From positions 1 through 64,000 of the forward strand of contig CACZSN010000040.1 in NCBI GenBank assembly GCA_902783835.1: a stretch of DNA of 64,000 bases. Reading direction: 5' to 3'. The notes beneath the pieces are model-generated. The model ran no database searches, was not told the DNA's origin, and saw only the letters and a list, made by a program, of their open reading frames with translations. Every line of letters starts with the position of its first letter. The stretch's first letter is position 1. This document shows, in pieces, positions 1 to 64,000 of this stretch. The DNA comes from an uncultured bacterium (GTDB lineage: Bacteria; Cyanobacteriota; Vampirovibrionia; Gastranaerophilales; Gastranaerophilaceae). The translations under genes and the position numbers were made by a program.

Positions 1-1260
1 AAAGATGCATCAGGTACTTCAAATCCGAGAAAAGTTTATGAAACAGTTAAAATGGCAAGAGAAATTTTGGGTCAAGATGCACACATCCGCTTCCATTCGC
101 ACGAAACAGCAGGAACAGGATTGGCTGCATATTTGGCTGCACTCGATGGTGGTGCTGACGGTATCGACCTTGCTATGAAACCTGTTTCAGGCGGTACGGG
201 ACAACCCGATATTATTTCAATGTGGCATGCTTTGAAGGGCACAGAATACGATTTAGGCCTCGATATTAAGAAAGTTATGGAAACGGAAGAAATCTTCAAA
301 GAATGTATGAAAGATTACCCGATTTCTCCGATTTCATTGGCTGTAAATCCGATTCTTATCCAAGCTCCGCTTCCGGGTGGTGCAACAGCTACTACTGTTA
401 ACCAATTGAAAGATATGGGTATGCTCGATAAGTTCCCGAAACTTATTGCAAATATGAAAGAAGTTGTTGAAAGAGGCGGTTACGCTACATCAGTTACACC
501 TGTTTCACAATTCTATGCTCAACAATCTTTCTTGAACGCAATCACTGAACACCCTTGGGAAAAGGCTAACCCCGGTTATGCAAAAATGCTCTTGGGTTAC
601 TTCGGAAAAACACCTTGCGAACCTGATCCTGAATTGGTTAAATGGGCTGAAGAACAATTGAATATGCAACCGACAACAGAAAAAGTTGTTGATATTAACG
701 AAAAAGACCCTGAAAAAGGTGTTGAAGCAGCTAAGAAGAGACTTGAAGCAGCAGGTTTGCCTGTTACTGATGAAAACCTCTTTATCGCTGCAGCTTGCAA
801 AGACGGCAACGTTGATAAAGGCATCGACTTCTTGCTCGGTAAAGGCGTTGTCTCTGTTGATAAATCAGCAAATAAAAAGGTTGAAACATCAACAACATCA
901 AATTCAGACGGTTGCACAGTTACAGTTAACGGTAAAAAATTCGCAGTTAAATTCAACGGTGACAAAGCAGTTGTTAACGGCAAAGAATACACAGTTGACG
1001 TTAAAGACGGTATTGAAGAAGTTTCAACAAACGCTGGTTCAGGCGAAGGTACTGATGTTAAAGCACCGATGCCCGGTGCAGTTTTGAGAGTTCTCAAGTC
1101 TGTCGGCGATAGCGTTGAAGAAAACGAAGAAATCGTTGTAATTGAAGCTATGAAAATGGAAACACCGATTAAATCTCCTGTTGCAGGTACGATTAATTCA
1201 ATTTCTGTTGCTCAAGGTGACAAGGTTCAAACCGGTCAAGTTATGGCAACAGTAGGTTAG
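1..1260 (+). CDS. oadA: oxaloacetate decarboxylase alpha subunit / pyruvate carboxylase subunit B, 5'-partial
   Basis: The reading frame is open from base 1, so the N-terminal part of the carboxyltransferase barrel lies outside the window. The visible part carries the family stretch HSHETAGTG followed by [18 protein letters not shown], a linker, and a C-terminal biotin carrier domain with EAMKMET; the biotinyl lysine codon is at 1153-1155. The family transfers the carboxyl group of oxaloacetate (or a related acid) to biotin in the cytoplasm. The gene ends in TAG, 10 nt before oadB, so the two form a membrane-bound Na+-pumping decarboxylase. The gamma subunit is not seen and may lie upstream. 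The exact substrate cannot be fixed from sequence; pyruvate carboxylase subunit B is the main alternative name. Confidence 0.9.
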
Positions 1261-1270
1261 GAGGTCGAAA

Positions 1271-2446
1271 ATGCAATTAGCAGAAGGTTTACAAAATCTT
1301 TGGATGTCGACCGGTATTATGAACTTTATCAAGCCGGTTGACCCGAGTTTGAGCGGTGTAGAACAAATTATGCATCAATTTGGTGCTCCGATTATGATTA
1401 TCGTATGTTTGTTCTTGCTTTGGCTCGGTATTAAAAAACAATTTGAACCGTTGCTTTTGGTTCCTATCGCATTTGGTGGTTTGCTTTCAAACATCCCTGT
1501 ATGTGATATGGCAGGTCCGAACGGATTTTTGGGTATCGTTTATGAAATCGGTATCCACAGAGGTTTGTTCCCGTTGATTATCTTTATGGGCGTTGGTGCT
1601 ATGACGGACTTCGGCCCGTTGATTGCAAACCCTAAGACATTACTTTTGGGTGGTGCTGCTCAATTTGGTATCTTCGGTGCATTGTTGATGGCTCTTGTTT
1701 GCTTCGGATTTACTCTTCCGCAAGCAGGTGCAATCGGTATTATCGGCGGTGCTGATGGCCCGACATCAATCTTCGTTACATCAAAACTTGCTCCTGAACT
1801 TTTAGGTGCAATCGCTGTTGCTGCATATTCATATATGGCACTCGTTCCTGTTATTCAACCACCGATTATGAAATTGTTAACAACAGATGCAGAACGTAAA
1901 ATTGAAATGAAACAACTCAGAGAAGTTACAAAAAGAGAAAAAATCGTATTCCCTCTTGCCGTTTTGGTTCTTTGTGCAATCTTCTTGCCAGATGCTTGCC
2001 CACTCGTAGGTGCATTGACATTTGGTAACTTGTGTAAAGAATGTGGCGTTACTGACAGATTGTCAGATACGATGCAAAATGCTTTAATTAATATTGTAAC
2101 AATCTTCTTGGGTTTGTCAGTCGGTTCAAAACTTTCAGCAGAACAATTCTTGACTCCCCAAACATTGTTCATCTTGATTTTGGGTATCATCGCATTCTCA
2201 CTTGCAACTGCTGCAGGTGTAATCATGGCGAAGATTATGAACTTATTCTTGAAAGAAAAAATCAATCCGCTTATCGGTTCGGCAGGTGTTTCTGCTGTTC
2301 CTATGGCTGCTCGTGTATCAAATAAAGTCGGTCTTGAATATAACCCTCAAAACTACCTCTTGATGCACGCTATGGGTCCGAACGTCGCAGGCGTTATCGG
2401 CTCAGCAGTTGCAGCAGGCGTTTTGCTTTCATTGATTCCTCACTAA
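1271..2446 (+). CDS. oadB: Na+-translocating decarboxylase beta subunit
   Basis: This 391-aa polytopic membrane protein is the ion-pumping beta subunit of the OadB/GcdB/MmdB family. It couples decarboxylation of carboxybiotin on the alpha subunit to Na+ export. The conserved core [17 protein letters not shown] is present at about residues 160-176, and the C-terminal stretch ends in [20 protein letters not shown] strong AGGAGG ribosome binding site sits 7 nt before the ATG, and the gene follows oadA directly, which supports a bicistronic unit. A rho-independent terminator follows the stop. The substrate (oxaloacetate, methylmalonyl-CoA or glutaconyl-CoA) is not decided by this subunit. Confidence 0.93.
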
Positions 2447-2471
2447 TGGGTAATAAACTGAAATCTTTAAA

Positions 2472-2498
2472 AACACTCTCTTCGGAGAGTGTTTTTTT
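2472..2498 (+). terminator. rho-independent terminator after oadB
   Basis: A 9-bp perfect stem (AACACTCTC / GAGAGTGTT) with a TTCG tetraloop is followed by a T tract. It lies 26 nt after the oadB stop codon. Confidence 0.93.
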
Positions 2499-2612
2499 AT
2501 TCTGCGTCGAAAAATAATTGTTACAATCTGTTACAAATGAAAACTAAAAATTAAAGTTTCTCTCTCAAAGTGCCGATATATATAGAGTAAGGTAAGTTGA
2601 AAGGTGAATACA

Positions 2613-2714
2613 ATGACAATGAACGAAGTAGTTAATGAAGTAGTTTTGAACTTGAGCCTTTTTGAAATGTTCAACACTTTTGAAAATGAAATCGTTAATG
2701 TTTTGAACAAATAG
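2613..2714 (+). CDS. small 33-aa protein, unknown function
   Basis: The ORF starts MTMNEVVNEVV and ends in NVLNK. An AAAGGTG ribosome binding site lies just upstream of the ATG at 2613. The unit is isolated between the oadB terminator and a terminator of its own about 40 nt after the stop, so it should be transcribed separately. The peptide is acidic with regularly spaced V, L and F residues and could form one amphipathic helix. It resembles no family I recognise. It may be a small protein or a leader peptide; with only 33 codons, chance remains possible. Confidence 0.5.
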   Translation: MTMNEVVNEVVLNLSLFEMFNTFENEIVNVLNK

Positions 2715-2752
2715 TTCGTTAAAAATATTTTTTAGTTTTAGAGAAGAAAAAA

Positions 2753-2780
2753 GAAACCGCTGAGGACGGTTTCTTTTTTT
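2753..2780 (+). terminator. rho-independent terminator after the 33-aa ORF
   Basis: The stem GAAACCG / CGGTTTC with a 7-nt loop is followed by a run of T residues (2771-2780, one C). It lies 39 nt after the stop of the small ORF. Confidence 0.88.
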
Positions 2781-2791
2781 ATGTGTTGTTT

Positions 2792-2898
2792 AACACTGAT
2801 AGTGTTTTTAGTTATCGTTGTTGTGTTTTTATTATAACACTATTTGTGTTAATTTTTCTTGTAACTTCTTGTTAGTGCTGTAAAACACTAATAGTGTT
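2792..2898. repeat. cluster of three 15-bp palindromes
   Basis: Three near-perfect inverted repeats lie in 107 bp: AACACTGATAGTGTT (2792-2806), AACACTATTTGTGTT (2836-2850) and AACACTAATAGTGTT (2884-2898). The third overlaps the stop codon of the minus-strand metallo-hydrolase. The gap is between convergent units, so a promoter operator role is not obvious. Each copy could form a 6-bp stem with a 3-nt loop, or bind a dimeric protein. The same motif recurs inside genes elsewhere in the window. Confidence 0.75.
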
Positions 2899-3523
2899 AT
2901 TTAAAATATGGGTTGTGTAATTTTTCTGCTTTTAAAGTTGTAGAAGGTCCGTGACCGGGGTAGACGAGAGTATCATCATCGAGGGGAGCCAGTTTTGTTT
3001 TAAGAGAATTTATTAAGGCATTGAAGTTGCCGCCGGGGAGGTCACATCGACCGACTTCGCCTGCAAAAAGAGTATCTCCGCTGAATAAGAGGTTATCGAT
3101 TTTAAAGCAAACACCACCTTGAGTGTGTCCCGGGGTTTCTATAACCTGAATTTTATGTTTTCCGAGGTACAGTTCGGAATTTTCGTCAATATATTGAGTA
3201 ATTTTAACAGGCGGATATTGTTCCTGAAATCCGAAAAGTTGGAGCATGTCGTTGATATTTTCCGCAAAAAGTTTATCCTTTTCATTCATTAAAACGGGAA
3301 TATTGTTGTTTCCTTCCTGCATTAAGGGAATGCCCATAATATGGTCAAAATGCCCGTGAGTACAGAGGATTGCTTTTAATGTTGCACCTTGTTGTTCAAT
3401 ATATGATTTGATTTTATGATAACCGCCGCCGAGGTCTATGATTATTGCTTCTTTACTTTCTTCATCAATTACCGCCCAGCAGTTTGTTTGAATGGGATTT
3501 TCTATAAATAATTGAATTTTCAT
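2897..3523 (-). CDS. MBL-fold metallo-hydrolase (glyoxalase II-like)
   Basis: This 208-aa cytoplasmic metallo-beta-lactamase-fold hydrolase carries the zinc motif THGHFDH (about residues 57-63), ETPGHTQGG, FSGDTLF and a C-terminal PGHGP. This arrangement is typical of the short glyoxalase II-like (YcbL-type) subfamily, which hydrolyses thioesters or related compounds. The ATG at 3523 is chosen because AAGGA lies 8 nt upstream; a longer start at 3607 would run into the divergent rnhC gene. The substrate is unknown. Confidence 0.87.
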   Translation of the reverse strand: MKIQLFIENPIQTNCWAVIDEESKEAIIIDLGGGYHKIKSYIEQQGATLKAILCTHGHFDHIMGIPLMQEGNNNIPVLMNEKDKLFAENINDMLQLFGFQEQYPPVKITQYIDENSELYLGKHKIQVIETPGHTQGGVCFKIDNLLFSGDTLFAGEVGRCDLPGGNFNALINSLKTKLAPLDDDTLVYPGHGPSTTLKAEKLHNPYFK

Positions 3524-3538
3524 CTGTTTATCCTTTTG

Positions 3539-3547
3539 TGATATGCT
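3539..3547 (+). promoter_or_regulatory. extended -10 before rnhC, leaderless geometry
   Basis: TG-A-TATGCT ends exactly 6 nt before the ATG at 3554, so the predicted +1 is the A of the start codon. No ribosome binding site is visible and no clear -35 was found. Confidence 0.4.
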
Positions 3548-3553
3548 TTTCAT

Positions 3554-4456
3554 ATGAATATTTACACAAACAAATTTTCCGCTCAACAAGTTGATAAAAT
3601 CGGTCAATTTTTTGAGAGTATAAATGCAAAATTCTCCCCTTTACAATATGCTTATTGGAAAGCGGAAGGAGATGGATATGTTGCTTCATTGTATAAATCC
3701 TTTAAGTTTGTCTTACAGGGTAAGGCAACGGACAGGATTGCTCTTGAGTTTGAAAAATTTATGGGAATTTCTACAATTGTTTCTGAGCAGAAATTATTTG
3801 ATATATCTGATTATGAAAATAACGATGTATGTTTTTCAAGATACATCGGGACAGACGAGTCGGGCAAGGGCGATTTCTTTGGTCCGCTTGTGATTGCAGG
3901 GGTTTACGTTGACGAAGAACTTTCGAAAAAATTTGTTGATTTAGGGATAAAAGACAGTAAAAAACTTGATGATAAAACGATAATCAAATTGTCTGCCCAT
4001 ATTAGAAATAATGCTCCTCATTCGGTTGTTGTGATTATGCCTGAAAAATATAATGAACTTTATAATTCATTTAAAAATTTAAATAAATTACTTGCTTGGG
4101 GGCATGCAAGAGCCATAGAAAATGTTTTGGCAAGGCAATCTTGTGATTGTGCTTTGTCCGATAAATTCGGTGATGAATCACTTATAAAAAATGCACTTTT
4201 GAAAAACGGTCGTAATATTAACCTCGAACAAAGGGTAAGAGGGGAAAGTTACATCGGTGTTGCGGCGGCTTCCGTAATCGCGCGGGCGGAATTTGTCAGA
4301 CGCTGCGATGAATTGAGCGGTAAGTTCTCTCTTGATTTTCCAAAAGGTGCAAGTGATAAAGTCATCTTGACCGCAAAAAAATTTGCGGAAAAATATGGAA
4401 AAGAAAATTTAAAATGCGTTGCAAAAATGCATTTTAAAACTGTTCAATCTGTTTAA
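3554..4456 (+). CDS. rnhC: ribonuclease HIII
   Basis: RNase HIII (300 aa) cuts the RNA strand of RNA:DNA hybrids in the cytoplasm. An N-terminal TBP-like substrate-binding domain (about residues 1-85) precedes the catalytic domain, which starts with YIGTDESGKGDFFGPLVIAG. The D and E of this motif are metal ligands, and further acidic residues follow around GIKDSKKL and CALSDKFGDE. The RGES stretch near residue 230 is also typical of the family. Length fits RNase HIII rather than HII. The gene is divergent from the MBL hydrolase with only 30 nt between the start codons. Confidence 0.93.
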   Translation: MNIYTNKFSAQQVDKIGQFFESINAKFSPLQYAYWKAEGDGYVASLYKSFKFVLQGKATDRIALEFEKFMGISTIVSEQKLFDISDYENNDVCFSRYIGTDESGKGDFFGPLVIAGVYVDEELSKKFVDLGIKDSKKLDDKTIIKLSAHIRNNAPHSVVVIMPEKYNELYNSFKNLNKLLAWGHARAIENVLARQSCDCALSDKFGDESLIKNALLKNGRNINLEQRVRGESYIGVAAASVIARAEFVRRCDELSGKFSLDFPKGASDKVILTAKKFAEKYGKENLKCVAKMHFKTVQSV

Positions 4457-4492
4457 TTTTTGACTAAAAACAGCCAAATTTGTTACAAATAC

Positions 4493-4519
4493 TTGACAAT
4501 ATGGCTAAAATAATATAAT
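4493..4519 (+). promoter_or_regulatory. promoter for the gcvH-like / GT-C pair
   Basis: A perfect TTGACA at 4493-4498 is followed by TATAAT at 4514-4519, with a short 15-bp spacer. A TTGTTACAA motif at 4480-4488 lies just upstream. The GAAAGGA ribosome binding site and the ATG at 4553 follow. Confidence 0.6.
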
Positions 4520-4552
4520 TAAATTGTATGTCTTATAATTGAAAGGACGGCT

Positions 4553-4933
4553 ATGAATATTTTAGACGGGCTTTTATGTGCAAGAACAAATGAGTATGTT
4601 ATCGATTGCGGCGATTATTGTTTGGTCGGTTTGACCGATTTGTTATTGTCTCAATTGGGTGATATAATTTTTGTTGAATTCCCGGAAGTCGGCTCTTTTT
4701 ATACAAAAAAAGAAGTTTTTGCCACTGTTGAGGCCGACGGTGCGGCTACGGAACTTTATATGCCGATTGCAGGTAAAATTATCGAAATTAATCCCGCGTT
4801 GACTGATTCTTTGGATGTATTAAATTCCGAACCTTTGAGCGACGGATGGCTTATTAAAGTTGAACCTGCTGATTTTCAGGCAGATACTTACGATTTGTCT
4901 GATTATAATGATTACATCAACGAACATTCTTAA
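4553..4933 (+). CDS. GcvH-like protein lacking the lipoyl lysine
   Basis: This 126-aa protein has the biotinyl/lipoyl fold of glycine cleavage H protein: EYVIDCGDYCLVGLTDLLLSQLGDIIFVEFPEVG, then KKEVFATVE, LYMPIAGKIIEINPAL and SDGWLIKVE. In lipoylated H proteins the turn reads like VESVKAASD, with the modified lysine. Here it reads VEADGAATE, with Gly at the lysine position and no lysine nearby, so it should not be lipoylated by the usual route. No other glycine cleavage gene is in the window. The next gene starts 2 nt after its stop, which suggests translational coupling to a membrane glycosyltransferase-like protein. Good ribosome binding site AAAGGA. The role is unknown. Confidence 0.82.
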   Translation: MNILDGLLCARTNEYVIDCGDYCLVGLTDLLLSQLGDIIFVEFPEVGSFYTKKEVFATVEADGAATELYMPIAGKIIEINPALTDSLDVLNSEPLSDGWLIKVEPADFQADTYDLSDYNDYINEHS

Positions 4934-4935
4934 TT

Positions 4936-6651
4936 ATGATTAAATGTAAAAAAGATATTATAATTGCCGTATCACTTGGTATCGTGATGCTTGTTGCATT
5001 CCTGACAAGAATTAACGGTTATTTATTTATGGAAGTCTTGCAAGAAGCAAAGTTTGTTGCGGTTGCAATCGGAATGGCTAATATCTTTGACATTTTTTCT
5101 CCGCAATTGAACGGTTCTCTATTCTTTGATGCAGGACCTCTTTTCTATTTATTTTTACATATATCAAGTTTGATTTTCGGCAAATTTACGGAGTTTTCCG
5201 CAAGAATTCCATCGGTATTTATTTATCTTGCCACTTTTTTAATTACTTATGTTTTAGTGAGAAGAATGACAAATAAAAAATATGCGTTATTGGCTGCAAC
5301 AACTGCTTGTTCTTCTGCTTTAATGATTTTGTTTTCAGCAATCGCTTCTCCGTATATGCTCTCTTCGTGCTTCTCAATATGTGCAATTCTTTCCGCTGTT
5401 ACTTCTATCTTTTCCAATAATAAAAAACACAAACAGTGGTATTTTTTATGGTTTTGGATTGGAATGACACTATCTGTGTTAACCGGTGGTTTGAAAGAAG
5501 TTTTACTCCCTGCTTTGGTTGTGGTTCCTGTTTTTATATTTGCAAGAAGAAAAAAAGAGTTTTTCGCTCCATCTAATTTTTTAGTCGGCTTTATGATTTT
5601 TGCCGGAATTATTTATTCCGCTTTACTCTTATCGTGTAAAATTAACGGAAATAACCATCTTGTCTACATTCCTCAGCTCTTAAAAGATGTTTTTACAATC
5701 GATTTTTCTCAAAAACACTATTTGTGTTTTTTGAAAAACTTCTTAATTGTCTTTATTTTAGGTATTATGCCGTGGCTGTTTTCTTTTTCATCAATGATTG
5801 CTTCTTATTTCGCACGGATTTTAAAATATTTGAAAGACAGAAGTTATTTTAATCAATTTGAAATGACAAACGAAAGAAAATTGTTTTGCATTTCATTATG
5901 GGGACTTATTGTTTCAATTTTGATACTTTTCTTATACGACTTTGATAATTATGCAAAAGTGCTTCCGGCAGTGTTTTTTGCTTCTGTTACAGTATCTCAT
6001 TATTGGTACAAAAACATCAGTTTTGACAGGCATAAATTGGCTATTAATCTTTCGTCGTTATTGTTTTATTCTTTGATGTTACTATTAACAATAGCCGCTA
6101 TTTTATCATATTTCTTCCTCTCTTCAATTCAAAAAACATATGTTGAGTCGTTGATTCCTCCTGTTATTTTTGTAACACTATTAGTGGCAATTCCCGGAAT
6201 TATTGCGATTTTGCTTAAAAGAAAATTATTGAATTATTCAGTTCACGTTTTGGCTTCAATATTATTCTTTTTCCTGTTAACAGGATTGTTGTTTAATTAT
6301 GTCAATTCTTTCGGAGAAAACGATTTGGTGAATTTTTCAATAAAAGCACAAAAAGACGGTGCAAGACTTGTTACGTATGATATTCCGAATAAATATTCAA
6401 TGGATTATTATTTTAAATCTCACGTTGTTTTTAATGAAAAATTAACTGCGGAAGAAATCTATTCTAATTATGGTGATACCGCAGAAGTTTATATTGTCTT
6501 AAAATTGTCTGATTTAGCTTATTTTGATAAATTCTTTGTGTATGAAATTGTCGCAACAGGAAAACAATATTGCGAAATTACAAATATTAAATTTTTGCCG
6601 AAAGATGAAGTTTCTGCAAATTCAAACGTCGGACCTGACGAAGAAAATTAG
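4936..6651 (+). CDS. polytopic membrane protein, GT-C (PMT/ArnT-like) glycosyltransferase family
   Basis: This 571-aa protein has about 12 predicted membrane segments and a C-terminal non-membrane tail. The first external loop, with PQLNGSLFFDAGPLFYLFLHISSLIFGK and ARIPSVF, matches the layout of ArnT/PMT-type lipid-linked sugar transferases, where a D-E pair precedes the loop. Here that position reads LQEAKF, so only the Glu is kept. It would act at the cytoplasmic membrane with a polyprenyl-phosphate sugar donor; the acceptor is unknown. It is coupled to the GcvH-like gene and overlaps the convergent uvrA end by 4 nt. Copies of the AACACT palindrome lie inside the gene at 5466-5480, 5714-5728 and, degenerate, 6174-6188. 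Confidence 0.72.
   Translation: MIKCKKDIIIAVSLGIVMLVAFLTRINGYLFMEVLQEAKFVAVAIGMANIFDIFSPQLNGSLFFDAGPLFYLFLHISSLIFGKFTEFSARIPSVFIYLATFLITYVLVRRMTNKKYALLAATTACSSALMILFSAIASPYMLSSCFSICAILSAVTSIFSNNKKHKQWYFLWFWIGMTLSVLTGGLKEVLLPALVVVPVFIFARRKKEFFAPSNFLVGFMIFAGIIYSALLLSCKINGNNHLVYIPQLLKDVFTIDFSQKHYLCFLKNFLIVFILGIMPWLFSFSSMIASYFARILKYLKDRSYFNQFEMTNERKLFCISLWGLIVSILILFLYDFDNYAKVLPAVFFASVTVSHYWYKNISFDRHKLAINLSSLLFYSLMLLLTIAAILSYFFLSSIQKTYVESLIPPVIFVTLLVAIPGIIAILLKRKLLNYSVHVLASILFFFLLTGLLFNYVNSFGENDLVNFSIKAQKDGARLVTYDIPNKYSMDYYFKSHVVFNEKLTAEEIYSNYGDTAEVYIVLKLSDLAYFDKFFVYEIVATGKQYCEITNIKFLPKDEVSANSNVGPDEEN
5714..5728. repeat. intragenic copy of the 15-bp palindrome
   Basis: AACACTATTTGTGTT, identical to the copy at 2836-2850, lies inside the GT-C-like gene. 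A related copy, GACACTATCTGTGTT, lies at 5466-5480. Confidence 0.7.
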
Positions 6652-9479
6652 TTTTGATTTAATATTTCTGCCAAATAGTGTCCTGTATAAGAATTTTCGC
6701 ATTGGGCAACCTCTTCCGGAGTTCCTTGTGCTACGACAAACCCGCCGTTTTCACCGCCTTCAGGACCTAAATCAATAATATTATCTGCAATTTTTATAAC
6801 ATCAAGGTTGTGTTCGATAATCAAAATTGTGTTTCCGTTGTCAGCCAATTTATTGATAATTTTTATAAGTTTGTCCAAATCTGCCCAATGAAGTCCGACA
6901 GAAGGTTCATCAAGTAAATACAAAGTTTTTCCTGTTGCTTTTTTGTTTAATTCCGCAGCAAGTTTTATTCTTTGAGCTTCGCCGCCTGAAAGGGTATCAG
7001 AAGATTGACCGAGTCTTATATATCCGAGACCGACATCTTTTAATGTTTGAAGTCGATTTTTGATTTTAGGAATATTTTCAAAAAATTCCAAAGCCTCTGA
7101 AACACTCATGTTCAGGACATCTGAGATATCTTTGCCTTTATATTTTACATCCAATGTTTCTCTGTTGTATCGTTTTCCGCCGCATACGTCGCAAGTAACG
7201 TAAACGTCAGATAAGAAGCTCATTTCGATACGTTTAACACCATCTCCGTTACAAGCTTCGCATCGTCCGCCCTTTACGTTAAAACTGAATCTTCCTTGTT
7301 TATATCCGCGAACTCTTGCTTCTGTTGTTTTGGCAAAAAGTTCTCTGATATGAGTAAAGACATCCGTATACGTTGCAGGATTTGAACGAGGTGTTCTTCC
7401 GATTGGGGATTGGTCAATATTAATAACTTTATCAATATTTTCAAATCCTTCGATACCGACTAATCCCTGGGGTTTGGGTCGGTTTCCGAGAAGTTTGTGT
7501 AATGCGTATTCATATATTAAATCATTCATAAGAGTTGATTTTCCCGAACCGCTCAACCCCGTAATAACGTTGACTTTTCCGAGAGGAATTTCTACGTCGA
7601 TGTCTTTAAGATTATTTTTTGTTGCCCCTCTGACAATCAACTTATTACCGTTTCCTTCTCTGCGAAATTTGGGTATTTCTATTTTTTTACGTCCGCTGAG
7701 ATAATCGCCCGTAAGAGAATTTTTACATTTTTTTATATCGTTTAATGTTCCTTTGCAAACAATATTTCCGCCGAGTTCTCCGGCATTTACACCTATATCG
7801 ACAATGTAATCGGCATTTCGGATTGTTTCCTCATCGTGTTCAACAACAATTAATGTATTTCCTAAGTTACGAAGTTTTATCATTGTTTTGATTAACATAT
7901 CGTTATTGTATTGGTGTAAACCGATAGACGGTTCATCAAGGACATACAAAACTCCCGTTAAACCGCTGCCGATTTGGGTCGCCAATCTTATTCTTTGGGC
8001 TTCTCCGCCGGATAATGTACCTGCTGTTCTTGCACAATCTAAGTAACCTAAACCTACGTCAATTAAGAATTTTAGTCTTGACATAATTTCTGTCAAAATT
8101 TGTTTTGAAATTTTTAAATGATAGTCGGAAAGTTCCAATGATAACGAAGAAAAGAATGAAAATGCATCTTTAATTTGCATTTTACATACTTCATAAATGT
8201 TTTTGCCTCCCACCGTGATTGCAAGAGGGAATGGTTTTAATCTTGCTCCGTGACAGTCGGTGCATGGAATTGCTGACATATATTTTTGAATTTCATTTCT
8301 TATGTCTTCCGAACTTGAATCCGTGTATCTTTTTGTAAGGAACGGAATTACTCCGACAAAAGGAATATAGCGTTTTTCAAGATATTGCCTGTTAAAACTC
8401 ATGTATTCCATATGTACACGTTTTTTATTTCCGTACAAAATAATATTTTGGTGTTCCTTCGGTAAATCTTTAAACGGAGTATCCATATTTATATCAAATT
8501 CTTTTGCGACAGATTCCAATATCTCGTGATAATAAGGATTTCCCGTGCGAGCCCAAGGATATATTGCTCCTTGATTTAAAGATTTTGTATCATCCGGAAC
8601 AATTAAATCAGGGTTAATTTCAAAATGTGCCCCTAATCCGGAACAAGTCGGACAAGCTCCGTAAGGTGCATTAAAACTGAAAATTTTTGGTGTTATTTCT
8701 TCAAAACTAATATTACATTCGGGACAAGAGGCTTTTTCGCTATAAACGGTGATTTTTCCGTTATTATCAACGTAAACCAAACCATCCCCTTTTTGAAGTG
8801 CAAGTTGAACGCTGTCTGTTAATCTTGATGTAATTCCTTCTTTTATTACAAGTCTGTCTATAACAATTTCTATGTTATGTCTTGTGTTTTTATCAATTTT
8901 AATTTCGTCAAGTTCTGTTAAATTTACTGTTTCCCCGTCAATTTTTACACGTGCAAAACCTTCCGATTGAATGTTTCTTAACGTTGTTGCAAATTCACCT
9001 TTTTTATCTCTCACGATTGGAGAAAGCAGCATAATTTTAGAGCCTTGGGGCATTAATAAAATCCGGTCAACAATTTCATCAACCGATTGCGGAACTACTT
9101 CCCGTCCGCATTTTGGACAATGAGGAATTCCGATTGTCGAGTATAAAAGTCTCAAAAAATCATAAATTTCCGTAACAGTTCCTACTGTTGAACGGGGATT
9201 GTTGCTTGTCGATTTTTGGTCAATTGCAATTGCCGGAGAAAGCCCTTCAATGCTTTCAACATCGGGTTTATCAAGTTGTCCCAAGAATTGCCTTGCATAT
9301 ACGGACAAACTTTCTATGTACCGTCTTTGTCCTTCCGCAAAAATAGTATCAAATGCAAGCGAACTTTTCCCCGAGCCGCTTACTCCCGTGAATACAATAA
9401 GTTCGTTTTTCGGCAATTCAAGATTTACATTTTTGAGGTTATGTTGATTTGCACCTCTGATAACAATTTTTTCGCTCAT
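6648..9479 (-). CDS. uvrA: UvrABC excinuclease subunit A
   Basis: UvrA (943 aa, full length) is the damage-sensing ATPase of nucleotide excision repair. The N-terminal Walker A GVSGSGKSS is at about residues 33-41, followed by the CPKCG zinc motif and ATP-binding signature TLSGGEAQRIRLA with LDEPSIGLH. The second half has Walker A GLSGSGKST, the zinc module CEACNGDGVK...CDVCGGKR and a second signature LSGGEAQRIKLAAEL with LLDEPSVGLH. The start at 9479 begins with MSEKIVIRGANQHNLKN, as in other UvrA proteins. It appears to have its own promoter, with the start codon at the predicted +1. It overlaps the convergent GT-C-like gene by 4 nt. Confidence 0.98.
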   Translation of the reverse strand: MSEKIVIRGANQHNLKNVNLELPKNELIVFTGVSGSGKSSLAFDTIFAEGQRRYIESLSVYARQFLGQLDKPDVESIEGLSPAIAIDQKSTSNNPRSTVGTVTEIYDFLRLLYSTIGIPHCPKCGREVVPQSVDEIVDRILLMPQGSKIMLLSPIVRDKKGEFATTLRNIQSEGFARVKIDGETVNLTELDEIKIDKNTRHNIEIVIDRLVIKEGITSRLTDSVQLALQKGDGLVYVDNNGKITVYSEKASCPECNISFEEITPKIFSFNAPYGACPTCSGLGAHFEINPDLIVPDDTKSLNQGAIYPWARTGNPYYHEILESVAKEFDINMDTPFKDLPKEHQNIILYGNKKRVHMEYMSFNRQYLEKRYIPFVGVIPFLTKRYTDSSSEDIRNEIQKYMSAIPCTDCHGARLKPFPLAITVGGKNIYEVCKMQIKDAFSFFSSLSLELSDYHLKISKQILTEIMSRLKFLIDVGLGYLDCARTAGTLSGGEAQRIRLATQIGSGLTGVLYVLDEPSIGLHQYNNDMLIKTMIKLRNLGNTLIVVEHDEETIRNADYIVDIGVNAGELGGNIVCKGTLNDIKKCKNSLTGDYLSGRKKIEIPKFRREGNGNKLIVRGATKNNLKDIDVEIPLGKVNVITGLSGSGKSTLMNDLIYEYALHKLLGNRPKPQGLVGIEGFENIDKVINIDQSPIGRTPRSNPATYTDVFTHIRELFAKTTEARVRGYKQGRFSFNVKGGRCEACNGDGVKRIEMSFLSDVYVTCDVCGGKRYNRETLDVKYKGKDISDVLNMSVSEALEFFENIPKIKNRLQTLKDVGLGYIRLGQSSDTLSGGEAQRIKLAAELNKKATGKTLYLLDEPSVGLHWADLDKLIKIINKLADNGNTILIIEHNLDVIKIADNIIDLGPEGGENGGFVVAQGTPEEVAQCENSYTGHYLAEILNQN

Positions 9480-9485
9480 AGTTCC

Positions 9486-9494
9486 ATTATCGCA
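9486..9494 (-). promoter_or_regulatory. extended -10 before uvrA, leaderless geometry
   Basis: On the minus strand TG-C-GATAAT is followed by 6 nt (GGAACT) and then the uvrA ATG. This places the predicted +1 on the start codon. The GGA within the 6 nt is too close to act as a normal ribosome binding site. No -35 was found. Confidence 0.45.
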
Positions 9495-9517
9495 TAAAAT
9501 TATTAACAGTTGGATTT

Positions 9518-10336
9518 TTAATAATGTCCTTTTTGAAGAATATCTTTAACTATATCCAAAACTATAAAATTCATTTGATATTCATCTGCTTTCTTTTGGG
9601 CATAATCAAATGAATCATATATTTTTTGCGGAATTTTTTCTCCTTGTTTCGTTCTCAATCCGTGGCAAAATTCAAGAGAAAAACTTACGCTGTCGCTTCC
9701 TATTTCTTTAACTACATCAAAAAATTTGTCTATTTCTTCCTTATTATCGTTAATATTGGGAAGGACTATATATTTCAATATCACTGAATTTTTTGCATAA
9801 GAATGCTTTGCATAGTTTTTTAGATTATTTACGCATTTGTCAAAAGCATCCGTCATTTTTATTCTTTTGTAAGTCTCTTTTGTTCCGCAATCTAAAGATA
9901 CCGTTAAGTAGCAATTCGGCTGACTGAGTGCTTTTTCGATTATGGGAAGATATTTTATTCCCGATGAAAGAATACTTATTTCTTTAAATTTTCTATCCAA
10001 AAATAATTCTAAAATTTGCGGATATTCTTCTAAAGATGCTGGTTCTCCGCCTGTCGTTGAAATTACAATATCATCATCGAAAAGATTTTTCTTTTTCATT
10101 TTCTTTAATATTGGCAAAACATCGTAAAATTGTGATTTTTCAACTTTTGACGTCAAAAATTTAACTTGGTCATGTCCTCGATTTGAACAATAAATACATC
10201 CGCAATTGCAATTTCGCCAATGGTCTAATTCTATTTTGTTAATTTTTCCGTTGACATTCCATACCTTTTTCTCTAAAGCAAAACAACCCTCACAATTTTT
10301 AGGGATAGCTTTTTTTTCAATATACTCTTTTCTCAT
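9518..10336 (-). CDS. radical SAM protein, main part of an interrupted gene
   Basis: This 272-aa ORF carries a radical SAM core: CNCGCIYC (C-x3-C-x2-C, the 4Fe-4S site, about residues 44-51), STTGGEPASL (SAM-binding GGE) and TVSLDCGT. An upstream NCEGC pair could belong to a second metal site. The ATG at 10336 has a poor ribosome binding site. In the same frame, 16 codons upstream, stands a TAG, and before it a 39-codon ORF with a good ribosome binding site (10385-10504). The natural protein was probably about 328 aa. If translated from 10336 it lacks the N-terminal Cys-containing part. The substrate is unknown. It follows the DUF512 gene on the same strand. Confidence 0.75.
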   Translation of the reverse strand: MRKEYIEKKAIPKNCEGCFALEKKVWNVNGKINKIELDHWRNCNCGCIYCSNRGHDQVKFLTSKVEKSQFYDVLPILKKMKKKNLFDDDIVISTTGGEPASLEEYPQILELFLDRKFKEISILSSGIKYLPIIEKALSQPNCYLTVSLDCGTKETYKRIKMTDAFDKCVNNLKNYAKHSYAKNSVILKYIVLPNINDNKEEIDKFFDVVKEIGSDSVSFSLEFCHGLRTKQGEKIPQKIYDSFDYAQKKADEYQMNFIVLDIVKDILQKGHY

Positions 10337-10384
10337 TTCTTCAATTTTATTGAAGCTGATGTTGGCTTTTCCGTTTATCTTTGT

Positions 10385-10504
10385 CTAATCGTAGAAAACT
10401 AATCCTTTGGTAATAAAATTACAAGTTGAGATAAATTTATTTTGAAAATTTAATCCGCCTTGTAAATATTTACAACTCACATATTCTTCCGCGTTTTCGT
10501 CCAT
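10385..10504 (-). pseudogene. N-terminal piece of the radical SAM gene, cut by an in-frame TAG
   Basis: A 39-codon ORF starts at 10504 behind AAGGATAATCTA and reads MDENAEEYVSCKYLQ... to GLVFYD, then TAG at 10385-10387. The frame stays open after the TAG and runs into the radical SAM ORF (TKINGKANISFNKIEEM, then RKEY). The two pieces read as one protein, with conserved-looking Cys 11 and Cys 28 in the first. TAG is a normal stop in this window (oadA, spmA, the GT-C-like gene), so recoding is unlikely. A single-base nonsense change or a sequencing error explains it best. Confidence 0.72.
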
Positions 10505-10531
10505 TAGATTATCCTTAAAATTTTTTCTATT

Positions 10532-11833
10532 TTATTTTACTTCTTTATATTTATTTATCAAATCAAAAATTTCTTTGACTGAATAAATATCTTTAATGAC
10601 GTGAATATTGCATTTTAAAACATCTTTTAATTCATCAAGCGTTTTTCCGTCCAAAAATTTATTTGTATAGGGGGAAAGCATTACGGACGGAATGACCAAA
10701 TCACAAGGTTTTACCGGGGTCATAGCTTCAACTAAATCCTGATAACATATTAATCCCGCAACAGATATGTCTTTCCCGTAAAAACGCGGTTCGACTTTTA
10801 CTATTTCAACAGTTAAATTTTCAATTTCTACAAGTTTTTTTTCGAAATCTTTTAATGTGTTATAAACAGACTTCGATGCACCAAAAGTCAATCTCAACGG
10901 TTTTTTTAGCTTTTTCGGAGCTTTCTTGAATCTTTTTTCAAAGTCATCTTTTATTAATCTTAAAGCGCCTACTCCGTCTTCAATTTGTTCAAATCTTCCG
11001 TAATACTTTGCAGGAGGAACTTCTCTTTCTGCAATCAAATAAAACTCATCAGAGAGACACACAGGGTATTTTTTTCTCTTTTTATTGAATTCATCAACGA
11101 TATCAATGCATTCATTTGCTTTTTGTTTGTCAACTGTTTTTAAATTATCTTTACGATATTGTGTAATTCCGACGGGTACAATCGCAACTGACAATAATAC
11201 AGACTTGAATTTGTAAAGTTCTTCAAGAGAGTATTTTAATTCCTCTCCGTCATTAATCGTGGGGCATAACACTATTTGTGCATGAAACGGTATATCATTT
11301 TCCTGCAAAAATTTTAAATTGTCTTTTATCAAAGAGGCTTTGGGATTGCGTAGCATTTTGACCCGAAGTTCAGGATTCATTGTATGCACGGACACGTATA
11401 ACGGTCCGAGATGCATTGTCGCAATTCTCTCTTTATCCTTTTCCGTCAGGTTCGTCAACGTTACGTATGAACCCTGTAAATAAGAAAGCCTGTAATCATC
11501 ATCCTTGATATATAAGGTTTCCCGCATTCCGTCGGGTTGTCCGTCCACAAAACAGAAAATACAATGGTTTGTGCAAGGTTTTATTCTGTCAAAAACTGCC
11601 GACTCAAAGGTTATCCCCAAATCTTCATCAAAATCTTTTTCTATTTCGTATATTTCGGGGGTTCCGTCTGCGTGTTTAATCCATAAATTCAGTTCTTCAC
11701 ACGTCGTAAGATAGTTGTAGTCAATATAATCTCTCGGGATTTGTCCGTTTATCTTTAAAATCTCATCGCCAATGCCGATTTCAAGTTCTTCCGCTATTGA
11801 ATTTTCTGCAACTTCTATAATTTTTGCGGGCAT
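10532..11833 (-). CDS. DUF512 family radical SAM protein with N-terminal PDZ-like domain
   Basis: This 433-aa protein begins with a PDZ-like segment (about residues 1-70: EELEIGIGDEILKINGQIP). It continues with the radical SAM-like cluster site CTNHCIFCFVDGQPDGMRETLYIKDDDYRLSYLQG (about residues 107-141) and a DUF512 C-terminal domain. The family is common in Clostridia and cyanobacteria; its reaction is not established. It starts 1 nt after the PadR gene stop, so they form one operon (PadR first), with the interrupted radical SAM gene 27 nt further on. An AACACTATTTGTGCA copy of the dispersed palindrome lies inside at 11268-11282. Confidence 0.88.
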   Translation of the reverse strand: MPAKIIEVAENSIAEELEIGIGDEILKINGQIPRDYIDYNYLTTCEELNLWIKHADGTPEIYEIEKDFDEDLGITFESAVFDRIKPCTNHCIFCFVDGQPDGMRETLYIKDDDYRLSYLQGSYVTLTNLTEKDKERIATMHLGPLYVSVHTMNPELRVKMLRNPKASLIKDNLKFLQENDIPFHAQIVLCPTINDGEELKYSLEELYKFKSVLLSVAIVPVGITQYRKDNLKTVDKQKANECIDIVDEFNKKRKKYPVCLSDEFYLIAEREVPPAKYYGRFEQIEDGVGALRLIKDDFEKRFKKAPKKLKKPLRLTFGASKSVYNTLKDFEKKLVEIENLTVEIVKVEPRFYGKDISVAGLICYQDLVEAMTPVKPCDLVIPSVMLSPYTNKFLDGKTLDELKDVLKCNIHVIKDIYSVKEIFDLINKYKEVK

Positions 11834-11834
11834 G

Positions 11835-12341
11835 TTATACTTTTACCCCCGACAAAAATTCCGCTATCATCTTGGTATTTTTTACGCTTAATCTTGCGAT
11901 TTCTTTTTGTAAATCATTCATTCCGGAGTATTCATCGTTGATTGCATTATTCGTTGAAACCTCGTATAATTCAAGTGCTTGCAAACAATGTCGTATGAAA
12001 TTTTCCTTTTCCTTTTGCGGTAATGCATCCATTGAGGCTATTCTTATGTTAATTTCATTCAAAAAAACAGAAGGATTTTCGCTGAAATCACTTAACATAA
12101 GAGTGCATAAATACTTTCTGCCTTTATCCGTTATTGAATAATAACTGAATTTTTTTCCGCCTTCGGATAAAATATCATTGACATTTAAAAAACCGTAACC
12201 CAAAAGTTTTTTCATACACGGATGAATAGTCCCGTGGCTCGGGTTTGTAAATGCTCCGAAATATTCAGATATGTGCTTCTTAACTGAATAAATCGTCATT
12301 TCTCGCTTTGTTAAACAATATAAAATACAAATTTCACTCAT
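11835..12341 (-). CDS. PadR family transcriptional regulator
   Basis: This 168-aa protein has the PadR winged-helix domain (about residues 1-85: LYCLTKREMTIYSVKKHISEYFG, then SHGTIHPCMKKLLGYGFL and YYSITDKGRKYL). A helical C-terminal dimerisation region follows. Such proteins usually repress their own operon and a nearby effector gene. It is the first gene of the PadR-DUF512 operon. Its promoter is a consensus TTGACA-17-TATAAT with the ATG exactly at the predicted +1, so the mRNA is probably leaderless. The ligand is unknown. The SGNH-like gene starts divergently 77 nt away. Confidence 0.88.
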   Translation of the reverse strand: MSEICILYCLTKREMTIYSVKKHISEYFGAFTNPSHGTIHPCMKKLLGYGFLNVNDILSEGGKKFSYYSITDKGRKYLCTLMLSDFSENPSVFLNEINIRIASMDALPQKEKENFIRHCLQALELYEVSTNNAINDEYSGMNDLQKEIARLSVKNTKMIAEFLSGVKV

Positions 12342-12347
12342 AATGAT

Positions 12348-12376
12348 ATTATATTTCTAATCGAGATATCTGTCAA
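12348..12376 (-). promoter_or_regulatory. consensus promoter of the PadR operon, leaderless
   Basis: Minus strand: TTGACA (12371-12376), 17-bp spacer, TATAAT (12348-12353), 6 nt (ATCATT), then ATG at 12341. The spacer holds GATATC and the region downstream of the -10 again holds ATATC, so an operator for autorepression may overlap the core promoter. Confidence 0.85.
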
Positions 12377-12404
12377 TTTTTTACTGAAATTAATTGATAT
12401 TTGT

Positions 12405-12412
12405 GATATACA
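12405..12412 (+). promoter_or_regulatory. -10 region before the SGNH-like gene, leaderless geometry
   Basis: GATATACA, preceded by TGT, gives an extended-type -10 (TATACA at 12407-12412). Six nucleotides (GGGAAT) follow, then ATG at 12419. No convincing -35 was seen. Confidence 0.4.
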
Positions 12413-12418
12413 GGGAAT

Positions 12419-13015
12419 ATGCAAAAATTCAAAATAATTTTAATAAACATTGTTGCGATAATTGTTATTTTGACGATTGCGGATTTTGTATTTTTTGAGA
12501 TTGAAAAAAGAGAATATTTGAAGGAGTGCGAAACCTCAAACGGATTTTTTTCGCAGGCAAATGTTACTCATTTCGTAAAAAATATTCCGACTTCATATGT
12601 TATTCCTGACGAAAAGCGTTCTTTCGATAAAAAAAGTGCTAAATCGATATTGCTTTTGGGCTGTTCATACACATACGGGGCAAGTCTTGAACCCGAGCAA
12701 ACGTTTTCGTATTATTTGTCGAAGCAAACGGGAAGAACCGTGTATAATTTAGGAATTTGCGGAGGAAGTATCCAACAGGCATTATATTTAACAGGGAAAA
12801 AAGGTTTCGGAAAAAAATATCCGAATGTTGATTTGGTGATTTATACATTCATCAGTGACCATTTGAACCGAAATAATGAATTCTTGAAGTGTAATGTTTT
12901 TAACCTTATTGCAATTTCAGATTGGTTAAAAAAGGTGATAAATACGTCAGAGCTGATGAATGGTATGCGTTTCCTTCAAAAATCTTTCTTTTCAGATATT
13001 TTTTGGAAGGTGTGA
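12419..13015 (+). pseudogene. SGNH-like hydrolase gene, N-terminal part (frameshifted)
   Basis: The first 198 codons hold an N-terminal membrane anchor (residues 5-26), SILLLGCSYTYGASLEPEQTFSYYLS (SGNH block I with GCSYTYG), a GGS block and LVIYTFISDHLNR. This follows the intact paralogues at 16341 and 17322 almost step by step. After about base 12903 the frame leaves the family and runs to a stop at 13013-13015. The continuation of the protein is in another frame (12904-13335). Adding one C near 12904 would restore AAC CCT TAT TGC and a protein of about 305 aa. It is therefore a broken gene, or a sequencing error. Confidence 0.78.
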
Positions 13016-13335
13016 CATCCATAAAAAACTCACAATTTTTTTATAAAAAAAATTGTGAAACCTTTGTTGATATGGTGAACAGAACGGAAAAAAATCTTAA
13101 GAAAAGATATCCTGATGCAAAGTTTGTTTTCCTCTTTTATCACTGCGAAAAAAATCCGCTGTTAATTGATAATTTCAATAAAGATATATATGTACTTTCG
13201 ACGGGAGACTTAGACAATCTTGATTTGGAAGACGAAAAATACAGACATGGAAATGATTGGCATCCTACGGAAAAAGTTTGGCAGGATTTAGTTCCGTTAT
13301 TGGTTGAAAAACTCAAAACTCAAAAATGTTTATAA
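12904..13335 (+). pseudogene. SGNH-like hydrolase gene, C-terminal part (frameshifted)
   Basis: This frame opens after a TAA at 12901 and reads PYCNFRLVKKGDKYVRADEWY and onward. It matches the second half of the paralogues, including KKRYPDAKFVFLFYHC and the block V motif NDWHPTEKVWQDLVP, where the His of the D-x-x-H dyad sits. It overlaps the N-terminal ORF by 112 nt. A TTG at 12922 could start it but no ribosome binding site is visible, so independent translation is unlikely. Confidence 0.75.
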
Positions 13336-13417
13336 AAATCACGATTAGAATTTTAATTGTGAAAAAATGCAAAAAAGTCCTTGAAAAACAAATACGGGTT
13401 GTGCAACAATATAAAGC

Positions 13418-14062
13418 ATGAACGGGATAAATAAAAATCTGAATTTGGTTTATACGTTAGACGGTAAAATTTACATCAATTTGACCAACAGATGCTCAAA
13501 TCGATGCCTATTTTGTATCAGAAATTTATCCGACGAAATCGAAGGTAAAAATCTTTGGTTAGACAATGAAAACTTCGATTCTTCTGCTGTTATAGAACAA
13601 TTTAAAGATGTTATTTCTAAAAATCCTGAATCAAAAGAAGTCGTCTTTTGTGGATTTGGTGAACCGCTTATTAAGTTTGATATGTTTTGTGAAGTCTCGA
13701 AATTTATTAAAGAAAATTATCCCTCTATCAAAATTCGTGTAAACACAAACGGTCAGGCAAATTTAATCCATAAAAAAAATATTATCCCACAACTTGCAAA
13801 ATACTCTGATGCAGTTTCAATCAGTCTAAATGCAGAGAATAAAGAAAAATATAATTTCGTTTCTCAACCTTTTGACAAAGAAAATGCTTATCAGGCTGTT
13901 CTTGATTTTATAAAAGGTTGTGTTGATGCAGGAATAGAAACTTCCGCTTCGGTTGTTTCCGGCTTTGATAAAGCTCCTGTAAATCTTCAGGAATGCGAAA
14001 AAATTTGCCATTCTTTAGGGGCAAAGTTCCGTAACAGAGAATGGTTACCAAAAGGTTATTAA
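13418..14062 (+). CDS. TatD family-associated radical SAM protein
   Basis: This 214-aa protein starts near YTLDGKIYINLTNRCSNRCLFCIRN, with the radical SAM cysteines C-x3-C-x2-C in RCSNRCLFC (about residues 27-34). EVVFCGFGEPLIK provides the GxGEP SAM motif. The opening LDGK.YIN.TNRCSNRC.FCIRN is the hallmark of the short family usually fused or adjacent to TatD nucleases. No TatD gene lies nearby here, so the partner is elsewhere or absent. The reaction is not established. The ATG at 13418 has no clear ribosome binding site. Confidence 0.83.
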   Translation: MNGINKNLNLVYTLDGKIYINLTNRCSNRCLFCIRNLSDEIEGKNLWLDNENFDSSAVIEQFKDVISKNPESKEVVFCGFGEPLIKFDMFCEVSKFIKENYPSIKIRVNTNGQANLIHKKNIIPQLAKYSDAVSISLNAENKEKYNFVSQPFDKENAYQAVLDFIKGCVDAGIETSASVVSGFDKAPVNLQECEKICHSLGAKFRNREWLPKGY

Positions 14063-14100
14063 TAGTTCATATCATATTATTTACAGAAAGGTAATGAATC

Positions 14101-16257
14101 ATGGAACAAAACTTAGATAAAATCATGAAACCGAAATCAATTGCGGTAGTCGGTGCTTCTACAAAAGAACACACTATCGGTTCGGATATTATGAAAAGAT
14201 TACAAGAATACAATTTCAACGGTAAAATCTTCCCGATTAACCCGAAAGGCGGAATTATTGAAGGTTTGCAAGCATACACTTCAGTTCTTGAAGTTCCTGA
14301 AGAAATTGATTTGGCAATCATCGTTGTAAACGCAAAATTTGTTTTGGCAACTATTGACCAATGCCACGAAAAGGGTATCAAAGGTCTTTGCGTTATTACA
14401 GCCGGCTTTAAAGAAACCGGTAAAGAAGGTGCAGAACTTGAAAAACAACTTTTGGAAAAAGTTCGTTCATACGGTATGAGATGTGTAGGTCCTAACTGCT
14501 TAGGTGTTGTGAATACAGACCCTGAAGTTAGAATGGACGGATGTTTTGCAGAATCACTTCCCGAAAGAGGACACATTGGTTTTGTATCACAATCAGGTGC
14601 ACTTGGCGGCGGTATTTTGAACATCTTGAAAGACTTGAACCTTGGTTTCGCTCAATTCATTTCAATCGGTAACCAAGCAGATGTTAACGCTGAAACAGCT
14701 CTTGAATATTGGGAAAACGAAAAAGACGTTGAACAAATTCTTCTTTATATGGAATCAATCCAAAACCCTGCAAACTTCAGAAAATTGGCAACAAGAATTT
14801 CAAAGAAAAAACCGATTTTGGCATTGAAGGCAGGACGTTCGGCAGCAGGTGCTTCAGCAGCATCATCACACACAGGCTCACTTGCCGGTGCAGATAAAGC
14901 AGCAAACGCACTTCTTATGCAATCAGGTGTTATCAGAGAATATTCTTTGAAAGATTTGTTCTCAACAGCAAAAGTTTTTGCTAACTGCCCGATTCCGCAA
15001 GGCGACAGAGTTGCAATCATCACAAACTCAGGCGGACCCGGAATTATGGCTACTGACGCAGTTTGCGAATACGGTATGCAAATTGCAAAAATTACAGACG
15101 AAACTAAAGAAAAATTGAGAAGTTTCTTGCCGGCAGCAGCATCTGTTAAAAACCCGATTGATATGATTGCTTCAGCTCCGATTGAACACTACAAGCAAAC
15201 TCTTGAAACTGTTATCGCTGATGAAAACGTTGATATGATTATGGTTATCTACTTGCCGTTCTTGGGCTTGAAAGATATCGATGTTGCAAAAGCAGTTATG
15301 GAAATCAAGGCTGAACACCCTGAAAAACCTGTAATTGGTGTATTTATGACTAAGAGCGAATTCTTCACGGCATTGTCAGAAATGGATGTTAATATGCCGT
15401 TCTTTATGTATGCAGAAGAAGCAGCAGACGGATTCAAGAGATTGAATCAACAAAGACTTTGGATTAACAGACCCGAAGGTAAAACTCCTTGCTACGATGT
15501 AGACAGAAATAAAGCAGAAGCCATTATGAAATCAGCATTGATGGACGGTCGTGCTCAACTTACAACTTTGGAATCAATCGATTTGCTCGCAGCATACGGC
15601 ATCAGAGCTTGCAAATACGGTTTGGCTAAGAACGAAGAAGAAGTTGCGGAATTAGGTAACTCAATCGGCTACCCTGTTGTAATGAAGATGACTTCAAAAA
15701 CAACTTCACACAAAACAGATGTTGGCGGTGTAAGAGTTAACATTCAATCAGAAGAACAACTCAGAGCGGAATACAAAGACCTTATCGAAAAATTGACAGA
15801 AAAAGGACTTATCGACGGTCTTGAAGGTGTAATCATTCAAGAAATGGTTAAAGGCAACAGAGAAATGGTTTGCGGTATCGCAACTGACCCGCAATACGGT
15901 CCGATGATGATGTTCGGTTTGGGCGGTGTATTCATTGAAACAATGAAGGACGTTACATTCAGAATTGCTCATTTGACAGACGTTGATGCTGAAGAAATGA
16001 TTAAATCAGTTAAGGCTTATGGCTTGTTGAAGGGTGCAAGAGGTACAAAACCTGCACAAATGGAACAAATTCAAGAAACTCTCTTGAGATTGTCACAACT
16101 CGTAAATGATTACAAATTCATCGACGAACTCGACATCAACCCGCTCCTCATTTCGGAAAAAACCGGTGAAGGTATTGCGGTTGACGGCAGAATCAAAGTC
16201 AGAATGGAAGAAGCTAAGAAAGCTCTTAACATCAACTGCACTTGCGGCTGCTGCTAA
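14101..16257 (+). CDS. acetyl-CoA synthetase (ADP-forming), fused alpha-beta chain
   Basis: This 718-aa enzyme converts an acyl-CoA, ADP and phosphate to the acid, CoA and ATP, conserving energy in fermentation. The alpha half has a CoA-binding domain (KPKSIAVVGAS...IFPINPKGG) and two ligase domains with FVSQSGALG and the phospho-histidine loop ASSHTGSLAGAD (about residues 256-267). The beta half, from about residue 490, is an ATP-grasp domain with MKMTSKTTSHKTDVGGV. Alpha-beta fusion is common in bacteria. The C terminus ends in NINCTCGCC, an unusual cluster of four Cys. AAAGG lies before the ATG and a terminator follows. Confidence 0.93.
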   Translation: MEQNLDKIMKPKSIAVVGASTKEHTIGSDIMKRLQEYNFNGKIFPINPKGGIIEGLQAYTSVLEVPEEIDLAIIVVNAKFVLATIDQCHEKGIKGLCVITAGFKETGKEGAELEKQLLEKVRSYGMRCVGPNCLGVVNTDPEVRMDGCFAESLPERGHIGFVSQSGALGGGILNILKDLNLGFAQFISIGNQADVNAETALEYWENEKDVEQILLYMESIQNPANFRKLATRISKKKPILALKAGRSAAGASAASSHTGSLAGADKAANALLMQSGVIREYSLKDLFSTAKVFANCPIPQGDRVAIITNSGGPGIMATDAVCEYGMQIAKITDETKEKLRSFLPAAASVKNPIDMIASAPIEHYKQTLETVIADENVDMIMVIYLPFLGLKDIDVAKAVMEIKAEHPEKPVIGVFMTKSEFFTALSEMDVNMPFFMYAEEAADGFKRLNQQRLWINRPEGKTPCYDVDRNKAEAIMKSALMDGRAQLTTLESIDLLAAYGIRACKYGLAKNEEEVAELGNSIGYPVVMKMTSKTTSHKTDVGGVRVNIQSEEQLRAEYKDLIEKLTEKGLIDGLEGVIIQEMVKGNREMVCGIATDPQYGPMMMFGLGGVFIETMKDVTFRIAHLTDVDAEEMIKSVKAYGLLKGARGTKPAQMEQIQETLLRLSQLVNDYKFIDELDINPLLISEKTGEGIAVDGRIKVRMEEAKKALNINCTCGCC

Positions 16258-16273
16258 TCGGTCAGAAATTAAA

Positions 16274-16309
16274 AAAACGGACGTATCTTTTCAGGTACGT
16301 CTGTTTTTT
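16274..16309 (+). terminator. rho-independent terminator after acetyl-CoA synthetase
   Basis: A 12-bp stem with one G-U pair (AAAACGGACGTA / TACGTCTGTTTT) and a 10-nt loop runs into a T-rich stretch. Confidence 0.9.
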
Positions 16310-16340
16310 GTTTTTATATGTATGATATACTTGTTTTGAA

Positions 16341-17309
16341 ATGAAATTTAATTGGAAGAAGTTTTTATTAATAAATTTTAGTTTGTGCATAATAATTCTG
16401 ATAGCTGCGGAATTATTGCATATTGTTCTTATAATGCGAAATATATGCCGTTGGTTGTTCTTCATTCCAAAATTCAGAGTAACCCTGAGGAATTTATCAA
16501 AAAAAAACAAACCGCATTATCAAATGCCGAGACAATTTAATTATGAAGCTGCAAAAAAAACGATTTTTCATCATTCTTTCATTTCAAAAAATTCCAAAAA
16601 ACGTCCGATAATTACAATCGGTTGTTCTTTTGCTTATGGTGCATTGTTAGAGGATAAGCAAACATTTGCGTATAAATTACACGAACTTACAGGCAGAACA
16701 ACATATAACAAAGGTGTTTGTGCAACAGGGCCACAGATGGTTTACAGACAACTTTCCGATGAAAATTTTATGAATGAAGTGCCTGATGCAGAATATGTTA
16801 TTTATATATTTATTCAAGACCATTTATTCCGTCAAATCCGTGATTTGGTGATGCCTTACGGTCCGGATATTGAGTTGGGGTATGCCGTGAAAAACGGAGA
16901 ACTTATTCCTAAACCTCGTCCGTTTTGGTTTATGTATGGCTCTTTTTTGGTTAAAACATATCTTGAGTATGCAAATGAAAAAGCTTATCGAAGTGAAATG
17001 AGCAACGATATTCCTCTGTTTTTAAAAATTATGGAGAAATCGGTATATCAAATGCACAAAAATTATCCGAACTCTAAATTTGTATTTCTTGAATATCCGG
17101 AATCTTCGGTTTGTGATGATAGTTCACTTGTTTTGAATAAACAGGCAATTCAAAATTTAAAAAATCTCGGAATTATTTATATCAATGCTTCCGAACTTGT
17201 CGGGCATGATTTTTGTGACAGTAAATATTGGGCAAAGGATAAATACCATCCGAGTGAACTCGCTTGGAATGAAATTACTCCGAAGTTAGTTGAAAGATTA
17301 CGGTTATAG
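16341..17309 (+). CDS. SGNH/GDSL-like hydrolase, membrane-anchored paralogue
   Basis: This 322-aa protein has one N-terminal membrane anchor (about residues 9-33) and an extracytoplasmic catalytic domain. Block I reads IITIGCSFAYGALLEDKQTF, with Ser in GCSFAYG where classical members have GDS. DAEYVIYIFIQDH follows, and block V is DKYHPSELAWNEI. The fold suggests an esterase or acyltransferase acting on envelope glycans, but the substrate is unknown. It is one of at least four copies in 6 kb: a broken one at 12419, this one, 17322 and a relic at 18375. A TGATATACT -10-like element lies 9 nt before the ATG. Confidence 0.75.
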   Translation: MKFNWKKFLLINFSLCIIILIAAELLHIVLIMRNICRWLFFIPKFRVTLRNLSKKNKPHYQMPRQFNYEAAKKTIFHHSFISKNSKKRPIITIGCSFAYGALLEDKQTFAYKLHELTGRTTYNKGVCATGPQMVYRQLSDENFMNEVPDAEYVIYIFIQDHLFRQIRDLVMPYGPDIELGYAVKNGELIPKPRPFWFMYGSFLVKTYLEYANEKAYRSEMSNDIPLFLKIMEKSVYQMHKNYPNSKFVFLEYPESSVCDDSSLVLNKQAIQNLKNLGIIYINASELVGHDFCDSKYWAKDKYHPSELAWNEITPKLVERLRL

Positions 17310-17321
17310 GGTGGTATTTTT

Positions 17322-18299
17322 ATGAAAATAAATTTAAAAAAAATCTTTATAATAAATATATGTTTACTTGTTGTTGTTCTGATATCATTGGAAGCATACG
17401 CTTTTTATACGTATAGAATAAGATGTGCCCCTATGGTTTATAGACACGCACACATGTTAAAAAATAATCCTGACGAGTATATCAAACAAAATATGCCGCA
17501 TTATGAATTGCCTCGCAAATATGATTATAAGAAAATTGTAAGTGTGCTAAAAACAAGATTTTATCTCGGTTCTGAAAAACGAGCGATAATTACGATTGGT
17601 TGTTCATATACAGATGGTGTCGGACTGAATTATAATCAGACTTTCGCTGCCAAATTAAACAAATATACCCGCCGACTTATTTATAACAGAGGATTATCTG
17701 CCTCGGGACCTCAGTTTGTTTATCGTCAATTATCCGATGAGAATTTTACCAATGAAATTCCGGATGCCGAATATGTTATTTACACGTTTATTTATGACCA
17801 TTTTAAAAGAGTTTACAGAACTATGGTTCAAATGTACAGTTCTGATTTATCTTTGCGTTATGATGTGAAAAACGGAAAATTGAAAGAAAGATTTCGTCCG
17901 TTTTGGTTTATGTATTGGTCTTTTTTGCTCAAATCTTGTGCGGAATATGATGATAAAGTAACTTATGATAAGGAAAAAGAAAATAATTTTCCTCTGTTTA
18001 TGAAGATTATGGAAGAATCTGCTTTGCAAACCAAAAAAAATTATCCTGATTCAAAGTTTGTTCTTCTTGAAGTTCCGGAAAGCGGATTATGCTATGATAA
18101 TTATGTTCCGGGAACAATGGAACTTAATCGGGAAGAAATTAAAACGTTGGAAAATATGGGTATTATTTATATAAATGCAGAGGAACTGGTCGGACATAAA
18201 TTACGTAATCCTAAATATAAAGTCTCTGATAAAGAACACCCAAGTGAGTTATTTTGGGAAGAAGTTGTTCCGAAATTGGCAAAGAAATTAGATTTATAA
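17322..18299 (+). CDS. SGNH/GDSL-like hydrolase, membrane-anchored paralogue
   Basis: This 325-aa protein starts 12 nt after its sister gene and matches it over its whole length. It has an N-terminal anchor (about residues 7-29), block I AIITIGCSYTDGVGLNYNQTF, GLSASGPQFVYRQLSDENF, IPDAEYVIYTFIYDHFKR and block V DKEHPSELFWEEVVPKL. GGGTGG lies upstream of the ATG. The tandem arrangement and shared spacing point to duplication. The catalytic Ser and the D-x-x-H-like pair are both present, so it is probably active; substrate unknown. Confidence 0.76.
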   Translation: MKINLKKIFIINICLLVVVLISLEAYAFYTYRIRCAPMVYRHAHMLKNNPDEYIKQNMPHYELPRKYDYKKIVSVLKTRFYLGSEKRAIITIGCSYTDGVGLNYNQTFAAKLNKYTRRLIYNRGLSASGPQFVYRQLSDENFTNEIPDAEYVIYTFIYDHFKRVYRTMVQMYSSDLSLRYDVKNGKLKERFRPFWFMYWSFLLKSCAEYDDKVTYDKEKENNFPLFMKIMEESALQTKKNYPDSKFVLLEVPESGLCYDNYVPGTMELNREEIKTLENMGIIYINAEELVGHKLRNPKYKVSDKEHPSELFWEEVVPKLAKKLDL

Positions 18300-18374
18300 A
18301 AAAATTTGTTGAGCATGATTATGAAAATATGACTAAATCTGCAACGAATAAGGTTTATAAAATCCCAAAATTGA

Positions 18375-18497
18375 ATTTTATACATCAATGCAGAAGAATT
18401 TGTCGGGCATGATTTTTCAAACAGAAAAAATATTGTATTTCCGACAATTCTCCCGATGAACTTGTTTTTGATGAAATAAATCTAAAATTTTGTTTAA
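18375..18497 (+). pseudogene. relic of another SGNH-like paralogue (C-terminal end)
   Basis: Two short frames together match the last 40 or so residues of the neighbouring paralogue: LYINAEEFVGHDFSN from 18378, then after a shift CISDNSPDELVFDEINLK from 18434. The parent reads IYINAEELVGHKL and VSDKEHPSELFWEEV. The His of block V has become Asn (DNSP) and the frame is broken, so this is dead sequence. Confidence 0.8.
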
Positions 18498-18500
18498 AAA

Positions 18501-18764
18501 CTAAATTTGTGATTTTTCGGGCATCTTGATTTCGTTTTCCTGACTTTTTTCTCTTACTTTATCAATTTTGTCCTTTCCTGCATTTTCGAGTTTTTCTTTT
18601 TCTTTTGTGTAATTATTTTGTTCGGTATTTTCTTTGATAACACTATTAGTGTTATTTTTATTCAAATCTTTTATAGAACAGGCATAACCCGTTACGCAAT
18701 CCGCGTAAACGGCAGTATTTGTAACGTTTAGTAAAAGGAGCAAAGCTACGGCAAATTTTTTCAT
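18501..18764 (-). CDS. small secreted charged protein, unknown
   Basis: This 87-aa protein has a clear signal peptide (MKKFAVALLLLLNVTNTAVYA, cleavage likely before D22). It is followed by two Cys (DCVTGYAC) and a Lys/Glu-rich tail that may be a coiled coil. GAGGT lies 9 nt upstream of the ATG at 18764. No family is recognised. A perfect copy of the dispersed palindrome lies inside the gene (18637-18655), encoding the NNTNSVI region. Confidence 0.6.
   Translation of the reverse strand: MKKFAVALLLLLNVTNTAVYADCVTGYACSIKDLNKNNTNSVIKENTEQNNYTKEKEKLENAGKDKIDKVREKSQENEIKMPEKSQI
18637..18655. repeat. 19-bp perfect palindrome, copy of the dispersed motif
   Basis: ATAACACTA-T-TAGTGTTAT is a perfect inverted repeat with a one-base centre, and the longest copy of the AACACT...AGTGTT motif in the window. 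It lies inside a coding region. Confidence 0.78.
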
Positions 18765-18924
18765 TTTTCAATACCTCATTGTTTTTTCCGACAGTATAAT
18801 ATTATTTTGATTATAAATTTATTTTAAAAAAAATCATTCTCTTTTTCGGTAATATTTTGATTTTTTTTTGTTTGATGTAAAATGGAAAAAAGATATTTTT
18901 TTAGAAAAACAATGGTGAGATAAG

Positions 18925-20748
18925 ATGAAACTTCAAGATACAACGGCAAGCAATTCTTTTAGATACGGTTGGTTGTTGGGAAGAATATTTCCCTTTATAA
19001 AACCGGTAATGGGACGCGTTATTTTAGGCTTTTTGGTCGCAATTCCGGTTGGAGCGTTAGATGGTGTTGTTTCCGTATCTTTGAAGCCGTTTATGGATTA
19101 CGTAGTCGGAAAACACGACTGGGCAATTACAATTTTGAATCATCATATTACAATCCCTTACACAATGTTGGCATTAGCCATTCCGTTCGGGGTTGTTTTG
19201 TTTGCGGCAGTTCAAGGTGTTTTGAGATATTTGAACAGTTATTTGACTGATTGGACAAGCCAAAAAATCACAAATGCCGTTAAAATTTCTTTGTTTAATA
19301 AACTTTGTGATATGGATGCTTCATTTTATGATGAAAATTCATCAGGTGTAATTATCACAAGATTTTTGAGTGACCCGGACACGGCATCTTCAGGGATTGT
19401 AAATAATCTCAAAACATTTGTTACGGCATTGTTTGGAGCATTAAGTTTAATCGGTGTAATGCTTTATTGTTCTTGGAAACTTGCTGTTATCGGTGTTGTT
19501 GTACTTGGTGCCGCATTTATACCTGTTGCACTTATCAGAAAAAGAGTTAAGTCCACGTCAAACAAAAATATGGTTATTGGCGGTAATATCACGACCAATT
19601 TCAATGAAACATACATCGGAAATAAAGTTATGCGTTCTTATTCATTGGAAGAAAGACAAAAAACTTTATTTTGTGATCAAATTTGGAAGGCTTTTTCAAA
19701 TAATATGTCATTGGTAAAACGTGCGGGATGGATGTCTCCGTTGATGTACTTAATTGCATCTGTCGGTATTGCACTTGTTTTGGGTTACGGAACTCACTTG
19801 ATTTATACGGATCAAATGACAGCCGGTGGTTTTGCTTCATTTGTTACATCATTGTTGCTTTTGTATAAACCTGTTAAAACATTGGGAAACACTTTGACGA
19901 GTTTGCAAACAATATTTGTTGCGATGGGACGTGTTTTTGAATTGTTTGATATTCAACCAGAAATCAAGGACAGTGCAAATGCTGTTGAATTGAAAGGTTT
20001 AAATAACGGCATTGATTTTGAAAATGTATGCTTCCAATATGTTCAAGACAGATTGGTATTGAAAAACTTTAATTATAAAGTTAGTAAGAATGAAACTATT
20101 GCTATCGTTGGTAATTCCGGCGGCGGTAAGTCAACTTTGGTAAATTTAATTCCGAGATTTTACGATGTTACAAGCGGAGCAATCAAAATTGACGGAATTG
20201 ATGTTAGAAATTATACGTTAAAAAGTTTAAGAGCGAATATTTCTATGGTATTTCAGGACAATTTCTTGTTCTCGGGTACAATAAGAGATAACATTCTTAT
20301 GGGAAATGAAGCGGCAAGTGAAGAAGATTTGAAAAAAGTTGTTGAATGTGCCCATTTGGAAGAAGTTATTTCGGAACTTCCCGAAGGTTTGGATACAGAG
20401 CTTGGCGAAAGAGGTACAACTCTTTCCGGCGGACAAAGACAACGTGTCGCTATTGCAAGAGCGATGATTAAAAATGCACCGATAATTATTCTTGATGAAG
20501 CAACTTCTGCTTTGGATAATGAGTCGGAAGCTATTGTTCAGAAGGCTTTAGACAATTTGATGAGTAACAAAACAGTATTTGTTATCGCTCATAGGTTGTC
20601 AACAATTAAAAATGCGGATAGAATAATAGTAATAAAAGATGGTCAATTAATTGAGTCAGGTACTCACGATGAACTTATGACTATTGAAGATGGTGAGTAC
20701 AAACATTTATACGAAATGCAATTTAAGCATCAGGAAGAAGTACAATAA
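18925..20748 (+). CDS. ABC exporter, MsbA-like (lipid/multidrug) fused permease-ATPase
   Basis: This 607-aa half-transporter has six membrane segments (about residues 20-330). The intracellular stretch NITTNFNETYIGNKVMRSYSLEERQ resembles MsbA-type lipid A flippases. A nucleotide-binding domain follows with Walker A GNSGGGKST, signature LSGGQRQRVAIARAM and Walker B IIILDEATSALD. As a dimer it would export lipid A core, another lipid or a drug across the inner membrane. A uridine-kinase-like gene follows after 31 nt. GTGAGAT precedes the ATG, and a TAAAAT -10-like box lies about 40 nt upstream. Confidence 0.87.
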   Translation: MKLQDTTASNSFRYGWLLGRIFPFIKPVMGRVILGFLVAIPVGALDGVVSVSLKPFMDYVVGKHDWAITILNHHITIPYTMLALAIPFGVVLFAAVQGVLRYLNSYLTDWTSQKITNAVKISLFNKLCDMDASFYDENSSGVIITRFLSDPDTASSGIVNNLKTFVTALFGALSLIGVMLYCSWKLAVIGVVVLGAAFIPVALIRKRVKSTSNKNMVIGGNITTNFNETYIGNKVMRSYSLEERQKTLFCDQIWKAFSNNMSLVKRAGWMSPLMYLIASVGIALVLGYGTHLIYTDQMTAGGFASFVTSLLLLYKPVKTLGNTLTSLQTIFVAMGRVFELFDIQPEIKDSANAVELKGLNNGIDFENVCFQYVQDRLVLKNFNYKVSKNETIAIVGNSGGGKSTLVNLIPRFYDVTSGAIKIDGIDVRNYTLKSLRANISMVFQDNFLFSGTIRDNILMGNEAASEEDLKKVVECAHLEEVISELPEGLDTELGERGTTLSGGQRQRVAIARAMIKNAPIIILDEATSALDNESEAIVQKALDNLMSNKTVFVIAHRLSTIKNADRIIVIKDGQLIESGTHDELMTIEDGEYKHLYEMQFKHQEEVQ

Positions 20749-20779
20749 TTATTACTTTTTAACAACGGAAGATGAAAAT

Positions 20780-21622
20780 ATGAAATTAGATAGTAAACAA
20801 ACTCAAAAGATAAAAAAACCGGATTTCTCTTCAAAAGAGGGACGTGGAGTTTTGGCATATTTATTGCAAAAAGAGTTTGAGTACATATTACATATTGATA
20901 AAGATGCGGAAACACCGTTTTTTAAAAGTGTGAAAGAGGATTTTGTTCCGAGATTTACAAAAAGAATTATTGAAAATCCTGAGAAAAGAATTATGATTGG
21001 GATTTGCGGAGAATCAGCAAGCGGTAAAACAACAATTTGCGAACACATCAAAAAATCAGTCGACAAATATGGTCTTCCTGTTCAAATCATAAGTACTGAT
21101 AATTATTTCAATGATATTTCTGACTTGATTAAGCAATATGGTGGTTTTGATAAATTTTTGGAATCGGGATATGACCTTGATGCTCCGAGCAATTTTATGA
21201 CTGATCAGCTTAAAGAAGATTTGAAAATGCTTGCGGAAGGTCATGATGTAATGACTCCTCAGTATTTGATTAACGGAACAGGGGTAAATATTCCGAAATC
21301 TTTGCCTGCTAAATCGAAAAAAATTATTGCCGTTGAAGGTTTGGCAGCGATGTATGACAATGTTTATGACCTTTTCGATATCAAAATTTATATTGATATC
21401 GACAGAAAAGAACAGGAAGAAAGATTTTTGGTTCGTGCCGCTTCCCGTAATCAAAATCGCGAAAATGCCCTGAAACAGTTGAAATACATCAGAGAGGCTT
21501 CCGAAAAATATATTCTTCCTCACAAGCACAAGTGGGATATCATAGTTAACGGTTCTGTCTCAATTCCGTATTTCGAACAAATAATTGAATATCTTTACGG
21601 AATTACGAACAATTTTGAATAA
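20780..21622 (+). CDS. uridine kinase / phosphoribulokinase-family P-loop kinase
   Basis: This 280-aa cytoplasmic kinase has Walker A GICGESASGKTT (about residues 76-87), IISTDNYFND (the base/sugar-binding DxY of uridine kinases), AVEGLAAMYD and RFLVRAASRNQNRE. A leader of about 70 residues before the P-loop is longer than in short uridine kinases. The ATG at 20780 has GGAAG 7 nt upstream; an in-frame ATG at 20684 would lie inside the ABC transporter gene and is rejected. The substrate is not certain. Confidence 0.8.
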   Translation: MKLDSKQTQKIKKPDFSSKEGRGVLAYLLQKEFEYILHIDKDAETPFFKSVKEDFVPRFTKRIIENPEKRIMIGICGESASGKTTICEHIKKSVDKYGLPVQIISTDNYFNDISDLIKQYGGFDKFLESGYDLDAPSNFMTDQLKEDLKMLAEGHDVMTPQYLINGTGVNIPKSLPAKSKKIIAVEGLAAMYDNVYDLFDIKIYIDIDRKEQEERFLVRAASRNQNRENALKQLKYIREASEKYILPHKHKWDIIVNGSVSIPYFEQIIEYLYGITNNFE

Positions 21623-21628
21623 ATTATT

Positions 21629-21660
21629 TCCCGATTGATTGTCAGTCGGGATTAATTTTA
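21629..21660 (+). terminator. rho-independent terminator, probably bidirectional
   Basis: The stem TCCCGATTG / CAGTCGGGA (one G-U pair, 5-nt loop) is followed by TTAATTTTAT. It lies between the convergent kinase and mntP genes and can serve both. Confidence 0.75.
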
Positions 21661-22242
21661 TAAAGTTACCGTCAAATATTGCTCTATTACGATTTTCAAT
21701 CCGATTGCAACAAGGATTAATCCGCCTGCAAATTCTGCTTTATTTTTGTATTTTGAGCCGAAGATGTTGCCTATGACAACACCTGTAATTGATATTAAAA
21801 ACGTTGTTATTCCTATTATAATAATTGAGTCTATAATCGGGACACCCAAAAATGCAAAAGAGACACCTACGGCAAGTGCATCGATGCTTGTTGCGACGGC
21901 AAGAATTAAAAGTTCTTTGTGTGAAAGTTTTTTATCTTTTTCTTCTGTTTCGTCACAATCTTCGTTTTCGCTTAAAGCTTCATGCATCATTTTGCCGCCG
22001 ATTATCGCAAGAAGTATAAATGCAATCCAGTGTGCGTATTGTGAAACATATGTTGAAAACTTGGCACCTGCCAGCCATCCTAAAAAAGGCATTAATGCCT
22101 GAAATCCGCCAAAGTATAAACCTATAATGAGCATTTGCTTTTTGTTCAATTTGCTCATTCCGAGACCTTTGCAAATGGATACTGCAAATGCATCCATTGA
22201 CAAGCCTATTCCTATTAATAATGTTTGGATAAAAAATCCCAT
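21658..22242 (-). CDS. mntP: manganese efflux pump MntP
   Basis: This 194-aa protein has six membrane segments in two repeated halves. Each carries the family motif with an intramembrane Asp: GLSMDAFAVSICKG (residues 13-26) and ATSIDALAVGVSF (about residues 115-127), separated by an acidic cytoplasmic loop. It exports Mn2+ across the inner membrane. A TGATATAAG -10-like element lies upstream, but no yybP-ykoY riboswitch is seen in the short leader. It is convergent with the kinase gene. Confidence 0.93.
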   Translation of the reverse strand: MGFFIQTLLIGIGLSMDAFAVSICKGLGMSKLNKKQMLIIGLYFGGFQALMPFLGWLAGAKFSTYVSQYAHWIAFILLAIIGGKMMHEALSENEDCDETEEKDKKLSHKELLILAVATSIDALAVGVSFAFLGVPIIDSIIIIGITTFLISITGVVIGNIFGSKYKNKAEFAGGLILVAIGLKIVIEQYLTVTL

Positions 22243-22304
22243 ATTGTTCTCTTTTTACTTCCAAACAATCTTATATCATAAAAATGACTTTTTGTCTTTT
22301 ATAC

Positions 22305-22335
22305 TAAAAAAGCCCTTGCATATTAGCAAGGGCTT
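22305..22335 (-). terminator. rho-independent terminator of the 569-aa gene
   Basis: A 10-bp perfect stem (AAGCCCTTGC / GCAAGGGCTT, 6-nt loop) is followed on the minus strand by a T tract. It lies 20 nt after the stop codon of the gene ending at 22356. Confidence 0.92.
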
Positions 22336-22355
22336 AAAAAGTTTAAATAGTGCGA

Positions 22356-24065
22356 TTATTTGCTCTTTTTGAGTCTGTCAATCATATTGTCCATTTGAGT
22401 TCTGTCTTTGAACCATACGTCGTTTGCTCCGTATGTGTTGCCATCGTTAGCAACATATGAACCTTGTTGTCTGTGTTGAACATCGCCTTCTTCATCAACT
22501 TGGTTGTAGTTGTCAACGTTCAATGCAACAACGTGAGCCAAATCTTCGAGTTCAGTTACGTTATCATCGCTGATGAAGCCGAGGTTTACACCAACCGTAG
22601 CCAATGCTGATTTCAATGCTTGGAGGTCAACTAAGCCGCCTGAGTAGCATTTAATACCAGTTTTTTCTTCTGCTTGTTGAGCGATTGTCTTCAATGCTTC
22701 AAAACCGTTTGTTGCATTGATTTTTTCACCTGTGAACGGGCTGACAGTTTGGTCACCGAATACTTCTGAACCGTCAACTTTGCCGTTTCCGTTCATATCA
22801 CTCATAGCGAGCATTTTATCACCGCCGGTTGCTGCACCATCTGCTATGCCGTTGCCGTCAGCATCGATACCTGTGTTACCTGAAACTGCATCAACTTTAC
22901 CATCTCTGTTGAAGTCAATGATAATAGGTGATGTATATGTCGAGCCAACGTTTGTACCCCAAGAAATTTTTCTTGCCGGTTCTGTGTAAACATTTTTAAC
23001 AACATCGGGATCACCGATAACTTTAACTTCTGCATCAACTTTGATTCTTGAGAAGTCGAAGTCGCCTGCTTTGATATCAACAATACCCGTCGATGTAACA
23101 TCGATGTTGTTCGTTTTGCCGTTAGCAAGATCGATGTCAAGGTTTTTCGTACCATCGATTCTGTAAGTCGTTCTTGTAGCTGTTTCCCGAGTGTATTCTT
23201 GTTCAACAGTGTAAGAATTTGTTCCTCTTTGTTTTGTTGCAATACATTCTTTGAATGTGCCGTCTTGCAAACCTCTTGTGTGGATGTAGCCGCTATCATC
23301 TTGACCGTCGACTCTTGCAAGAACGTATTTAGCTGAACCATCAGCATTCTTTTGTGTAACTGATTGAACAATTGCGTATGCAGGAACACCTTTAGCATAT
23401 TCTTTGAACAATCCACCGTTGTCATACAATGTTTCTAACATTTTCATGTTCGATGCATCAAGTTTGTATGTTTCTTGCATTTTCTTCATGAAGTCTGATT
23501 TACCGGTTGTGCCTGTTTCTTTCGTAATATCATACAAAAGTTCAGTCGATTCCGTCGTACGAAGTTGTACTGCATCTACTGCCGCTTTACCGATTGCTTC
23601 ACCTAAAATTGTTGTTGATTCACTGATTGTTCCGTTTGCAATCATTTTATCCATTGTCATGATTGTGTTAGAACCATCGTCAGCTTTAATTGTTACATCA
23701 TCGCCCCAGAAACCGACTAAGTGGTCACCTTTACCCATTTTAATGTTAACGTTATCAGCAACCGTCAATGCTGTATCATTACCGTCTCCGGTATCAATAT
23801 TAACAGTACCTTTGTCACTGATTACGGCAACCATATCTTGGTCAAGTGACGAATCCCAATCAGCAAGTGCATTTTGGTCTAATTTGATGTCTACGTCATT
23901 ACCAAGAACTACTACGTTTTGATTACCGGTTCCTGTCGCAATATTTACGTTGTTGCCTCGAACATCAATATTGGCATTACCGTTGCCCAATTCAATTTTT
24001 ACGTTACTCGACTTGTTGCCGGTGTACGTGACGTTTCCGTTCTTCAAAGCATCAACAATTCCCAT
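22356..24065 (-). CDS. repeat protein with calcium-binding-like motifs, no signal peptide
   Basis: This 569-aa acidic protein starts with a Gly/Asn/Asp-rich beta-repeat region (about residues 15-135), with units such as GNGNANIDVRGNNVNI, TGTGNQNVVVLGNDVDI and GDGNDTALTVADNVNI, like an RTX or beta-helix solenoid. A middle region follows. Around residues 390-450 are EF-hand or dockerin-like loops: DFNRDGKVD, DADGNGIADG and DMNGNGKVDGSEV. No Sec signal or membrane segment is present, so export, if any, would be by a type I-like route. It is transcribed alone, with a strong terminator and an inverted repeat in its leader (24101-24120). Function unknown. Confidence 0.7.
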   Translation of the reverse strand: MGIVDALKNGNVTYTGNKSSNVKIELGNGNANIDVRGNNVNIATGTGNQNVVVLGNDVDIKLDQNALADWDSSLDQDMVAVISDKGTVNIDTGDGNDTALTVADNVNIKMGKGDHLVGFWGDDVTIKADDGSNTIMTMDKMIANGTISESTTILGEAIGKAAVDAVQLRTTESTELLYDITKETGTTGKSDFMKKMQETYKLDASNMKMLETLYDNGGLFKEYAKGVPAYAIVQSVTQKNADGSAKYVLARVDGQDDSGYIHTRGLQDGTFKECIATKQRGTNSYTVEQEYTRETATRTTYRIDGTKNLDIDLANGKTNNIDVTSTGIVDIKAGDFDFSRIKVDAEVKVIGDPDVVKNVYTEPARKISWGTNVGSTYTSPIIIDFNRDGKVDAVSGNTGIDADGNGIADGAATGGDKMLAMSDMNGNGKVDGSEVFGDQTVSPFTGEKINATNGFEALKTIAQQAEEKTGIKCYSGGLVDLQALKSALATVGVNLGFISDDNVTELEDLAHVVALNVDNYNQVDEEGDVQHRQQGSYVANDGNTYGANDVWFKDRTQMDNMIDRLKKSK

Positions 24066-24100
24066 AATTTTTTTCCTTTTCTTTTAATCGCACCTATGTG

Positions 24101-24120
24101 CATGTGTAACTACACACATG
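24101..24120 (-). promoter_or_regulatory. inverted repeat in the leader of the 569-aa gene
   Basis: CATGTGT-AACTAC-ACACATG is a perfect 7-bp inverted repeat 36 nt upstream of the ATG and downstream of a TAAAAT -10-like box. It could be an operator or an mRNA hairpin. A further pair, GTTAC-N5-GTAAC, lies upstream at about 24169-24183. Confidence 0.45.
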
Positions 24121-24186
24121 TATATAAAAACATTTTACATCCGATATGTGCATTTTTTGAAAATATTGTTACATAACGTAACATGC

Positions 24187-26028
24187 TTAACATGCACCAT
24201 GACTGGATTTTACCTTCATAAGACATTCTTTGCAGTCAAATTCAAGTATATACTTTTTATTTAATTCATCGGTTAATATTAACGGTTCTTTGAAGTTCGT
24301 TACATTTTTGTAATGTTTTTTGCAGAGACCCAAGGTATATTTTAGACAATGTTTTGTTGTCATTAATGTTTTTCCGTCTTGTTTCTTTTGGCTTTCCATC
24401 GCATTTTCCGTTACGGTTGCACCTCTTTTTGTATAGAATTTTTTTGCAAAATCGTTATATACATTTGCGGAATAGTCAAGTTTTTTTATCGGATACTCTA
24501 CTGTTTCAATGTTTTTAGTCCGTTTGTCCCGAATGAAGTTTTCTTTTCTTGCCAGCCTTAAATTTTCGACTGCAATCCGTCTGAGTTCATTCAAAACGGT
24601 TGCTCTTATGAAACAGTTTTTATTATTATTTATATATATATTTAATATATAAAATTCTGTATTTCCTGTTTTTGAAATTTGATTTTTAATTGTTTCATTT
24701 GTTTTTTCAATATTTTGAGCCGTTTCAAAATTATCTTTTATTGTTGCTGAAGCGGTTATATTTTCTTCATCCGTCAATTTTAGTGTGATTTGATTCTCGG
24801 AAATTTCAACTTCGGCATTAACGGGAATTTTTCTTTGAATATCTTTTCTCATGACAGTTTTGTCGAAATTTATGTCTGAATTTCTGAAAATTTTTATTCC
24901 TTTTGTTATATTTTTCATTGATTTCGGAAATATTTTATCGTTTTCGACTTTTTGAATTTGTACTCCGATTAACTCTTTTTCATCGTTCAAAAAACAAATT
25001 CCGTCTCCGTTATTGAGTTTCAGACCTTTTAACGTGAAATAATTTTTTGAAATTGAATTAACGGTACCGATGAATTCTCCGATGGATTTTGAGTAATATT
25101 GTGTGCAAAAATCTTTTCTTTTTCCGTCGATAAAAAATTCCGTAAATCCTCTGTTGAAAGACTTTTCCAATTTTGGTTCAAATTCCGGCAAAGAAATTCC
25201 AATCGAAGATTTTGAAAGATTATTTTTTTTCAAAACTTCGTCAATTTTTTTGCGATAATACGAAACGACATTTCTGACGTAGTTTTCATCTTTTAGACGA
25301 CCTTCGATTTTAAACGATGTAATACCTGCGTTTATCAAATCTTCTATTCTTTCGGAGAGATTAAAATCTTTTAAACTTAGTAAATACCTGTCTTTTGCGA
25401 TAATCTTTCCGTCATTTGAATAAAGTGAATATTTTTTTCGGCAAGGTTGAGCACATTCTCCTCTGTTTGCACTTCTTCCTCCGATGAAATAGCTTAAATA
25501 GCATTGTCCGCTGTAAGATACGCAAAGTGCTCCGTGAATGAATGTTTCAATTTCGATATTTGTGTTATCCGAAATATTTTTAATTTCTTCAAGAGAAAAT
25601 TCTCTCGGTAAAATTACCCTGTCAAATCCGGTCTTTTCGAGGAATTTTACTTTTTCTAATGTATTATTGTGACATTGTGTACTTGCAAATATTTTAACGG
25701 GCGGAAGCTTATTTTCCAAAATTCCCATATCTTGAATTATTATGCCGGAAACACCGATTTCATAAAGTTTGTAAATTGTTTTTACAACTTCTGCTAATTC
25801 CTCGTTTGTATAAATTGTGTTTAATGTTACATAAATTTTTACACGGAAAACATTGGCATATTCAACAAGTTCTTTAATATCTTCAAGAGAATTGCCTGCC
25901 TGTTTTCTTGCTCCAAACTTTAAAAAACCGATATAAACCGCATCCGCTCCGGCATTAATGGCGGAAATTGCCGTTTGTTTATCTTTTGCCGGTGCTAAAA
26001 GTTCGATTTTACAATTTCTTCTAATCAT
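24187..26028 (-). CDS. U32 family peptidase (RlhA/YdcP-like)
   Basis: This 613-aa protein has the U32 core: ELLAPAKDKQTAISAINAGADAVYIG at the N terminus and HGALCVSYSGQCYLS with GGRSANRGECAQPCR near residues 165-200. The Cys residues there are putative cluster ligands. Known relatives such as RlhA hydroxylate 23S rRNA rather than cutting protein, so the peptidase name is historical. The C-terminal third has an added beta domain and a Cys-rich tail (CLKYTLGLCKKH, FDCKECLMKV, GAC at the very end). It overlaps the upstream Clp_N-domain gene by 8 nt, so the two are coupled. Confidence 0.87.
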   Translation of the reverse strand: MIRRNCKIELLAPAKDKQTAISAINAGADAVYIGFLKFGARKQAGNSLEDIKELVEYANVFRVKIYVTLNTIYTNEELAEVVKTIYKLYEIGVSGIIIQDMGILENKLPPVKIFASTQCHNNTLEKVKFLEKTGFDRVILPREFSLEEIKNISDNTNIEIETFIHGALCVSYSGQCYLSYFIGGRSANRGECAQPCRKKYSLYSNDGKIIAKDRYLLSLKDFNLSERIEDLINAGITSFKIEGRLKDENYVRNVVSYYRKKIDEVLKKNNLSKSSIGISLPEFEPKLEKSFNRGFTEFFIDGKRKDFCTQYYSKSIGEFIGTVNSISKNYFTLKGLKLNNGDGICFLNDEKELIGVQIQKVENDKIFPKSMKNITKGIKIFRNSDINFDKTVMRKDIQRKIPVNAEVEISENQITLKLTDEENITASATIKDNFETAQNIEKTNETIKNQISKTGNTEFYILNIYINNNKNCFIRATVLNELRRIAVENLRLARKENFIRDKRTKNIETVEYPIKKLDYSANVYNDFAKKFYTKRGATVTENAMESQKKQDGKTLMTTKHCLKYTLGLCKKHYKNVTNFKEPLILTDELNKKYILEFDCKECLMKVKSSHGAC

Positions 26029-27385
26029 TATTGCCTTGAACTTTGTTTCTTATACCTTGTTTAACTTCAAGTTCATCCGTACCAAGGTTTGTCAAAACTT
26101 TCATAGCCAAAGAATTTGAAAGAGAAACAATCGCTTCAAGTAAATGTTCTGAGTAAATTTTCGTTTTCATTTCTTTTTTTGCAAGTCCCCAAGCAAGTTC
26201 CAAAACCGCTTTTGCTCTCGGGGTAAACGTTATTTCTTTGTCTACATATTCATCGTTTGTTCCGAGCAATCCTTCAATTTCTTTTCTTAAATCGTGAACC
26301 GTTATGCCCAAGTTTTTCAAAACGGAATAGCCGACACCGCTTCCTTGTAACATAATTCCGAGCAAAATAAGCTCTGTTCCGACTGTGTTTCTTCCGAGTC
26401 TTCTTGCTTCTTGGTTTGCAAATCTAAGAATAACCGGAGTTTCATTCATTTGTTTTTCAAGCGGTCTCAAAATCTGTTCCGACAACTTGTCGTTCGGATA
26501 TAAATCCTTCAAAATATTATATGCAATACCTTTTTTAGACTTTAAAATACCAAGTACAACGTGTTCCGGACGAACAGCTGTACTGCCCAATTCTCTTGCC
26601 GTTTCGGACGCTTTTACAAGTGCCGTAAGAGCATTGGGGGTAAAAATAATTTGTTTATCTTCATATTCTGCAAGTCTTGATGTGATTTGTTTTAATCTGT
26701 CGGAAAATTTTTCGTAAGTAATTCCTGCATTTTTCAATGTTTCCGACAAATCACCCGTTTCATCTTCCAAAATAGACAACATAATCTGTTCCGTACCCAA
26801 AATTTCGTATTCTGATGTCGTCAATTTTGCAACCGCTTTGCTGAAAATCGTTGCGGACTCGGGATCTTTTACGAGCGATAAAATGTGGTTGTATTTTTCG
26901 TCAACTTCTTTTTGTTCAAAACCTTCAGGGTGCTTTTCCTTCTGTTTTGATTTCTTTTCAACAATTTTTTTCATAATATCCCGAACTTTTTCTTTATCGA
27001 GATACAGCATGTTGTATAACGGCTCTAAACCTGCTTCATCACAAAGCAAAACATAAAAAAGATGTTCTGTTTTTACAAAACCGTTACCGTTTTCTGATGC
27101 AATTTCATCAGCTTTTTGAAAAACTTTTCTTATTCTGTTGCTGAAAAGTACGCTTGTTGCGGGGATTTTAATCTCTTTGTCTTTCAAAATTTCAATAAGA
27201 GCTTCTTTAATTTTGTCCGGTGAAGCGTGATTCATTTTTAAAATTTTTGCACCTAATTCGGTTGTTTTTTTGCTCAATGCCCAAAGCAAATGTTCCGGAT
27301 ATATTTTTTTATGTCCGAGTTCAATTGCTGAGATTTGTGCATCTCTTACTGCCGTAATCGCTTTTTCCGTAAATTTTTGAAACAA
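26021..27385 (-). CDS. tandem Clp N-terminal domain protein without ATPase
   Basis: The protein (454 aa from the preferred start) consists of six half-motifs forming three Clp_N domains: AIELGHKKIYPEHLLWAL, GNGFVKTEHLFYVLL, EYEILGTEQIMLSIL, ELGSTAVRPEHVVLGIL, RLGRNTVGTELILLGIM and KMKTKIYSEHLLEAI-like. No Walker motif is present, so it is not a ClpC ATPase. It may be an adaptor or a decoy for the Clp machine. I prefer the TTG at 27385, which gives MFQKFTEKA as in ClpC and has AGGG upstream; the ATG at 27421 is the alternative (466 aa). It overlaps the U32 peptidase gene. Confidence 0.75.
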   Translation of the reverse strand: MFQKFTEKAITAVRDAQISAIELGHKKIYPEHLLWALSKKTTELGAKILKMNHASPDKIKEALIEILKDKEIKIPATSVLFSNRIRKVFQKADEIASENGNGFVKTEHLFYVLLCDEAGLEPLYNMLYLDKEKVRDIMKKIVEKKSKQKEKHPEGFEQKEVDEKYNHILSLVKDPESATIFSKAVAKLTTSEYEILGTEQIMLSILEDETGDLSETLKNAGITYEKFSDRLKQITSRLAEYEDKQIIFTPNALTALVKASETARELGSTAVRPEHVVLGILKSKKGIAYNILKDLYPNDKLSEQILRPLEKQMNETPVILRFANQEARRLGRNTVGTELILLGIMLQGSGVGYSVLKNLGITVHDLRKEIEGLLGTNDEYVDKEITFTPRAKAVLELAWGLAKKEMKTKIYSEHLLEAIVSLSNSLAMKVLTNLGTDELEVKQGIRNKVQGNND

Positions 27386-27540
27386 AATTATAATCCCTAT
27401 TTTCTGTATATTAGTCATCATACGGCAAAAAATCGATTTTGTGAATAGAATTTTTGTACCTGCCTAAAAGTTTACAAAAAAATTTACAGTTTCTGAAAAT
27501 CATGAACGAACGTAACAGATTTTTCGCTATGAATTTTTTG

Positions 27541-27549
27541 TGATACTAT
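27541..27549 (+). promoter_or_regulatory. extended -10 of the nrnA operon
   Basis: TG-A-TACTAT lies 23 nt before the ATG at 27573. A GGGAATG ribosome binding site stands between them. No good -35 was seen. Confidence 0.45.
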
Positions 27550-27572
27550 ATTTAAAAATTGGGAATGCTTTT

Positions 27573-28556
27573 ATGAAAACAAATAATTCAGCAAAAGAAA
27601 TATCGGAATTAATACGTAACGGCGAAAAAATATTGGTACTTACCCATGTAAATCCCGACGGTGATTGTATCGGTTCCGCTTCGGCACTTTATTCATTTAT
27701 TAAAAATGTTTACGGTAAAGAAGCTGTTTTATGCGTTATTTCTAAAGTTCCTCAATTATATGAATTTTTGCCGAACGTTGATTGTTTTAAGACACCGGAT
27801 GATATCAAAAATGAAAATTTTGATACCGTAATCGCAATTGATTGTGCGGCTAAAGACCGTTTGGCTACTGCGATACCGCTCTTTGATAAAGCAAAAGTCA
27901 CAATAAATATTGATCACCACAAAACAAATCCGATGTATGCTCAATATAATTATGTTTTCGGTGAAAAAAGTTCGGCGGGTGAAGTCCTTTTGAACTTTGC
28001 TAAAGAGGCAAATTGGAATTTTGACAGAGATATTGCAAATTCACTTTATGTCGCAATTTTAACGGATACGGGCGGATTTAAGTTCGATAATACGACCGCG
28101 GAAACTTTCCTTGCTGTGGCTGATTTAATGCAGTACGGCATCAGTCCTGCGTTGCTTTACCGTTGTTGTTATGAGTCAAAACCCGTTGAAACAATCAAAT
28201 TGAGTGCTTGTGCAATTTCTAAATCTCAATTTTTGTCTAACGGAAAAATTGCATATACCGTTATAACTCTTGACGATATGAAGAAAAATAAGGCTCTTAA
28301 TGAACATACCGACGGTATTGTGGAAATTTTGAGACAGGTAAATTCCGTTGATATTGCGTTTGTTGTAAAAGAAACGGAAGAAGGTTTTTCAAAAGTAAGT
28401 TTGAGAAGCGATAATTCAGATATTAGTAAAATCGCTCAAAAATTTAATGGTGGCGGTCATTCTAAGGCTGCCGGATGTACCATAAAAAAGAATTACAATA
28501 TTGCTTTGAATAAATTACTTGATGCAATAAAAGAGGAGTTTTCGTATGATTTTTGA
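27573..28556 (+). CDS. nrnA: bifunctional oligoribonuclease / PAP phosphatase (DHH family)
   Basis: NrnA-type DHH phosphoesterases degrade nano-RNA and convert 3'-phosphoadenosine-5'-phosphate to AMP. The DHH domain has THVNPDGDCIGS (about residues 24-35), AIDCAAKDRL and INIDHHKTN (the DHH signature). The C-terminal DHHA1 domain ends with FNGGGHSKAAGC. Length (327 aa) fits the family. The ATG at 27573 follows GGGAATG; a GTG at 27540 in the same frame has no ribosome binding site. It overlaps yihY by 11 nt. Confidence 0.9.
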   Translation: MKTNNSAKEISELIRNGEKILVLTHVNPDGDCIGSASALYSFIKNVYGKEAVLCVISKVPQLYEFLPNVDCFKTPDDIKNENFDTVIAIDCAAKDRLATAIPLFDKAKVTINIDHHKTNPMYAQYNYVFGEKSSAGEVLLNFAKEANWNFDRDIANSLYVAILTDTGGFKFDNTTAETFLAVADLMQYGISPALLYRCCYESKPVETIKLSACAISKSQFLSNGKIAYTVITLDDMKKNKALNEHTDGIVEILRQVNSVDIAFVVKETEEGFSKVSLRSDNSDISKIAQKFNGGGHSKAAGCTIKKNYNIALNKLLDAIKEEFSYDF

Positions 28557-29469
28557 TGATTTTATCAAAAAAGTACGTTCAACTCCGACAATTCGCTATA
28601 TTGAAAGTATAGTGAATAAAATGATTGATGCCGATTATCCCGGAATGGCGGCAGAAATGGCATTTATGTTCATTTTGGGATTGTTTCCTTTTTTATTGTT
28701 TGCCATGTCTGTATATGCTTGGCTCGGAAGAAGTTCTTTAAGCGGATACGTTATTTCTGCTTTAACTCAAGTTGCTCCGAGTGATGTATCGCGTTTGATA
28801 GTAAGTACTTTGGCACAAGTTACGGTATTCAAACACGGCGGTGTCATGGCCGTAATTTGTTTCTTTGTAACGATTGCTCTTTCTTCAAATGCTGTCGCTT
28901 CTGTTATGAAAGGCTTAAACAGGGCATTCCAAACAGAAGAAACAAGACCGTTTATTTATACAAGAATTCTATCGGTTTTGATGGTCTTTTTGAACGTAAT
29001 TGTATTGTTTTTGACTGTAAATATGATTTTGCTCGGAAAAATCATAATGAGTGTGGCTCTCGATTTGTTCCACATTTCCAATATAACCTACCACGTAATT
29101 ATGGTTTTGAGATGGCCGTTATCATTTTTGGTATTGTATTTTACAAGTTATTTCAGCTATTATATTTTGCCGGATATTAAAGGAAATGAATGGGTTAAAA
29201 GAAAAGCAGCCCTTGTCGGTACGTTATTTTTCAGTTGTTTTTGGTTACTCGGTTCTTGGTCATTCTCTTTGTATTTAGACCATTTGAATACTTATAACAG
29301 AGTTTTTGGTGCAATTGGTGCCTTTGTTATTATGATGGTTTGGCTTTATTATACGGCGATGATTATTTTGCTCGGCGGAGAATTTAATTATCGTACTTAT
29401 TTAAGATTGACCGAACGGGAAGAGAAAAAACATCATCGTAATTTTAGTGAAGATTTGTACGAAGAATAG
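28546..29469 (+). CDS. YihY/virulence factor BrkB family membrane protein
   Basis: This 307-aa inner-membrane protein has about six membrane segments and the family layout: MAAEMAFMFILGLFPFLLFAMSVYAWLG near residues 35-62, NRVFGAIGAFVIMMVWLYYTAMIILLGGEFN near residue 260, and a charged cytoplasmic C-terminal tail (EREEKKHHRN). The molecular role of the family is not settled; it is not RNase BN despite older names. AGAGGAG lies upstream of the ATG inside the end of nrnA. Confidence 0.9.
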   Translation: MIFDDFIKKVRSTPTIRYIESIVNKMIDADYPGMAAEMAFMFILGLFPFLLFAMSVYAWLGRSSLSGYVISALTQVAPSDVSRLIVSTLAQVTVFKHGGVMAVICFFVTIALSSNAVASVMKGLNRAFQTEETRPFIYTRILSVLMVFLNVIVLFLTVNMILLGKIIMSVALDLFHISNITYHVIMVLRWPLSFLVLYFTSYFSYYILPDIKGNEWVKRKAALVGTLFFSCFWLLGSWSFSLYLDHLNTYNRVFGAIGAFVIMMVWLYYTAMIILLGGEFNYRTYLRLTEREEKKHHRNFSEDLYEE

Positions 29470-29482
29470 TTTTATTAACAAT

Positions 29483-29511
29483 TTGATTTTAAGTCTGTCA
29501 ACGTATATAAT
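29483..29511 (+). promoter_or_regulatory. sigma70-type promoter of the TPR operon
   Basis: TTGATT (29483-29488), 17-bp spacer, TATAAT (29506-29511). The predicted start is near 29518. The leader would be about 10 nt, with AGGAA just before the ATG at 29528. Confidence 0.75.
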
Positions 29512-29527
29512 GGTTAGGAATACAGAC

Positions 29528-31555
29528 ATGGAGGGCAGGACAATTAAAAGAGTATTGACTACCGCATTAATTTTAGCCGCAGGAATGGCACTTCCGGCCG
29601 ATGCCGCAAAAGTCGTCAGCTATCCGGCTCAGGCATATTATATACAAGCTTGCACAAATGAAGATAAAGGCGATTTTGCAGGTGCTATCGAAAAAATGAA
29701 ACGAGCTATTGATTTGAAAAATGACAATGCTCTTTATTATACAAAACTTGCAGGTTTATATCAAAATATCGGAGAGTGGGATAATGCACTTGCCGCATAT
29801 AAAAAAGCCGCTCAGTTAAGACCTGATGATTCTTTTTTGTATCTTGCAATCGGACAAATTTTGCAACAGAAAAAAGATTATGTAAATGCTCTTGAAGCAT
29901 ACAAATATGTTTTGCAACTCACTCCTAATTATAAGTATAATTACTTAAATCTTGCAAATGTTCAGTTCATTTTGAAAGATTATAAAGCTGCTGTTGAAAA
30001 TTATAACGTATTTTTGGTAAATTACCCGAACCATGTTGATGCACGTAAAAACCTTGCTTCCGCATATATTGAATTGGGTGATTATAAAAATGCAAATGAA
30101 CAATTTAAAATTTCAATGGATAAACATCCGGAAAACTTCAATGAATATGCTCAATACGGACTTTCTCTCGTGAAAAATTCTCAATGGGAAGATGCGAGAA
30201 CCGTTTTGGAAAAAGCTATTGACGTTAACAAAGACGATGCGGCTTCAATCGCTAACTTGGGTATTGTTATGCAAAGAACGGGTGACGGCACGGATGCTCT
30301 TGCGATGTTTGAAAAAGCTCTTAAACTTGAACCCGAATCAGCTGATATTACTATTGAATATGCGGATGCATTGCTTGCCTTAGGTCAGGATGATAAGGCG
30401 AAAGCTCAATATGTGAAATATATTTCATTAAAACCTGATGATCCGCATGCATATTTTAATTTAGGCTTGATTTATTCAAAAGAAAAAAATTATGACGAAG
30501 CTATTAACAGTTTTTCAAAAGGTATGGAAAACGCAAAAGATAACGATGATTTCAAGGCAGAACTTGCTAAATGTTATCATTTCAAAAAAGATTACAAACA
30601 TGCAGTTCAACTTTATGATGAATTGTTGACCTCTTTGCCTAAAGACAGAACTTTGAGATTTAATAAGGCTTTGGCTTTGCAGGCTCAACAAAATTATAAG
30701 GAAGCTATCGATATCTACACGGCTTTGTATGCGGAACAACCTGATGACAACATCAAATTGTATTTGTCTCAAGCATATCTTGCAAACGGAAAAAATCTTA
30801 TAATTGCGGAAAATTATCGTAAGGCTATTGTAAATTTTGAAAAAGCTGCTGATATTGATGCAAATAATTCCGAAATTTACGTAAACATGGCAAATGCTTA
30901 TGATAAGTTGGGTTCAGGTTCAAGAGTTATCGAAAGTTATGAAAAAGCTATGGAAATTGATCCTGATGATAAAACTATTTCAACCGCTTATGCAAAGGTT
31001 CTTTTGAAGTATAAAAAGACTGAGGATGCCGAGAAAGTTACTGAAAATATTGTAAATTCAGAAAATGTTACGGCTGAAGAAAAAGCGATGACTTTGATTG
31101 CTCTTGGTGAACAATATTATGATAATAAAAATTTCACAAATGCAAAAGATCAGTTTGAAAAAGCAATTGCGATTGACCCAAACAATACGTCATTATTGAT
31201 TAAGACAGGAAATTGTTACAAACAGCTTTCTGTAAATGATAAAGCTTTGGAATATTACCAAAAAGCAATTGACAAAGATAAAGATAATGCTGATGCTTAT
31301 TTCAATGCCGGACTTTGCTATTCGGATTTGGGTAAAGACAATGAAGCAATTGCAAGTTATAAAAAAGCGGTAGAACTCAATAATCAATATGCTTACGCTT
31401 ATTACGCACTCGGTATTGAATATGAAAAAGCAAAAAATTATGATGAAGCAATTGCAAATTACGAAAAATTCATCGAACTCTCGACAGATAAAGGCATTCA
31501 AGCTTCTGTCAGAGCTACGGTAAACGCTTTGAAGAAAAAAAATACGGCTAAATAA
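29528..31555 (+). CDS. TPR-repeat protein with signal peptide
   Basis: This 675-aa protein carries a signal peptide (MEGRTIKRVLTTALILAAGM, cleavage after ADA), then about 16-17 tetratricopeptide repeats over nearly its whole length. Typical units read AYYNLG/A-type helices ending in YEKAIEIDP. It would be a periplasmic or cell-surface scaffold. The ATG at 29528 is chosen because AGGAA precedes it and the promoter's TATAAT lies over the next upstream ATG. It overlaps a lipoprotein gene by 1 nt, so the two are co-translated. A sister TPR protein of similar size is at 50331. Confidence 0.85.
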   Translation: MEGRTIKRVLTTALILAAGMALPADAAKVVSYPAQAYYIQACTNEDKGDFAGAIEKMKRAIDLKNDNALYYTKLAGLYQNIGEWDNALAAYKKAAQLRPDDSFLYLAIGQILQQKKDYVNALEAYKYVLQLTPNYKYNYLNLANVQFILKDYKAAVENYNVFLVNYPNHVDARKNLASAYIELGDYKNANEQFKISMDKHPENFNEYAQYGLSLVKNSQWEDARTVLEKAIDVNKDDAASIANLGIVMQRTGDGTDALAMFEKALKLEPESADITIEYADALLALGQDDKAKAQYVKYISLKPDDPHAYFNLGLIYSKEKNYDEAINSFSKGMENAKDNDDFKAELAKCYHFKKDYKHAVQLYDELLTSLPKDRTLRFNKALALQAQQNYKEAIDIYTALYAEQPDDNIKLYLSQAYLANGKNLIIAENYRKAIVNFEKAADIDANNSEIYVNMANAYDKLGSGSRVIESYEKAMEIDPDDKTISTAYAKVLLKYKKTEDAEKVTENIVNSENVTAEEKAMTLIALGEQYYDNKNFTNAKDQFEKAIAIDPNNTSLLIKTGNCYKQLSVNDKALEYYQKAIDKDKDNADAYFNAGLCYSDLGKDNEAIASYKKAVELNNQYAYAYYALGIEYEKAKNYDEAIANYEKFIELSTDKGIQASVRATVNALKKKNTAK

Positions 31556-31956
31556 TGAAGAAATTTTTATTGGTTGTCGGAATTTTATTTTCTTCAATAA
31601 TCATGTCAGGATGCTCGGATAAGGCTGTAATAATGCTGAAATCCGAGCCTTTTAATTCTCAAAATTATATGGAATATGAGCATAATTTTAAGGCAAATCA
31701 GAGAATTTATTATGCTGTTATGTCTCCGAAGGGTTTTAAAGATACCGCTTTAAAAATCGAGATTTTTACAAAAAATACGAAAGCTCCATCTCTCGGTTTT
31801 TCTTACAAATACGGGATTAATGTACCGATTGATAATACAAAAAAATATTATACAAACTATATTGTGATGACCGGTCCCGGACTTTATATTATGCAAGTTT
31901 TTGAACTTCGCAGACCTGACAAATGTCTTGCAAGACAAGATTTTTGGGTTGAATAA
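31555..31956 (+). CDS. putative lipoprotein, unknown
   Basis: This 133-aa protein has a lipoprotein signal: MKKFLLVVGILFSSIIMSGC, with lipobox IMSG-C and Cys 20 as the modified residue. The mature part is mostly beta-strand and has no domain I recognise. It starts within the TPR gene's stop codon (TAATG) and its own stop overlaps the next start in the same way. A shared role with the TPR protein at the envelope is likely. Confidence 0.72.
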   Translation: MKKFLLVVGILFSSIIMSGCSDKAVIMLKSEPFNSQNYMEYEHNFKANQRIYYAVMSPKGFKDTALKIEIFTKNTKAPSLGFSYKYGINVPIDNTKKYYTNYIVMTGPGLYIMQVFELRRPDKCLARQDFWVE

Positions 31957-32366
31957 TGCTATCCTTTATGTTTGAAAAAATCAAATTTTATTTTCAAAAA
32001 ATGACATCCGCCAGATTTGTTGTTACCGGGAAATGTAATAAATGCGGTACTTGTTGCAGGAATATTACGTTTTTCATCGGTAAAAGAATTGTGAAAGATG
32101 AAACGGAATTTTTGAAAATGCAAGAATTTGATAAAAAATACCGTAACTTTGAAATAAACGGCAAAGGCGAAAACGGTGAGTTGTTGTTTAAATGCAAAGC
32201 TTTAAACGATGATGGCAGTTGCGGGGTATATAAATTTCGCTCTGTTAATTGCCGACTTTATCCGAAAATCAATCAGAAATTTGTTTATGATGGAGGGAAA
32301 CCTCTTGATGGTTGCGGATACAAATTTTCTGTCAATAAAAAATTCCGAGATTACTTGAAAAAATAA
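31956..32366 (+). CDS. YkgJ family cysteine-cluster protein
   Basis: This 136-aa protein has the YkgJ/CxxCxxCC domain: CNKCGTCCRN (about residues 24-33), then FKCKALNDDGSCGVYKFRSVNCRLYP. Eight Cys are spaced as in proteins that bind zinc or iron-sulfur clusters. It starts in the stop codon of the lipoprotein gene. The function of the family is not established. Its last codons form one arm of the terminator-like hairpin. Confidence 0.85.
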   Translation: MLSFMFEKIKFYFQKMTSARFVVTGKCNKCGTCCRNITFFIGKRIVKDETEFLKMQEFDKKYRNFEINGKGENGELLFKCKALNDDGSCGVYKFRSVNCRLYPKINQKFVYDGGKPLDGCGYKFSVNKKFRDYLKK

Positions 32367-32390
32367 ACTCGGAATTCTTTCATTTTATTT
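32341..32390 (+). terminator. possible terminator overlapping the YkgJ gene end
   Basis: AATTCCGAG (32341-32349) pairs with CTCGGAATT (32368-32376) across an 18-nt loop and is followed by a T-rich tract. The left arm is inside the coding region. Confidence 0.55.
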
Positions 32391-32393
32391 TTA

Positions 32394-33419
32394 TTAATCT
32401 AAATTTTTCATATATAATTCTTCAATCAAAACGCAGACCGTAGCCGCAATTGCCGGTGCAAATACTACTCCTAAAATGCCCATATATTTTGCCGTCAAGA
32501 ATAATGACAAGAAAATTAAAATCGGGTGTAAATTGAGCAACTTGCTGAAAATATACGGTCTTACCAAATTGTTTTCAACGATTTGAGCGATAGCGAAAGT
32601 TATGATAACACCTGCAATAATTTTTCCGCCTGCTTCATAACAAGCAACAATACAAATTATAAGTCCGATAGCGGGACCTACAACAGGGATGAAGTCTAAA
32701 ACAGCGGTAATTAAACCGAGTAAAAAACCGTAATCGACTTTCATAATTATAAGACCGACTGTCATGATAATACCGATGCTTGAAACAGCAATTAATTGTC
32801 CTGCAACGTATCCGCCTATTTTATCAGAAATTATATTCATAATTTCATTTGCTCTTTTTCTCATATGAGAAGGAAAAAGTCGAAGAGTTGTTTTTCTGAT
32901 TGTTTCTTTATCTGCCATAAAATAATAAATGATAAGCAAAGAAATAATAAAATATACAACCGCGGAACTGAGACCTTTTATGATTTCTATGGAATGTTCT
33001 ATAAAATCCGAAGTTACACCCGCTGCAGATGCTGTCATTTTGTCAAAATCCAATGTTGCAAACGGAGTATGTGCTAACATTTGCATATTTTGTAATGATT
33101 CATCAAGTTTATCAACATATTGCGGAAATGATATCGCAAATACTTTTATTTCATTTGAAGAAAGAATAATTACCGGAATTAAAAATAATCCGATAATTGC
33201 AAGTGTTCCCAATAACGTCAATAAAGACGCCTGTTGTCTCGACATTTTGGCTGAAAGTTTTTCGACAATCGGATCTAAAGAACACGCTATGACATAAGAT
33301 GCAAAAAACATAATTGCAATATCCTGAATTTTTGCAATAAAGATTACAAAAAGTATTGCAATTGCAATAAATATGAAGTTTTTAATATTTAGATGTCTTC
33401 TGAATAAATGATTTACCAT
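32394..33419 (-). CDS. AI-2E family transporter (PerM-like)
   Basis: This membrane protein of about 341 aa has 7-8 predicted segments and the family features PVIEKLSAKMSRQQASLLTLLG-like N-terminal loop (here DPIVEKLSAKMS) and GFLLGLITAVLDFIPVVGPAIGLI near residue 235. The family exports small molecules or ions; autoinducer-2 is only one example. The start is either ATG at 33419 or TTG at 33428; AAAGG fits neither perfectly. It follows the purine permease gene by 24 nt on the same strand. Confidence 0.87.
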   Translation of the reverse strand: MVNHLFRRHLNIKNFIFIAIAILFVIFIAKIQDIAIMFFASYVIACSLDPIVEKLSAKMSRQQASLLTLLGTLAIIGLFLIPVIILSSNEIKVFAISFPQYVDKLDESLQNMQMLAHTPFATLDFDKMTASAAGVTSDFIEHSIEIIKGLSSAVVYFIISLLIIYYFMADKETIRKTTLRLFPSHMRKRANEIMNIISDKIGGYVAGQLIAVSSIGIIMTVGLIIMKVDYGFLLGLITAVLDFIPVVGPAIGLIICIVACYEAGGKIIAGVIITFAIAQIVENNLVRPYIFSKLLNLHPILIFLSLFLTAKYMGILGVVFAPAIAATVCVLIEELYMKNLD

Positions 33420-33443
33420 AGAATTCAAATAACCTTTCGATAA

Positions 33444-34754
33444 TTAGAATTTGTATAATGCAAAGAATATGCAAGATGCAACAAATAAAATCCATACGGG
33501 GATGTTTAACTCTTTGCCTTTTCCCGCAATAAGTTTCATTACCGGATAAAGAACAAATCCGCAAGCAACCGCAACTCCGATATTTGACGAGAATGACATC
33601 AAAAATATCATCAACGCTGAAGGAATACCTTCTGACATATCTTCAAAATTAATCATTTTGATATTTGACATCATCAAAATACCGATGATAACCAAAACAG
33701 CATTACAAGCCGCTGACGGGATTATAGCAAATACGGGGGTAAAGAATAATCCGGTCAAGAACAAACAGCCCGTAACGACCGCCGTCAACCCCGAACGTCC
33801 GCCTGCTTGAACACCTGTTGTTGATTCTACGTAAACACCTGAAGTGATTGCACAAAGTGATGACGAAATTACTGTTGCCGTTGAGTCGCAAAGCATCGCT
33901 CTTTTTATGTTCGGTAAATTACCCTTTTCGTCCAAAAATCCTGCTTTTGCGGAAACACCAATCATCGTTCCCATTGTATCAACAAACATTAATACCAAAA
34001 TTATGAAAATAATCGGTAGTGATTCAATGTTTAACACACCCGCTACATCTGCCTTTAAAAATACCGGGGCAAGACTTGCCGGAGCGGAAACAAAGGATTC
34101 GGGTAAAGTTGATTGACCGCAAAGAAACGACAAAATCGTTACACCGATTAAGCCTGCCAACATTGCAACTTTAACCCCTTTTGACATCAAAATTCCGATG
34201 ATTAAAATTCCTGCAATCGCAAGTAATGTGTTTATATCCCAAAAGTTGCCGATAGTAAGGTTATCAGTCACATTGATAATGCCGGCACCTTTAAGTCCGA
34301 CAAATGCAAGATAAAGTCCCAAACCTGCTGTGAATGCAAATTTCAAGCAAGCTGGCAAACAATTTACGAGCCAAGCTCTCACGTTGCAAATTGTTAAAAC
34401 AAAAAGCGTAATTGCAGCGATAACTACCGCTCCGAAGGCCTTTTGCCATTCACCTTCTCCAAACATCGGCACAACCGTATATGCAAGGAACACATATTCA
34501 GCGAGTAATGGTGCAACCGCAAACGGTCTGTTTGCAATCAATCCCATTAACATACAACCTACAAAAGCCATATAAATTATCGTCGAAGTTACCGCTCCTT
34601 GTGGCATTCCTATTCCGCCTAAAATGTTCGGAATAACAATCATAATGTATGCGAGTGTGGCAAATGTCGTAAGACCCGCAACAAGTTCTGTTTTGAGGTT
34701 AGTATTTAATTCCTCAAATTTAAAAAATTTGCTAATTGCATTTGTAATATTCAT
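33444..34754 (-). CDS. NCS2 family permease, AzgA/PbuG-like (guanine/hypoxanthine)
   Basis: This 436-aa protein has 12-14 membrane segments with family motifs TELVAGLTTFATLAYIMIVIPNIL at the N terminus, MFVDTMGTMIGVSAKAG in the middle and SGVYVESTTGVQAGGRSGLTAVV. These point to the AzgA-like branch, which imports purine bases with protons. The ATG at 34754 has AGAAGGG about 9 nt upstream; an in-frame TTG at 34763 is less likely. TG-C-TAAGAT upstream could be its -10. No purine riboswitch is seen. Confidence 0.89.
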   Translation of the reverse strand: MNITNAISKFFKFEELNTNLKTELVAGLTTFATLAYIMIVIPNILGGIGMPQGAVTSTIIYMAFVGCMLMGLIANRPFAVAPLLAEYVFLAYTVVPMFGEGEWQKAFGAVVIAAITLFVLTICNVRAWLVNCLPACLKFAFTAGLGLYLAFVGLKGAGIINVTDNLTIGNFWDINTLLAIAGILIIGILMSKGVKVAMLAGLIGVTILSFLCGQSTLPESFVSAPASLAPVFLKADVAGVLNIESLPIIFIILVLMFVDTMGTMIGVSAKAGFLDEKGNLPNIKRAMLCDSTATVISSSLCAITSGVYVESTTGVQAGGRSGLTAVVTGCLFLTGLFFTPVFAIIPSAACNAVLVIIGILMMSNIKMINFEDMSEGIPSALMIFLMSFSSNIGVAVACGFVLYPVMKLIAGKGKELNIPVWILFVASCIFFALYKF

Positions 34755-34832
34755 AAATTTCAACCCTTCTTATAAGATGTGTTCAATCTTAGCAAAAATA
34801 TAATTTTTTTTAATTAAAAATTTTCTGAAAGG

Positions 34833-34860
34833 TTAACATTTTGCAAAATTATGTTAAAAT
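34833..34860 (+). promoter_or_regulatory. promoter with extended -10 before the nucleotidase gene
   Basis: TTAACA (34833-34838), 16-bp spacer, TG-T-TAAAAT ending at 34860. The leader would be about 65 nt. Confidence 0.55.
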
Positions 34861-34930
34861 TAAATATATTCTTATCAAATTTTTATGTTGACGTGTTTTA
34901 TGTAATTCAGTTAAAAAATGGTGGTGTATT

Positions 34931-36667
34931 ATGACTGATATTAATCCTAATAAATCTCTTTTTGTAAAAAACAATGCGAAAAATAATTTAAGTTTTGGAC
35001 AGGCAAATATTAATATTGCCGCATTAAGTGACACTCACGGTCAGATTGATAAATGTGCCGCCATTCAAGATACTTATGAAAAAAATAAAGAACAAATTCA
35101 CCCTGACGGACAAAATCCGAGCAATAAAAATGTTTTTGCCGTTGTCGGTGATTGGTTTATGAACCCGACGAGAAAAGGTTATTTGTCTTTTAAAGAAACT
35201 ATCGGCGATATGCAAGGTAAGTTTTTGGGCGATATGATTAACAGAATGAAATCGGGTTTGGGCAATTTGACAACTCTTTATACTCCCGGAAACCATTGTC
35301 TCGAAGGCGGAGATTCTTTCCTTTTTGACAAGACCAAAAAATGCGATATGACAACGGTTATGACAAACGTAAACGTTGAAAATTCAAAGTCTGTTACATC
35401 GCTTGAACCGGAAGCTCAAAAAAGAATTACGACTTCGACAGTTCTTGAAGTTCCCGATGATAAAAATCCCGATAAGGTTCACAAAATGCTCGTTTTGGGT
35501 ATGATTTGCCCCAATATGGACTATTATTGCAACGGTTTGATTAACGATTTGGATATTTTGGACAGAAATCGCAAAAAAGAAGTAAAACTTGAAGAAGGCG
35601 ATTTGACTGAAACTTATAAGCAATTCAACGAAGAAATTGCTAAGTTTAAGGAAGAAAACCCCGATTCTCCTGTTATGCTCTTAAATCACGCAGGACAAAG
35701 AGTTGTTCAAATGCTTTGTAATAATTGTGATTTGGATCTCGTTTTGAACGGGCATGATCATAAAGATGAAACTTCTGTATTTACAAGTGCAAAGACAGGC
35801 AAGGAAACATTTGTTTGTTCTCTTTCCGAAAATGCAAAACTTATGGATGCTGTTAATGTTCATTTTGATGATGACGGAAAATATTCATTTAACGCAAAAA
35901 CTTTGTACGTAAAATTAGAAGAACAAGATGCTATTTTCAAGAAGCAATTTGATGAAACTTTTGCTGAAGATACAAAAGGAATTGTTGAAATTACCGACCC
36001 TGCGGGAAGTGACAGATTAAAGGTAAACAATATCAGATTTGCCGATAATCCGCTTGAAAAATTAGTTACGGATACAATTATTTCGCACATCAGAACGAAA
36101 GAACCCGATACTCAATTGTTTATGATGAACACATCTGCATTTCGTTCGGAACTTCAAGTTGACAAAGAAAATCCTGTTACAAATATGCAACTTATGGATT
36201 TGATGAGCGGATTGATTGAAAAAGAAGCCAAAATAAGAGTCGGCAATTTTAGCGGAGAAACTATTGCAAAAATGGTTGACCAAAATATCAGAGAAAACAA
36301 CGAAAATAAGACTCGAAATGTCTTGATGGGTTGGTCGGGATTACAAATGGACAGAGGGGCGATTATTCGTTTGCAAAACGAAGGCAACACCGATATGAAG
36401 GAAGTTGCTAAATATATTAAAATTATGGATGAAAACGGTGAGTATCAACCTATAAATATGTCTCAAACATATAAAACTGCCGTAACTCAAAAATTGTTCG
36501 ATAAAACAACGATTGAAGATGTTAAAAATTCCGATTCTTCATTTATTCATCTTGGAGAAACTGCAAACGACTGTTTGTTGGCAGGTGTAAAAGAAAAGGG
36601 TTACAAACTTACCGTTCCTCAAGATATCAGAGTAATTGATGACGGTGAAGGCGAAAGAAAATCATAA
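34931..36667 (+). CDS. metallophosphoesterase / 5'-nucleotidase family protein without signal peptide
   Basis: This 578-aa protein has both domains of UshA-type 5'-nucleotidases. The metallophosphoesterase domain has AALSDTHGQID (D-x-H), VVGDWF, TPGNHCLEG, LLNHAG and NGHDH. The C-terminal domain (about residues 345-560) has NMQLMDLMSG and GNFSGETIAKMVDQNI, a substrate-pocket region. Family members are usually periplasmic, but no signal peptide is present; instead there is a short polar leader with NNLSFGQ. A GGTGGTG stretch lies before the ATG. Substrate and location are uncertain. Confidence 0.82.
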   Translation: MTDINPNKSLFVKNNAKNNLSFGQANINIAALSDTHGQIDKCAAIQDTYEKNKEQIHPDGQNPSNKNVFAVVGDWFMNPTRKGYLSFKETIGDMQGKFLGDMINRMKSGLGNLTTLYTPGNHCLEGGDSFLFDKTKKCDMTTVMTNVNVENSKSVTSLEPEAQKRITTSTVLEVPDDKNPDKVHKMLVLGMICPNMDYYCNGLINDLDILDRNRKKEVKLEEGDLTETYKQFNEEIAKFKEENPDSPVMLLNHAGQRVVQMLCNNCDLDLVLNGHDHKDETSVFTSAKTGKETFVCSLSENAKLMDAVNVHFDDDGKYSFNAKTLYVKLEEQDAIFKKQFDETFAEDTKGIVEITDPAGSDRLKVNNIRFADNPLEKLVTDTIISHIRTKEPDTQLFMMNTSAFRSELQVDKENPVTNMQLMDLMSGLIEKEAKIRVGNFSGETIAKMVDQNIRENNENKTRNVLMGWSGLQMDRGAIIRLQNEGNTDMKEVAKYIKIMDENGEYQPINMSQTYKTAVTQKLFDKTTIEDVKNSDSSFIHLGETANDCLLAGVKEKGYKLTVPQDIRVIDDGEGERKS

Positions 36668-36686
36668 ATCTTAATTTATTCTCGAT

Positions 36687-36715
36687 TTGCAATATTAAAC
36701 AGTTCTTGATAAAAT
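36687..36715 (+). promoter_or_regulatory. promoter of the HAD-aminotransferase operon, leaderless geometry
   Basis: TTGCAA (36687-36692), 17-bp spacer ending in TGA, TAAAAT (36710-36715), then 6 nt (CGTGTC) and ATG at 36722. No ribosome binding site is present between -10 and ATG. Confidence 0.75.
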
Positions 36716-36721
36716 CGTGTC

Positions 36722-37372
36722 ATGGAAAATGATGCGATTTTTATTTGTGATTTTGACGGTACTATCACCAAAAAGGACACAATTAACGATTTTTTAGAAA
36801 AATTTGCCGATAAAAAGTGGCTTGAAATAGAAGATGATTGGGTTGCGGGTAAAGTGCCGACTTGCGATGCGATGAGGATGCAATTCGGCTTGATAAAGAA
36901 TATGACCCGAGAAGTTTTTGACCGATTTTTCGAAACGGTAGAAATTGATGATTATTTTGAAAAATTTTATAAACTTTGCAAACAAAAAAACATAAAAGTT
37001 GTAATTGTAAGTGACGGATTTGAGTATTTCATTCGCAGAGTTCTTTCTAAATACGGCATTAATGATATAGAAATTTATTCTAATCATTTTGAGTTTAATG
37101 ACGGTAATTTTATTATGGAATTTCCGTATAAGAATGATGAATGTCAACGCGGAGCAGGAACTTGTAAATGTTCATTTATTCAAAAGTTCAAAAAATTTTA
37201 TAAGACTGTTATTTATGTCGGGGACGGGGCTTCTGACTTTTGTCCCGCTTCTAAGGCTGATTTTTTATTTGCAAAGAAGAAACTTTTGGAGTATTGTAAA
37301 AAGAAAAATATCGTTTATGTTAAATATTCCGATTTTAACGAGGTAATTAAGCATGACATCTTTAAAAACTGA
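36722..37372 (+). CDS. HAD-superfamily phosphatase, MtnX-like
   Basis: This 216-aa enzyme has HAD motif I DFDGT (residues 10-14, nucleophile Asp), motif II VIVSDGF, and motif IV VGDGASDFCPASKAD. The cap sequence KNDECQRGAGTCK, with a CxxGxxxCK pattern, matches MtnX-like phosphatases. MtnX acts in methionine salvage, but no other salvage gene is nearby, so the substrate is open. Its end overlaps the aminotransferase gene by 20 nt. It is the first gene of a four-gene operon and its ATG sits at the predicted transcription start. Confidence 0.84.
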   Translation: MENDAIFICDFDGTITKKDTINDFLEKFADKKWLEIEDDWVAGKVPTCDAMRMQFGLIKNMTREVFDRFFETVEIDDYFEKFYKLCKQKNIKVVIVSDGFEYFIRRVLSKYGINDIEIYSNHFEFNDGNFIMEFPYKNDECQRGAGTCKCSFIQKFKKFYKTVIYVGDGASDFCPASKADFLFAKKKLLEYCKKKNIVYVKYSDFNEVIKHDIFKN

Positions 37373-38747
37373 TATAGAAAATACAATAACAGATGAAGAA
37401 CTGTTGGAATTAGACAGCAAGTATTGCTCTTTCGGTGATACCGTGCACTATTCAAAAAATCCAAAAGTTTTCCATCGTTGTGACGGAGCATATATGTATG
37501 ATGCGGATGATACACCGTATCTTGATATGCAAATGTACTTTTCCGCCGCAAATTTTGGTTATAATAACAGAAGAATTATTGACGCAGTTATCGAGCAAAT
37601 GAATACTTTGCCTCAAATTACTCCTAAATATGTTCACAAATACAAAGTTCTGTTGTCGGAGAAATTATGTAAAGCTTGTGAAACAAGATTTGGCGAAGCA
37701 GGAAGAATTAATTTTAACGTAGGTGGTGCTCAGGCTGTTGAAGATATGATTAAGTTAGTGCGTGCAAATACGCATAGAAACAGCTTTTTTGCATTCCAAG
37801 GCGGATATCACGGAAAAACAGTTGCAACTACCGCAATTTCTTCAAATTTTAAATACCGTGAAAAATATGGTCATTACGGTGACAGAGCACACTTTGTTCC
37901 GTTCCCGTATTGTTTCAGATGTCCTTTTGACAAAAAATGTGACAGTTGTGATTTTTATTGCGTAAAACATTTTGAACGCCAATTTGACAGTGAATACAAA
38001 GGTTTATGCAATCCTTCGGATAATGAAACCGAATATAAAGCATTTATCGCGGAACCAGTATTGGGAACAGGCGGTTATATTAATGCTCCTGAAGGTTATT
38101 TCAAAGAGCTCAAGAAGGTATTAGACAAATTTGGCATCATGTTTATCGATGATGAAATTCAAATGGGATTTTATCGTACGGGTAAACTTTGGGCGATTGA
38201 AAATTACGGTGTAACACCTGATGTAATTTGTTTTGCTAAGTCTTTGACAAACGGTATGAACCCATTGTCAGGTTTCTGGGCAAAAGAAAAATACATCAAT
38301 CCCGAAAAATTCCCTCCGGGATCAGCTCATTCAACATTCTGTTCAAATCCTATCGGTACTCGTGCAGGATACGAAGTTATGAAGATGATTGAGGAAGAAA
38401 ACTTTGATGTTACCGTTCCTGAAAAAGGAAAATACTTCCTTGACGGATTGAAAGAAATTCAAAAACATCACAAATGTATCGGGGAAGTTGGCGGTTTAGG
38501 TTTAGCATTACGTGCGGAACTCGTTTGTGAAGACGGAATTTCTCCGAACAGAGAATTGTGCGGAAAAGTTTTGGCTGAAGGCTTAAAAGGCGATTTGACA
38601 TACAAAGGTCAAAAGTGCGGATTGATTTTGCACAATGGCGGTTTCTATAAAAATATTATTACGTTCGTTCCGAATGTGTATATTACAAAAGATGAAATCG
38701 ATATGGCACTTGAACTTTTAGACGTACTTCTGACGAGGTGCGAATAG
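37353..38747 (+). CDS. class III PLP-dependent aminotransferase
   Basis: This 464-aa enzyme has the class III fold: QGGYHGKTVATTAISS, EPVLGTGGYINAPEGYFKELKKV, FIDDEIQMGFYRTGKLW (PLP-ring Asp region) and FAKSLTNGMNPLSG with the Schiff-base Lys (about residue 290). An insert near residue 190 reads YCFRCPFDKKCDSCDFYC and carries five Cys, suggesting a metal or structural site. The donor and acceptor are unknown. It overlaps the phosphatase gene upstream and abuts the hydrolase gene downstream. Confidence 0.88.
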   Translation: MTSLKTDIENTITDEELLELDSKYCSFGDTVHYSKNPKVFHRCDGAYMYDADDTPYLDMQMYFSAANFGYNNRRIIDAVIEQMNTLPQITPKYVHKYKVLLSEKLCKACETRFGEAGRINFNVGGAQAVEDMIKLVRANTHRNSFFAFQGGYHGKTVATTAISSNFKYREKYGHYGDRAHFVPFPYCFRCPFDKKCDSCDFYCVKHFERQFDSEYKGLCNPSDNETEYKAFIAEPVLGTGGYINAPEGYFKELKKVLDKFGIMFIDDEIQMGFYRTGKLWAIENYGVTPDVICFAKSLTNGMNPLSGFWAKEKYINPEKFPPGSAHSTFCSNPIGTRAGYEVMKMIEEENFDVTVPEKGKYFLDGLKEIQKHHKCIGEVGGLGLALRAELVCEDGISPNRELCGKVLAEGLKGDLTYKGQKCGLILHNGGFYKNIITFVPNVYITKDEIDMALELLDVLLTRCE

Positions 38748-39572
38748 TTGGGTTCGGCTTTCAAATTTATTAATGAAGAAAATCCGAAAAAGGCTGTCTT
38801 GTTGTTCCACGGACTCACAGGCAGCCCTTTTGAAATGAAAAAATTTGGCAAATTCTTATCGGAGCACGGTTATGATGTCTATGGGGCTTGTTTGCCCGGA
38901 CATGGTGAGTTCAAGGATGATATTTACACTGTTTCTTATGAGGATTGGGTAAATTATGCATCCGAACAATTTGAAAAATTGTGTGAAGAATATGAAGAAG
39001 TCTATTTAGGCGGATTATGTCTCGGTGCGGTTGTTTCGCTTGCATTGTGCGAAAAATACCAAGAAAAAGTTAAGGGTGCTGTTTTGTTATCTACAACATT
39101 GTATCTGGACGGCTGGAGATTGCCTTGGTATGCTTGTTTTATGCCTTTCGGACTTCATACCGTTTTCAGATATTATTATCAATATCCCGAATGTGAACCT
39201 TATGGTGTTAAAAATAAACGGGTTCGCGAAATTGTCAAAAAAGCACTTGCTAAAACGGACGGTGGAATGGATACGTACCCTATGTGTGCTTTCCACGAGC
39301 TTTTAGAGCTTTCTCAAGATGTTCGTTATGACTTGGATGTTGTAACTTCACCGCTTTTGATTATTCATTCAAGAGAAGACGATTTGGCAAGTAAAAAAGG
39401 TGCGGAAGAAGTTTATCGCAGTGTTTCTTCGACAGATAAAGAGTTGATAATTTTGGAAGACAGTTATCATATGGTTTTGTACGATAACGAAAAAGATTTT
39501 GTATTTAAAAAATCTCTTGAATTTTTGGATACACACTCTGCAAATTTGAAAACAGAGGCGGTGACGGCATGA
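38748..39572 (+). CDS. alpha/beta hydrolase, carboxylesterase-like with Cys nucleophile
   Basis: This 274-aa protein resembles Est30-type carboxylesterases: VLLFHGLTGSPFEMKKFGKFL with the oxyanion HG, then LPGHGEFKDD, the nucleophile elbow GGLCLGAVVS (about residues 92-101), the acid in HSREDDLA and His in DSYHMVL. The elbow is G-L-C-L-G where family members have G-x-S-x-G, so the nucleophile would be Cys, as in dienelactone hydrolases or PHA synthases. It starts with TTG immediately after the aminotransferase stop, with GAGGTG upstream. Substrate unknown. Confidence 0.83.
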   Translation: MGSAFKFINEENPKKAVLLFHGLTGSPFEMKKFGKFLSEHGYDVYGACLPGHGEFKDDIYTVSYEDWVNYASEQFEKLCEEYEEVYLGGLCLGAVVSLALCEKYQEKVKGAVLLSTTLYLDGWRLPWYACFMPFGLHTVFRYYYQYPECEPYGVKNKRVREIVKKALAKTDGGMDTYPMCAFHELLELSQDVRYDLDVVTSPLLIIHSREDDLASKKGAEEVYRSVSSTDKELIILEDSYHMVLYDNEKDFVFKKSLEFLDTHSANLKTEAVTA

Positions 39573-39895
39573 CATTGACATTTATTATTTTGAGTGTTTT
39601 AACATCACTTTCTTTTGTTTTGGGAAAATTGTTCTTTTATAATCACGAAAATAAGTTTATCAGAGAAAAAAGCATAACCATCAGTGTAATAATTATGTCT
39701 ATATACTCTGTATTTTCAATTGTGGGAATGTTCTTTGCATCTGTTCCCGCAAAACCGATAATGGTATTTTGCGGTTTTTCACCGTTTATTATAGGACATT
39801 TTGCAACTTATAAAAGGCTAAATTATTATAGCGTAATGCAACTTTTGATATTCCTTGCCGGAATTATTTACGCTGTCGGAAACGGTTTGTCGTAA
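39569..39895 (+). CDS. small membrane protein, unknown
   Basis: This 108-aa protein has three to four membrane segments (about residues 2-20, 35-56, 63-78 and 88-105) with short charged loops (NHENKFIREK). It overlaps the hydrolase gene by 4 nt (ATGA) and closes the operon. No family is recognised. A terminator follows after about 160 nt. Confidence 0.7.
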   Translation: MTLTFIILSVLTSLSFVLGKLFFYNHENKFIREKSITISVIIMSIYSVFSIVGMFFASVPAKPIMVFCGFSPFIIGHFATYKRLNYYSVMQLLIFLAGIIYAVGNGLS

Positions 39896-40056
39896 AAAAT
39901 TATAGACTGTTGCAACTTCCGTTGATTTTTTTAATAAATTTTGCCGAATTTTTAACAACTACGATGGAAAACAGTATATAAACAGAGAGATGATAAAAGA
40001 TTGATTGCGGCTGGAAAACTCTTTGCTTACAAATTCTTATATTTTCGCATAAAACA

Positions 40057-40082
40057 AAAAAGACCTTATTTTAGGTCTTTTT
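40057..40082. terminator. bidirectional rho-independent terminator
   Basis: AAAAAGACCT / AGGTCTTTTT (10-bp stem, 6-nt loop) serves the plus-strand operon and the minus-strand prepilin gene. The stretch 39896-40056 before it holds no gene I can support; it would be the 3' end of the operon mRNA. Confidence 0.88.
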
Positions 40083-40101
40083 CGCGAAATTTTTAATAAA
40101 A

Positions 40102-40905
40102 TTATTTTTTATTGAAGAACAAATGTTGTGCTGCATCATTGAATGGCTCTTTTGACGGGTGTCCCGGTACAAATCTGTCTTTCAAAATTGTTATGGGTAA
40201 TGTGTCTCCCGTATAAATCGGTTTTGCTTCGGTGTTTATGTTTCGGTAAGCCTCATTAGGACCTTTTTCACCGTTTATATCAACCCAAATAACCCCATAA
40301 GTGTCTTCGCCGAATTTTTCATTATTGGCAATTTTTTCATAGCTAATACAGTATCTCATACCGTCAGCCGTGTAAAAATATTCAATCGGGGTTGTTTCCG
40401 ATGTACAAGATGCAAGGGTTGTATAATTAAATAAACTCTTTGTATCTGTTGCAATTGTGTAATATATGACTTGGTTATTGGAAATACCGCGGATATTTAC
40501 AATTTGCATGTGTTTAGTGAGAATTTTGTTCAAAATTTGATAAACATTGTCAAGTTTTCCGTTTTCTCCGATATTGTAACGGTTTCCGTCATTAACCCAA
40601 TCATACTTAATCACAGGGTTTGAATCCGTTTCAGGATTTCCGTTTTCGTCTAAAATTTCACCGTTAGAACCATATTGAGTTTTTGCATATTTCTTTTTGC
40701 TTCCTGATGAAATGTCAGTCGGAGGACTGTTATAATATGCAGAATAAGCGTTATTTAAATTGTTCAACGCTTTTTGATATGCAGCTCCGATGTCACGATT
40801 TTTATAATCCGAAATTACCGCAGGAACGGTATATAAAGCAACAGTGCCGATAATGACTAATGTCAATAAAGTTTCCGCTAAAGTAAAACCGTGTTGTTTC
40901 TGCAT
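40102..40905 (-). CDS. prepilin-like protein with type IV pilin N-terminus
   Basis: This 267-aa protein starts MQKQHGFTLAETLLTLVIIGTVALY, a class III-like prepilin signal. Cleavage before F7 leaves the conserved Glu 5 of the mature chain (FTLAE), followed by a hydrophobic helix. The globular part is Tyr/Asn-rich with no catalytic motif. It is longer than a typical major pilin, so it may be a minor pilin or a pseudopilin of a secretion system. The ATG at 40905 is chosen because a start at 40983 would put 26 residues before the signal and overlap the tRNA. A tRNA-Leu gene lies just upstream. Confidence 0.83.
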   Translation of the reverse strand: MQKQHGFTLAETLLTLVIIGTVALYTVPAVISDYKNRDIGAAYQKALNNLNNAYSAYYNSPPTDISSGSKKKYAKTQYGSNGEILDENGNPETDSNPVIKYDWVNDGNRYNIGENGKLDNVYQILNKILTKHMQIVNIRGISNNQVIYYTIATDTKSLFNYTTLASCTSETTPIEYFYTADGMRYCISYEKIANNEKFGEDTYGVIWVDINGEKGPNEAYRNINTEAKPIYTGDTLPITILKDRFVPGHPSKEPFNDAAQHLFFNKK

Positions 40906-40944
40906 TCTTAATCTTTCTTTTTTCTGAAAACAGACACAAAAAAA

Positions 40945-41025
40945 TGTCGAAGATGGGACTTGAACCCATACAGATTGCTCCACACGCCCCTCAAACGTGC
41001 GCGTCTACCATTCCGCCACTCCGAC
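40945..41025 (-). tRNA. tRNA-Leu (anticodon GAG)
   Basis: The minus strand folds into a full cloverleaf of about 81 nt. The acceptor stem is GTCGGAG / CTTCGAC with discriminator A, the D arm is GCGGAATGGTAGACGC and the anticodon loop TTGAGGG has anticodon GAG. A short extra arm is followed by a T arm with GGGTTCAAGTCCC. The 3' CCA is not encoded. Confidence 0.93.
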
Positions 41026-41098
41026 ATTTAGGTACAACTATATTATGTCACACAAAGAGAATAGTCAACACTTTTTTTATAAAAATTTGAAGAAATTT

Positions 41099-41581
41099 TT
41101 ACAAGATACTCATGTTGATAGTTTGCATGTTACTCAAACTGCGGAAATACGGATTTTCTTCGCTGTATTCTTTTTGTTCTTCTTCCTGAGAAGAAAATAA
41201 TTTTGTTGTATAGTCAAAGAGCCAGGAATAGTAGTTATAATCGTATTGTGATTGAGCATTTTCCATTTGAAATTGGATTTCTTCCATAATGTTATTGAAA
41301 TCCTCTTCTTCATCTCCCGTACAATGCAATTGTAATTGTTGCATGATTTGCGACCAGGGAACATTTCCTTCCGGTTCCTTATCAACATCCGTTTTTTGGC
41401 TTTCCGCAATTCTTGCTCCTAATTCAAGCAAGTTTTGCGTACGGCGAAGTTCTTCGGTGTCTTCCGTAATTGCACGTTCGACTTCTTTGTTGCCCAATGG
41501 GTTCATAGGCATTTGACGAGTGCTCAGATTGTATCCTGCAAAAACTGCATCATTGTTAAGCGACACGAAATTTATTGACAT
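41099..41581 (-). CDS. hypothetical protein, acidic and helical
   Basis: This 160-aa protein starts MSINFVSLNNDAVFAGYNL and has no signal peptide or membrane segment. It is rich in Glu, Asp and Gln and mostly helical (for example EEEDFNNIMEEIQFQMENAQ). A strong GAGAGGAG ribosome binding site precedes the ATG. The N-terminal F-x-G within a polar leader is similar in kind to that of the nucleotidase at 34931. No family is recognised. Confidence 0.65.
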   Translation of the reverse strand: MSINFVSLNNDAVFAGYNLSTRQMPMNPLGNKEVERAITEDTEELRRTQNLLELGARIAESQKTDVDKEPEGNVPWSQIMQQLQLHCTGDEEEDFNNIMEEIQFQMENAQSQYDYNYYSWLFDYTTKLFSSQEEEQKEYSEENPYFRSLSNMQTINMSIL

Positions 41582-41669
41582 AAATACGCTCCTCTCATCA
41601 AATCCCTTCCTTTATTTAATTACCCTGATTTTATTTTTTATATCATTCTTTTTTACAAACTTTACAATT

Positions 41670-41697
41670 TTGCGGAAATTTCTTGCAAGAGTAAAAT
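41670..41697 (+). promoter_or_regulatory. promoter before spmA, leaderless geometry
   Basis: TTGCGG (41670-41675), 16-bp spacer, TAAAAT (41692-41697), then 6 nt (AAAGGT) and ATG at 41704. The AAAGGT is too close to the ATG to act as a normal ribosome binding site. Confidence 0.5.
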
Positions 41698-41703
41698 AAA
41701 GGT

Positions 41704-42303
41704 ATGAATTACATTTGGAGTTTTTTGATACTGATTTCCATAGTCGTAGGTGCGGTTAACGGCAAGTTGAACGATGTCGTTAATGCTCTGTTATCCGGAG
41801 CGGAAACTTCCGTGAAAATTGCAATAGGGATATGCGGTGTAATGGTTTTTTGGCTTGGAATTATGAAAATTGCCGAAAAATCAGGAATTGTTGAATGGTT
41901 ATCTAAAATTTTGACTCCCGTTGCCAATTTTTTATTTCCCGAAGTAAAGGGAAATGACAAAATTATCGGTGATGTTGCCATGAATTTTTCCGCAAATGCT
42001 CTCGGTTTGGCTAATGCAGCTACTCCGATGGGGTTGAAGGCCATGGATGAAATGCAAAAAATTAATAAGGATAAATCTTCGGCTTCAAATTCAATGTGTA
42101 TGCTTTTAGCTATGAATACCGCAGGTTTTCAGCTTATTCCCGCAACAGTAATTGCGATTTTGGTTTCTTGCGGTGCAAAAAATCCTACGGAAATTATTAT
42201 CCCGACATTTATTGTGACATCTTTTGCTTTCATCGGAGCAATTGTTACCGCAAAAATTATGCAGCGGATTTTCCCTCCTCAAACAGAATCAGGCGGTGAA
42301 TAG
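41704..42303 (+). CDS. spmA: SpmA-like nucleoside recognition domain protein
   Basis: This 199-aa membrane protein has the Gate/nucleoside-recognition domain: KIAIGICGVMVFWLGIMKIAEKSGIVEWLSKILTPV, MNFSANALGLANAATPMGLKAM and MLLAMNTAGFQLIPATVIAI. In Bacillus SpmA acts in spore core dehydration, but the pair is widespread in non-spore-formers. Its stop overlaps the spmB GTG by 1 nt (TAGTG). No sporulation regulator is in the window. Confidence 0.87.
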   Translation: MNYIWSFLILISIVVGAVNGKLNDVVNALLSGAETSVKIAIGICGVMVFWLGIMKIAEKSGIVEWLSKILTPVANFLFPEVKGNDKIIGDVAMNFSANALGLANAATPMGLKAMDEMQKINKDKSSASNSMCMLLAMNTAGFQLIPATVIAILVSCGAKNPTEIIIPTFIVTSFAFIGAIVTAKIMQRIFPPQTESGGE

Positions 42304-42845
42304 TGGAAAATATCAGACATATTTTGGATATAATTTCTGTATATGCACTTCCCTCAATTATTTTTGTCATTTTGCTTTGGGCATTAATTAAGAAAGTTCC
42401 TGTTTATGAAACATTTGTAGACGGAGCCAAAGAAGGTGTAGATGTTACATTGAGAATTGTTCCGTATCTTACGGCAATTGTAGTTGCTGTTGCTATGTTC
42501 AGGGCATCAGGGGCATTAGATATGCTGACTGCTTGTTGTGCCGGATTTTTGGATAAAATTAATATGCCGTCCGATATTGTACCGCTTGCAATCGTTCGCT
42601 CTCTTTCGGGAAGTGCCGCACTTGGTGTATTTTCGGATATTGCTTCTTCTAATCCGGTTGATTCTTACGTCACAAAATTGGGTGCAATTATGCTCGGCAG
42701 TTCAGAAACTACCTTTTATGTTCTTGCTGTCTATTTTGGCTCCGTCGGGATTAAAAAAGTCCGTTACGCTTTGATTACGGGATTAATCGCGGATTTCCTC
42801 GGCATAGTCGGTGCTATTGTTGTTGCAAATTGGTTTTTTGCTTAA
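42303..42845 (+). CDS. spmB: SpmB-like nucleoside recognition domain protein
   Basis: This 180-aa partner of SpmA has the features VPVYETFVDGAKEGVDVTLRIVPYLTAIVVAVAMFR, PLAIVRSLSGSAALGV and MLGSSETTFYVLAVYFGSVGIKK, with four or more membrane segments. It starts with GTG inside the spmA stop codon. The two proteins probably form one membrane complex; the transported substrate is not known. Confidence 0.88.
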   Translation: MENIRHILDIISVYALPSIIFVILLWALIKKVPVYETFVDGAKEGVDVTLRIVPYLTAIVVAVAMFRASGALDMLTACCAGFLDKINMPSDIVPLAIVRSLSGSAALGVFSDIASSNPVDSYVTKLGAIMLGSSETTFYVLAVYFGSVGIKKVRYALITGLIADFLGIVGAIVVANWFFA

Positions 42846-42848
42846 AAA

Positions 42849-43661
42849 TTAATCTTTAGCGGCAAGTTCGTAAATTTTATTTTTTGGTTGATTTTTTAAT
42901 GATGATAAAATTTTGGAAATGTCTTTTGCCGAAAAGCCTTGTTTTTTCAGTGTTTTGATGTCATTTTTGATTTGTGTTTCATCAAAATCATTTTCTTCTT
43001 CTTCAAAAATCATTCCGACAATTTCGCCTTTTAAAATATTATTTTCGTAATAATCAGCTATTTCGGAAACGGTACCGATTTTTATTTCTTCAAAAACTTT
43101 TGTCAATTCTCTGCCGATTGCAATCTTTTTTGAGTTTCCGAAATATCCCGAAATATCTGCCAATAGGTCTTTTAATCTGTTTGGAGATTCATAAAAAATA
43201 CAATTGATATTTTTAAATTTTTCAAAAATTTCTTCTCTTTTTTGTTTTGTCCTTGGCATAAAACCGATAAACGAGAAAAATTCATTATCCCTCGGAACAG
43301 CGGATAAGAAAGCCGTTAATGCACTTGCACCGGGAATAGGAACAATTTTGTGTCCCATTTTTAAAAGTTCGTTTTCTACGACTGCTCCCGGGTCGCAAAT
43401 TGCGGGAGTTCCTGCATCCGAAACAAGTGCGACACTTCCGTTTTCGCCTAAAATTTCAGATATTTTTGAACTTCTCTCTTTTTCGTTGAATTTATGACAA
43501 TCAAGCAATTTTGTCGAAATATCATATTTATCAAGCAAAATTCTTGTGTTTCTCGTGTCTTCGCAAGCCACACAGTCAACGGATTTTAATACATCTATTG
43601 CACGCAACGTTATATCTTTCAAATTTCCGAGAGGAACAGCAACTGCGTACAAAATACCCAT
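42849..43661 (-). CDS. rsmI: 16S rRNA (cytidine-1402 2'-O) methyltransferase
   Basis: RsmI (270 aa) uses S-adenosylmethionine to methylate C1402 in the decoding centre of 16S rRNA. Motifs are LYAVAVPLGNLKDITLRA at the N terminus, CEDTRNTRILLDKYDI, LVSDAGTPAICDPG, PIPGASALTAFLSA and the C-terminal tail with a short helical extension. It starts in the stop codon of the STAS-like gene (TAATG) and is convergent with spmB. Confidence 0.93.
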   Translation of the reverse strand: MGILYAVAVPLGNLKDITLRAIDVLKSVDCVACEDTRNTRILLDKYDISTKLLDCHKFNEKERSSKISEILGENGSVALVSDAGTPAICDPGAVVENELLKMGHKIVPIPGASALTAFLSAVPRDNEFFSFIGFMPRTKQKREEIFEKFKNINCIFYESPNRLKDLLADISGYFGNSKKIAIGRELTKVFEEIKIGTVSEIADYYENNILKGEIVGMIFEEEENDFDETQIKNDIKTLKKQGFSAKDISKILSSLKNQPKNKIYELAAKD

Positions 43662-43939
43662 TATATGCCTCGTTGTCTTTTTGCGGGAGAAACAAGTTCT
43701 TCTTCAAAGTTTGTAAATGTTCGGTGTAATCCTGTCATAGCGAGGATTTGTAAAACTTCAGGAGCGGCATTTTGGATGTATAATTTTTTGCCGTTCAAAA
43801 CTGCTACTCTATGAATATCCGAAATATTTTCAATATCTTGGAGTGCAATTTTGTCTATGGAAGAAAAATCTACCTCGATATCTTCCGAGTTTTCAAAATC
43901 AATATCCGAATTAATGTCAATATTCAATCTCGTATTCAT
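43661..43939 (-). CDS. STAS-domain-like protein
   Basis: This 92-aa protein has an STAS/anti-anti-sigma layout: IEVDFSSIDKIALQDIENISDIHRVAVLNGKKLYIQNAAPEVLQILAMTGLHRTF, with the D-x-S strand, the helix and the tGL-x-x-F end. The phosphorylatable Ser of the DSSG motif is absent (IALQDI), so regulation by a kinase of the SpoIIAB type is unlikely. It is in an operon with rsmI, behind a TTGAAA-17-TAAAAT promoter. A GGGAAAG ribosome binding site is present. Confidence 0.65.
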   Translation of the reverse strand: MNTRLNIDINSDIDFENSEDIEVDFSSIDKIALQDIENISDIHRVAVLNGKKLYIQNAAPEVLQILAMTGLHRTFTNFEEELVSPAKRQRGI

Positions 43940-43987
43940 TAATATCTTTCCCGAACTTATGCACGTATTTGTTGTGCAAGTAACACT

Positions 43988-44016
43988 ATTTTAATCTCTT
44001 TCTTGATTTGTTTCAA
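43988..44016 (-). promoter_or_regulatory. promoter of the STAS-rsmI operon
   Basis: Minus strand: TTGAAA (44011-44016), 17-bp spacer, TAAAAT (43988-43993). Half of the AACACT/AGTGTT motif lies at the predicted start, followed by a TGCAC...GTGCA inverted repeat in the leader. Confidence 0.68.
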
Positions 44017-44062
44017 GCTTCTTTACAATTTGTCCTGACCATGAAGCCTGTGGTTTTGGGGA

Positions 44063-44761
44063 TTACAAGTTTACTGCTTTTTTAAGTTGATTGTAATCCA
44101 TGTATTCATCAGCATTTCTGAATGATGAAGGTACGGTAACTCTGTTCATTTTGGAAGCATTTGCAAAGTTGATAACAGGTGTTCCGTGAATTACGGAATT
44201 GTTACAAACTTTTGTTCTTGCTCTCAATGTTTTGAGTTCTTTTTTAGCTGTAATTTTTTGTTTTACAGCTTGTTCAAGTTGTGTGTTTCTTAAGCTTTCT
44301 TGACTTTTGCGGTTAAACGAGTTCATCATTCTTGCAACTCCTGCAATTATGAGAAGTGCCAAAATTGCAAATGAGCCAAATCCGAAATCTTTTTTCATCG
44401 AACTCAACGGAATGATATTGCCGTTTGCGTATGTAAGTTCGAAGTTTGCAACATTTTTTCCGCTCAAGTTTACATAAGTGTTCTTTCCGTTTTGCATAAC
44501 GCTGATTTCTGTCATAACAGGAAGGTTGTCACAAATTGTTTTTACATTTTCGGAAACTGTTGTATTTTTAAGGTTAAGAACGATTTCATCAGATGAAATT
44601 ACATTCTTTTGAATTTTAGTTTTGTCCGTATTCAAGACAATTTTGCCTTGATTGCCGTAGTTTGCAACTTCCACGGAAGTTAATGTGTTTGAGAAACCGC
44701 AAGATCCCGTGACAAGGATACAACCACACAATATTGTTTTTACGAACAAGTCTTTCATCAT
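44063..44761 (-). CDS. exported protein with beta domain and internal membrane segment
   Basis: This 232-aa protein has an N-terminal hydrophobic signal (LFVKTILCGCILVTGSCG, Cys present, a possible lipoprotein). A beta-rich domain of about 90 residues (SVEVANYGNQGKIVLNTD...VNLSGKNVANFELTY) resembles AMIN domains in pattern. A second membrane segment (about residues 128-146, FGSFAILALLIIAGVARMM) and a basic tail follow. AMIN domains target proteins to peptidoglycan or the septum; the assignment is weak. The start carries two ATGs with GGAGTAAGGA upstream. Confidence 0.6.
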   Translation of the reverse strand: MMKDLFVKTILCGCILVTGSCGFSNTLTSVEVANYGNQGKIVLNTDKTKIQKNVISSDEIVLNLKNTTVSENVKTICDNLPVMTEISVMQNGKNTYVNLSGKNVANFELTYANGNIIPLSSMKKDFGFGSFAILALLIIAGVARMMNSFNRKSQESLRNTQLEQAVKQKITAKKELKTLRARTKVCNNSVIHGTPVINFANASKMNRVTVPSSFRNADEYMDYNQLKKAVNL

Positions 44762-44929
44762 TCCTTACTCCGTTTGCTTACCTTGTAACTTTATCTTATT
44801 TTTTTCTAAATTACATTGACCGAAATATTTAAAAATCAATATTAATCACAGGGTCTATATATTTTATTTTTCAACTAAAAATATGATGACTTTAAAAATT
44901 TTAATAATAAGTTATTTTTTTCAAAAATA

Positions 44930-44938
44930 TGGTAAAAT
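44930..44938 (+). promoter_or_regulatory. extended -10 before the GH13-like operon
   Basis: TG-G-TAAAAT precedes the ATG at 44967 by 28 nt, with GGAG between. No clear -35 was found. Confidence 0.45.
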
Positions 44939-44966
44939 CATTCATGATAAGTTCGGAGTATTTGCC

Positions 44967-47246
44967 ATGCTTGAATTTTTGTTTAAAAAAAATCGTAAAG
45001 AAGAAGTTGACCCGATGGGTAAACGTTTGTCTGAAATTTTGCAAAAATTAAAAGAGATTTATCGCGGTTATGATATTTCTGAGGGAAGAAAAGCATATTT
45101 ACGCAGAATGATTGAGACATATGGTTATTTGCCGTATCCTCATATCAAAGCTCTTGAAGAACTCAATGCTGCGGATACAATTTACGGTTTGGAAATAAAA
45201 TGGCGTTTGAACGGTGTTTTTGAAAACGATGATTTTAAATTCAACAAAGGTCAAATTTCTCCGGTATCACGAGCAGGAATTACAAATTCAGATTGGTTAA
45301 AAAAAGAGCAACATAATATTAAATTAATCAACCTTGCTTCTCTTGGCAACGGTAATTATTCTCCTGCTCCGGGAAATTTTGTTGATTGGTTAAAACAAAT
45401 TTTGATATTGCCTTCGGGAAATCTTGAAAAAAATATTTTAGGAACGACTATTTATTTGGTTCCTTTTCATCCTCGTGATTTTGGATGTGCATATCTTCCG
45501 AGTTCTACGGAAATAAGTGATGCCGTGAAGGATGATTATTTGACTGCAAAATTGGGAATTTCCGCACAAGAACAGGTTAAGTTATTTATTACTCTTGCTC
45601 AACTTGCCGGACATCCTGTAATTTATGACATTTTGCCCCAAACAAGCAGATTTTCAAAGGAAGTTTTGGTAAATCCGTCGATTGTCAGATGGATGGATGT
45701 AAATGCTTTAATCTCGTCGATTAATGATGAAATTGATAAGCAGGCTGCAAACTTGTTTAAAAAATACGGTCAAGATGATGCAAAAATCATTATGAATGTG
45801 GCAAAAAGTATTCTGAAATCAGGTTCTGATGATATGAGCGAACATTATAAGCCGATGTATGAAGAACTTTCGGAAACTTTAATGCCAAAGAAAAAAGTTA
45901 TTTCCGAAAAAATGACACAAAAAGCCGAACAGATTAAGTTGGCAAATCGTGCTAAAGCATTGATTGCAGAGGTTGAAGGTTCGGAAAATATAATTTGTGA
46001 AAATGATATTAAAAAACAGGGTGCGGATATTGAAAGATTAATTTCGGAAGGTTTATGGCCTGTTCCCGGTGGTGCTTGGTGTTCTTCGGGAGTTCCGATT
46101 TTTGACAGAATGTCCGAAACGGGTGATTTCCCAATGTTTAAACATTATGATTATCAGGGAAATGACGTTACCAAGTTTGCAAATTTAGATTGCCAATCAC
46201 CATATTATTTTGTTTATCTCGAAAGCGGTGATTACAATATGCCGGTGATAAATTATTTTGTTTCTAAAATAAAAAATCTGTGTAAAACCTATCATTTTGA
46301 CGGTATAAGAGTTGATCATATTGACCATGTTGTCGATGCTTATTCTCAAAAAGGTGACAGACCGATTAGTTATCGTGCTCCTAAGTATGTTTTGGCAAAA
46401 TTAAATGAAACATTGAAACAAGAATTTCCTCATTTTGCTTCACTTGCGGAATATATGTTGGGCGAAAATAATATTAAAGAATATCACAGAGAAATGCATT
46501 TTGATGTTCTTTGGGGAAATGATATAATTGCTCAAAACTGCAAAACTCCATATGAGATTATCAATAATAATAAGGATTTGAAGTCTTACAATAAAGCACC
46601 GTTGACAAGAGGTTCTGTTTCGATTTTAAAAACATATAACAATCAAGACGGAGAATTTAGGGATATTAATCAATATCCTGCACAATTAGGTGAAGCCGGT
46701 GCTTTGTTCAAATGGTTTAAATTGCACTTCATTCCCGGAGGCGACAAGGCTCAAAGACCTATTATGTATGTTGACGGTGATGAATCGTTTACAATGGTCG
46801 GAACAGAAGCTTGTATCGGTTCGGAAGTGTCTCTTTGTCGAGCAAAAAATTACGGATTTTTTGAAAAATTTGATGCTATCGGCAGGTTTGCAAGAAATAA
46901 TGAACTTCTTACCGAAGGAGAAGCTCAAATTATAACTCAAACTGATAACGGATTTGTTTGTTGGGCGGTTACAAAACCTTCGTCCAAAGAAACAATGTTC
47001 GTAGTTGCAAATTATCTTGCTCCGACTGAATTGGTTTTCGAAAACGGAATGAGAACTATTCGCGAAGGTGCTTCCGTATATGATTCTTCAATTGATGTAC
47101 CGAAAGAATTTACGGGTGCTTTTGAATATGTTTACAATTATGAAACAAAACAGTATGAAGAACGACAAATCGAAAATTTCAATCATTCGTTTGTCTTCGA
47201 CAGACTTGAACCGTCAGAATTTAGATTTTATAAATTGGTCAAATAA
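44967..47246 (+). CDS. GH13-like alpha-amylase family protein
   Basis: This 759-aa protein has a GH13 barrel in its second half. Region II is FDGIRVDHIDHVVDA, with the nucleophile Asp. Region III is SLAEYMLGE, with the acid Glu. Region IV appears as TYNNQDGEF, where most members have NHD. Region I is not obvious. A long N-terminal part (about residues 1-350) matches no domain I know. It has no signal peptide, so it should act on cytoplasmic glucans or sugar phosphates. The ATG at 44967 follows GGAG; an ATG at 44883 would add 28 residues without a ribosome binding site. Its stop overlaps the nagZ start. Confidence 0.72.
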   Translation: MLEFLFKKNRKEEVDPMGKRLSEILQKLKEIYRGYDISEGRKAYLRRMIETYGYLPYPHIKALEELNAADTIYGLEIKWRLNGVFENDDFKFNKGQISPVSRAGITNSDWLKKEQHNIKLINLASLGNGNYSPAPGNFVDWLKQILILPSGNLEKNILGTTIYLVPFHPRDFGCAYLPSSTEISDAVKDDYLTAKLGISAQEQVKLFITLAQLAGHPVIYDILPQTSRFSKEVLVNPSIVRWMDVNALISSINDEIDKQAANLFKKYGQDDAKIIMNVAKSILKSGSDDMSEHYKPMYEELSETLMPKKKVISEKMTQKAEQIKLANRAKALIAEVEGSENIICENDIKKQGADIERLISEGLWPVPGGAWCSSGVPIFDRMSETGDFPMFKHYDYQGNDVTKFANLDCQSPYYFVYLESGDYNMPVINYFVSKIKNLCKTYHFDGIRVDHIDHVVDAYSQKGDRPISYRAPKYVLAKLNETLKQEFPHFASLAEYMLGENNIKEYHREMHFDVLWGNDIIAQNCKTPYEIINNNKDLKSYNKAPLTRGSVSILKTYNNQDGEFRDINQYPAQLGEAGALFKWFKLHFIPGGDKAQRPIMYVDGDESFTMVGTEACIGSEVSLCRAKNYGFFEKFDAIGRFARNNELLTEGEAQIITQTDNGFVCWAVTKPSSKETMFVVANYLAPTELVFENGMRTIREGASVYDSSIDVPKEFTGAFEYVYNYETKQYEERQIENFNHSFVFDRLEPSEFRFYKLVK

Positions 47247-48241
47247 TGTATTCATTAAGAAATAAAATTAATCAACTTTTTATTATCGGATTTGAAGGGG
47301 ATAATGTCGATAAATGTGACATTTTTATCGAACTTTCAAAAAATGGTCTCGGCGGAGCAATATTTTTTACTCAAAATATTTTTTCCGAAGAACAATTTAA
47401 AAAAAATACCGATAAAATTAAGAATATGTCTTTGATTTCGCCGTTTTTGAGTATTGATCAGGAAGGCGGAAGAGTTGAGCGTACGGAAAATATTCATAAC
47501 GGAAAAAAATATTTGAGTGCAAAAGATGCCGCATCAAGAGGGATTGATTTCGTTGAAAAACAAACAAGAGAACTTTGCGAGGAGCTTTTGTCTTTTGGAA
47601 TAAATATGAATTTTGCTCCGGTTTTGGATACAAATACAAATCCCCAAAATCCGATTATTGGTGTAAGAGCATATGGTGATAACCCCGATGATGTTATAAA
47701 ATTTGCCGTTCCTGTTTTTAAAATTCATAAGGAAATGGGTATAATTCCCGTCGGAAAGCACTTCCCTGGACATGGGGATACCGCAACGGATTCGCATTTG
47801 GAAATGCCGATAGTAAAACTTTCTCGGGAAGAAATGGAACAGACTCATTTGAAACCCTTTAAAGTTGCCATTCAAAACGGTTTGGATGCTGTAATGGTTT
47901 CTCATGTTTATTATACTTGCTACGATGAAAAACCTTGTCCTGCAACATTATCAAAGAATGTTTCAACAAATTTATTAAGAAATGAACTTTCTTTTAAAGG
48001 TCTCGTTATATCTGATGATATGGTAATGGGTGCCGTATCGGATAAAAATCCTTTTGAAATATATATAAAGGCTTTAAAGGCAGGTATAAACGTATTTTTA
48101 TACAGATATTCAGACGAAAAATTGATTTCAATTTTGGATTTTATTGAAAATTCTGCAAAAAATGATGAAGAACTTTTGGCAAAAATTAATAAATCTTTTG
48201 AAAATGTGATAGAATTGAAACACATGTATAATATTTTATAG
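47246..48241 (+). CDS. nagZ: beta-N-acetylhexosaminidase (GH3)
   Basis: NagZ (331 aa) releases N-acetylglucosamine from muropeptide fragments in the cytoplasm during peptidoglycan recycling. GH3 features are SIDQEGGRVERT, the catalytic loop KHFPGHGDTATDSH (His/Asp dyad, about residues 171-184) and the nucleophile in LVISDDMVMGAV. It starts in the stop codon of the GH13-like gene (TAATG), so the two are co-translated. No signal peptide is present, as expected for NagZ. Confidence 0.91.
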   Translation: MYSLRNKINQLFIIGFEGDNVDKCDIFIELSKNGLGGAIFFTQNIFSEEQFKKNTDKIKNMSLISPFLSIDQEGGRVERTENIHNGKKYLSAKDAASRGIDFVEKQTRELCEELLSFGINMNFAPVLDTNTNPQNPIIGVRAYGDNPDDVIKFAVPVFKIHKEMGIIPVGKHFPGHGDTATDSHLEMPIVKLSREEMEQTHLKPFKVAIQNGLDAVMVSHVYYTCYDEKPCPATLSKNVSTNLLRNELSFKGLVISDDMVMGAVSDKNPFEIYIKALKAGINVFLYRYSDEKLISILDFIENSAKNDEELLAKINKSFENVIELKHMYNIL

Positions 48242-48255
48242 ATTAGGAGGTACAG

Positions 48256-48762
48256 ATGAAAAAATTATTGGCAACAGCTATGGTAATGGCAGTAGGTTTG
48301 ACAGCAACCGCAGGTGTTCTTAACAAAGTTGATAATGCTTTAAATAAAGCTGATACAGCTGTTACAAAATCATTAAACAATGCGGCTGATAAGAAAAATG
48401 CCGTTAAAAATAACGTAAATGCAAAACAAAAAGAAGCAGCAGCAAAAAAAGCCGCTCAAGAAAAGAAAGTTGCTGAAGCAAAAAAAGCACAACAAGCAAA
48501 AGTTGCAGCTGAAAAGAAAAAAATCGAAGACGCTAAAAAAGCTCAAAAAGCAAAAGTAGAAGCTCAAAAGAAAAAAGTAGAAGATGCAAAAAAAGCTCAA
48601 AAAGCAAAAGCAGAAGCTCAAAAGAAAAAGATTGAAAATGCTAAAAAAGCTCAACAAGACAAAATAAACGCTCAAAAGAAAAAAGCTGAACAACAAAAAG
48701 CAGCAAACAAGAAAAAACTTCAAGAAAAGAAAAATACTTTGAAAGAACTTACAACTTGGTAG
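48256..48762 (+). CDS. secreted Lys/Ala-rich coiled-coil repeat protein
   Basis: This 168-aa protein has a signal peptide (MKKLLATAMVMAVGLTATAG) and then a long basic helix. The central part is three perfect-length 18-residue repeats (KKK-I/V-E-D/N-AKKAQ...) encoded by 54-bp DNA repeats at 48514-48675, with degenerate units on both sides. The charge pattern suggests a coiled coil in the periplasm or on the surface, possibly binding acidic polymers. AGGAGG lies 8 nt before the ATG. A strong terminator follows. No family assignment. Confidence 0.78.
   Translation: MKKLLATAMVMAVGLTATAGVLNKVDNALNKADTAVTKSLNNAADKKNAVKNNVNAKQKEAAAKKAAQEKKVAEAKKAQQAKVAAEKKKIEDAKKAQKAKVEAQKKKVEDAKKAQKAKAEAQKKKIENAKKAQQDKINAQKKKAEQQKAANKKKLQEKKNTLKELTTW
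48514..48675 (+). repeat. three 54-bp coding tandem repeats
   Basis: Units begin at 48514, 48568 and 48622, each AAGAAAAAA/G-type and 54 bp long, with a partial unit from 48676. They encode 18-residue helical repeats and could vary in copy number between strains. Confidence 0.85.
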
Positions 48763-48782
48763 TTTTAAATTAAAATAATTGA

Positions 48783-48806
48783 GGCGGTTTAACGACCGCC
48801 TTTTTT
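48783..48806 (+). terminator. rho-independent terminator
   Basis: GGCGGT-TTAACG-ACCGCC followed by six T lies 21 nt after the repeat-protein gene. Confidence 0.93.
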
Positions 48807-48807
48807 A

Positions 48808-48836
48808 TTGAGAAAAAAATATGTTTGATATATAAT
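48808..48836 (+). promoter_or_regulatory. promoter of uppS-rdgB
   Basis: TTGAGA (48808-48813), 17-bp spacer, TATAAT (48831-48836). The AGAGG ribosome binding site and ATG at 48862 follow. Confidence 0.78.
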
Positions 48837-48861
48837 TTTCTCAAATTTACAGAGGTATGAA

Positions 48862-49602
48862 ATGGTTGCAGTAACAGAAGAAAAAACGGTAGAGAGTGTA
48901 GTAAAAGACACATCTTTGAAGCATATTGCGGTAATTATGGACGGAAACAGAAGATGGGCAAAGGAAAAACATTTGCCGTCCGCGATGGGGCATTCAAAAG
49001 GAGTGGAGGCTTTGAAAAAAATATTAAAAGCTTGTCATTCTTTTGGTGTTGAATACTTGACTGTATACGCTTTTTCGACTGAAAATTGGAATCGCTCAAA
49101 AGAAGAAGTTAATTTTTTGATGACTTTACTTGCAAATACATTGAAAAATGAACTTTCAGAGCTTGATGAAAATGAAGTTCGTATTAAATTTATCGGTGAT
49201 ATCGAAGGTTTAAATCCTGATTTGCAAAAGATATTGAGAAATTCAGAAGAACAAACGGCGGATAATACGGGAGTAAAACTTCAAATTGCATTTAATTACG
49301 GTTCTCGTATGGAAATTGCAAATGCTTGTAAAAGAATTGCTCAACAAGTAAAAGATGGGGTCTTAAACATAGAAGATATAACTGAAAACACTATTAGTGC
49401 TAATCTCTATACATCGGAAATCCCTGATCCTGATTTACTTATCAGAACAGGCGGAGAAAAAAGAATAAGTAATTATTTGATGTGGCAGTGTGCATATTCC
49501 GAAATTTATGTAACAAACACGTTTTGGCCTGAATTTGATAAAGATTCGCTTGCAGAAGCTATTTTCGAGTACGGAAGAAGAACGAGAAGATTTGGAAAAT
49601 AG
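48862..49602 (+). CDS. uppS: isoprenyl (undecaprenyl diphosphate) synthase
   Basis: UppS (246 aa) makes the cis-polyprenyl diphosphate carrier lipid for cell wall and glycan synthesis. Motifs are HIAVIMDGNRRWAKEKHLP (active-site Asp, about residues 21-39), TVYAFSTENWNRSKEEV, FNYGSRMEI and DLLIRTGGEKRISNYLMWQCAYSEIY. An N-terminal extension of about 20 residues is normal. AGAGG precedes the ATG. It is followed 1 nt later by rdgB. A degenerate palindrome copy, AACACTATTAGTGCT, lies inside at 49387-49401. Confidence 0.96.
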   Translation: MVAVTEEKTVESVVKDTSLKHIAVIMDGNRRWAKEKHLPSAMGHSKGVEALKKILKACHSFGVEYLTVYAFSTENWNRSKEEVNFLMTLLANTLKNELSELDENEVRIKFIGDIEGLNPDLQKILRNSEEQTADNTGVKLQIAFNYGSRMEIANACKRIAQQVKDGVLNIEDITENTISANLYTSEIPDPDLLIRTGGEKRISNYLMWQCAYSEIYVTNTFWPEFDKDSLAEAIFEYGRRTRRFGK

Positions 49603-49603
49603 A

Positions 49604-50203
49604 ATGATTATAACGGTTGCGTCGGGAAATCTTCATAAAGTTGAAGAAATGAACGGAATAAATCCGTTTAAAGATATTGTGTTGAAAAAAATTGACGGGG
49701 ATTTTAATCCTGTTGAAGACGGAGAAACTTTTGAAGAAAATGCAATTATAAAGGCAAAAGAAGCTTCTTCGATAGTGAAAGATTATGCTCTTGCAGATGA
49801 TACGGGACTTTGCGTTGATGCTCTTGACGGAGCACCGGGATTGCATACGGCAAGATATGCCCCGACTCAGGACGAAAAAATCAAGAAACTTCTTGCTGCG
49901 CTTGAGGGTGTTCCTTTTGAAAAACGAACCGCTCGTTTTATTTGCAATATGGTTTTGACCGATAAAAACGGAAATGTTGTTCATAAAACAGTCGGAAAAA
50001 TTGAAGGTTATATTGCGGAAAAAGCCGCAGGCTGCGGAGGATTTGGGTATGATCCGATTTTTTACGTAAAAGAATACGGAATGACATTGGCAGAGCTTCC
50101 CGACGGTGAAAAAAACAAAATTTCTCATCGTTTTAATGCACTTCTTCCGATGCTTGAATTCATTTCCTCTGAAGAGTTTGTTTCTTACCAAAATGAACAC
50201 TGA
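49604..50203 (+). CDS. rdgB: XTP/dITP diphosphatase (RdgB/HAM1 family)
   Basis: This 199-aa house-cleaning pyrophosphatase removes dITP and XTP from the nucleotide pool. Motifs are TVASGNLHKVEEM at the N terminus, FEENAIIKAKEA, ALADDTGLCVDALDGAPGLHTARYA and GGFGYDPIF. The ATG at 49604 is chosen because it gives the family N terminus, with GGAAAAT upstream; an in-frame start at 49535 would lie inside uppS. Confidence 0.94.
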   Translation: MIITVASGNLHKVEEMNGINPFKDIVLKKIDGDFNPVEDGETFEENAIIKAKEASSIVKDYALADDTGLCVDALDGAPGLHTARYAPTQDEKIKKLLAALEGVPFEKRTARFICNMVLTDKNGNVVHKTVGKIEGYIAEKAAGCGGFGYDPIFYVKEYGMTLAELPDGEKNKISHRFNALLPMLEFISSEEFVSYQNEH

Positions 50204-50252
50204 TATTAACTTTGGATAAAAATTTGTTACAATCTCTAAAATACTGTAAGAG

Positions 50253-50297
50253 AGCGTATTCCCCGACAGGAGTGTGGATTTTTTCATAAAATACGCT
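50253..50297 (+). promoter_or_regulatory. inverted repeat in the leader of the second TPR gene
   Basis: AGCGTATT (50253-50260) pairs perfectly with AATACGCT (50290-50297) across 29 nt that include GACAGGAGTGTGG. It lies 34 nt before the ATG at 50331. It could be a regulatory RNA fold, an operator or a weak terminator of rdgB. Confidence 0.35.
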
Positions 50298-50330
50298 AAA
50301 ATAGATTTGTAGATAAATCGGAAAAATATT

Positions 50331-52445
50331 ATGAAACGAAATAAGATATTAACAGTAGCAATAGCAACAATGATGTTTACGGCAGTTCCTTCTTTTGCGG
50401 AAACTTATAACGATGTTGCTCCAAGTTTTTATTTTACACAAGGACAAAATTTTTATAAAGGCGGTCAATACACAAGTGCTATAAAGTCTTTCAGAAAGGC
50501 ACTCAGAGAAAATCCGCTTGATTCGTCCTCAGAAATAGGAATTATTAATTCCTATATTTCAAGAGCAAAATATTATAACGATTCTGTTAATATGCCCCAA
50601 AAAGCAATTGCAGACTTGAAATCGGCACTTTTTTATTTTGTATGTTTTGATGAAACATCGAGAAGCAAATACTCGGAAGCATATACGGCAGCAATTACGA
50701 GTTTGAATACTCTCGAAAACTCTTTGAAGGCGGATATCACGGCTAACGGCTTTGTTAAATCCGCAAAAAATTTACGTGTTCAAGGTGAATTTGCGGCGGC
50801 CGGATATGATTTTTACAGAGCAAAAGGTGATCCGAAAAATGCTGTTGTTGCAAACATCGGTTTGGGTGATGTAATGAAGATTTTGGGAAAACCAAATGAT
50901 TCCGTTAAATATTATGAGACAGCGATGAATCTTGCTCCCGATAATACGGAATTAAGGTTGAAAATTGCCCGTGCATATGAAGAATCCGGTCAATACGCAC
51001 TTGCGGCGGAACATTACAATTATGCTCTTCAAAATTCAAATGAAAAGGAAGAAATTTTAAATTCACTTGAAAAAATTTGTCGACAAAGGGTTGAACAAAA
51101 TCCTTCGGATGCGGAAGCTCATTGTAATTTGGGGGTAATTTACCAAAAACGCGGATATTACGATAATGCCCTTGTTGAGTATGCAAAGGCTGATAAATTA
51201 AATCCGGCATTATTAACTTCAAAAGTTAACGCTTCCGTTTTGTATTATGACCAAAAAAAATATAAAGAATCTGTAGAATCCGCAAATAAGGCGCTTTTGA
51301 TTGACCCGAAAAATATCAAGGCTCGTTTGCAAAAAGCAAAATGTTTCCAAGCTTTGAGTATGTGGGAAAATGCTACCGAAGAATATAAAAATGTTTTGAA
51401 ATATGACAAATCTAATTCGGAAGCACAATTCGGACTTGCAGATATTTATTCTAAAAATATGCCGGCAGAGGATGCCATTTCTACAATTCAATCGGAAGGA
51501 ATTGAACTTTCTCCGGAATTTTATGCACAAGCGGCTTATACTGCACATAAAAACAAAAATATTGATAAGGCGATTAAATTCTATAAACTTGCTATTAATT
51601 CAAATTCTGATGATGTTTCGCTTTATTTGAATTTGGGACAAATTTATAACGGACAGGAAAAATATCCGGAAGCTCTTGCTATTGTTGAATCAGCAAAACA
51701 AAAATTCCCCAATGACACTCAAGTTCAGCAATTGTATAACTCAATTAAATCAAGATATACAGGTTCAATATATGATTCCGCATCCGAACTTGCAAGCAAA
51801 GGTGATTATGCAGGGGCAATAGCTAAATATCAACAGATTATCCCTCAGGGTTATGATAGTTATGTCGGAATAGCAAGTGTTTATCAAATGCAAAAAAATT
51901 ATCCTCAAGCTTTAGAATATTATAAGAAAGCTCTTGAGAAAAAACCGACGGATGAAGCCGTATTAATTACTGCTGCGGGTATTTGCATTCAACAGGATAA
52001 TTTGAAAGAAGCTCAAGAGTTTCTTAATAAAGTTCCTAACAAAAATTCTGCAAAATTTAAAGAAATGCAAAATTATATATCCGCTCAAAACACTGATGCT
52101 GAGTTTAACAGAGCTATTGAAAAGTATGAAGCTCAAGATTATAAAACAGCGGAAGTTATTTTGACCGGTCTTATAAATAAAAAAGTTGGCGGTTATATGC
52201 CTCATTATTACCGTGCTATGGTTTATGATGCGTTGGGTAACTATCAAAAAGCAGTCGCTGATTATGAGGCTGTTGTTGCTAAAGATTCATCAATTGCTCT
52301 TGTTTACTACTCATTAGGTGTCGATTATGACAGTTTGGGCAATTTTGCACGTGCGGTACAAAACTACAAAAAATTCTTAGAATTATCAAAAGGTGTCGAT
52401 GATTATACAAAATACGCAAGACAAAGAATTCAGCAATCTAAATAG
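50331..52445 (+). CDS. TPR-repeat protein with signal peptide
   Basis: This 704-aa protein has a signal peptide (MKRNKILTVAIATMMFTAVPSFA, cleavage before E). Fifteen or more tetratricopeptide repeats follow, for example YYDNALVEYAKADKLNPA and YPQALEYYKKALEKKPTD. It ends in YSLGVDYDSLGNFARAVQNYKKFLELS, much like the end of the TPR protein at 29528, so they are probably paralogues. It should be periplasmic or surface exposed. Its end overlaps the dus gene by 47 nt in another frame. Confidence 0.86.
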   Translation: MKRNKILTVAIATMMFTAVPSFAETYNDVAPSFYFTQGQNFYKGGQYTSAIKSFRKALRENPLDSSSEIGIINSYISRAKYYNDSVNMPQKAIADLKSALFYFVCFDETSRSKYSEAYTAAITSLNTLENSLKADITANGFVKSAKNLRVQGEFAAAGYDFYRAKGDPKNAVVANIGLGDVMKILGKPNDSVKYYETAMNLAPDNTELRLKIARAYEESGQYALAAEHYNYALQNSNEKEEILNSLEKICRQRVEQNPSDAEAHCNLGVIYQKRGYYDNALVEYAKADKLNPALLTSKVNASVLYYDQKKYKESVESANKALLIDPKNIKARLQKAKCFQALSMWENATEEYKNVLKYDKSNSEAQFGLADIYSKNMPAEDAISTIQSEGIELSPEFYAQAAYTAHKNKNIDKAIKFYKLAINSNSDDVSLYLNLGQIYNGQEKYPEALAIVESAKQKFPNDTQVQQLYNSIKSRYTGSIYDSASELASKGDYAGAIAKYQQIIPQGYDSYVGIASVYQMQKNYPQALEYYKKALEKKPTDEAVLITAAGICIQQDNLKEAQEFLNKVPNKNSAKFKEMQNYISAQNTDAEFNRAIEKYEAQDYKTAEVILTGLINKKVGGYMPHYYRAMVYDALGNYQKAVADYEAVVAKDSSIALVYYSLGVDYDSLGNFARAVQNYKKFLELSKGVDDYTKYARQRIQQSK

Positions 52446-53400
52446 CATTTCTATCGGAAATGTAAAAATTAATTCAAAGGTTGTTTCCGCTCCAATGGCG
52501 GGAATTACCGACTATGTTTTGAGAAAGCTAATCAGAAAATATTCAAAAGATTGTCTTTTGACAACCGAAATGATTAGTTCGGAAGCTCTTGTTCAAAGAG
52601 AAGATTGCCATATTGTCAAAACGGATGAGGAAGAAATTCCCGTATCTTTTCAGATTTCGGGACACAAACCTCCATTGGTGGCAAAATCCGCAAAAATTCT
52701 TGCTGATAAAGCGACTATTATTGATATAAATATGGGGTGTCCCGTAAACAAAGTTATGAAAGCTACTGACGGTTGTGCATTGATGAAGTCTCCCGATGTG
52801 GCTGCAAGTTTGATTAGAGCGGTAAAAGAAGTTGTTGATTTGCCTGTTACTTGCAAATTCAGACTCGGTATTAATCAAAATTGTATAAATTTTGTCGATT
52901 TTGCCGTAAAAATGCAGGAAGCAGGTGCGGCTGCAATATGTGTACATGCGAGAACACGAGTTCAAATGTATTCCGGAGTTGCCGATTGGAAAAGGGTTTC
53001 AGCTCTACGCGGAAAAATTGATATTCCGTATTTTATAAATGGTGATATTGTTTCAGTTGAAACAGCGGAACAGGCGATGAATGATTCTTTAGCGGATGGA
53101 CTTGCAGTAGGCAGAGGACTTTTGGGCAATCCGTGGTTGCCTGCTCAAATTGATGATTATCTCAAATTTGGCAAAAAGCCCGACGAAAAATCGATTGAGG
53201 AAAAATTATCGGTTTTAAAAGAACATCTTGATGCGGAAATAGCTTTTCGAGGAGAATTAAACGGTATAAAATTCTTCAGAAAATTTTATCCTTATTACAT
53301 TAAAGGTTTGCGTGGTGCTTCCGAATTCAGAGGTCGTCTTGTGACTGAAGAAAATTATGATAAAATAATTTCTATTTTACAAGAGATTAAAAATGCCTGA
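52399..53400 (+). CDS. tRNA-dihydrouridine synthase
   Basis: This 333-aa FMN enzyme reduces uridines in the tRNA D loop. Motifs are VSAPMAGITDYVLRKL, LTTEMISSEAL, DINMGCPVNKVMKATDGCALMK (active-site Cys in GCPV/K region), CVHARTRVQMYSG and GLAVGRGLLGNPW. The start is ATG at 52399 with AAAGGTG upstream; GTG at 52393 is possible. It overlaps the TPR gene by 47 nt, an unusually long overlap, and the GIY-YIG gene by 8 nt. Confidence 0.93.
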   Translation: MIIQNTQDKEFSNLNSISIGNVKINSKVVSAPMAGITDYVLRKLIRKYSKDCLLTTEMISSEALVQREDCHIVKTDEEEIPVSFQISGHKPPLVAKSAKILADKATIIDINMGCPVNKVMKATDGCALMKSPDVAASLIRAVKEVVDLPVTCKFRLGINQNCINFVDFAVKMQEAGAAAICVHARTRVQMYSGVADWKRVSALRGKIDIPYFINGDIVSVETAEQAMNDSLADGLAVGRGLLGNPWLPAQIDDYLKFGKKPDEKSIEEKLSVLKEHLDAEIAFRGELNGIKFFRKFYPYYIKGLRGASEFRGRLVTEENYDKIISILQEIKNA

Positions 53401-53665
53401 AAAAAAGTATTATGTCTATTTACTTTTGATTGAAAACGGGAGTTATTATTGCGGATACACCGATGATGTCCAAAAAAGATTTCAAAAACACCTTTCAGGT
53501 AAAGGTGCAAAATTCACTCGAGCCCATAAACCTGTCGAAATTGCTTGGCAAAGTGAGTTTGATACTAAATCGGAAGCTTTAAAGGCGGAACATAAAATTA
53601 AAAATTTGACCCACGAACAAAAAAGATTACTTGTCGAGGGTCAATATAATTTTGCTTTAATTTAA
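53393..53665 (+). CDS. GIY-YIG nuclease family protein (UPF0213/YhbQ-like)
   Basis: This 90-aa protein is a single GIY-YIG domain: YYVYLLLIENGSYYCGYTDDVQKRFQKH, with the two Y-x-x strands, the catalytic Arg and an acidic residue later in EALKAEHKIKNLTHEQK. Stand-alone members are common and may act on nucleic acids in repair. It overlaps dus by 8 nt and ends the plus-strand series. Confidence 0.9.
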   Translation: MPEKKYYVYLLLIENGSYYCGYTDDVQKRFQKHLSGKGAKFTRAHKPVEIAWQSEFDTKSEALKAEHKIKNLTHEQKRLLVEGQYNFALI

Positions 53666-53678
53666 AATTGACGAAAAA

Positions 53679-53960
53679 TTACGGACAGAGCGATTCCCAA
53701 TCTATATCATCTTCGTCAGGTTCTCCGGGTTCTCTTATGACACAATCTTCGTCAGAAAGCATAACCATTAATGTCCAGCGAAGTTGAGTTTTGTAATTTG
53801 CACGTGCGGCTTCTTGTGTTTTTGCACAAAAAGCAAAACTCGGAATTTCTTTAATTTCAATGTAATGGTAAGGATTTCCGTTAAAATCGAGGTCAGTACC
53901 TTCGATTAACGTCCAATCCAAATTCATATAATATTCAATATCTTTTTTATCGTTACTCAT
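53679..53960 (-). CDS. HicB-like domain protein (orphan)
   Basis: This 93-aa acidic protein shows the HicB partial RNase H-like layout: YHYIEIKEIPSFAFCAKTQEAARANYKTQLRWTLMVMLSDEDCVIREPGEPDED. It corresponds to the Y-x-x-x-P-x-F, TxEEAxxN and PxP stretch of HicB antitoxins. No C-terminal DNA-binding domain is present and no HicA toxin is nearby. It is the last gene of the translation operon and overlaps the GerMN gene by 8 nt. It may be a domesticated regulator rather than an antitoxin. Confidence 0.6.
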   Translation of the reverse strand: MSNDKKDIEYYMNLDWTLIEGTDLDFNGNPYHYIEIKEIPSFAFCAKTQEAARANYKTQLRWTLMVMLSDEDCVIREPGEPDEDDIDWESLCP

Positions 53961-54609
53961 CTAATGAATTCTCTTTTAAGGGTTGAGATATGGTGAGTCC
54001 TTCTCCTCCGACAACATTTGCCTGTTTTCCGTCCAAATAGAGGTAAACAGGTTTGTTTGAGTTTGCCAAAACGGTTTTGATTAATTGTCTTAATCGTGAA
54101 TAAAGGCTGTCAGAGCCTCCGCCGTATGCAAAAGTGCTTGCCATATCAATGATTACTTTTGTGTCATAAGTTGTCACGCTGTTGAGGTGTGAATTTGCGG
54201 GAACTTCCGTGTAGACACCGTTTGCTTTTTCAGAACCGTTAGGTCCTGCAATAAGAAGTTTTACAGCATATGATAATTTATCTTCGCCTGCTTTTAACGG
54301 TCTTTTTACGGGTTTTAGGAATTGATTACCGTTTTTGTCGGTCGTAAGCATGTAAATATAAATATATTCATCTGCTATTTTTTGTTGTTGTTCGGGAACT
54401 TTTTTCTCTGGTTCTTCAACTTTTTTTTGTTCTTGTTTAGGTTGAGTTTCCGTCTCTTCTTTCGGTTTCTCAATGTCATCCGTTAAATGTTTTGTCTCAA
54501 ATCCTTTAAGTTCGGGCATTGGAAACTTGTCTGATAAAAAATTATCATAACCCCACCAGAGACCCAAGCATACTACTATGAAAATTACTAATTTTGAAAA
54601 ATTATTCAT
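53953..54609 (-). CDS. membrane-anchored GerMN domain protein
   Basis: This 218-aa protein has one N-terminal anchor (residues 6-23), a Pro/Glu/Lys-rich linker (about residues 45-78) and a GerMN domain (about 80-205): LSYAVKLLIAGPNGSEKANGVYTEVPANSHLNSV, VIIDMASTFAYGGGSDSLYSRLRQLIKTVLA. The domain occurs in spore germination GerM and in many non-sporulating bacteria, including cyanobacteria, on the outer face of the membrane. AAGGAAAC precedes the ATG. Confidence 0.83.
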   Translation of the reverse strand: MNNFSKLVIFIVVCLGLWWGYDNFLSDKFPMPELKGFETKHLTDDIEKPKEETETQPKQEQKKVEEPEKKVPEQQQKIADEYIYIYMLTTDKNGNQFLKPVKRPLKAGEDKLSYAVKLLIAGPNGSEKANGVYTEVPANSHLNSVTTYDTKVIIDMASTFAYGGGSDSLYSRLRQLIKTVLANSNKPVYLYLDGKQANVVGGEGLTISQPLKENSLDE

Positions 54610-54618
54610 AATGTTTCC

Positions 54619-55452
54619 TTATTTCTTTATAACACAATTTTTAGGAATAAGAAATACACCTTTTACATAAATCTTGTCATCTTTCATTATTATATCGGTG
54701 ATTTCCAGTTGTCCTTGGGCATCTTTAGCAAGTTCGACCGCTTGTGTAAACGGATTGAATTTGCTTAAAAATCTGTTAACATTTTTTTGCATTTGAGCGT
54801 TCAAATTGCTTTTAGAATTATTCAATACCAATTGACCGTTGATTATGTTGAAACTTGTTGTGTAAGTTACTTTTGTATCAACAATCGGAGTTACGATTTT
54901 AAAGCATATTCTTGCTTTTGAGTTTTCAGTTTTCCAAGTTAAATCACTGACTTTTGCCAATGTTATTTTTCCGAGCGGAATTCTCAAACTGTTAGGGTTT
55001 TGTTGTTCCATTCTTTTGAACATATAATTCATATCATCGTTTGTCAAAGTTGCAGAGAATGAAACGGGGATGTCGTAAGGAAATCCGATGTAGTCTTTTT
55101 TCATCAAGAATTTATTGTAAGGGCAAACACTTTTTGCCTCAAAATCCGAAATAGATATGTCGTCGACTTGGATTTTTTTAGCTTTTGCGGTAAACGATTT
55201 GAATTCACCGTTTCTCAATGCTTTTGCACTTGTCGCATCAAGGTAAAAATTAACTTTTGATTTGAGCGTGAAACGCATATATTTTTCTATAATCGCTTCA
55301 GCACCTTTTCTTTCAATAAAATCAACACCGGTAACTTTTTCAAACGCGTTACCTTTTGTCGGTGTTATTTCTTGGCAAGTGTAGCAAACCTTAGAAATAG
55401 CTTGACTTTGCAACATAATAAACACAAGTAAGAGATATGCTAATTTTTTCAT
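54619..55452 (-). CDS. DUF2993 (LmeA-like) exported protein
   Basis: This 277-aa protein has a signal peptide (MKKLAYLLLVFIMLQSQAISK) and a DUF2993 domain: beta-rich, with LKSKVNFYLDATSAKALRNGEFKSFTAKAKKIQVDDISISDFEAKS and a C-terminal ITDIIMKDDKIYVKGVFLIP. Related LmeA binds phospholipids in mycobacteria and the family is common in cyanobacteria. It overlaps truB by 4 nt (ATGA). A lipid-handling role in the periplasm is inference. Confidence 0.72.
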   Translation of the reverse strand: MKKLAYLLLVFIMLQSQAISKVCYTCQEITPTKGNAFEKVTGVDFIERKGAEAIIEKYMRFTLKSKVNFYLDATSAKALRNGEFKSFTAKAKKIQVDDISISDFEAKSVCPYNKFLMKKDYIGFPYDIPVSFSATLTNDDMNYMFKRMEQQNPNSLRIPLGKITLAKVSDLTWKTENSKARICFKIVTPIVDTKVTYTTSFNIINGQLVLNNSKSNLNAQMQKNVNRFLSKFNPFTQAVELAKDAQGQLEITDIIMKDDKIYVKGVFLIPKNCVIKK

Positions 55453-56306
55453 TGTAAAAACACTTTCTTAATTTTTATTTGATTATCGGATTTTTCTCCG
55501 TATGCAACAATTTTATTGTCAAATTTTACGAAAATATTCTGTTTTTGACATTTTGCCGTAATAGAATTTCCGTTTTTGACTTTTTCAAATTCTTCTACGT
55601 TTAAATTATAACACTCGAAAGGTAAAATGTTTTCAGGTGAAATTAAATTATTTTTAATTAATTCCGGATTTTCGATTAAATCATTCAGATTAATGCTGTT
55701 TTCAACGCTCATTCCGCCTGATTTTGTTCTTGTTAAACCTGCCATAATTCCGCCGACATTCAGGTTTTGTCCTAAGTCATTAATTATTGAACGAATATAT
55801 GTTCCTTTTGAACAATTAATTTTTAATTGTCCTGTTTGGGTTTCATAGTCGAAGTTTTCGAGAGAAATTTTGTTAACTGTTATTGTTCGCTCGGGAATTT
55901 CAGAAGTCTCTCCTTCTCGTGCAATCTCATATAACTTTCTTCCGCCGACTTTGACAGCACTGTAAATGGGCGGTTTTTGCTTTATTTCGCCTTCAAAATT
56001 TTTTAATTCATTTTTTATATCATTTTCGGAAACTTTTTTATCGAAATACTTTTCAAGTTCTGTTTCTGTATCATAAGATTTTGAAATAAAACCTAATTGG
56101 AAAGTTGCAAGGTACTCTTTTTCGTTCGACAAAAAATCAAGCAGTCTTGTCGCTCCTAAAATAGCAACAGGCAAAACACCTTCTGCTAAAGGATCTAAAG
56201 TCCCGGCATGACCGATTTTTTTTATATGCAAAACTTTCCGTAAACGACTTATAACGTCATGAGAAGTTATTCCTGCCGGTTTATAAACATTCAAAAAGCC
56301 GAACAC
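55449..56306 (-). CDS. truB: tRNA pseudouridine(55) synthase
   Basis: TruB (285 aa) makes pseudouridine 55 in the T loop of tRNA. Motifs are GFLNVYKPAGITSHDVISRLRKVL, KIGHAGTLDPLAEGVLPVAIGxATR-like with the catalytic Asp in TLDPLA (about residues 36-41), QKPPIYSAVKVGGRKLYEIAREG and CSKGTYIRSIINDLG. It starts 2 nt after rbfA on the minus strand. Confidence 0.96.
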   Translation of the reverse strand: MFGFLNVYKPAGITSHDVISRLRKVLHIKKIGHAGTLDPLAEGVLPVAILGATRLLDFLSNEKEYLATFQLGFISKSYDTETELEKYFDKKVSENDIKNELKNFEGEIKQKPPIYSAVKVGGRKLYEIAREGETSEIPERTITVNKISLENFDYETQTGQLKINCSKGTYIRSIINDLGQNLNVGGIMAGLTRTKSGGMSVENSINLNDLIENPELIKNNLISPENILPFECYNLNVEEFEKVKNGNSITAKCQKQNIFVKFDNKIVAYGEKSDNQIKIKKVFLQ

Positions 56307-56308
56307 GA

Positions 56309-56662
56309 CTACACTTCACCTTTTGAAATTTTGTTAATAAGTTCTGTTACTCTTGAGCCGCGTTCAATAGAATTATCCAAAATGAACTTCAATTCAGGAG
56401 TTAAACGCAATCTGATTCTTCTGCCGACTTCATATCTGATTTTCGGAGCATCATCTTCGATTGCCGCAATCGTTTGTTCTTTAACGTTATCAGGTGCAAA
56501 GACCGAATAATAAACTTTAGCATAAGAGTTGTCGTGTGCAAGTTCTAAGTCTGTTATTGACACAACTCCTCCAATACGGGCATCATTCAATTTCTTTTGA
56601 ATAATGTCTGCGATTTCTTTCATTAAAGTTTTTCTGATTTTTTCGTTTCTGAATGCAGGCAT
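56309..56662 (-). CDS. rbfA: ribosome-binding factor A
   Basis: RbfA (117 aa) is a KH-type factor for late 30S subunit maturation. It reads RNEKIRKTLMKEIADIIQKKLNDARIGGVVSITDLELAHDNSYAKVYYSVF and later RLTPELKFILDNSIERGSRVTELI, typical of the family. AGAGGAA precedes the ATG. It lies between infB and truB, the classic order. Confidence 0.96.
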   Translation of the reverse strand: MPAFRNEKIRKTLMKEIADIIQKKLNDARIGGVVSITDLELAHDNSYAKVYYSVFAPDNVKEQTIAAIEDDAPKIRYEVGRRIRLRLTPELKFILDNSIERGSRVTELINKISKGEV

Positions 56663-56671
56663 GATTTCCTC

Positions 56672-59314
56672 TTATACAAGTTCTTGTCTTTCAACTAATT
56701 CAACCGTCGTAACTTTAATGATATCACCGACTTCGAGGTTATTAAATTTGGCAAATGAAATACCGCATTCAAAACCTTGGTTGACTTCTTTAACGTCATC
56801 TTTGAAACGTTTGAGCTGGTCGATTGAGCCTTTGAAAATTTCTTGTCCGTTTCTCATAACAATCGCCATTTTGTTTCTTGCGACTTTACCTTCGGTTACA
56901 TAGCAACCTGCAATCTTCGTCGTTTTGCCGACAGTAAAGATTTGACGAACTTCGGCTTTACCGATTTCAACAATTTTTTCTTCAGGTTGTAACAAGTGCA
57001 ACATTGTTTTTTCAAGGTCTTCAAGGATTTGGTAAATAATATCAAATTTCTTGATTGTTACATTATATTTTTCTGCTGCGGCAAGAGCATTTGCGTCTTC
57101 TTTTACCGTAAAGCCTAAAATCATCGCTTTACCTGCACTTGCGAGCATAACATCAGCTTCTGAAATATCACCGACACCGACGTGAATGATTTTCGTAACG
57201 ATTTCTTTTGATTCCATTTGGTTAATGGATTGAGCAACCGCTTCAGCCGCACCGTGTGTATTTGCTTTGATGATGAGGTTGAGGTGTTGAATATTGTCAT
57301 CTTCCCCGATGGCATCATTTCTGACGTGAGCGGGCATCGTTGCTTCAAGTCTTGATGTACGTTCTTTTTCTTTACGTTCGGCGATAATTTGGTGCATAAT
57401 TTTTTCGTTATCAACAGCTTCAAATCTGTCACCTGATTGAGGAACTTCTGAAAGACCCAAAATTTCAACAGGAGTTGAAGGACCTGCTTTTTTAATTCTT
57501 TCTCCGTTGTCGGCAATCAATGCACGAACTTTTCCGCCAACATTACCTACAACAAAGCAATCGCCCGTGTGTAATGTTCCGTTTTGAACCAATAATGTGG
57601 CAACAGGGCCTTTTCCTTTATCAAGGTTTGCTTCGATGATTACACCAGTCGCTTTTGCTGACGGATTAGCTTTATATCCGTTAACTTCCGCCAACAACAA
57701 GATGTATTCGAGCAAATCTTCGATACCTGTTTTTTGTAAAGCACTTACTTTAATGCAAGCGGTATCTCCGCCCCATTCTTCAGGTACAAGACCGTGTTCG
57801 GTCAATTGTTGTAATATTCTGTCAGGGTTTGCTTCGGGCTTATCGCATTTGTTAACGGCAACTACGATAGGAACTTCCGCTGCTCTTGCGTGATTAATAG
57901 CTTCAATCGTTTGAGGCATAATACCGTCGTCCGCTGCTACAACCAAGATTGCAATATCAGTAGCTTGTGCACCTCTCGCTCTCATAGCCGTGAAAGCTTC
58001 GTGACCCGGGGTATCAACAAATACAATCTTTTTGCCGTTGTGGTGTACAGTGTAAGCACCGATAGATTGTGTAATACCACCGACTTCTGTTGATGTGATT
58101 TTTTGTCCTGTTTGTCTGATTGAATCCAAAAGGGTTGTTTTACCGTGGTCAACGTGACCCAAAATACTAACAACAGGTGCTCTCGGCTTCAATAATGATT
58201 CATCAACATCATTGAGTTCTTTTAATTTTTCTTCTTTTTGAAGTTCTTCTTCGATATATGCTTCTAAATCTTCTTCTTGAACTTCAATGTCAAAATTAGC
58301 ACAAACTTTCTTTTGTGTATCTATGTCGATAACTTGGTTTACAGTTGCCAAAATACCGTTCATCATAAGGAATTTTACAACTTCTGCAGAAGATTTGTTG
58401 ATTTTTTCGGCAAGTTCACCAACTGTCATAACAGAATTAATTACAACAGATTTAACTTCTTTTTGAACTTCTTCGACACGTTCTTTTTTTCTGTGTTTTT
58501 GAGCCATAGCTTTTTCAAGACTGATAAGCTCTTGTTGTTCTTCTTTTGACTTATAATCTTTTTCTTTTTTATTTACGTCTTTACGTTTTGAAAATCCGGG
58601 TTTATTTTCGTAAATATCTTGAGAAATAAAATGTCTTTTAACGGGTTCGCGTCTATCACCGGTGTTTGCGGGACGTTGCGGTCTTTCTCCGTTATTTCCT
58701 TCCTGTTTTCTGAACGGTCTGTCTCCTTTGTTAAAAGGTCTTCTTTCGCCTTGTTGTCTTTGTTGTTGATTTTGACGGGCAAGAGCCTTTTTCTTTTCAA
58801 TCTCCGCTCTTTCTTGTTCTCTTTTTTTACGGTTATTTTCCGCTTGAATTTCAGCACGACGTTTTTGGCTGTTTTGGTTGTTATATTCAAGCAAGGAACG
58901 AATACTTGTTCCTGAAGGGGCAATCATAGTGTTTTTATTTTCTTCAACCTTTTTTTCCGGAACTTTATGTTCTGTTTTAGGTGATTCTTCCGCTTTTACT
59001 TCGGATTTTTTCGGATGGACGACCGGTTTCTTTTCCTCTTGTTTTTCAGCAGGTTTTATTTCCTCAACAGTGACTTGTTGTTTTGTTTCGTCTTTTGAGG
59101 TTTTAACTTTTTTTACAATAAAAGCTTTCGGCTTTTTCGGTGCTGTATTTGCCGGTTTTTTTATTGTTTCTTTAAATCTCTCAAATTGAGAGAGTGTTAA
59201 TGTACTTGAATGAGACTTTACCTTGACGCCGATTTTGGTTTCAAGTTGCTCAATCATTTCTTTGTTCGTTAAGCCAAGTTCTTTGGCTGCATCATATACT
59301 CTTATATTGTCCAT
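56672..59314 (-). CDS. infB: translation initiation factor IF-2
   Basis: IF-2 (880 aa) places formyl-methionyl-tRNA on the 30S subunit. The N terminus MDNIRVYDAAKELGLTNKEMIEQLE is an IF2-N domain. A long Lys/Glu/Pro-rich linker (about residues 60-280) and a second IF2-N (VGELAEKINKSSAEVVKFLMMNGI) follow. The G domain has GHVDHGKTTLLDSIR, VDTPGHEAFTAMRARGA and VNKCDKP, and three C-terminal domains follow. It lies 41 nt after ylxR in a conserved operon. Confidence 0.98.
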   Translation of the reverse strand: MDNIRVYDAAKELGLTNKEMIEQLETKIGVKVKSHSSTLTLSQFERFKETIKKPANTAPKKPKAFIVKKVKTSKDETKQQVTVEEIKPAEKQEEKKPVVHPKKSEVKAEESPKTEHKVPEKKVEENKNTMIAPSGTSIRSLLEYNNQNSQKRRAEIQAENNRKKREQERAEIEKKKALARQNQQQRQQGERRPFNKGDRPFRKQEGNNGERPQRPANTGDRREPVKRHFISQDIYENKPGFSKRKDVNKKEKDYKSKEEQQELISLEKAMAQKHRKKERVEEVQKEVKSVVINSVMTVGELAEKINKSSAEVVKFLMMNGILATVNQVIDIDTQKKVCANFDIEVQEEDLEAYIEEELQKEEKLKELNDVDESLLKPRAPVVSILGHVDHGKTTLLDSIRQTGQKITSTEVGGITQSIGAYTVHHNGKKIVFVDTPGHEAFTAMRARGAQATDIAILVVAADDGIMPQTIEAINHARAAEVPIVVAVNKCDKPEANPDRILQQLTEHGLVPEEWGGDTACIKVSALQKTGIEDLLEYILLLAEVNGYKANPSAKATGVIIEANLDKGKGPVATLLVQNGTLHTGDCFVVGNVGGKVRALIADNGERIKKAGPSTPVEILGLSEVPQSGDRFEAVDNEKIMHQIIAERKEKERTSRLEATMPAHVRNDAIGEDDNIQHLNLIIKANTHGAAEAVAQSINQMESKEIVTKIIHVGVGDISEADVMLASAGKAMILGFTVKEDANALAAAEKYNVTIKKFDIIYQILEDLEKTMLHLLQPEEKIVEIGKAEVRQIFTVGKTTKIAGCYVTEGKVARNKMAIVMRNGQEIFKGSIDQLKRFKDDVKEVNQGFECGISFAKFNNLEVGDIIKVTTVELVERQELV

Positions 59315-59355
59315 TTATTTCTCACTTTAATTGCCTAATATAGTTGTAACACAAT

Positions 59356-59622
59356 CTATTTGTGAAGTAAAACTATAATTTTATTTTTGAGTTCAACATC
59401 GACTCTTTTTTTTAGAATTTTTGATATTTTATCTTTCTTAAATGCAGTGTTTATGCACTTTTCATCCTTGCATATGTAACAAGAACGACCGTAAATATTG
59501 GTTAACGGATTTATAAAAATTTCTCCTGTTTTGCTTTCTGCGGTGATTTTTATAAATTCTTTTTTTTCTTTGTATTCACCGCAACCTATACATTTTCTCA
59601 AGAATTTTCTTTCGTCAGTCAT
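59356..59622 (-). CDS. ylxR: YlxR family RNA-binding protein
   Basis: This 88-aa protein has the YlxR fold: RKCIGCGEYKEKKEFIKI, NIYGRSCYICKDEKCINTAFKKDKISKILKK. It usually lies between nusA and infB, as a nucleic-acid-binding or RNase P-associated factor. Here the gene upstream is a PurD-like ATP-grasp and not nusA. The ATG at 59622 has GAGGTC upstream; a GTG at 59634 is in frame but overlaps it. Its start overlaps the end of the ATP-grasp gene by 8 nt. Confidence 0.9.
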   Translation of the reverse strand: MTDERKFLRKCIGCGEYKEKKEFIKITAESKTGEIFINPLTNIYGRSCYICKDEKCINTAFKKDKISKILKKRVDVELKNKIIVLLHK

Positions 59623-60757
59623 TTTTGACCTCACAATTCGTATTTGTCAAGAAATCTATATTTTCCGACAAATTTTCTCTTGCTCGTGAAATTGTTTTTG
59701 CACTTTCTGTCAAAATTACGTTTGAATTGCTTGTATAAGCTATGTTTAGTGAATCATCATCAATTTTATCTTCGTCAATTTTTTCCGCTGTAATTTTAGA
59801 AACTGTTGTTTTGTTGTAAAATCTGATAAATTTATACTCATCAGAGAGAGAACCGCTTGCGGAAGACAGAAATAAATCGTACAAATCCTCGTCAATTAAC
59901 GGCAAAATTGTTTGCAGGTGCATTTGTTTGAAGAACGGATTGTATTCAATTACGTTGTAATTTTCACCGTCCACAAATAAGTCGATCCCTATAATTCCGC
60001 AATATGGGCTGTATCTTTCCGCAATATCGTCAATTACGGGATATATTGCTTCTTTTAAAATTTTCATCTCAAGTGTGTCGGAAATATAATAATCCGGTGC
60101 ATAAACGCTTTCGGGGTATGCAAAGTTTTTCTCATCGCTTGCACAAGTTCCAATCGGAAGTGCTGTGTATCCGTCTGTTATGAAGTACATCGAGACTTCT
60201 TTTGCATCAATGTAATCTTCAATAATGACCTTGTTTTCTGGAAAAGTAAAAGCGTGTTCTATTGCTGATTTTGCCTTAGAAAATGTTGCCGCAAAGGTCG
60301 GTCTTTCACCCAAAATGTGAGTGTCATTTTTAATAACAAGTGCTTTTCTGAATGTCGATGCGTATTCTACCGCCTGATTTTCTTTTTCAAAAATTCCAAA
60401 TTTCATCGTCGGAATTTTCAAACGATACATCATTTTTTTGGCAGATGATTTATATAGCGAAATTAAGGCTGAATCTGCATTAGGGGCAAAAATTAATCTT
60501 CTTGCGTCAGTGAAAACTTCGCCAATGTTATTTTGAATTGCGTTAATTGAAGTTACAATTGTCAAAGATATTTCGTTTGCAATTGAAAAATCAAGTAATT
60601 CTTCAACGTCATTTTCCGAAATATCCGTACACTGAGCAAATTTTGCGATTTTTTCATTTCCCGGTGCAACGAAAACCAAATCAACGTTTTCGCTTTTACT
60701 CATCATTTTTGCTATTGAATAAGCATTTGCATCTGAACCTACGATTAAAATATTCAT
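59615..60757 (-). CDS. PurD-like ATP-grasp protein, diverged
   Basis: This 380-aa protein follows the layout of phosphoribosylamine-glycine ligase: N-terminal Rossmann part MNILIVGSDANAYSIAKMMSKS, DFSIANEISLTIVTS, SSAKKMMYRLKIPT, VIEDYIDAKEVSMYFITDG and an ATP-grasp end GIIGIDLFVDGENYNVIEYNPFF. Canonical PurD has N-A-R-F-G-D-P-E-T-Q at that last point; here it reads NPFFKQMHLQT, so the catalytic metal-binding part is altered. It is also shorter than PurD. It could be a diverged GARS or a different ATP-grasp ligase. Its ATG is 6 nt after a TATAAT. Confidence 0.68.
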   Translation of the reverse strand: MNILIVGSDANAYSIAKMMSKSENVDLVFVAPGNEKIAKFAQCTDISENDVEELLDFSIANEISLTIVTSINAIQNNIGEVFTDARRLIFAPNADSALISLYKSSAKKMMYRLKIPTMKFGIFEKENQAVEYASTFRKALVIKNDTHILGERPTFAATFSKAKSAIEHAFTFPENKVIIEDYIDAKEVSMYFITDGYTALPIGTCASDEKNFAYPESVYAPDYYISDTLEMKILKEAIYPVIDDIAERYSPYCGIIGIDLFVDGENYNVIEYNPFFKQMHLQTILPLIDEDLYDLFLSSASGSLSDEYKFIRFYNKTTVSKITAEKIDEDKIDDDSLNIAYTSNSNVILTESAKTISRARENLSENIDFLTNTNCEVKND

Positions 60758-60763
60758 AGGTTA

Positions 60764-60769
60764 ATTATA
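60764..60769 (-). promoter_or_regulatory. TATAAT -10 before the PurD-like gene, leaderless geometry
   Basis: Minus strand TATAAT, 6 nt (TAACCT), then ATG at 60757. It lies in the 34-nt gap after aroH, so it would be an internal promoter of the operon. No clear -35. Confidence 0.5.
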
Positions 60770-60791
60770 CTACGAAAAAAATAAAATAAAA

Positions 60792-61157
60792 CTACCTCAA
60801 TTTTAAGTCAGGACGTAGCTTTTCGGCATTCCTTAAATAAACGTGTTTTATTTCTTTTTGAGTTTTTTCGGAATTTGTCACAACCAAAACTCGGATACAT
60901 TTTTTCAATCCGCCTTCGAATTCAAATTCTCTGTAAACCATTAACGGTACTGTATTCCAGCCTAATTCCGTTCGTGCGAATTTGGCGGGGGTAGAGCTTT
61001 TTAAATCCTCTGTCACGGTAAATTCCGCAAACGCAAAATCGTCCGTGTTCAACTCATTGAGTTCGACAATTTTTGTGAGCATTTCAACCGTAGCAGCCTT
61101 AATCTCTTCAATAGTGTCGTTTTCTACCGTGATTGCACCACGAATTGCTCTTATCAT
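60792..61157 (-). CDS. aroH: chorismate mutase, AroH type
   Basis: This 121-aa enzyme converts chorismate to prephenate for Phe and Tyr synthesis. It has the AroH-type sequence MIRAIRGAITVENDTIEEIKAATVEMLTKIVELN, with the active-site Arg near the N terminus, and EFTVTEDLKSSTPAKFARTELGWNTVPLM, HVYLRNAEKLRPDL. It overlaps the fmt end by 4 nt (ATGA). Its presence in a translation operon is unusual but the reading is clear. Confidence 0.94.
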   Translation of the reverse strand: MIRAIRGAITVENDTIEEIKAATVEMLTKIVELNELNTDDFAFAEFTVTEDLKSSTPAKFARTELGWNTVPLMVYREFEFEGGLKKCIRVLVVTNSEKTQKEIKHVYLRNAEKLRPDLKLR

Positions 61158-62092
61158 AAAATGTCACCTTTTTTTAATCTTTTTCCGTTTGCAAAGTCGC
61201 AAGTACACATTTTGCCTTTGCTTTCGGGTTTTACTGTTTTAATCAAAATCGCTCTGTCCTTGCAGGCAACAGTCAAACCGTCTTTGTTTATGCAAAGAAT
61301 TTCGCCTTGTTTTGCATTGTTTAACGGCATATCACTTAAATTTGTTTCTAAAATTTGAATATTTTTTCCGTCACGGCACAAGTACGCATTTGGCCAAGGT
61401 TGTAGCCCTCTGACTTTGTTGTGAAATTCTACCGCAGTAAGGTTAAAATCGATTTGTCCGTCCTCCTTTGTGAATTTCGGAGCAAAGGTTACTTCGTCCT
61501 CATTTTGAGCAATTGAGGTTAATTCACCGTTATAAATCTTTTTTAATGTATCGTAAATCAACTCGGGGGATTTTTCCGAAATTGCTTGAACCAACTCAGG
61601 AACGGTCATATTTTCCGAAATTTGAATTTTATCTGTTTGACAAATATCGCCGGCATCCATTTTTTTGACGGTTTTCATTGTCGTAATGCCTGTTTCCTTG
61701 TCTCCGTTGATAATGCACCATTGGATAGGGTTTGCACCTCTGTATTTTGGCAAAAGTGATGCGTGAAGATTGATTGTGCAAAATTTTGGGATATCCAAAA
61801 CTTCTTGTGATAAAAGTTGCCCAAAAGCAAATGTCACAAAGAAATCCGGCTGCATTGATTTCAATTCTTCTATCATTTCGGGGGCTTTTGAAATTGACGG
61901 AGTTTGCAAAAATTTGATATCGTGATTTTTTGCGGCAATTTTTACGGGTGGTTCTTGAATTTTGCACCCTCTTCCTGCCGGTCTGTCAGGCATCGTAACG
62001 ATTGCTTGCACATCAATATCATCTTTATTTGCAAGATATTCCAAGGATTTTACCGCAATTTCCGGAGTTGCAAGAAAAACGACTTTTATCAT
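61154..62092 (-). CDS. fmt: methionyl-tRNA formyltransferase
   Basis: Fmt (312 aa) formylates initiator Met-tRNA using 10-formyltetrahydrofolate. Motifs are VVFLATPEIAVKSLEYL, TMPDRPAGRGCKIQEPPVK, CTINLHASLLPKYRGANPIQWCIINGDKETGITTM (catalytic N, H, D residues) and the C-terminal OB fold with GLQPWPNAYL. It starts in the def stop codon and is translationally coupled to it. Confidence 0.96.
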   Translation of the reverse strand: MIKVVFLATPEIAVKSLEYLANKDDIDVQAIVTMPDRPAGRGCKIQEPPVKIAAKNHDIKFLQTPSISKAPEMIEELKSMQPDFFVTFAFGQLLSQEVLDIPKFCTINLHASLLPKYRGANPIQWCIINGDKETGITTMKTVKKMDAGDICQTDKIQISENMTVPELVQAISEKSPELIYDTLKKIYNGELTSIAQNEDEVTFAPKFTKEDGQIDFNLTAVEFHNKVRGLQPWPNAYLCRDGKNIQILETNLSDMPLNNAKQGEILCINKDGLTVACKDRAILIKTVKPESKGKMCTCDFANGKRLKKGDIL

Positions 62093-62715
62093 TATTTTTC
62101 TTCCTCTTCAACATTTTCTTCATTTTCATCAACTTTATCGATAACCTTGTTGCCGTTTGCGATGATGACATCTTCCATTTCCGATTCATCGAGCAAGTAT
62201 TCAGGTTGAACGGGCGGTAGGCCTTTTTCGGCTAATTTTTCATCTGCATCAAATCTGTTTCTGACGTGGTCAATGAACATAATTCCGTCGAGGTGGTCAT
62301 ATTCATGTTGCAAAGCTCTTGCCAATAATTCTCCGTCTTTTCCTTCGATAATGAACGGTTTTCCGTGCATATCAAGTGCTTTGAATGTTACGTTTGCATA
62401 TCTTCTTACGTCCGTGAAAACTTCAGGAAAACTTAAACAACCTTCGCTGCAAGCAACAGGAGTATCTTTTTTGATAAGTTTCGGGTTGATTAAAACAATC
62501 GGATTGTATCTTTCGTTCGGATCGGAAACATCAATTACAAACATTCTCAAAAGCTCTCCGACTTGAACAGCAGCAAGACCTACACCTCGATTTGCGTACA
62601 TTGTATCAATCATATCTTCTGCCAAAATTTTAATTTTTTTTGAAACTTTTGAAATTTCTTTTGATTTTTGACGTAATATCGGGTCACCGTATTTTACAAT
62701 TTTTCTGATTGACAT
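62092..62715 (-). CDS. def: peptide deformylase with acidic C-terminal tail
   Basis: Def (207 aa) removes the formyl group from new proteins. Its three motifs are GVGLAAVQVG, EGCLSFPE (Cys ligand) and HEYDHLDGIMFID (HExxH-type, here HEYDH). After about residue 170 there is an acidic tail (DENEENVEEEEK), longer than usual. It is paired with fmt, as often. Upstream lies the wecA-like gene, 6 nt away. Confidence 0.96.
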   Translation of the reverse strand: MSIRKIVKYGDPILRQKSKEISKVSKKIKILAEDMIDTMYANRGVGLAAVQVGELLRMFVIDVSDPNERYNPIVLINPKLIKKDTPVACSEGCLSFPEVFTDVRRYANVTFKALDMHGKPFIIEGKDGELLARALQHEYDHLDGIMFIDHVRNRFDADEKLAEKGLPPVQPEYLLDESEMEDVIIANGNKVIDKVDENEENVEEEEK

Positions 62716-62721
62716 CTTTTC

Positions 62722-63756
62722 CTACTTTCTTGCTTGAAAATTCAAAATAAGCATTACAACTGCAAGTGCCATTGCATAAATAAAATATTTCATAATTGAA
62801 ACATTGATGCACAAAACACCGATTGCACCAAAAATAACCGATGCGACTGCAAGGATTAAAACAGTTTTATTTTGTGAAAATCCGGCATTTAAAAGTCTGT
62901 GGTGAATATGTGCCGCATCTGCCACAAACGGTGATTTTCCGCTCAAAATTCTTCTGCATGAAGCGAATGTAATATCTACAATCGGCACGGCAAGTACCAA
63001 AACAGGCACCCACATAGCAACAGATTCCGTTCTCATTACGCCGGTGATTGAAAGAGTTGCGAGCAAAAATCCCGAGAATAATGCTCCCGAGTCACCCATA
63101 AAGATTTTTGCAGGGTGAAAATTGTATGTTAAAAACGCAAGCATCGCACCCGCTAAAATAAATGCAATCAATGGACTTACCATTCCCGAAACGGATGTAC
63201 CCGCCGCAACTAAGCCTAAGGTTACCGCACTGATTGAAATGACTGAACCTGCCAGTCCGTCAATTCCGTCAATAAAATTAACTGCATTTGAAACTCCTAC
63301 AATCCAAGCAGTTGTTACAAACCACGATAAAAATCCCAAATGGAAAGACAATCCGAACGGAAGATAAACATCTTCGATTCTTATGCCTAAACAGTAGACT
63401 ATTGTTGCGATTGAAAGTTGTATAAATAACTTGAATTTTGCATCTAAACAATAAATATCATCTATTAAACCCAATAAAAACATCAATGAACTTCCGAGCA
63501 AAATGCCTGAAAGTAATGAACCGTAAGGGTAATAGCTTAAAAATACCAAAAATAAGAAAGTAAGCATTGTGCTGAGCCAAACCGCCACACCGCCCAATCT
63601 CGGTACGGGATGATCGTGAATTTTTCTTCCGCCGGGGTTGTCAACTAAGCCTTTTTTTTCTGAAAAATATATTACTCCTGGAACGATAAAAATCGCAGTC
63701 AAGAACGAGATTACCGCCCCTATGATATGTGCTTCCGATAACTGTAACAGTGTCAT
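62722..63756 (-). CDS. WecA/TagO-like undecaprenyl-phosphate GlcNAc-1-phosphate transferase
   Basis: This 344-aa protein has about 10 membrane segments and MraY/WecA family motifs: DNPGGRKIHDHPVPRLGG, LIDDIYCLDAKFKLFIQL (metal-binding DD), AVNFIDGIDGLAG and the C-terminal ADAAHIHHRLLNAG with HIHHR. The last is typical of WecA/TagO/WbpL rather than MraY. It attaches a sugar phosphate to the carrier lipid to begin O-antigen or teichoic-acid-like polymers. AAGGAAAT precedes the ATG. Confidence 0.92.
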   Translation of the reverse strand: MTLLQLSEAHIIGAVISFLTAIFIVPGVIYFSEKKGLVDNPGGRKIHDHPVPRLGGVAVWLSTMLTFLFLVFLSYYPYGSLLSGILLGSSLMFLLGLIDDIYCLDAKFKLFIQLSIATIVYCLGIRIEDVYLPFGLSFHLGFLSWFVTTAWIVGVSNAVNFIDGIDGLAGSVISISAVTLGLVAAGTSVSGMVSPLIAFILAGAMLAFLTYNFHPAKIFMGDSGALFSGFLLATLSITGVMRTESVAMWVPVLVLAVPIVDITFASCRRILSGKSPFVADAAHIHHRLLNAGFSQNKTVLILAVASVIFGAIGVLCINVSIMKYFIYAMALAVVMLILNFQARK

Positions 63757-63767
63757 TTTCTATTTCC

Positions 63768-64000
63768 TTAATATAACGGGTATTTGTCGCATAATTTTTT
63801 TGCTCTTGCTTTTAAGTTTTCAAGGGCAACTTCATTATCACACACGGTAATCGCAGATGCAATTATTTTGCCGACTTCAATCATGTCGTCTTCTTTAAAA
63901 CCTCTTGTCGTTACTGCAGGTGTACCGATTCTTACACCGCTTGTGATAAACGGACTTTGCGGGTCGTTCGGAACGGTATTTTTATTTGCCGTAATACCCA
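63768..64000 (-). CDS. glyA: serine hydroxymethyltransferase, C-terminal part (partial)
   Basis: The last 77 codons of a minus-strand gene continue beyond the window. They read [34 protein letters not shown], the conserved C-terminal stretch of GlyA, then [16 protein letters not shown] and CDKYPLY before TAA. GlyA makes glycine and methylene-tetrahydrofolate, which feeds the formyl-folate used by Fmt two genes downstream. The spacing to the wecA-like gene is 11 nt. Confidence 0.93.

Follow-up and report, generated by a model that had tools for sequence, protein, structure and literature searches.

What might have passed for an isolated curiosity of one gut genome, a cassette of four adjacent genes in a member of the Gastranaerophilales, is a set of genes inherited together, with a core that is found in many phyla. 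The genes encode a phosphatase (HAD), an aminotransferase-fold enzyme (AT), an alpha/beta hydrolase (ABH) and a small hydrophobic protein (MEM). We consider it about an even chance (probability near 0.5) that a widespread, undescribed pathway serves to make an amine-bearing lipid or a lipid-linked component of the envelope, and that the cassette is its compact version in the Gastranaerophilales. Judged by titles and the openings of abstracts, the literature searched does not describe the cassette or its product, nor does it contradict the remark in the preliminary description of this DNA that this exact set matches no known pathway. If the product is a lipid, the cassette would provide concrete information on the envelope of gut Gastranaerophilales. 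The product can be sought genetically, because larger operons with the same core occur in genera that have cultivable, genetically workable strains (Rhizobium and Agrobacterium).

Gene layout and protein families

We verified all four open reading frames on the forward strand of the window (the whole 64-kb stretch of DNA that was analysed). HAD (216 residues) occupies positions 36722..37372, AT (464 residues) 37353..38747, ABH (274 residues) 38748..39572 and MEM (108 residues) 39569..39895. They do overlap or abut, as had been reported: the reading frames of HAD and AT share 20 bp, the TTG start codon of ABH comes immediately 3' of the AT stop codon (a gap of 0 bp), and ABH and MEM overlap by 4 bp (ATGA). 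The four genes probably form one operon with a single transcript. Just upstream of HAD, at positions 36687..36715 of the forward strand, is a promoter-like site (TTGCAA-17-TAAAAT, with TG before the second hexamer), although it is weak, with 9 of 12 matches, and such sites are expected to occur by chance. A metallophosphoesterase gene upstream (34931-36667) was rejected as a fifth member since, among the Gastranaerophilales loci counted below, it directly adjoins HAD only in G000 and G001; in G004 another gene separates the two.

HAD is an MtnX-like HAD-IB phosphatase, scoring 139.9 bits against TIGR01489 (cut-off 81.55) and 58.9 bits against PF06888 (cut-off 27). Its motifs, DxDGT (D10, D12), S97 and G167-D168-x-x-S171-D172, are invariant in 21 aligned copies. 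The closest sequence is MtnX (PDB 2fea, E = 2.6e-28), but HAD reaches only 118.7 bits against the MtnX equivalog TIGR03333 (cut-off 303.2), and we therefore rejected a role in methionine salvage.

AT passes the cut-off of PF00202 easily (241.2 versus 30.5 bits), and both its PLP lysine (K296) and D267 are invariant in 26 aligned copies. Its best sequence and fold matches are an Ala/Ser racemase and an isoleucine epimerase; it reaches no NCBIfam equivalog, and the racemase models lie far under their cut-offs. The structure model has a pLDDT of 72, which is middling confidence, and was used for fold class only. At the carboxylate-gate positions AT has T239 and T437, where the five solved relatives listed keep Asp or Glu and Arg. 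It thus lacks the acidic gate residue and carboxylate-binding Arg of class III alpha-amino-acid transaminases and racemases (E211 and R398 in GABA aminotransferase). The cysteines C187/C190/C196/C199/C203, earlier read as a Cys-rich insert, lie in a stretch that aligns to an ordinary loop and is only a few residues longer than in the five solved relatives, so that Cys-rich loop is the better term.

ABH scores 102.3 bits against PF12146 (cut-off 27), and its top Foldseek matches are bacterial monoacylglycerol lipases, with TM scores by query of about 0.75-0.78. Where those lipases have a Ser-Asp-His triad, ABH has C91 (in the motif G-L-C-L-G), D211 and H241, which are invariant in 22 aligned Gastranaerophilales copies. 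MEM matched no Pfam family, and its hydropathy is compatible with about four membrane segments. We discarded the idea that MEM is a diverged EamA subunit, for which profile comparison gave a probability of 0.2 per cent and no detectable homology. A role in antiphage defence was likewise dropped, because a PADLOC search gave zero matches for all four genes. Apart from the insert, then, the family assignments of the preliminary description (MtnX-like HAD phosphatase, class III aminotransferase, Cys-nucleophile hydrolase and small membrane protein) hold up.

Linkage and distribution

The genes stay together in relatives, contrary to the outcome that the preliminary description had named as refuting its proposal. 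We counted 52 distinct Gastranaerophilales loci, 50 of them uncut: ABH lies directly 3' of AT in 48 of these 50, every one of these 48 ABH genes is followed by a small ORF, and HAD lies directly 5' of AT in 38, with a further 5 having it at most three genes away. The flanks of the cassette differ between loci. Of 386 genomes from the phylum, 47 have a Gastranaerophilales-type AT, and exactly these 47 have a Gastranaerophilales-type ABH; the two genes are adjacent in 45 and apart in the other two, where the HAD-AT and ABH-MEM pairs lie on different contigs. In a narrower set of 59 genomes (the source genome and 58 relatives), ABH is present in 25 of the 26 AT-bearing genomes, the single miss having AT at a contig edge, and in none of the 33 others; close HAD homologs are present in 25 of the 26 and in one of the 33. 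Exceptions are genome G028, which keeps AT-ABH-MEM and lacks HAD, G029, which keeps HAD alone, and locus L090, whose 14.9 kb include AT but no HAD or ABH. The distribution is patchy, and we found some copies on plasmids. Because of the adjacency and co-occurrence counts, the association exceeds chance, which bears out the earlier proposal that the genes are one functional unit.

The core reaches well past the phylum: besides non-photosynthetic Cyanobacteriota, it occurs in Omnitrophota, Acidobacteria, Nitrospirota, Aquificota and several Pseudomonadota, and AT is at least 52% identical across phyla. Larger operons often add GNAT/FemAB, ArnE/F-like EamA and arginase-fold genes to the HAD-AT-ABH core. 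We counted neighbors at 47 distant AT loci by a six-frame profile search, because greedy ORF calling had missed AT in the GC-rich loci L133, L135 and L164. As the HMMs were built from the same 47 loci, the counts are descriptive and carry no test: HAD 41 (so that AT is without HAD at six), ABH 28, GNAT/FemAB 21, arginase fold 21, EamA small subunits 18, response regulator 16, kinase 14, AMP-ligase 10, ACP 9 and ketosynthase 8. Several Acidobacteria and Omnitrophota loci combine AT-HAD with an AMP-ligase and have no ABH, and ABH is therefore not always required. Some genes are fused: HAD to ABH in L170, and ABH to the N-terminal half of GNAT in L147 and L152.

The window cassette belongs to this larger operon family. 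Its HAD, AT and ABH are orthologous to those of the larger operons, and the AT and ABH trees are concordant, giving the Gastranaerophilales the same three successive neighbors (L124, L149 and L136); the copies group with Nitrospirota, Aquificota and one unplaced genome, rather than with Obscuribacterales. No GNAT, arginase-fold, EamA, ACP or regulator gene lies beside the cassette in the window, and a search of the rest of the genome for GNAT and arginase-fold genes found none. The GNAT family is present in three of the 59 genomes, each of which also has AT; of the 386 phylum genomes, two have it at E = 1e-20, one of them lacking AT. Arginase matches in the other genomes were weak, 29.9 bits or less, and we attributed them to ordinary ureohydrolases.

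Possible pathway and alternatives

The cassette enzymes may carry out dephosphorylation, transamination, and deacylation or esterification. We infer the substrate, reaction directions, membrane transport and lipid nature of the product as follows. AT would aminate a carbonyl of a phosphorylated precursor, which may be lipid-linked, and HAD would strip the phosphate, in either order, to yield an amino-alcohol. ABH, which is monoacylglycerol-lipase-like with Cys as a putative acyl-enzyme nucleophile, would then transfer a fatty acyl group to this product or remove one from it. MEM would partner ABH at the membrane, where it may flip the product or hand it on; in larger operons an ArnE/ArnF-like EamA pair may fill this role. 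Serinol/dihydroxyacetone-phosphate chemistry is a conceivable candidate. A small-molecule pathway had been proposed earlier; its gene families and single unit stand, but we favor lipid or envelope work over a free small molecule because the core often sits in the larger operon. The evidence for an amine-bearing lipid pathway comprises linkage, co-inheritance without linkage, lipid/envelope context, fusions, ABH folds and concordant trees; against it are the lack of the additional larger-operon genes beside the window cassette, the rarity of GNAT, the unlikeness of MEM to EamA, the exceptions G028, G029 and L090, the distant loci where AT occurs without HAD or without ABH, varied two-component models and the middling confidence of the AT model. 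More tentatively, the pathway might respond to envelope stress in many Gram-negatives and produce membrane lipids of a new, amine-bearing class, with the four Gastranaerophilales genes as its minimal form, ABH as a Cys-dependent acyl transferase and MEM as a new flippase. One example of such a product is an amino-alcohol analogue of monoacylglycerol with amide- and ester-bound acyl chains.

Chance neighbors moved together by horizontal transfer, with no common function, could account for the patchy presence and for the grouping of the copies away from Obscuribacterales. This is highly improbable: two genomes retain all the parts after a split, flanks vary, a fusion joins HAD with ABH, and the co-occurrence in 47 of 386 genomes largely refutes it. 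A soluble amino-alcohol or methionine-salvage-like pathway, in which ABH would be an ordinary esterase and MEM a mere passenger, would suit the closeness of HAD to MtnX and the MtnX-like subfamily, and a fold of AT that serves amino acids as well as amines. We regard it as quite unlikely, given the shortfall of HAD against the MtnX equivalog, the likeness of ABH to lipid-active lipases, the Thr residues of AT, and the retention of ABH with MEM even where they have relocated together.

The best matches of AT and its loss of the canonical acidic/Arg pair would also fit a PLP enzyme other than a transaminase: a racemase, epimerase or lyase whose substrate is the lipid or its head group. This is a variant of the amine-bearing lipid reading, with which its probability overlaps, and we think it unlikely; the matched racemases retain the Asp/Glu and Arg missing from AT, and the NCBIfam racemase models score far under their cut-offs. 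Alternatively the cassette might make a small exported specialized metabolite, such as a fatty-acid-derived amine or amide, and not a membrane lipid. Larger operons contain genes for ACP, ketosynthase, desaturase, GNAT and AMP-ligase, which points this way, as do patchy distribution, plasmid carriage and efflux genes adjoining the cluster in Sulfurihydrogenibium (L149), Xanthomonas (L184) and Agrobacterium (L185). However, the window cassette has no gene for a carrier protein, a ketosynthase or efflux directly beside it, a two-component system and an ArnE/F-like pair suits envelope change better, and many gut genomes retain the compact form, so an exported metabolite seems somewhat unlikely.

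Comparison with known systems

The Arn system, the aminoarabinose lipid A system under PmrAB control, includes ArnA, ArnB, ArnC, ArnD and ArnT. Larger relatives of the cassette resemble it in carrying two small EamA proteins that score best against the ArnE and ArnF models. The regulator pair of the one case checked, Methylotenera, is nearest PmrA/PmrB. There the EamA pair scores under the equivalog cut-offs (42.2 versus 92 and 47.5 versus 99 bits), as does the regulator pair under its own; the nearest two-component models vary by organism (PmrAB, RstAB, QseC). ArnA, ArnC and ArnT were not seen among the neighbor genes examined, and the window cassette has neither the ArnE/F-like pair nor the regulators beside it. 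A DegT enzyme, an epimerase and a polysaccharide deacetylase are among the neighbors named at some loci.

HAD shares the HAD-IB fold, all motifs and a similar Cys-containing stretch with MtnX (2-hydroxy-3-keto-5-methylthiopentenyl-1-phosphate phosphatase) and the PHOSPHO1-like Put_Phosphatase family PF06888; unlike MtnX, it scores well under the equivalog cut-off and has AT, ABH and MEM as constant partners. AT has the fold, PLP lysine and aspartate of the Ala/Ser racemase (9wqz), isoleucine 2-epimerase and GABA aminotransferase, from which it differs by its Thr residues and Cys loop. ABH keeps the Asp and His of its best fold and sequence matches, the bacterial monoacylglycerol lipases (Bacillus H257, 3rm3; 7e04), whereas Cys replaces their Ser nucleophile in every aligned Gastranaerophilales copy. 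Rhizobium, Agrobacterium, Xanthomonas, Methylotenera and Obscuribacterales carry the larger HAD-AT-ABH-GNAT-EamA-arginase operon, whose genes are annotated by family and which is itself unnamed: it shares the three core orthologs with the window cassette and differs in its extra genes, in a mostly Ser nucleophile in ABH, and in having an EamA pair in place of MEM.

The cassette and its conservation in Gastranaerophilales

At 36722-39895, four plus-strand ORFs overlap or abut, as the preliminary description had claimed, and its family assignments hold: an MtnX-like HAD-IB phosphatase (HAD, 36722-37372), a class III aminotransferase-fold PLP enzyme (AT, 37353-38747) and an alpha/beta hydrolase with a cysteine nucleophile (ABH, 38748-39572). 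The fourth gene (MEM, 39569-39895) codes for a hydrophobic protein of 108 amino acids with no Pfam family. The assembly totals 1.88 Mb, and its close relatives with named records are Candidatus Gastranaerophilales and uncultured bacteria sampled in studies of the rumen and gut (locus L086 is from assembly RUG841, and L087 from Lapin-032).

By comparing gene neighborhoods at 52 distinct Gastranaerophilales loci (after dropping six duplicates), we found that the cassette genes stay together in relatives. Two loci end after AT and two begin at it, leaving 50 uncut loci on each side. ABH is directly downstream of AT in 48 of these 50, and the next gene after ABH is a same-strand ORF of 80-180 amino acids in 48 of 48 loci, grouping with MEM by sequence clustering in 46. 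HAD is directly upstream of AT in 38 of 50 uncut loci and lies within three genes of it in another 5; it is not within three genes upstream in the other seven (L036, L050, L052, L088, L090, L097 and L114). Whole-genome searches located HAD elsewhere in the genomes containing L036 (G034) and L052 (G051), and nowhere in the one containing L050 (G028). Three loci (L103, L108 and L115) have two added genes between HAD and AT (clusters c28 and c40, about 230 and 243-267 amino acids), and the same two genes precede AT in L097.

The genes flanking the cassette vary. A gene for a calcineurin-like/5'-nucleotidase family protein (34931-36667, plus strand) ends 54 bp upstream of HAD, and directly adjoins the cassette only in this genome and one other (G001). 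Downstream, a tRNA-Leu (GAG) gene (40944-41026, minus strand) runs across the GTG that was called as the start of an ORF for a pilin-like protein with an N_methyl motif (40102-40983, minus strand); its translation probably begins at the inner ATG at 40905, MQKQHGFTLAETL.

Co-inheritance across genomes

AT orthologs (at least 53% identity) occur in the window's own genome and in 25 of 58 relatives; the remaining matches in relatives are paralogs or fragments with 28-42% identity. Among these 59 genomes, ABH is present in 25 of the 26 with AT and in none of the 33 without it, and the single exception (G048) has its AT at a contig edge. Close HAD homologs are found in 25 of the 26 AT genomes versus 1 of the 33 others. 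Across 386 evenly sampled genomes from the phylum, AT of the Gastranaerophilales type (E below 1e-250) and ABH of that type (E below 1e-120) occur in an identical set of 47 genomes, and are adjacent in 45 of them. Fisher values for the co-occurrence counts take no account of shared ancestry. In the genomes G236 and G354 the cassette is divided, with HAD-AT on one contig and ABH-MEM on another, a case of co-retention without linkage that reveals two natural sub-pairs. Genome G029 gives a clean case of presence/absence: the neighbors of its HAD (L171, 9014-9658) match those at locus L101, with AT-ABH-MEM absent between them. From linkage, co-occurrence and the split loci, we put the probability that the four genes form one functional unit at about 95%.

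Looser-scoring matches in the phylum sample comprise AT in G119, G124, G154, G215 and G295, and ABH in G099, G154 and G345. In G154, which belongs to a different family of the class, a single 676-residue protein (L170) consists of HAD followed by ABH; its N-terminal part is 46% identical to HAD, and its middle 50% identical to ABH, of locus L145. Among seven chosen proteins that were searched, those of L152 and L147 proved to be ABH followed by the N-terminal half of GNAT (i-E 6e-12 and 2e-9). G119 has a fast-diverged AT paralog adjoining a MEM homolog (L174, 2075-3791), with neither ABH nor HAD within the 7 kb contig. Two larger cyanobacterial genomes (L175 in G124 and L176 in G215) have a second subfamily of AT, with about 42-45% identity to its nearest copy and a common set of neighbors; this subfamily likely has another function.

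Larger operons and the history of the genes

Scanning genome contigs with AT yielded at least 574 relatives, of which we kept 80. Those outside Gastranaerophilales have 52-56% identity, and their sources include Omnitrophota, Acidobacteria, Nitrospirae, Sulfurihydrogenibium, Desulfovibrio, Chloroflexi, Methylotenera, Pigmentiphaga, Orbus, Wohlfahrtiimonas, Mesorhizobium and Obscuribacterales. AT is also on thirty-four plasmid records, mainly from Rhizobium and Agrobacterium. Six-frame profile searches of 47 distant loci found HAD (41), ABH (28), GNAT/FemAB (21), arginase fold (21), small EamA (18), response regulator (16), histidine kinase (14), DegT (12), AMP-ligase (10), ACP (9) and ketosynthase (8) genes, counts that are descriptions because the profiles were built from those same loci. 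Annotated records of Sinorhizobium, Xanthomonas sacchari and Agrobacterium contain the larger gene set, and a Bartonella plasmid has AT with GNAT and neither HAD nor ABH in the stretch read. Within the window's class, genome G058 (L056) has a regulator pair, AT, HAD, ABH, GNAT, EamA, EamA and DegT consecutively, and two cassette-bearing Gastranaerophilales (G055 and G056) have GNAT-EamA-EamA at a separate locus. In L149, L184 and L185, which come from unrelated bacteria, the larger operon lies next to genes for efflux (outer membrane efflux protein, HlyD, TolC, ABC). At an acidobacterial locus (L157) with HAD-AT-AMP-ligase, two MGDG-synthase-like glycosyltransferases, a DegT enzyme, an epimerase and a polysaccharide deacetylase lie upstream of HAD.

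In the AT tree, a branch with SH-aLRT 95 separates the Gastranaerophilales sequences from the rest, their successive neighbors being L124, L149 (Sulfurihydrogenibium) and L136 (Nitrospirae), long branches that make the exact position unsure. Obscuribacterales and Vampirovibrionales are placed elsewhere, and the Gastranaerophilales copies and those of the other orders in the class are probably of separate origin. The ABH tree has the same three neighbors in identical order, and therefore AT and ABH travelled together. The ABH cysteine nucleophile marks the Gastranaerophilales clade and also occurs in L147 and L166, three changes by parsimony.

Active sites, proposed chemistry and known systems

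AT retains the PLP lysine (K296) and aspartate (D267). Two threonines, T239 and T437, replace the acidic gate residue and the carboxylate-binding arginine, which we take to be E211 and R398 in Escherichia coli GABA aminotransferase; E211S is a solved mutant among the structural matches to AT. Five of five solved relatives compared keep D/E and R at these positions, and threonine at the second is also found in distant copies. As judged from sequence, the replacements suggest that AT lacks the usual means of holding an alpha-carboxylate. Most copies have its Cys loop, which is replaced in 6 of 44 distant ones (L139, L150, L156, L158, L159 and L162), all of which retain the last cysteine; this replacement argues for a structural, dispensable role. 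The predicted fold of ABH (model pLDDT 79) resembles bacterial monoacylglycerol lipases.

We infer every step of the following chemistry, the established facts being those at the level of genes. Most likely, AT and HAD would act as one pair, converting a phosphorylated carbonyl precursor into a product of amino-alcohol type, and ABH and MEM as a second pair, working on acyl groups and the membrane. For the larger operons, the proposed role of ACP, ketosynthase, desaturase and GNAT is to provide acyl chains and attach them, and that of the EamA pair is to flip the product. A lipid or envelope role for the cassette is an evenly balanced prospect, and any particular product would be an improbable guess.

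Methionine salvage is ruled out by the model score of HAD. Exact-word searching of open-licence papers found no described pathway with this gene set and did not contradict the initial claim. The Arn lipid A modification module has a regulator pair, an amine-making PLP enzyme and a small flippase pair. Membership of the Arn system is unlikely, with ArnE/F cut-offs missed and most Arn enzymes not seen among the neighbors named; it is in layout, with these same three elements, that the two are somewhat alike.
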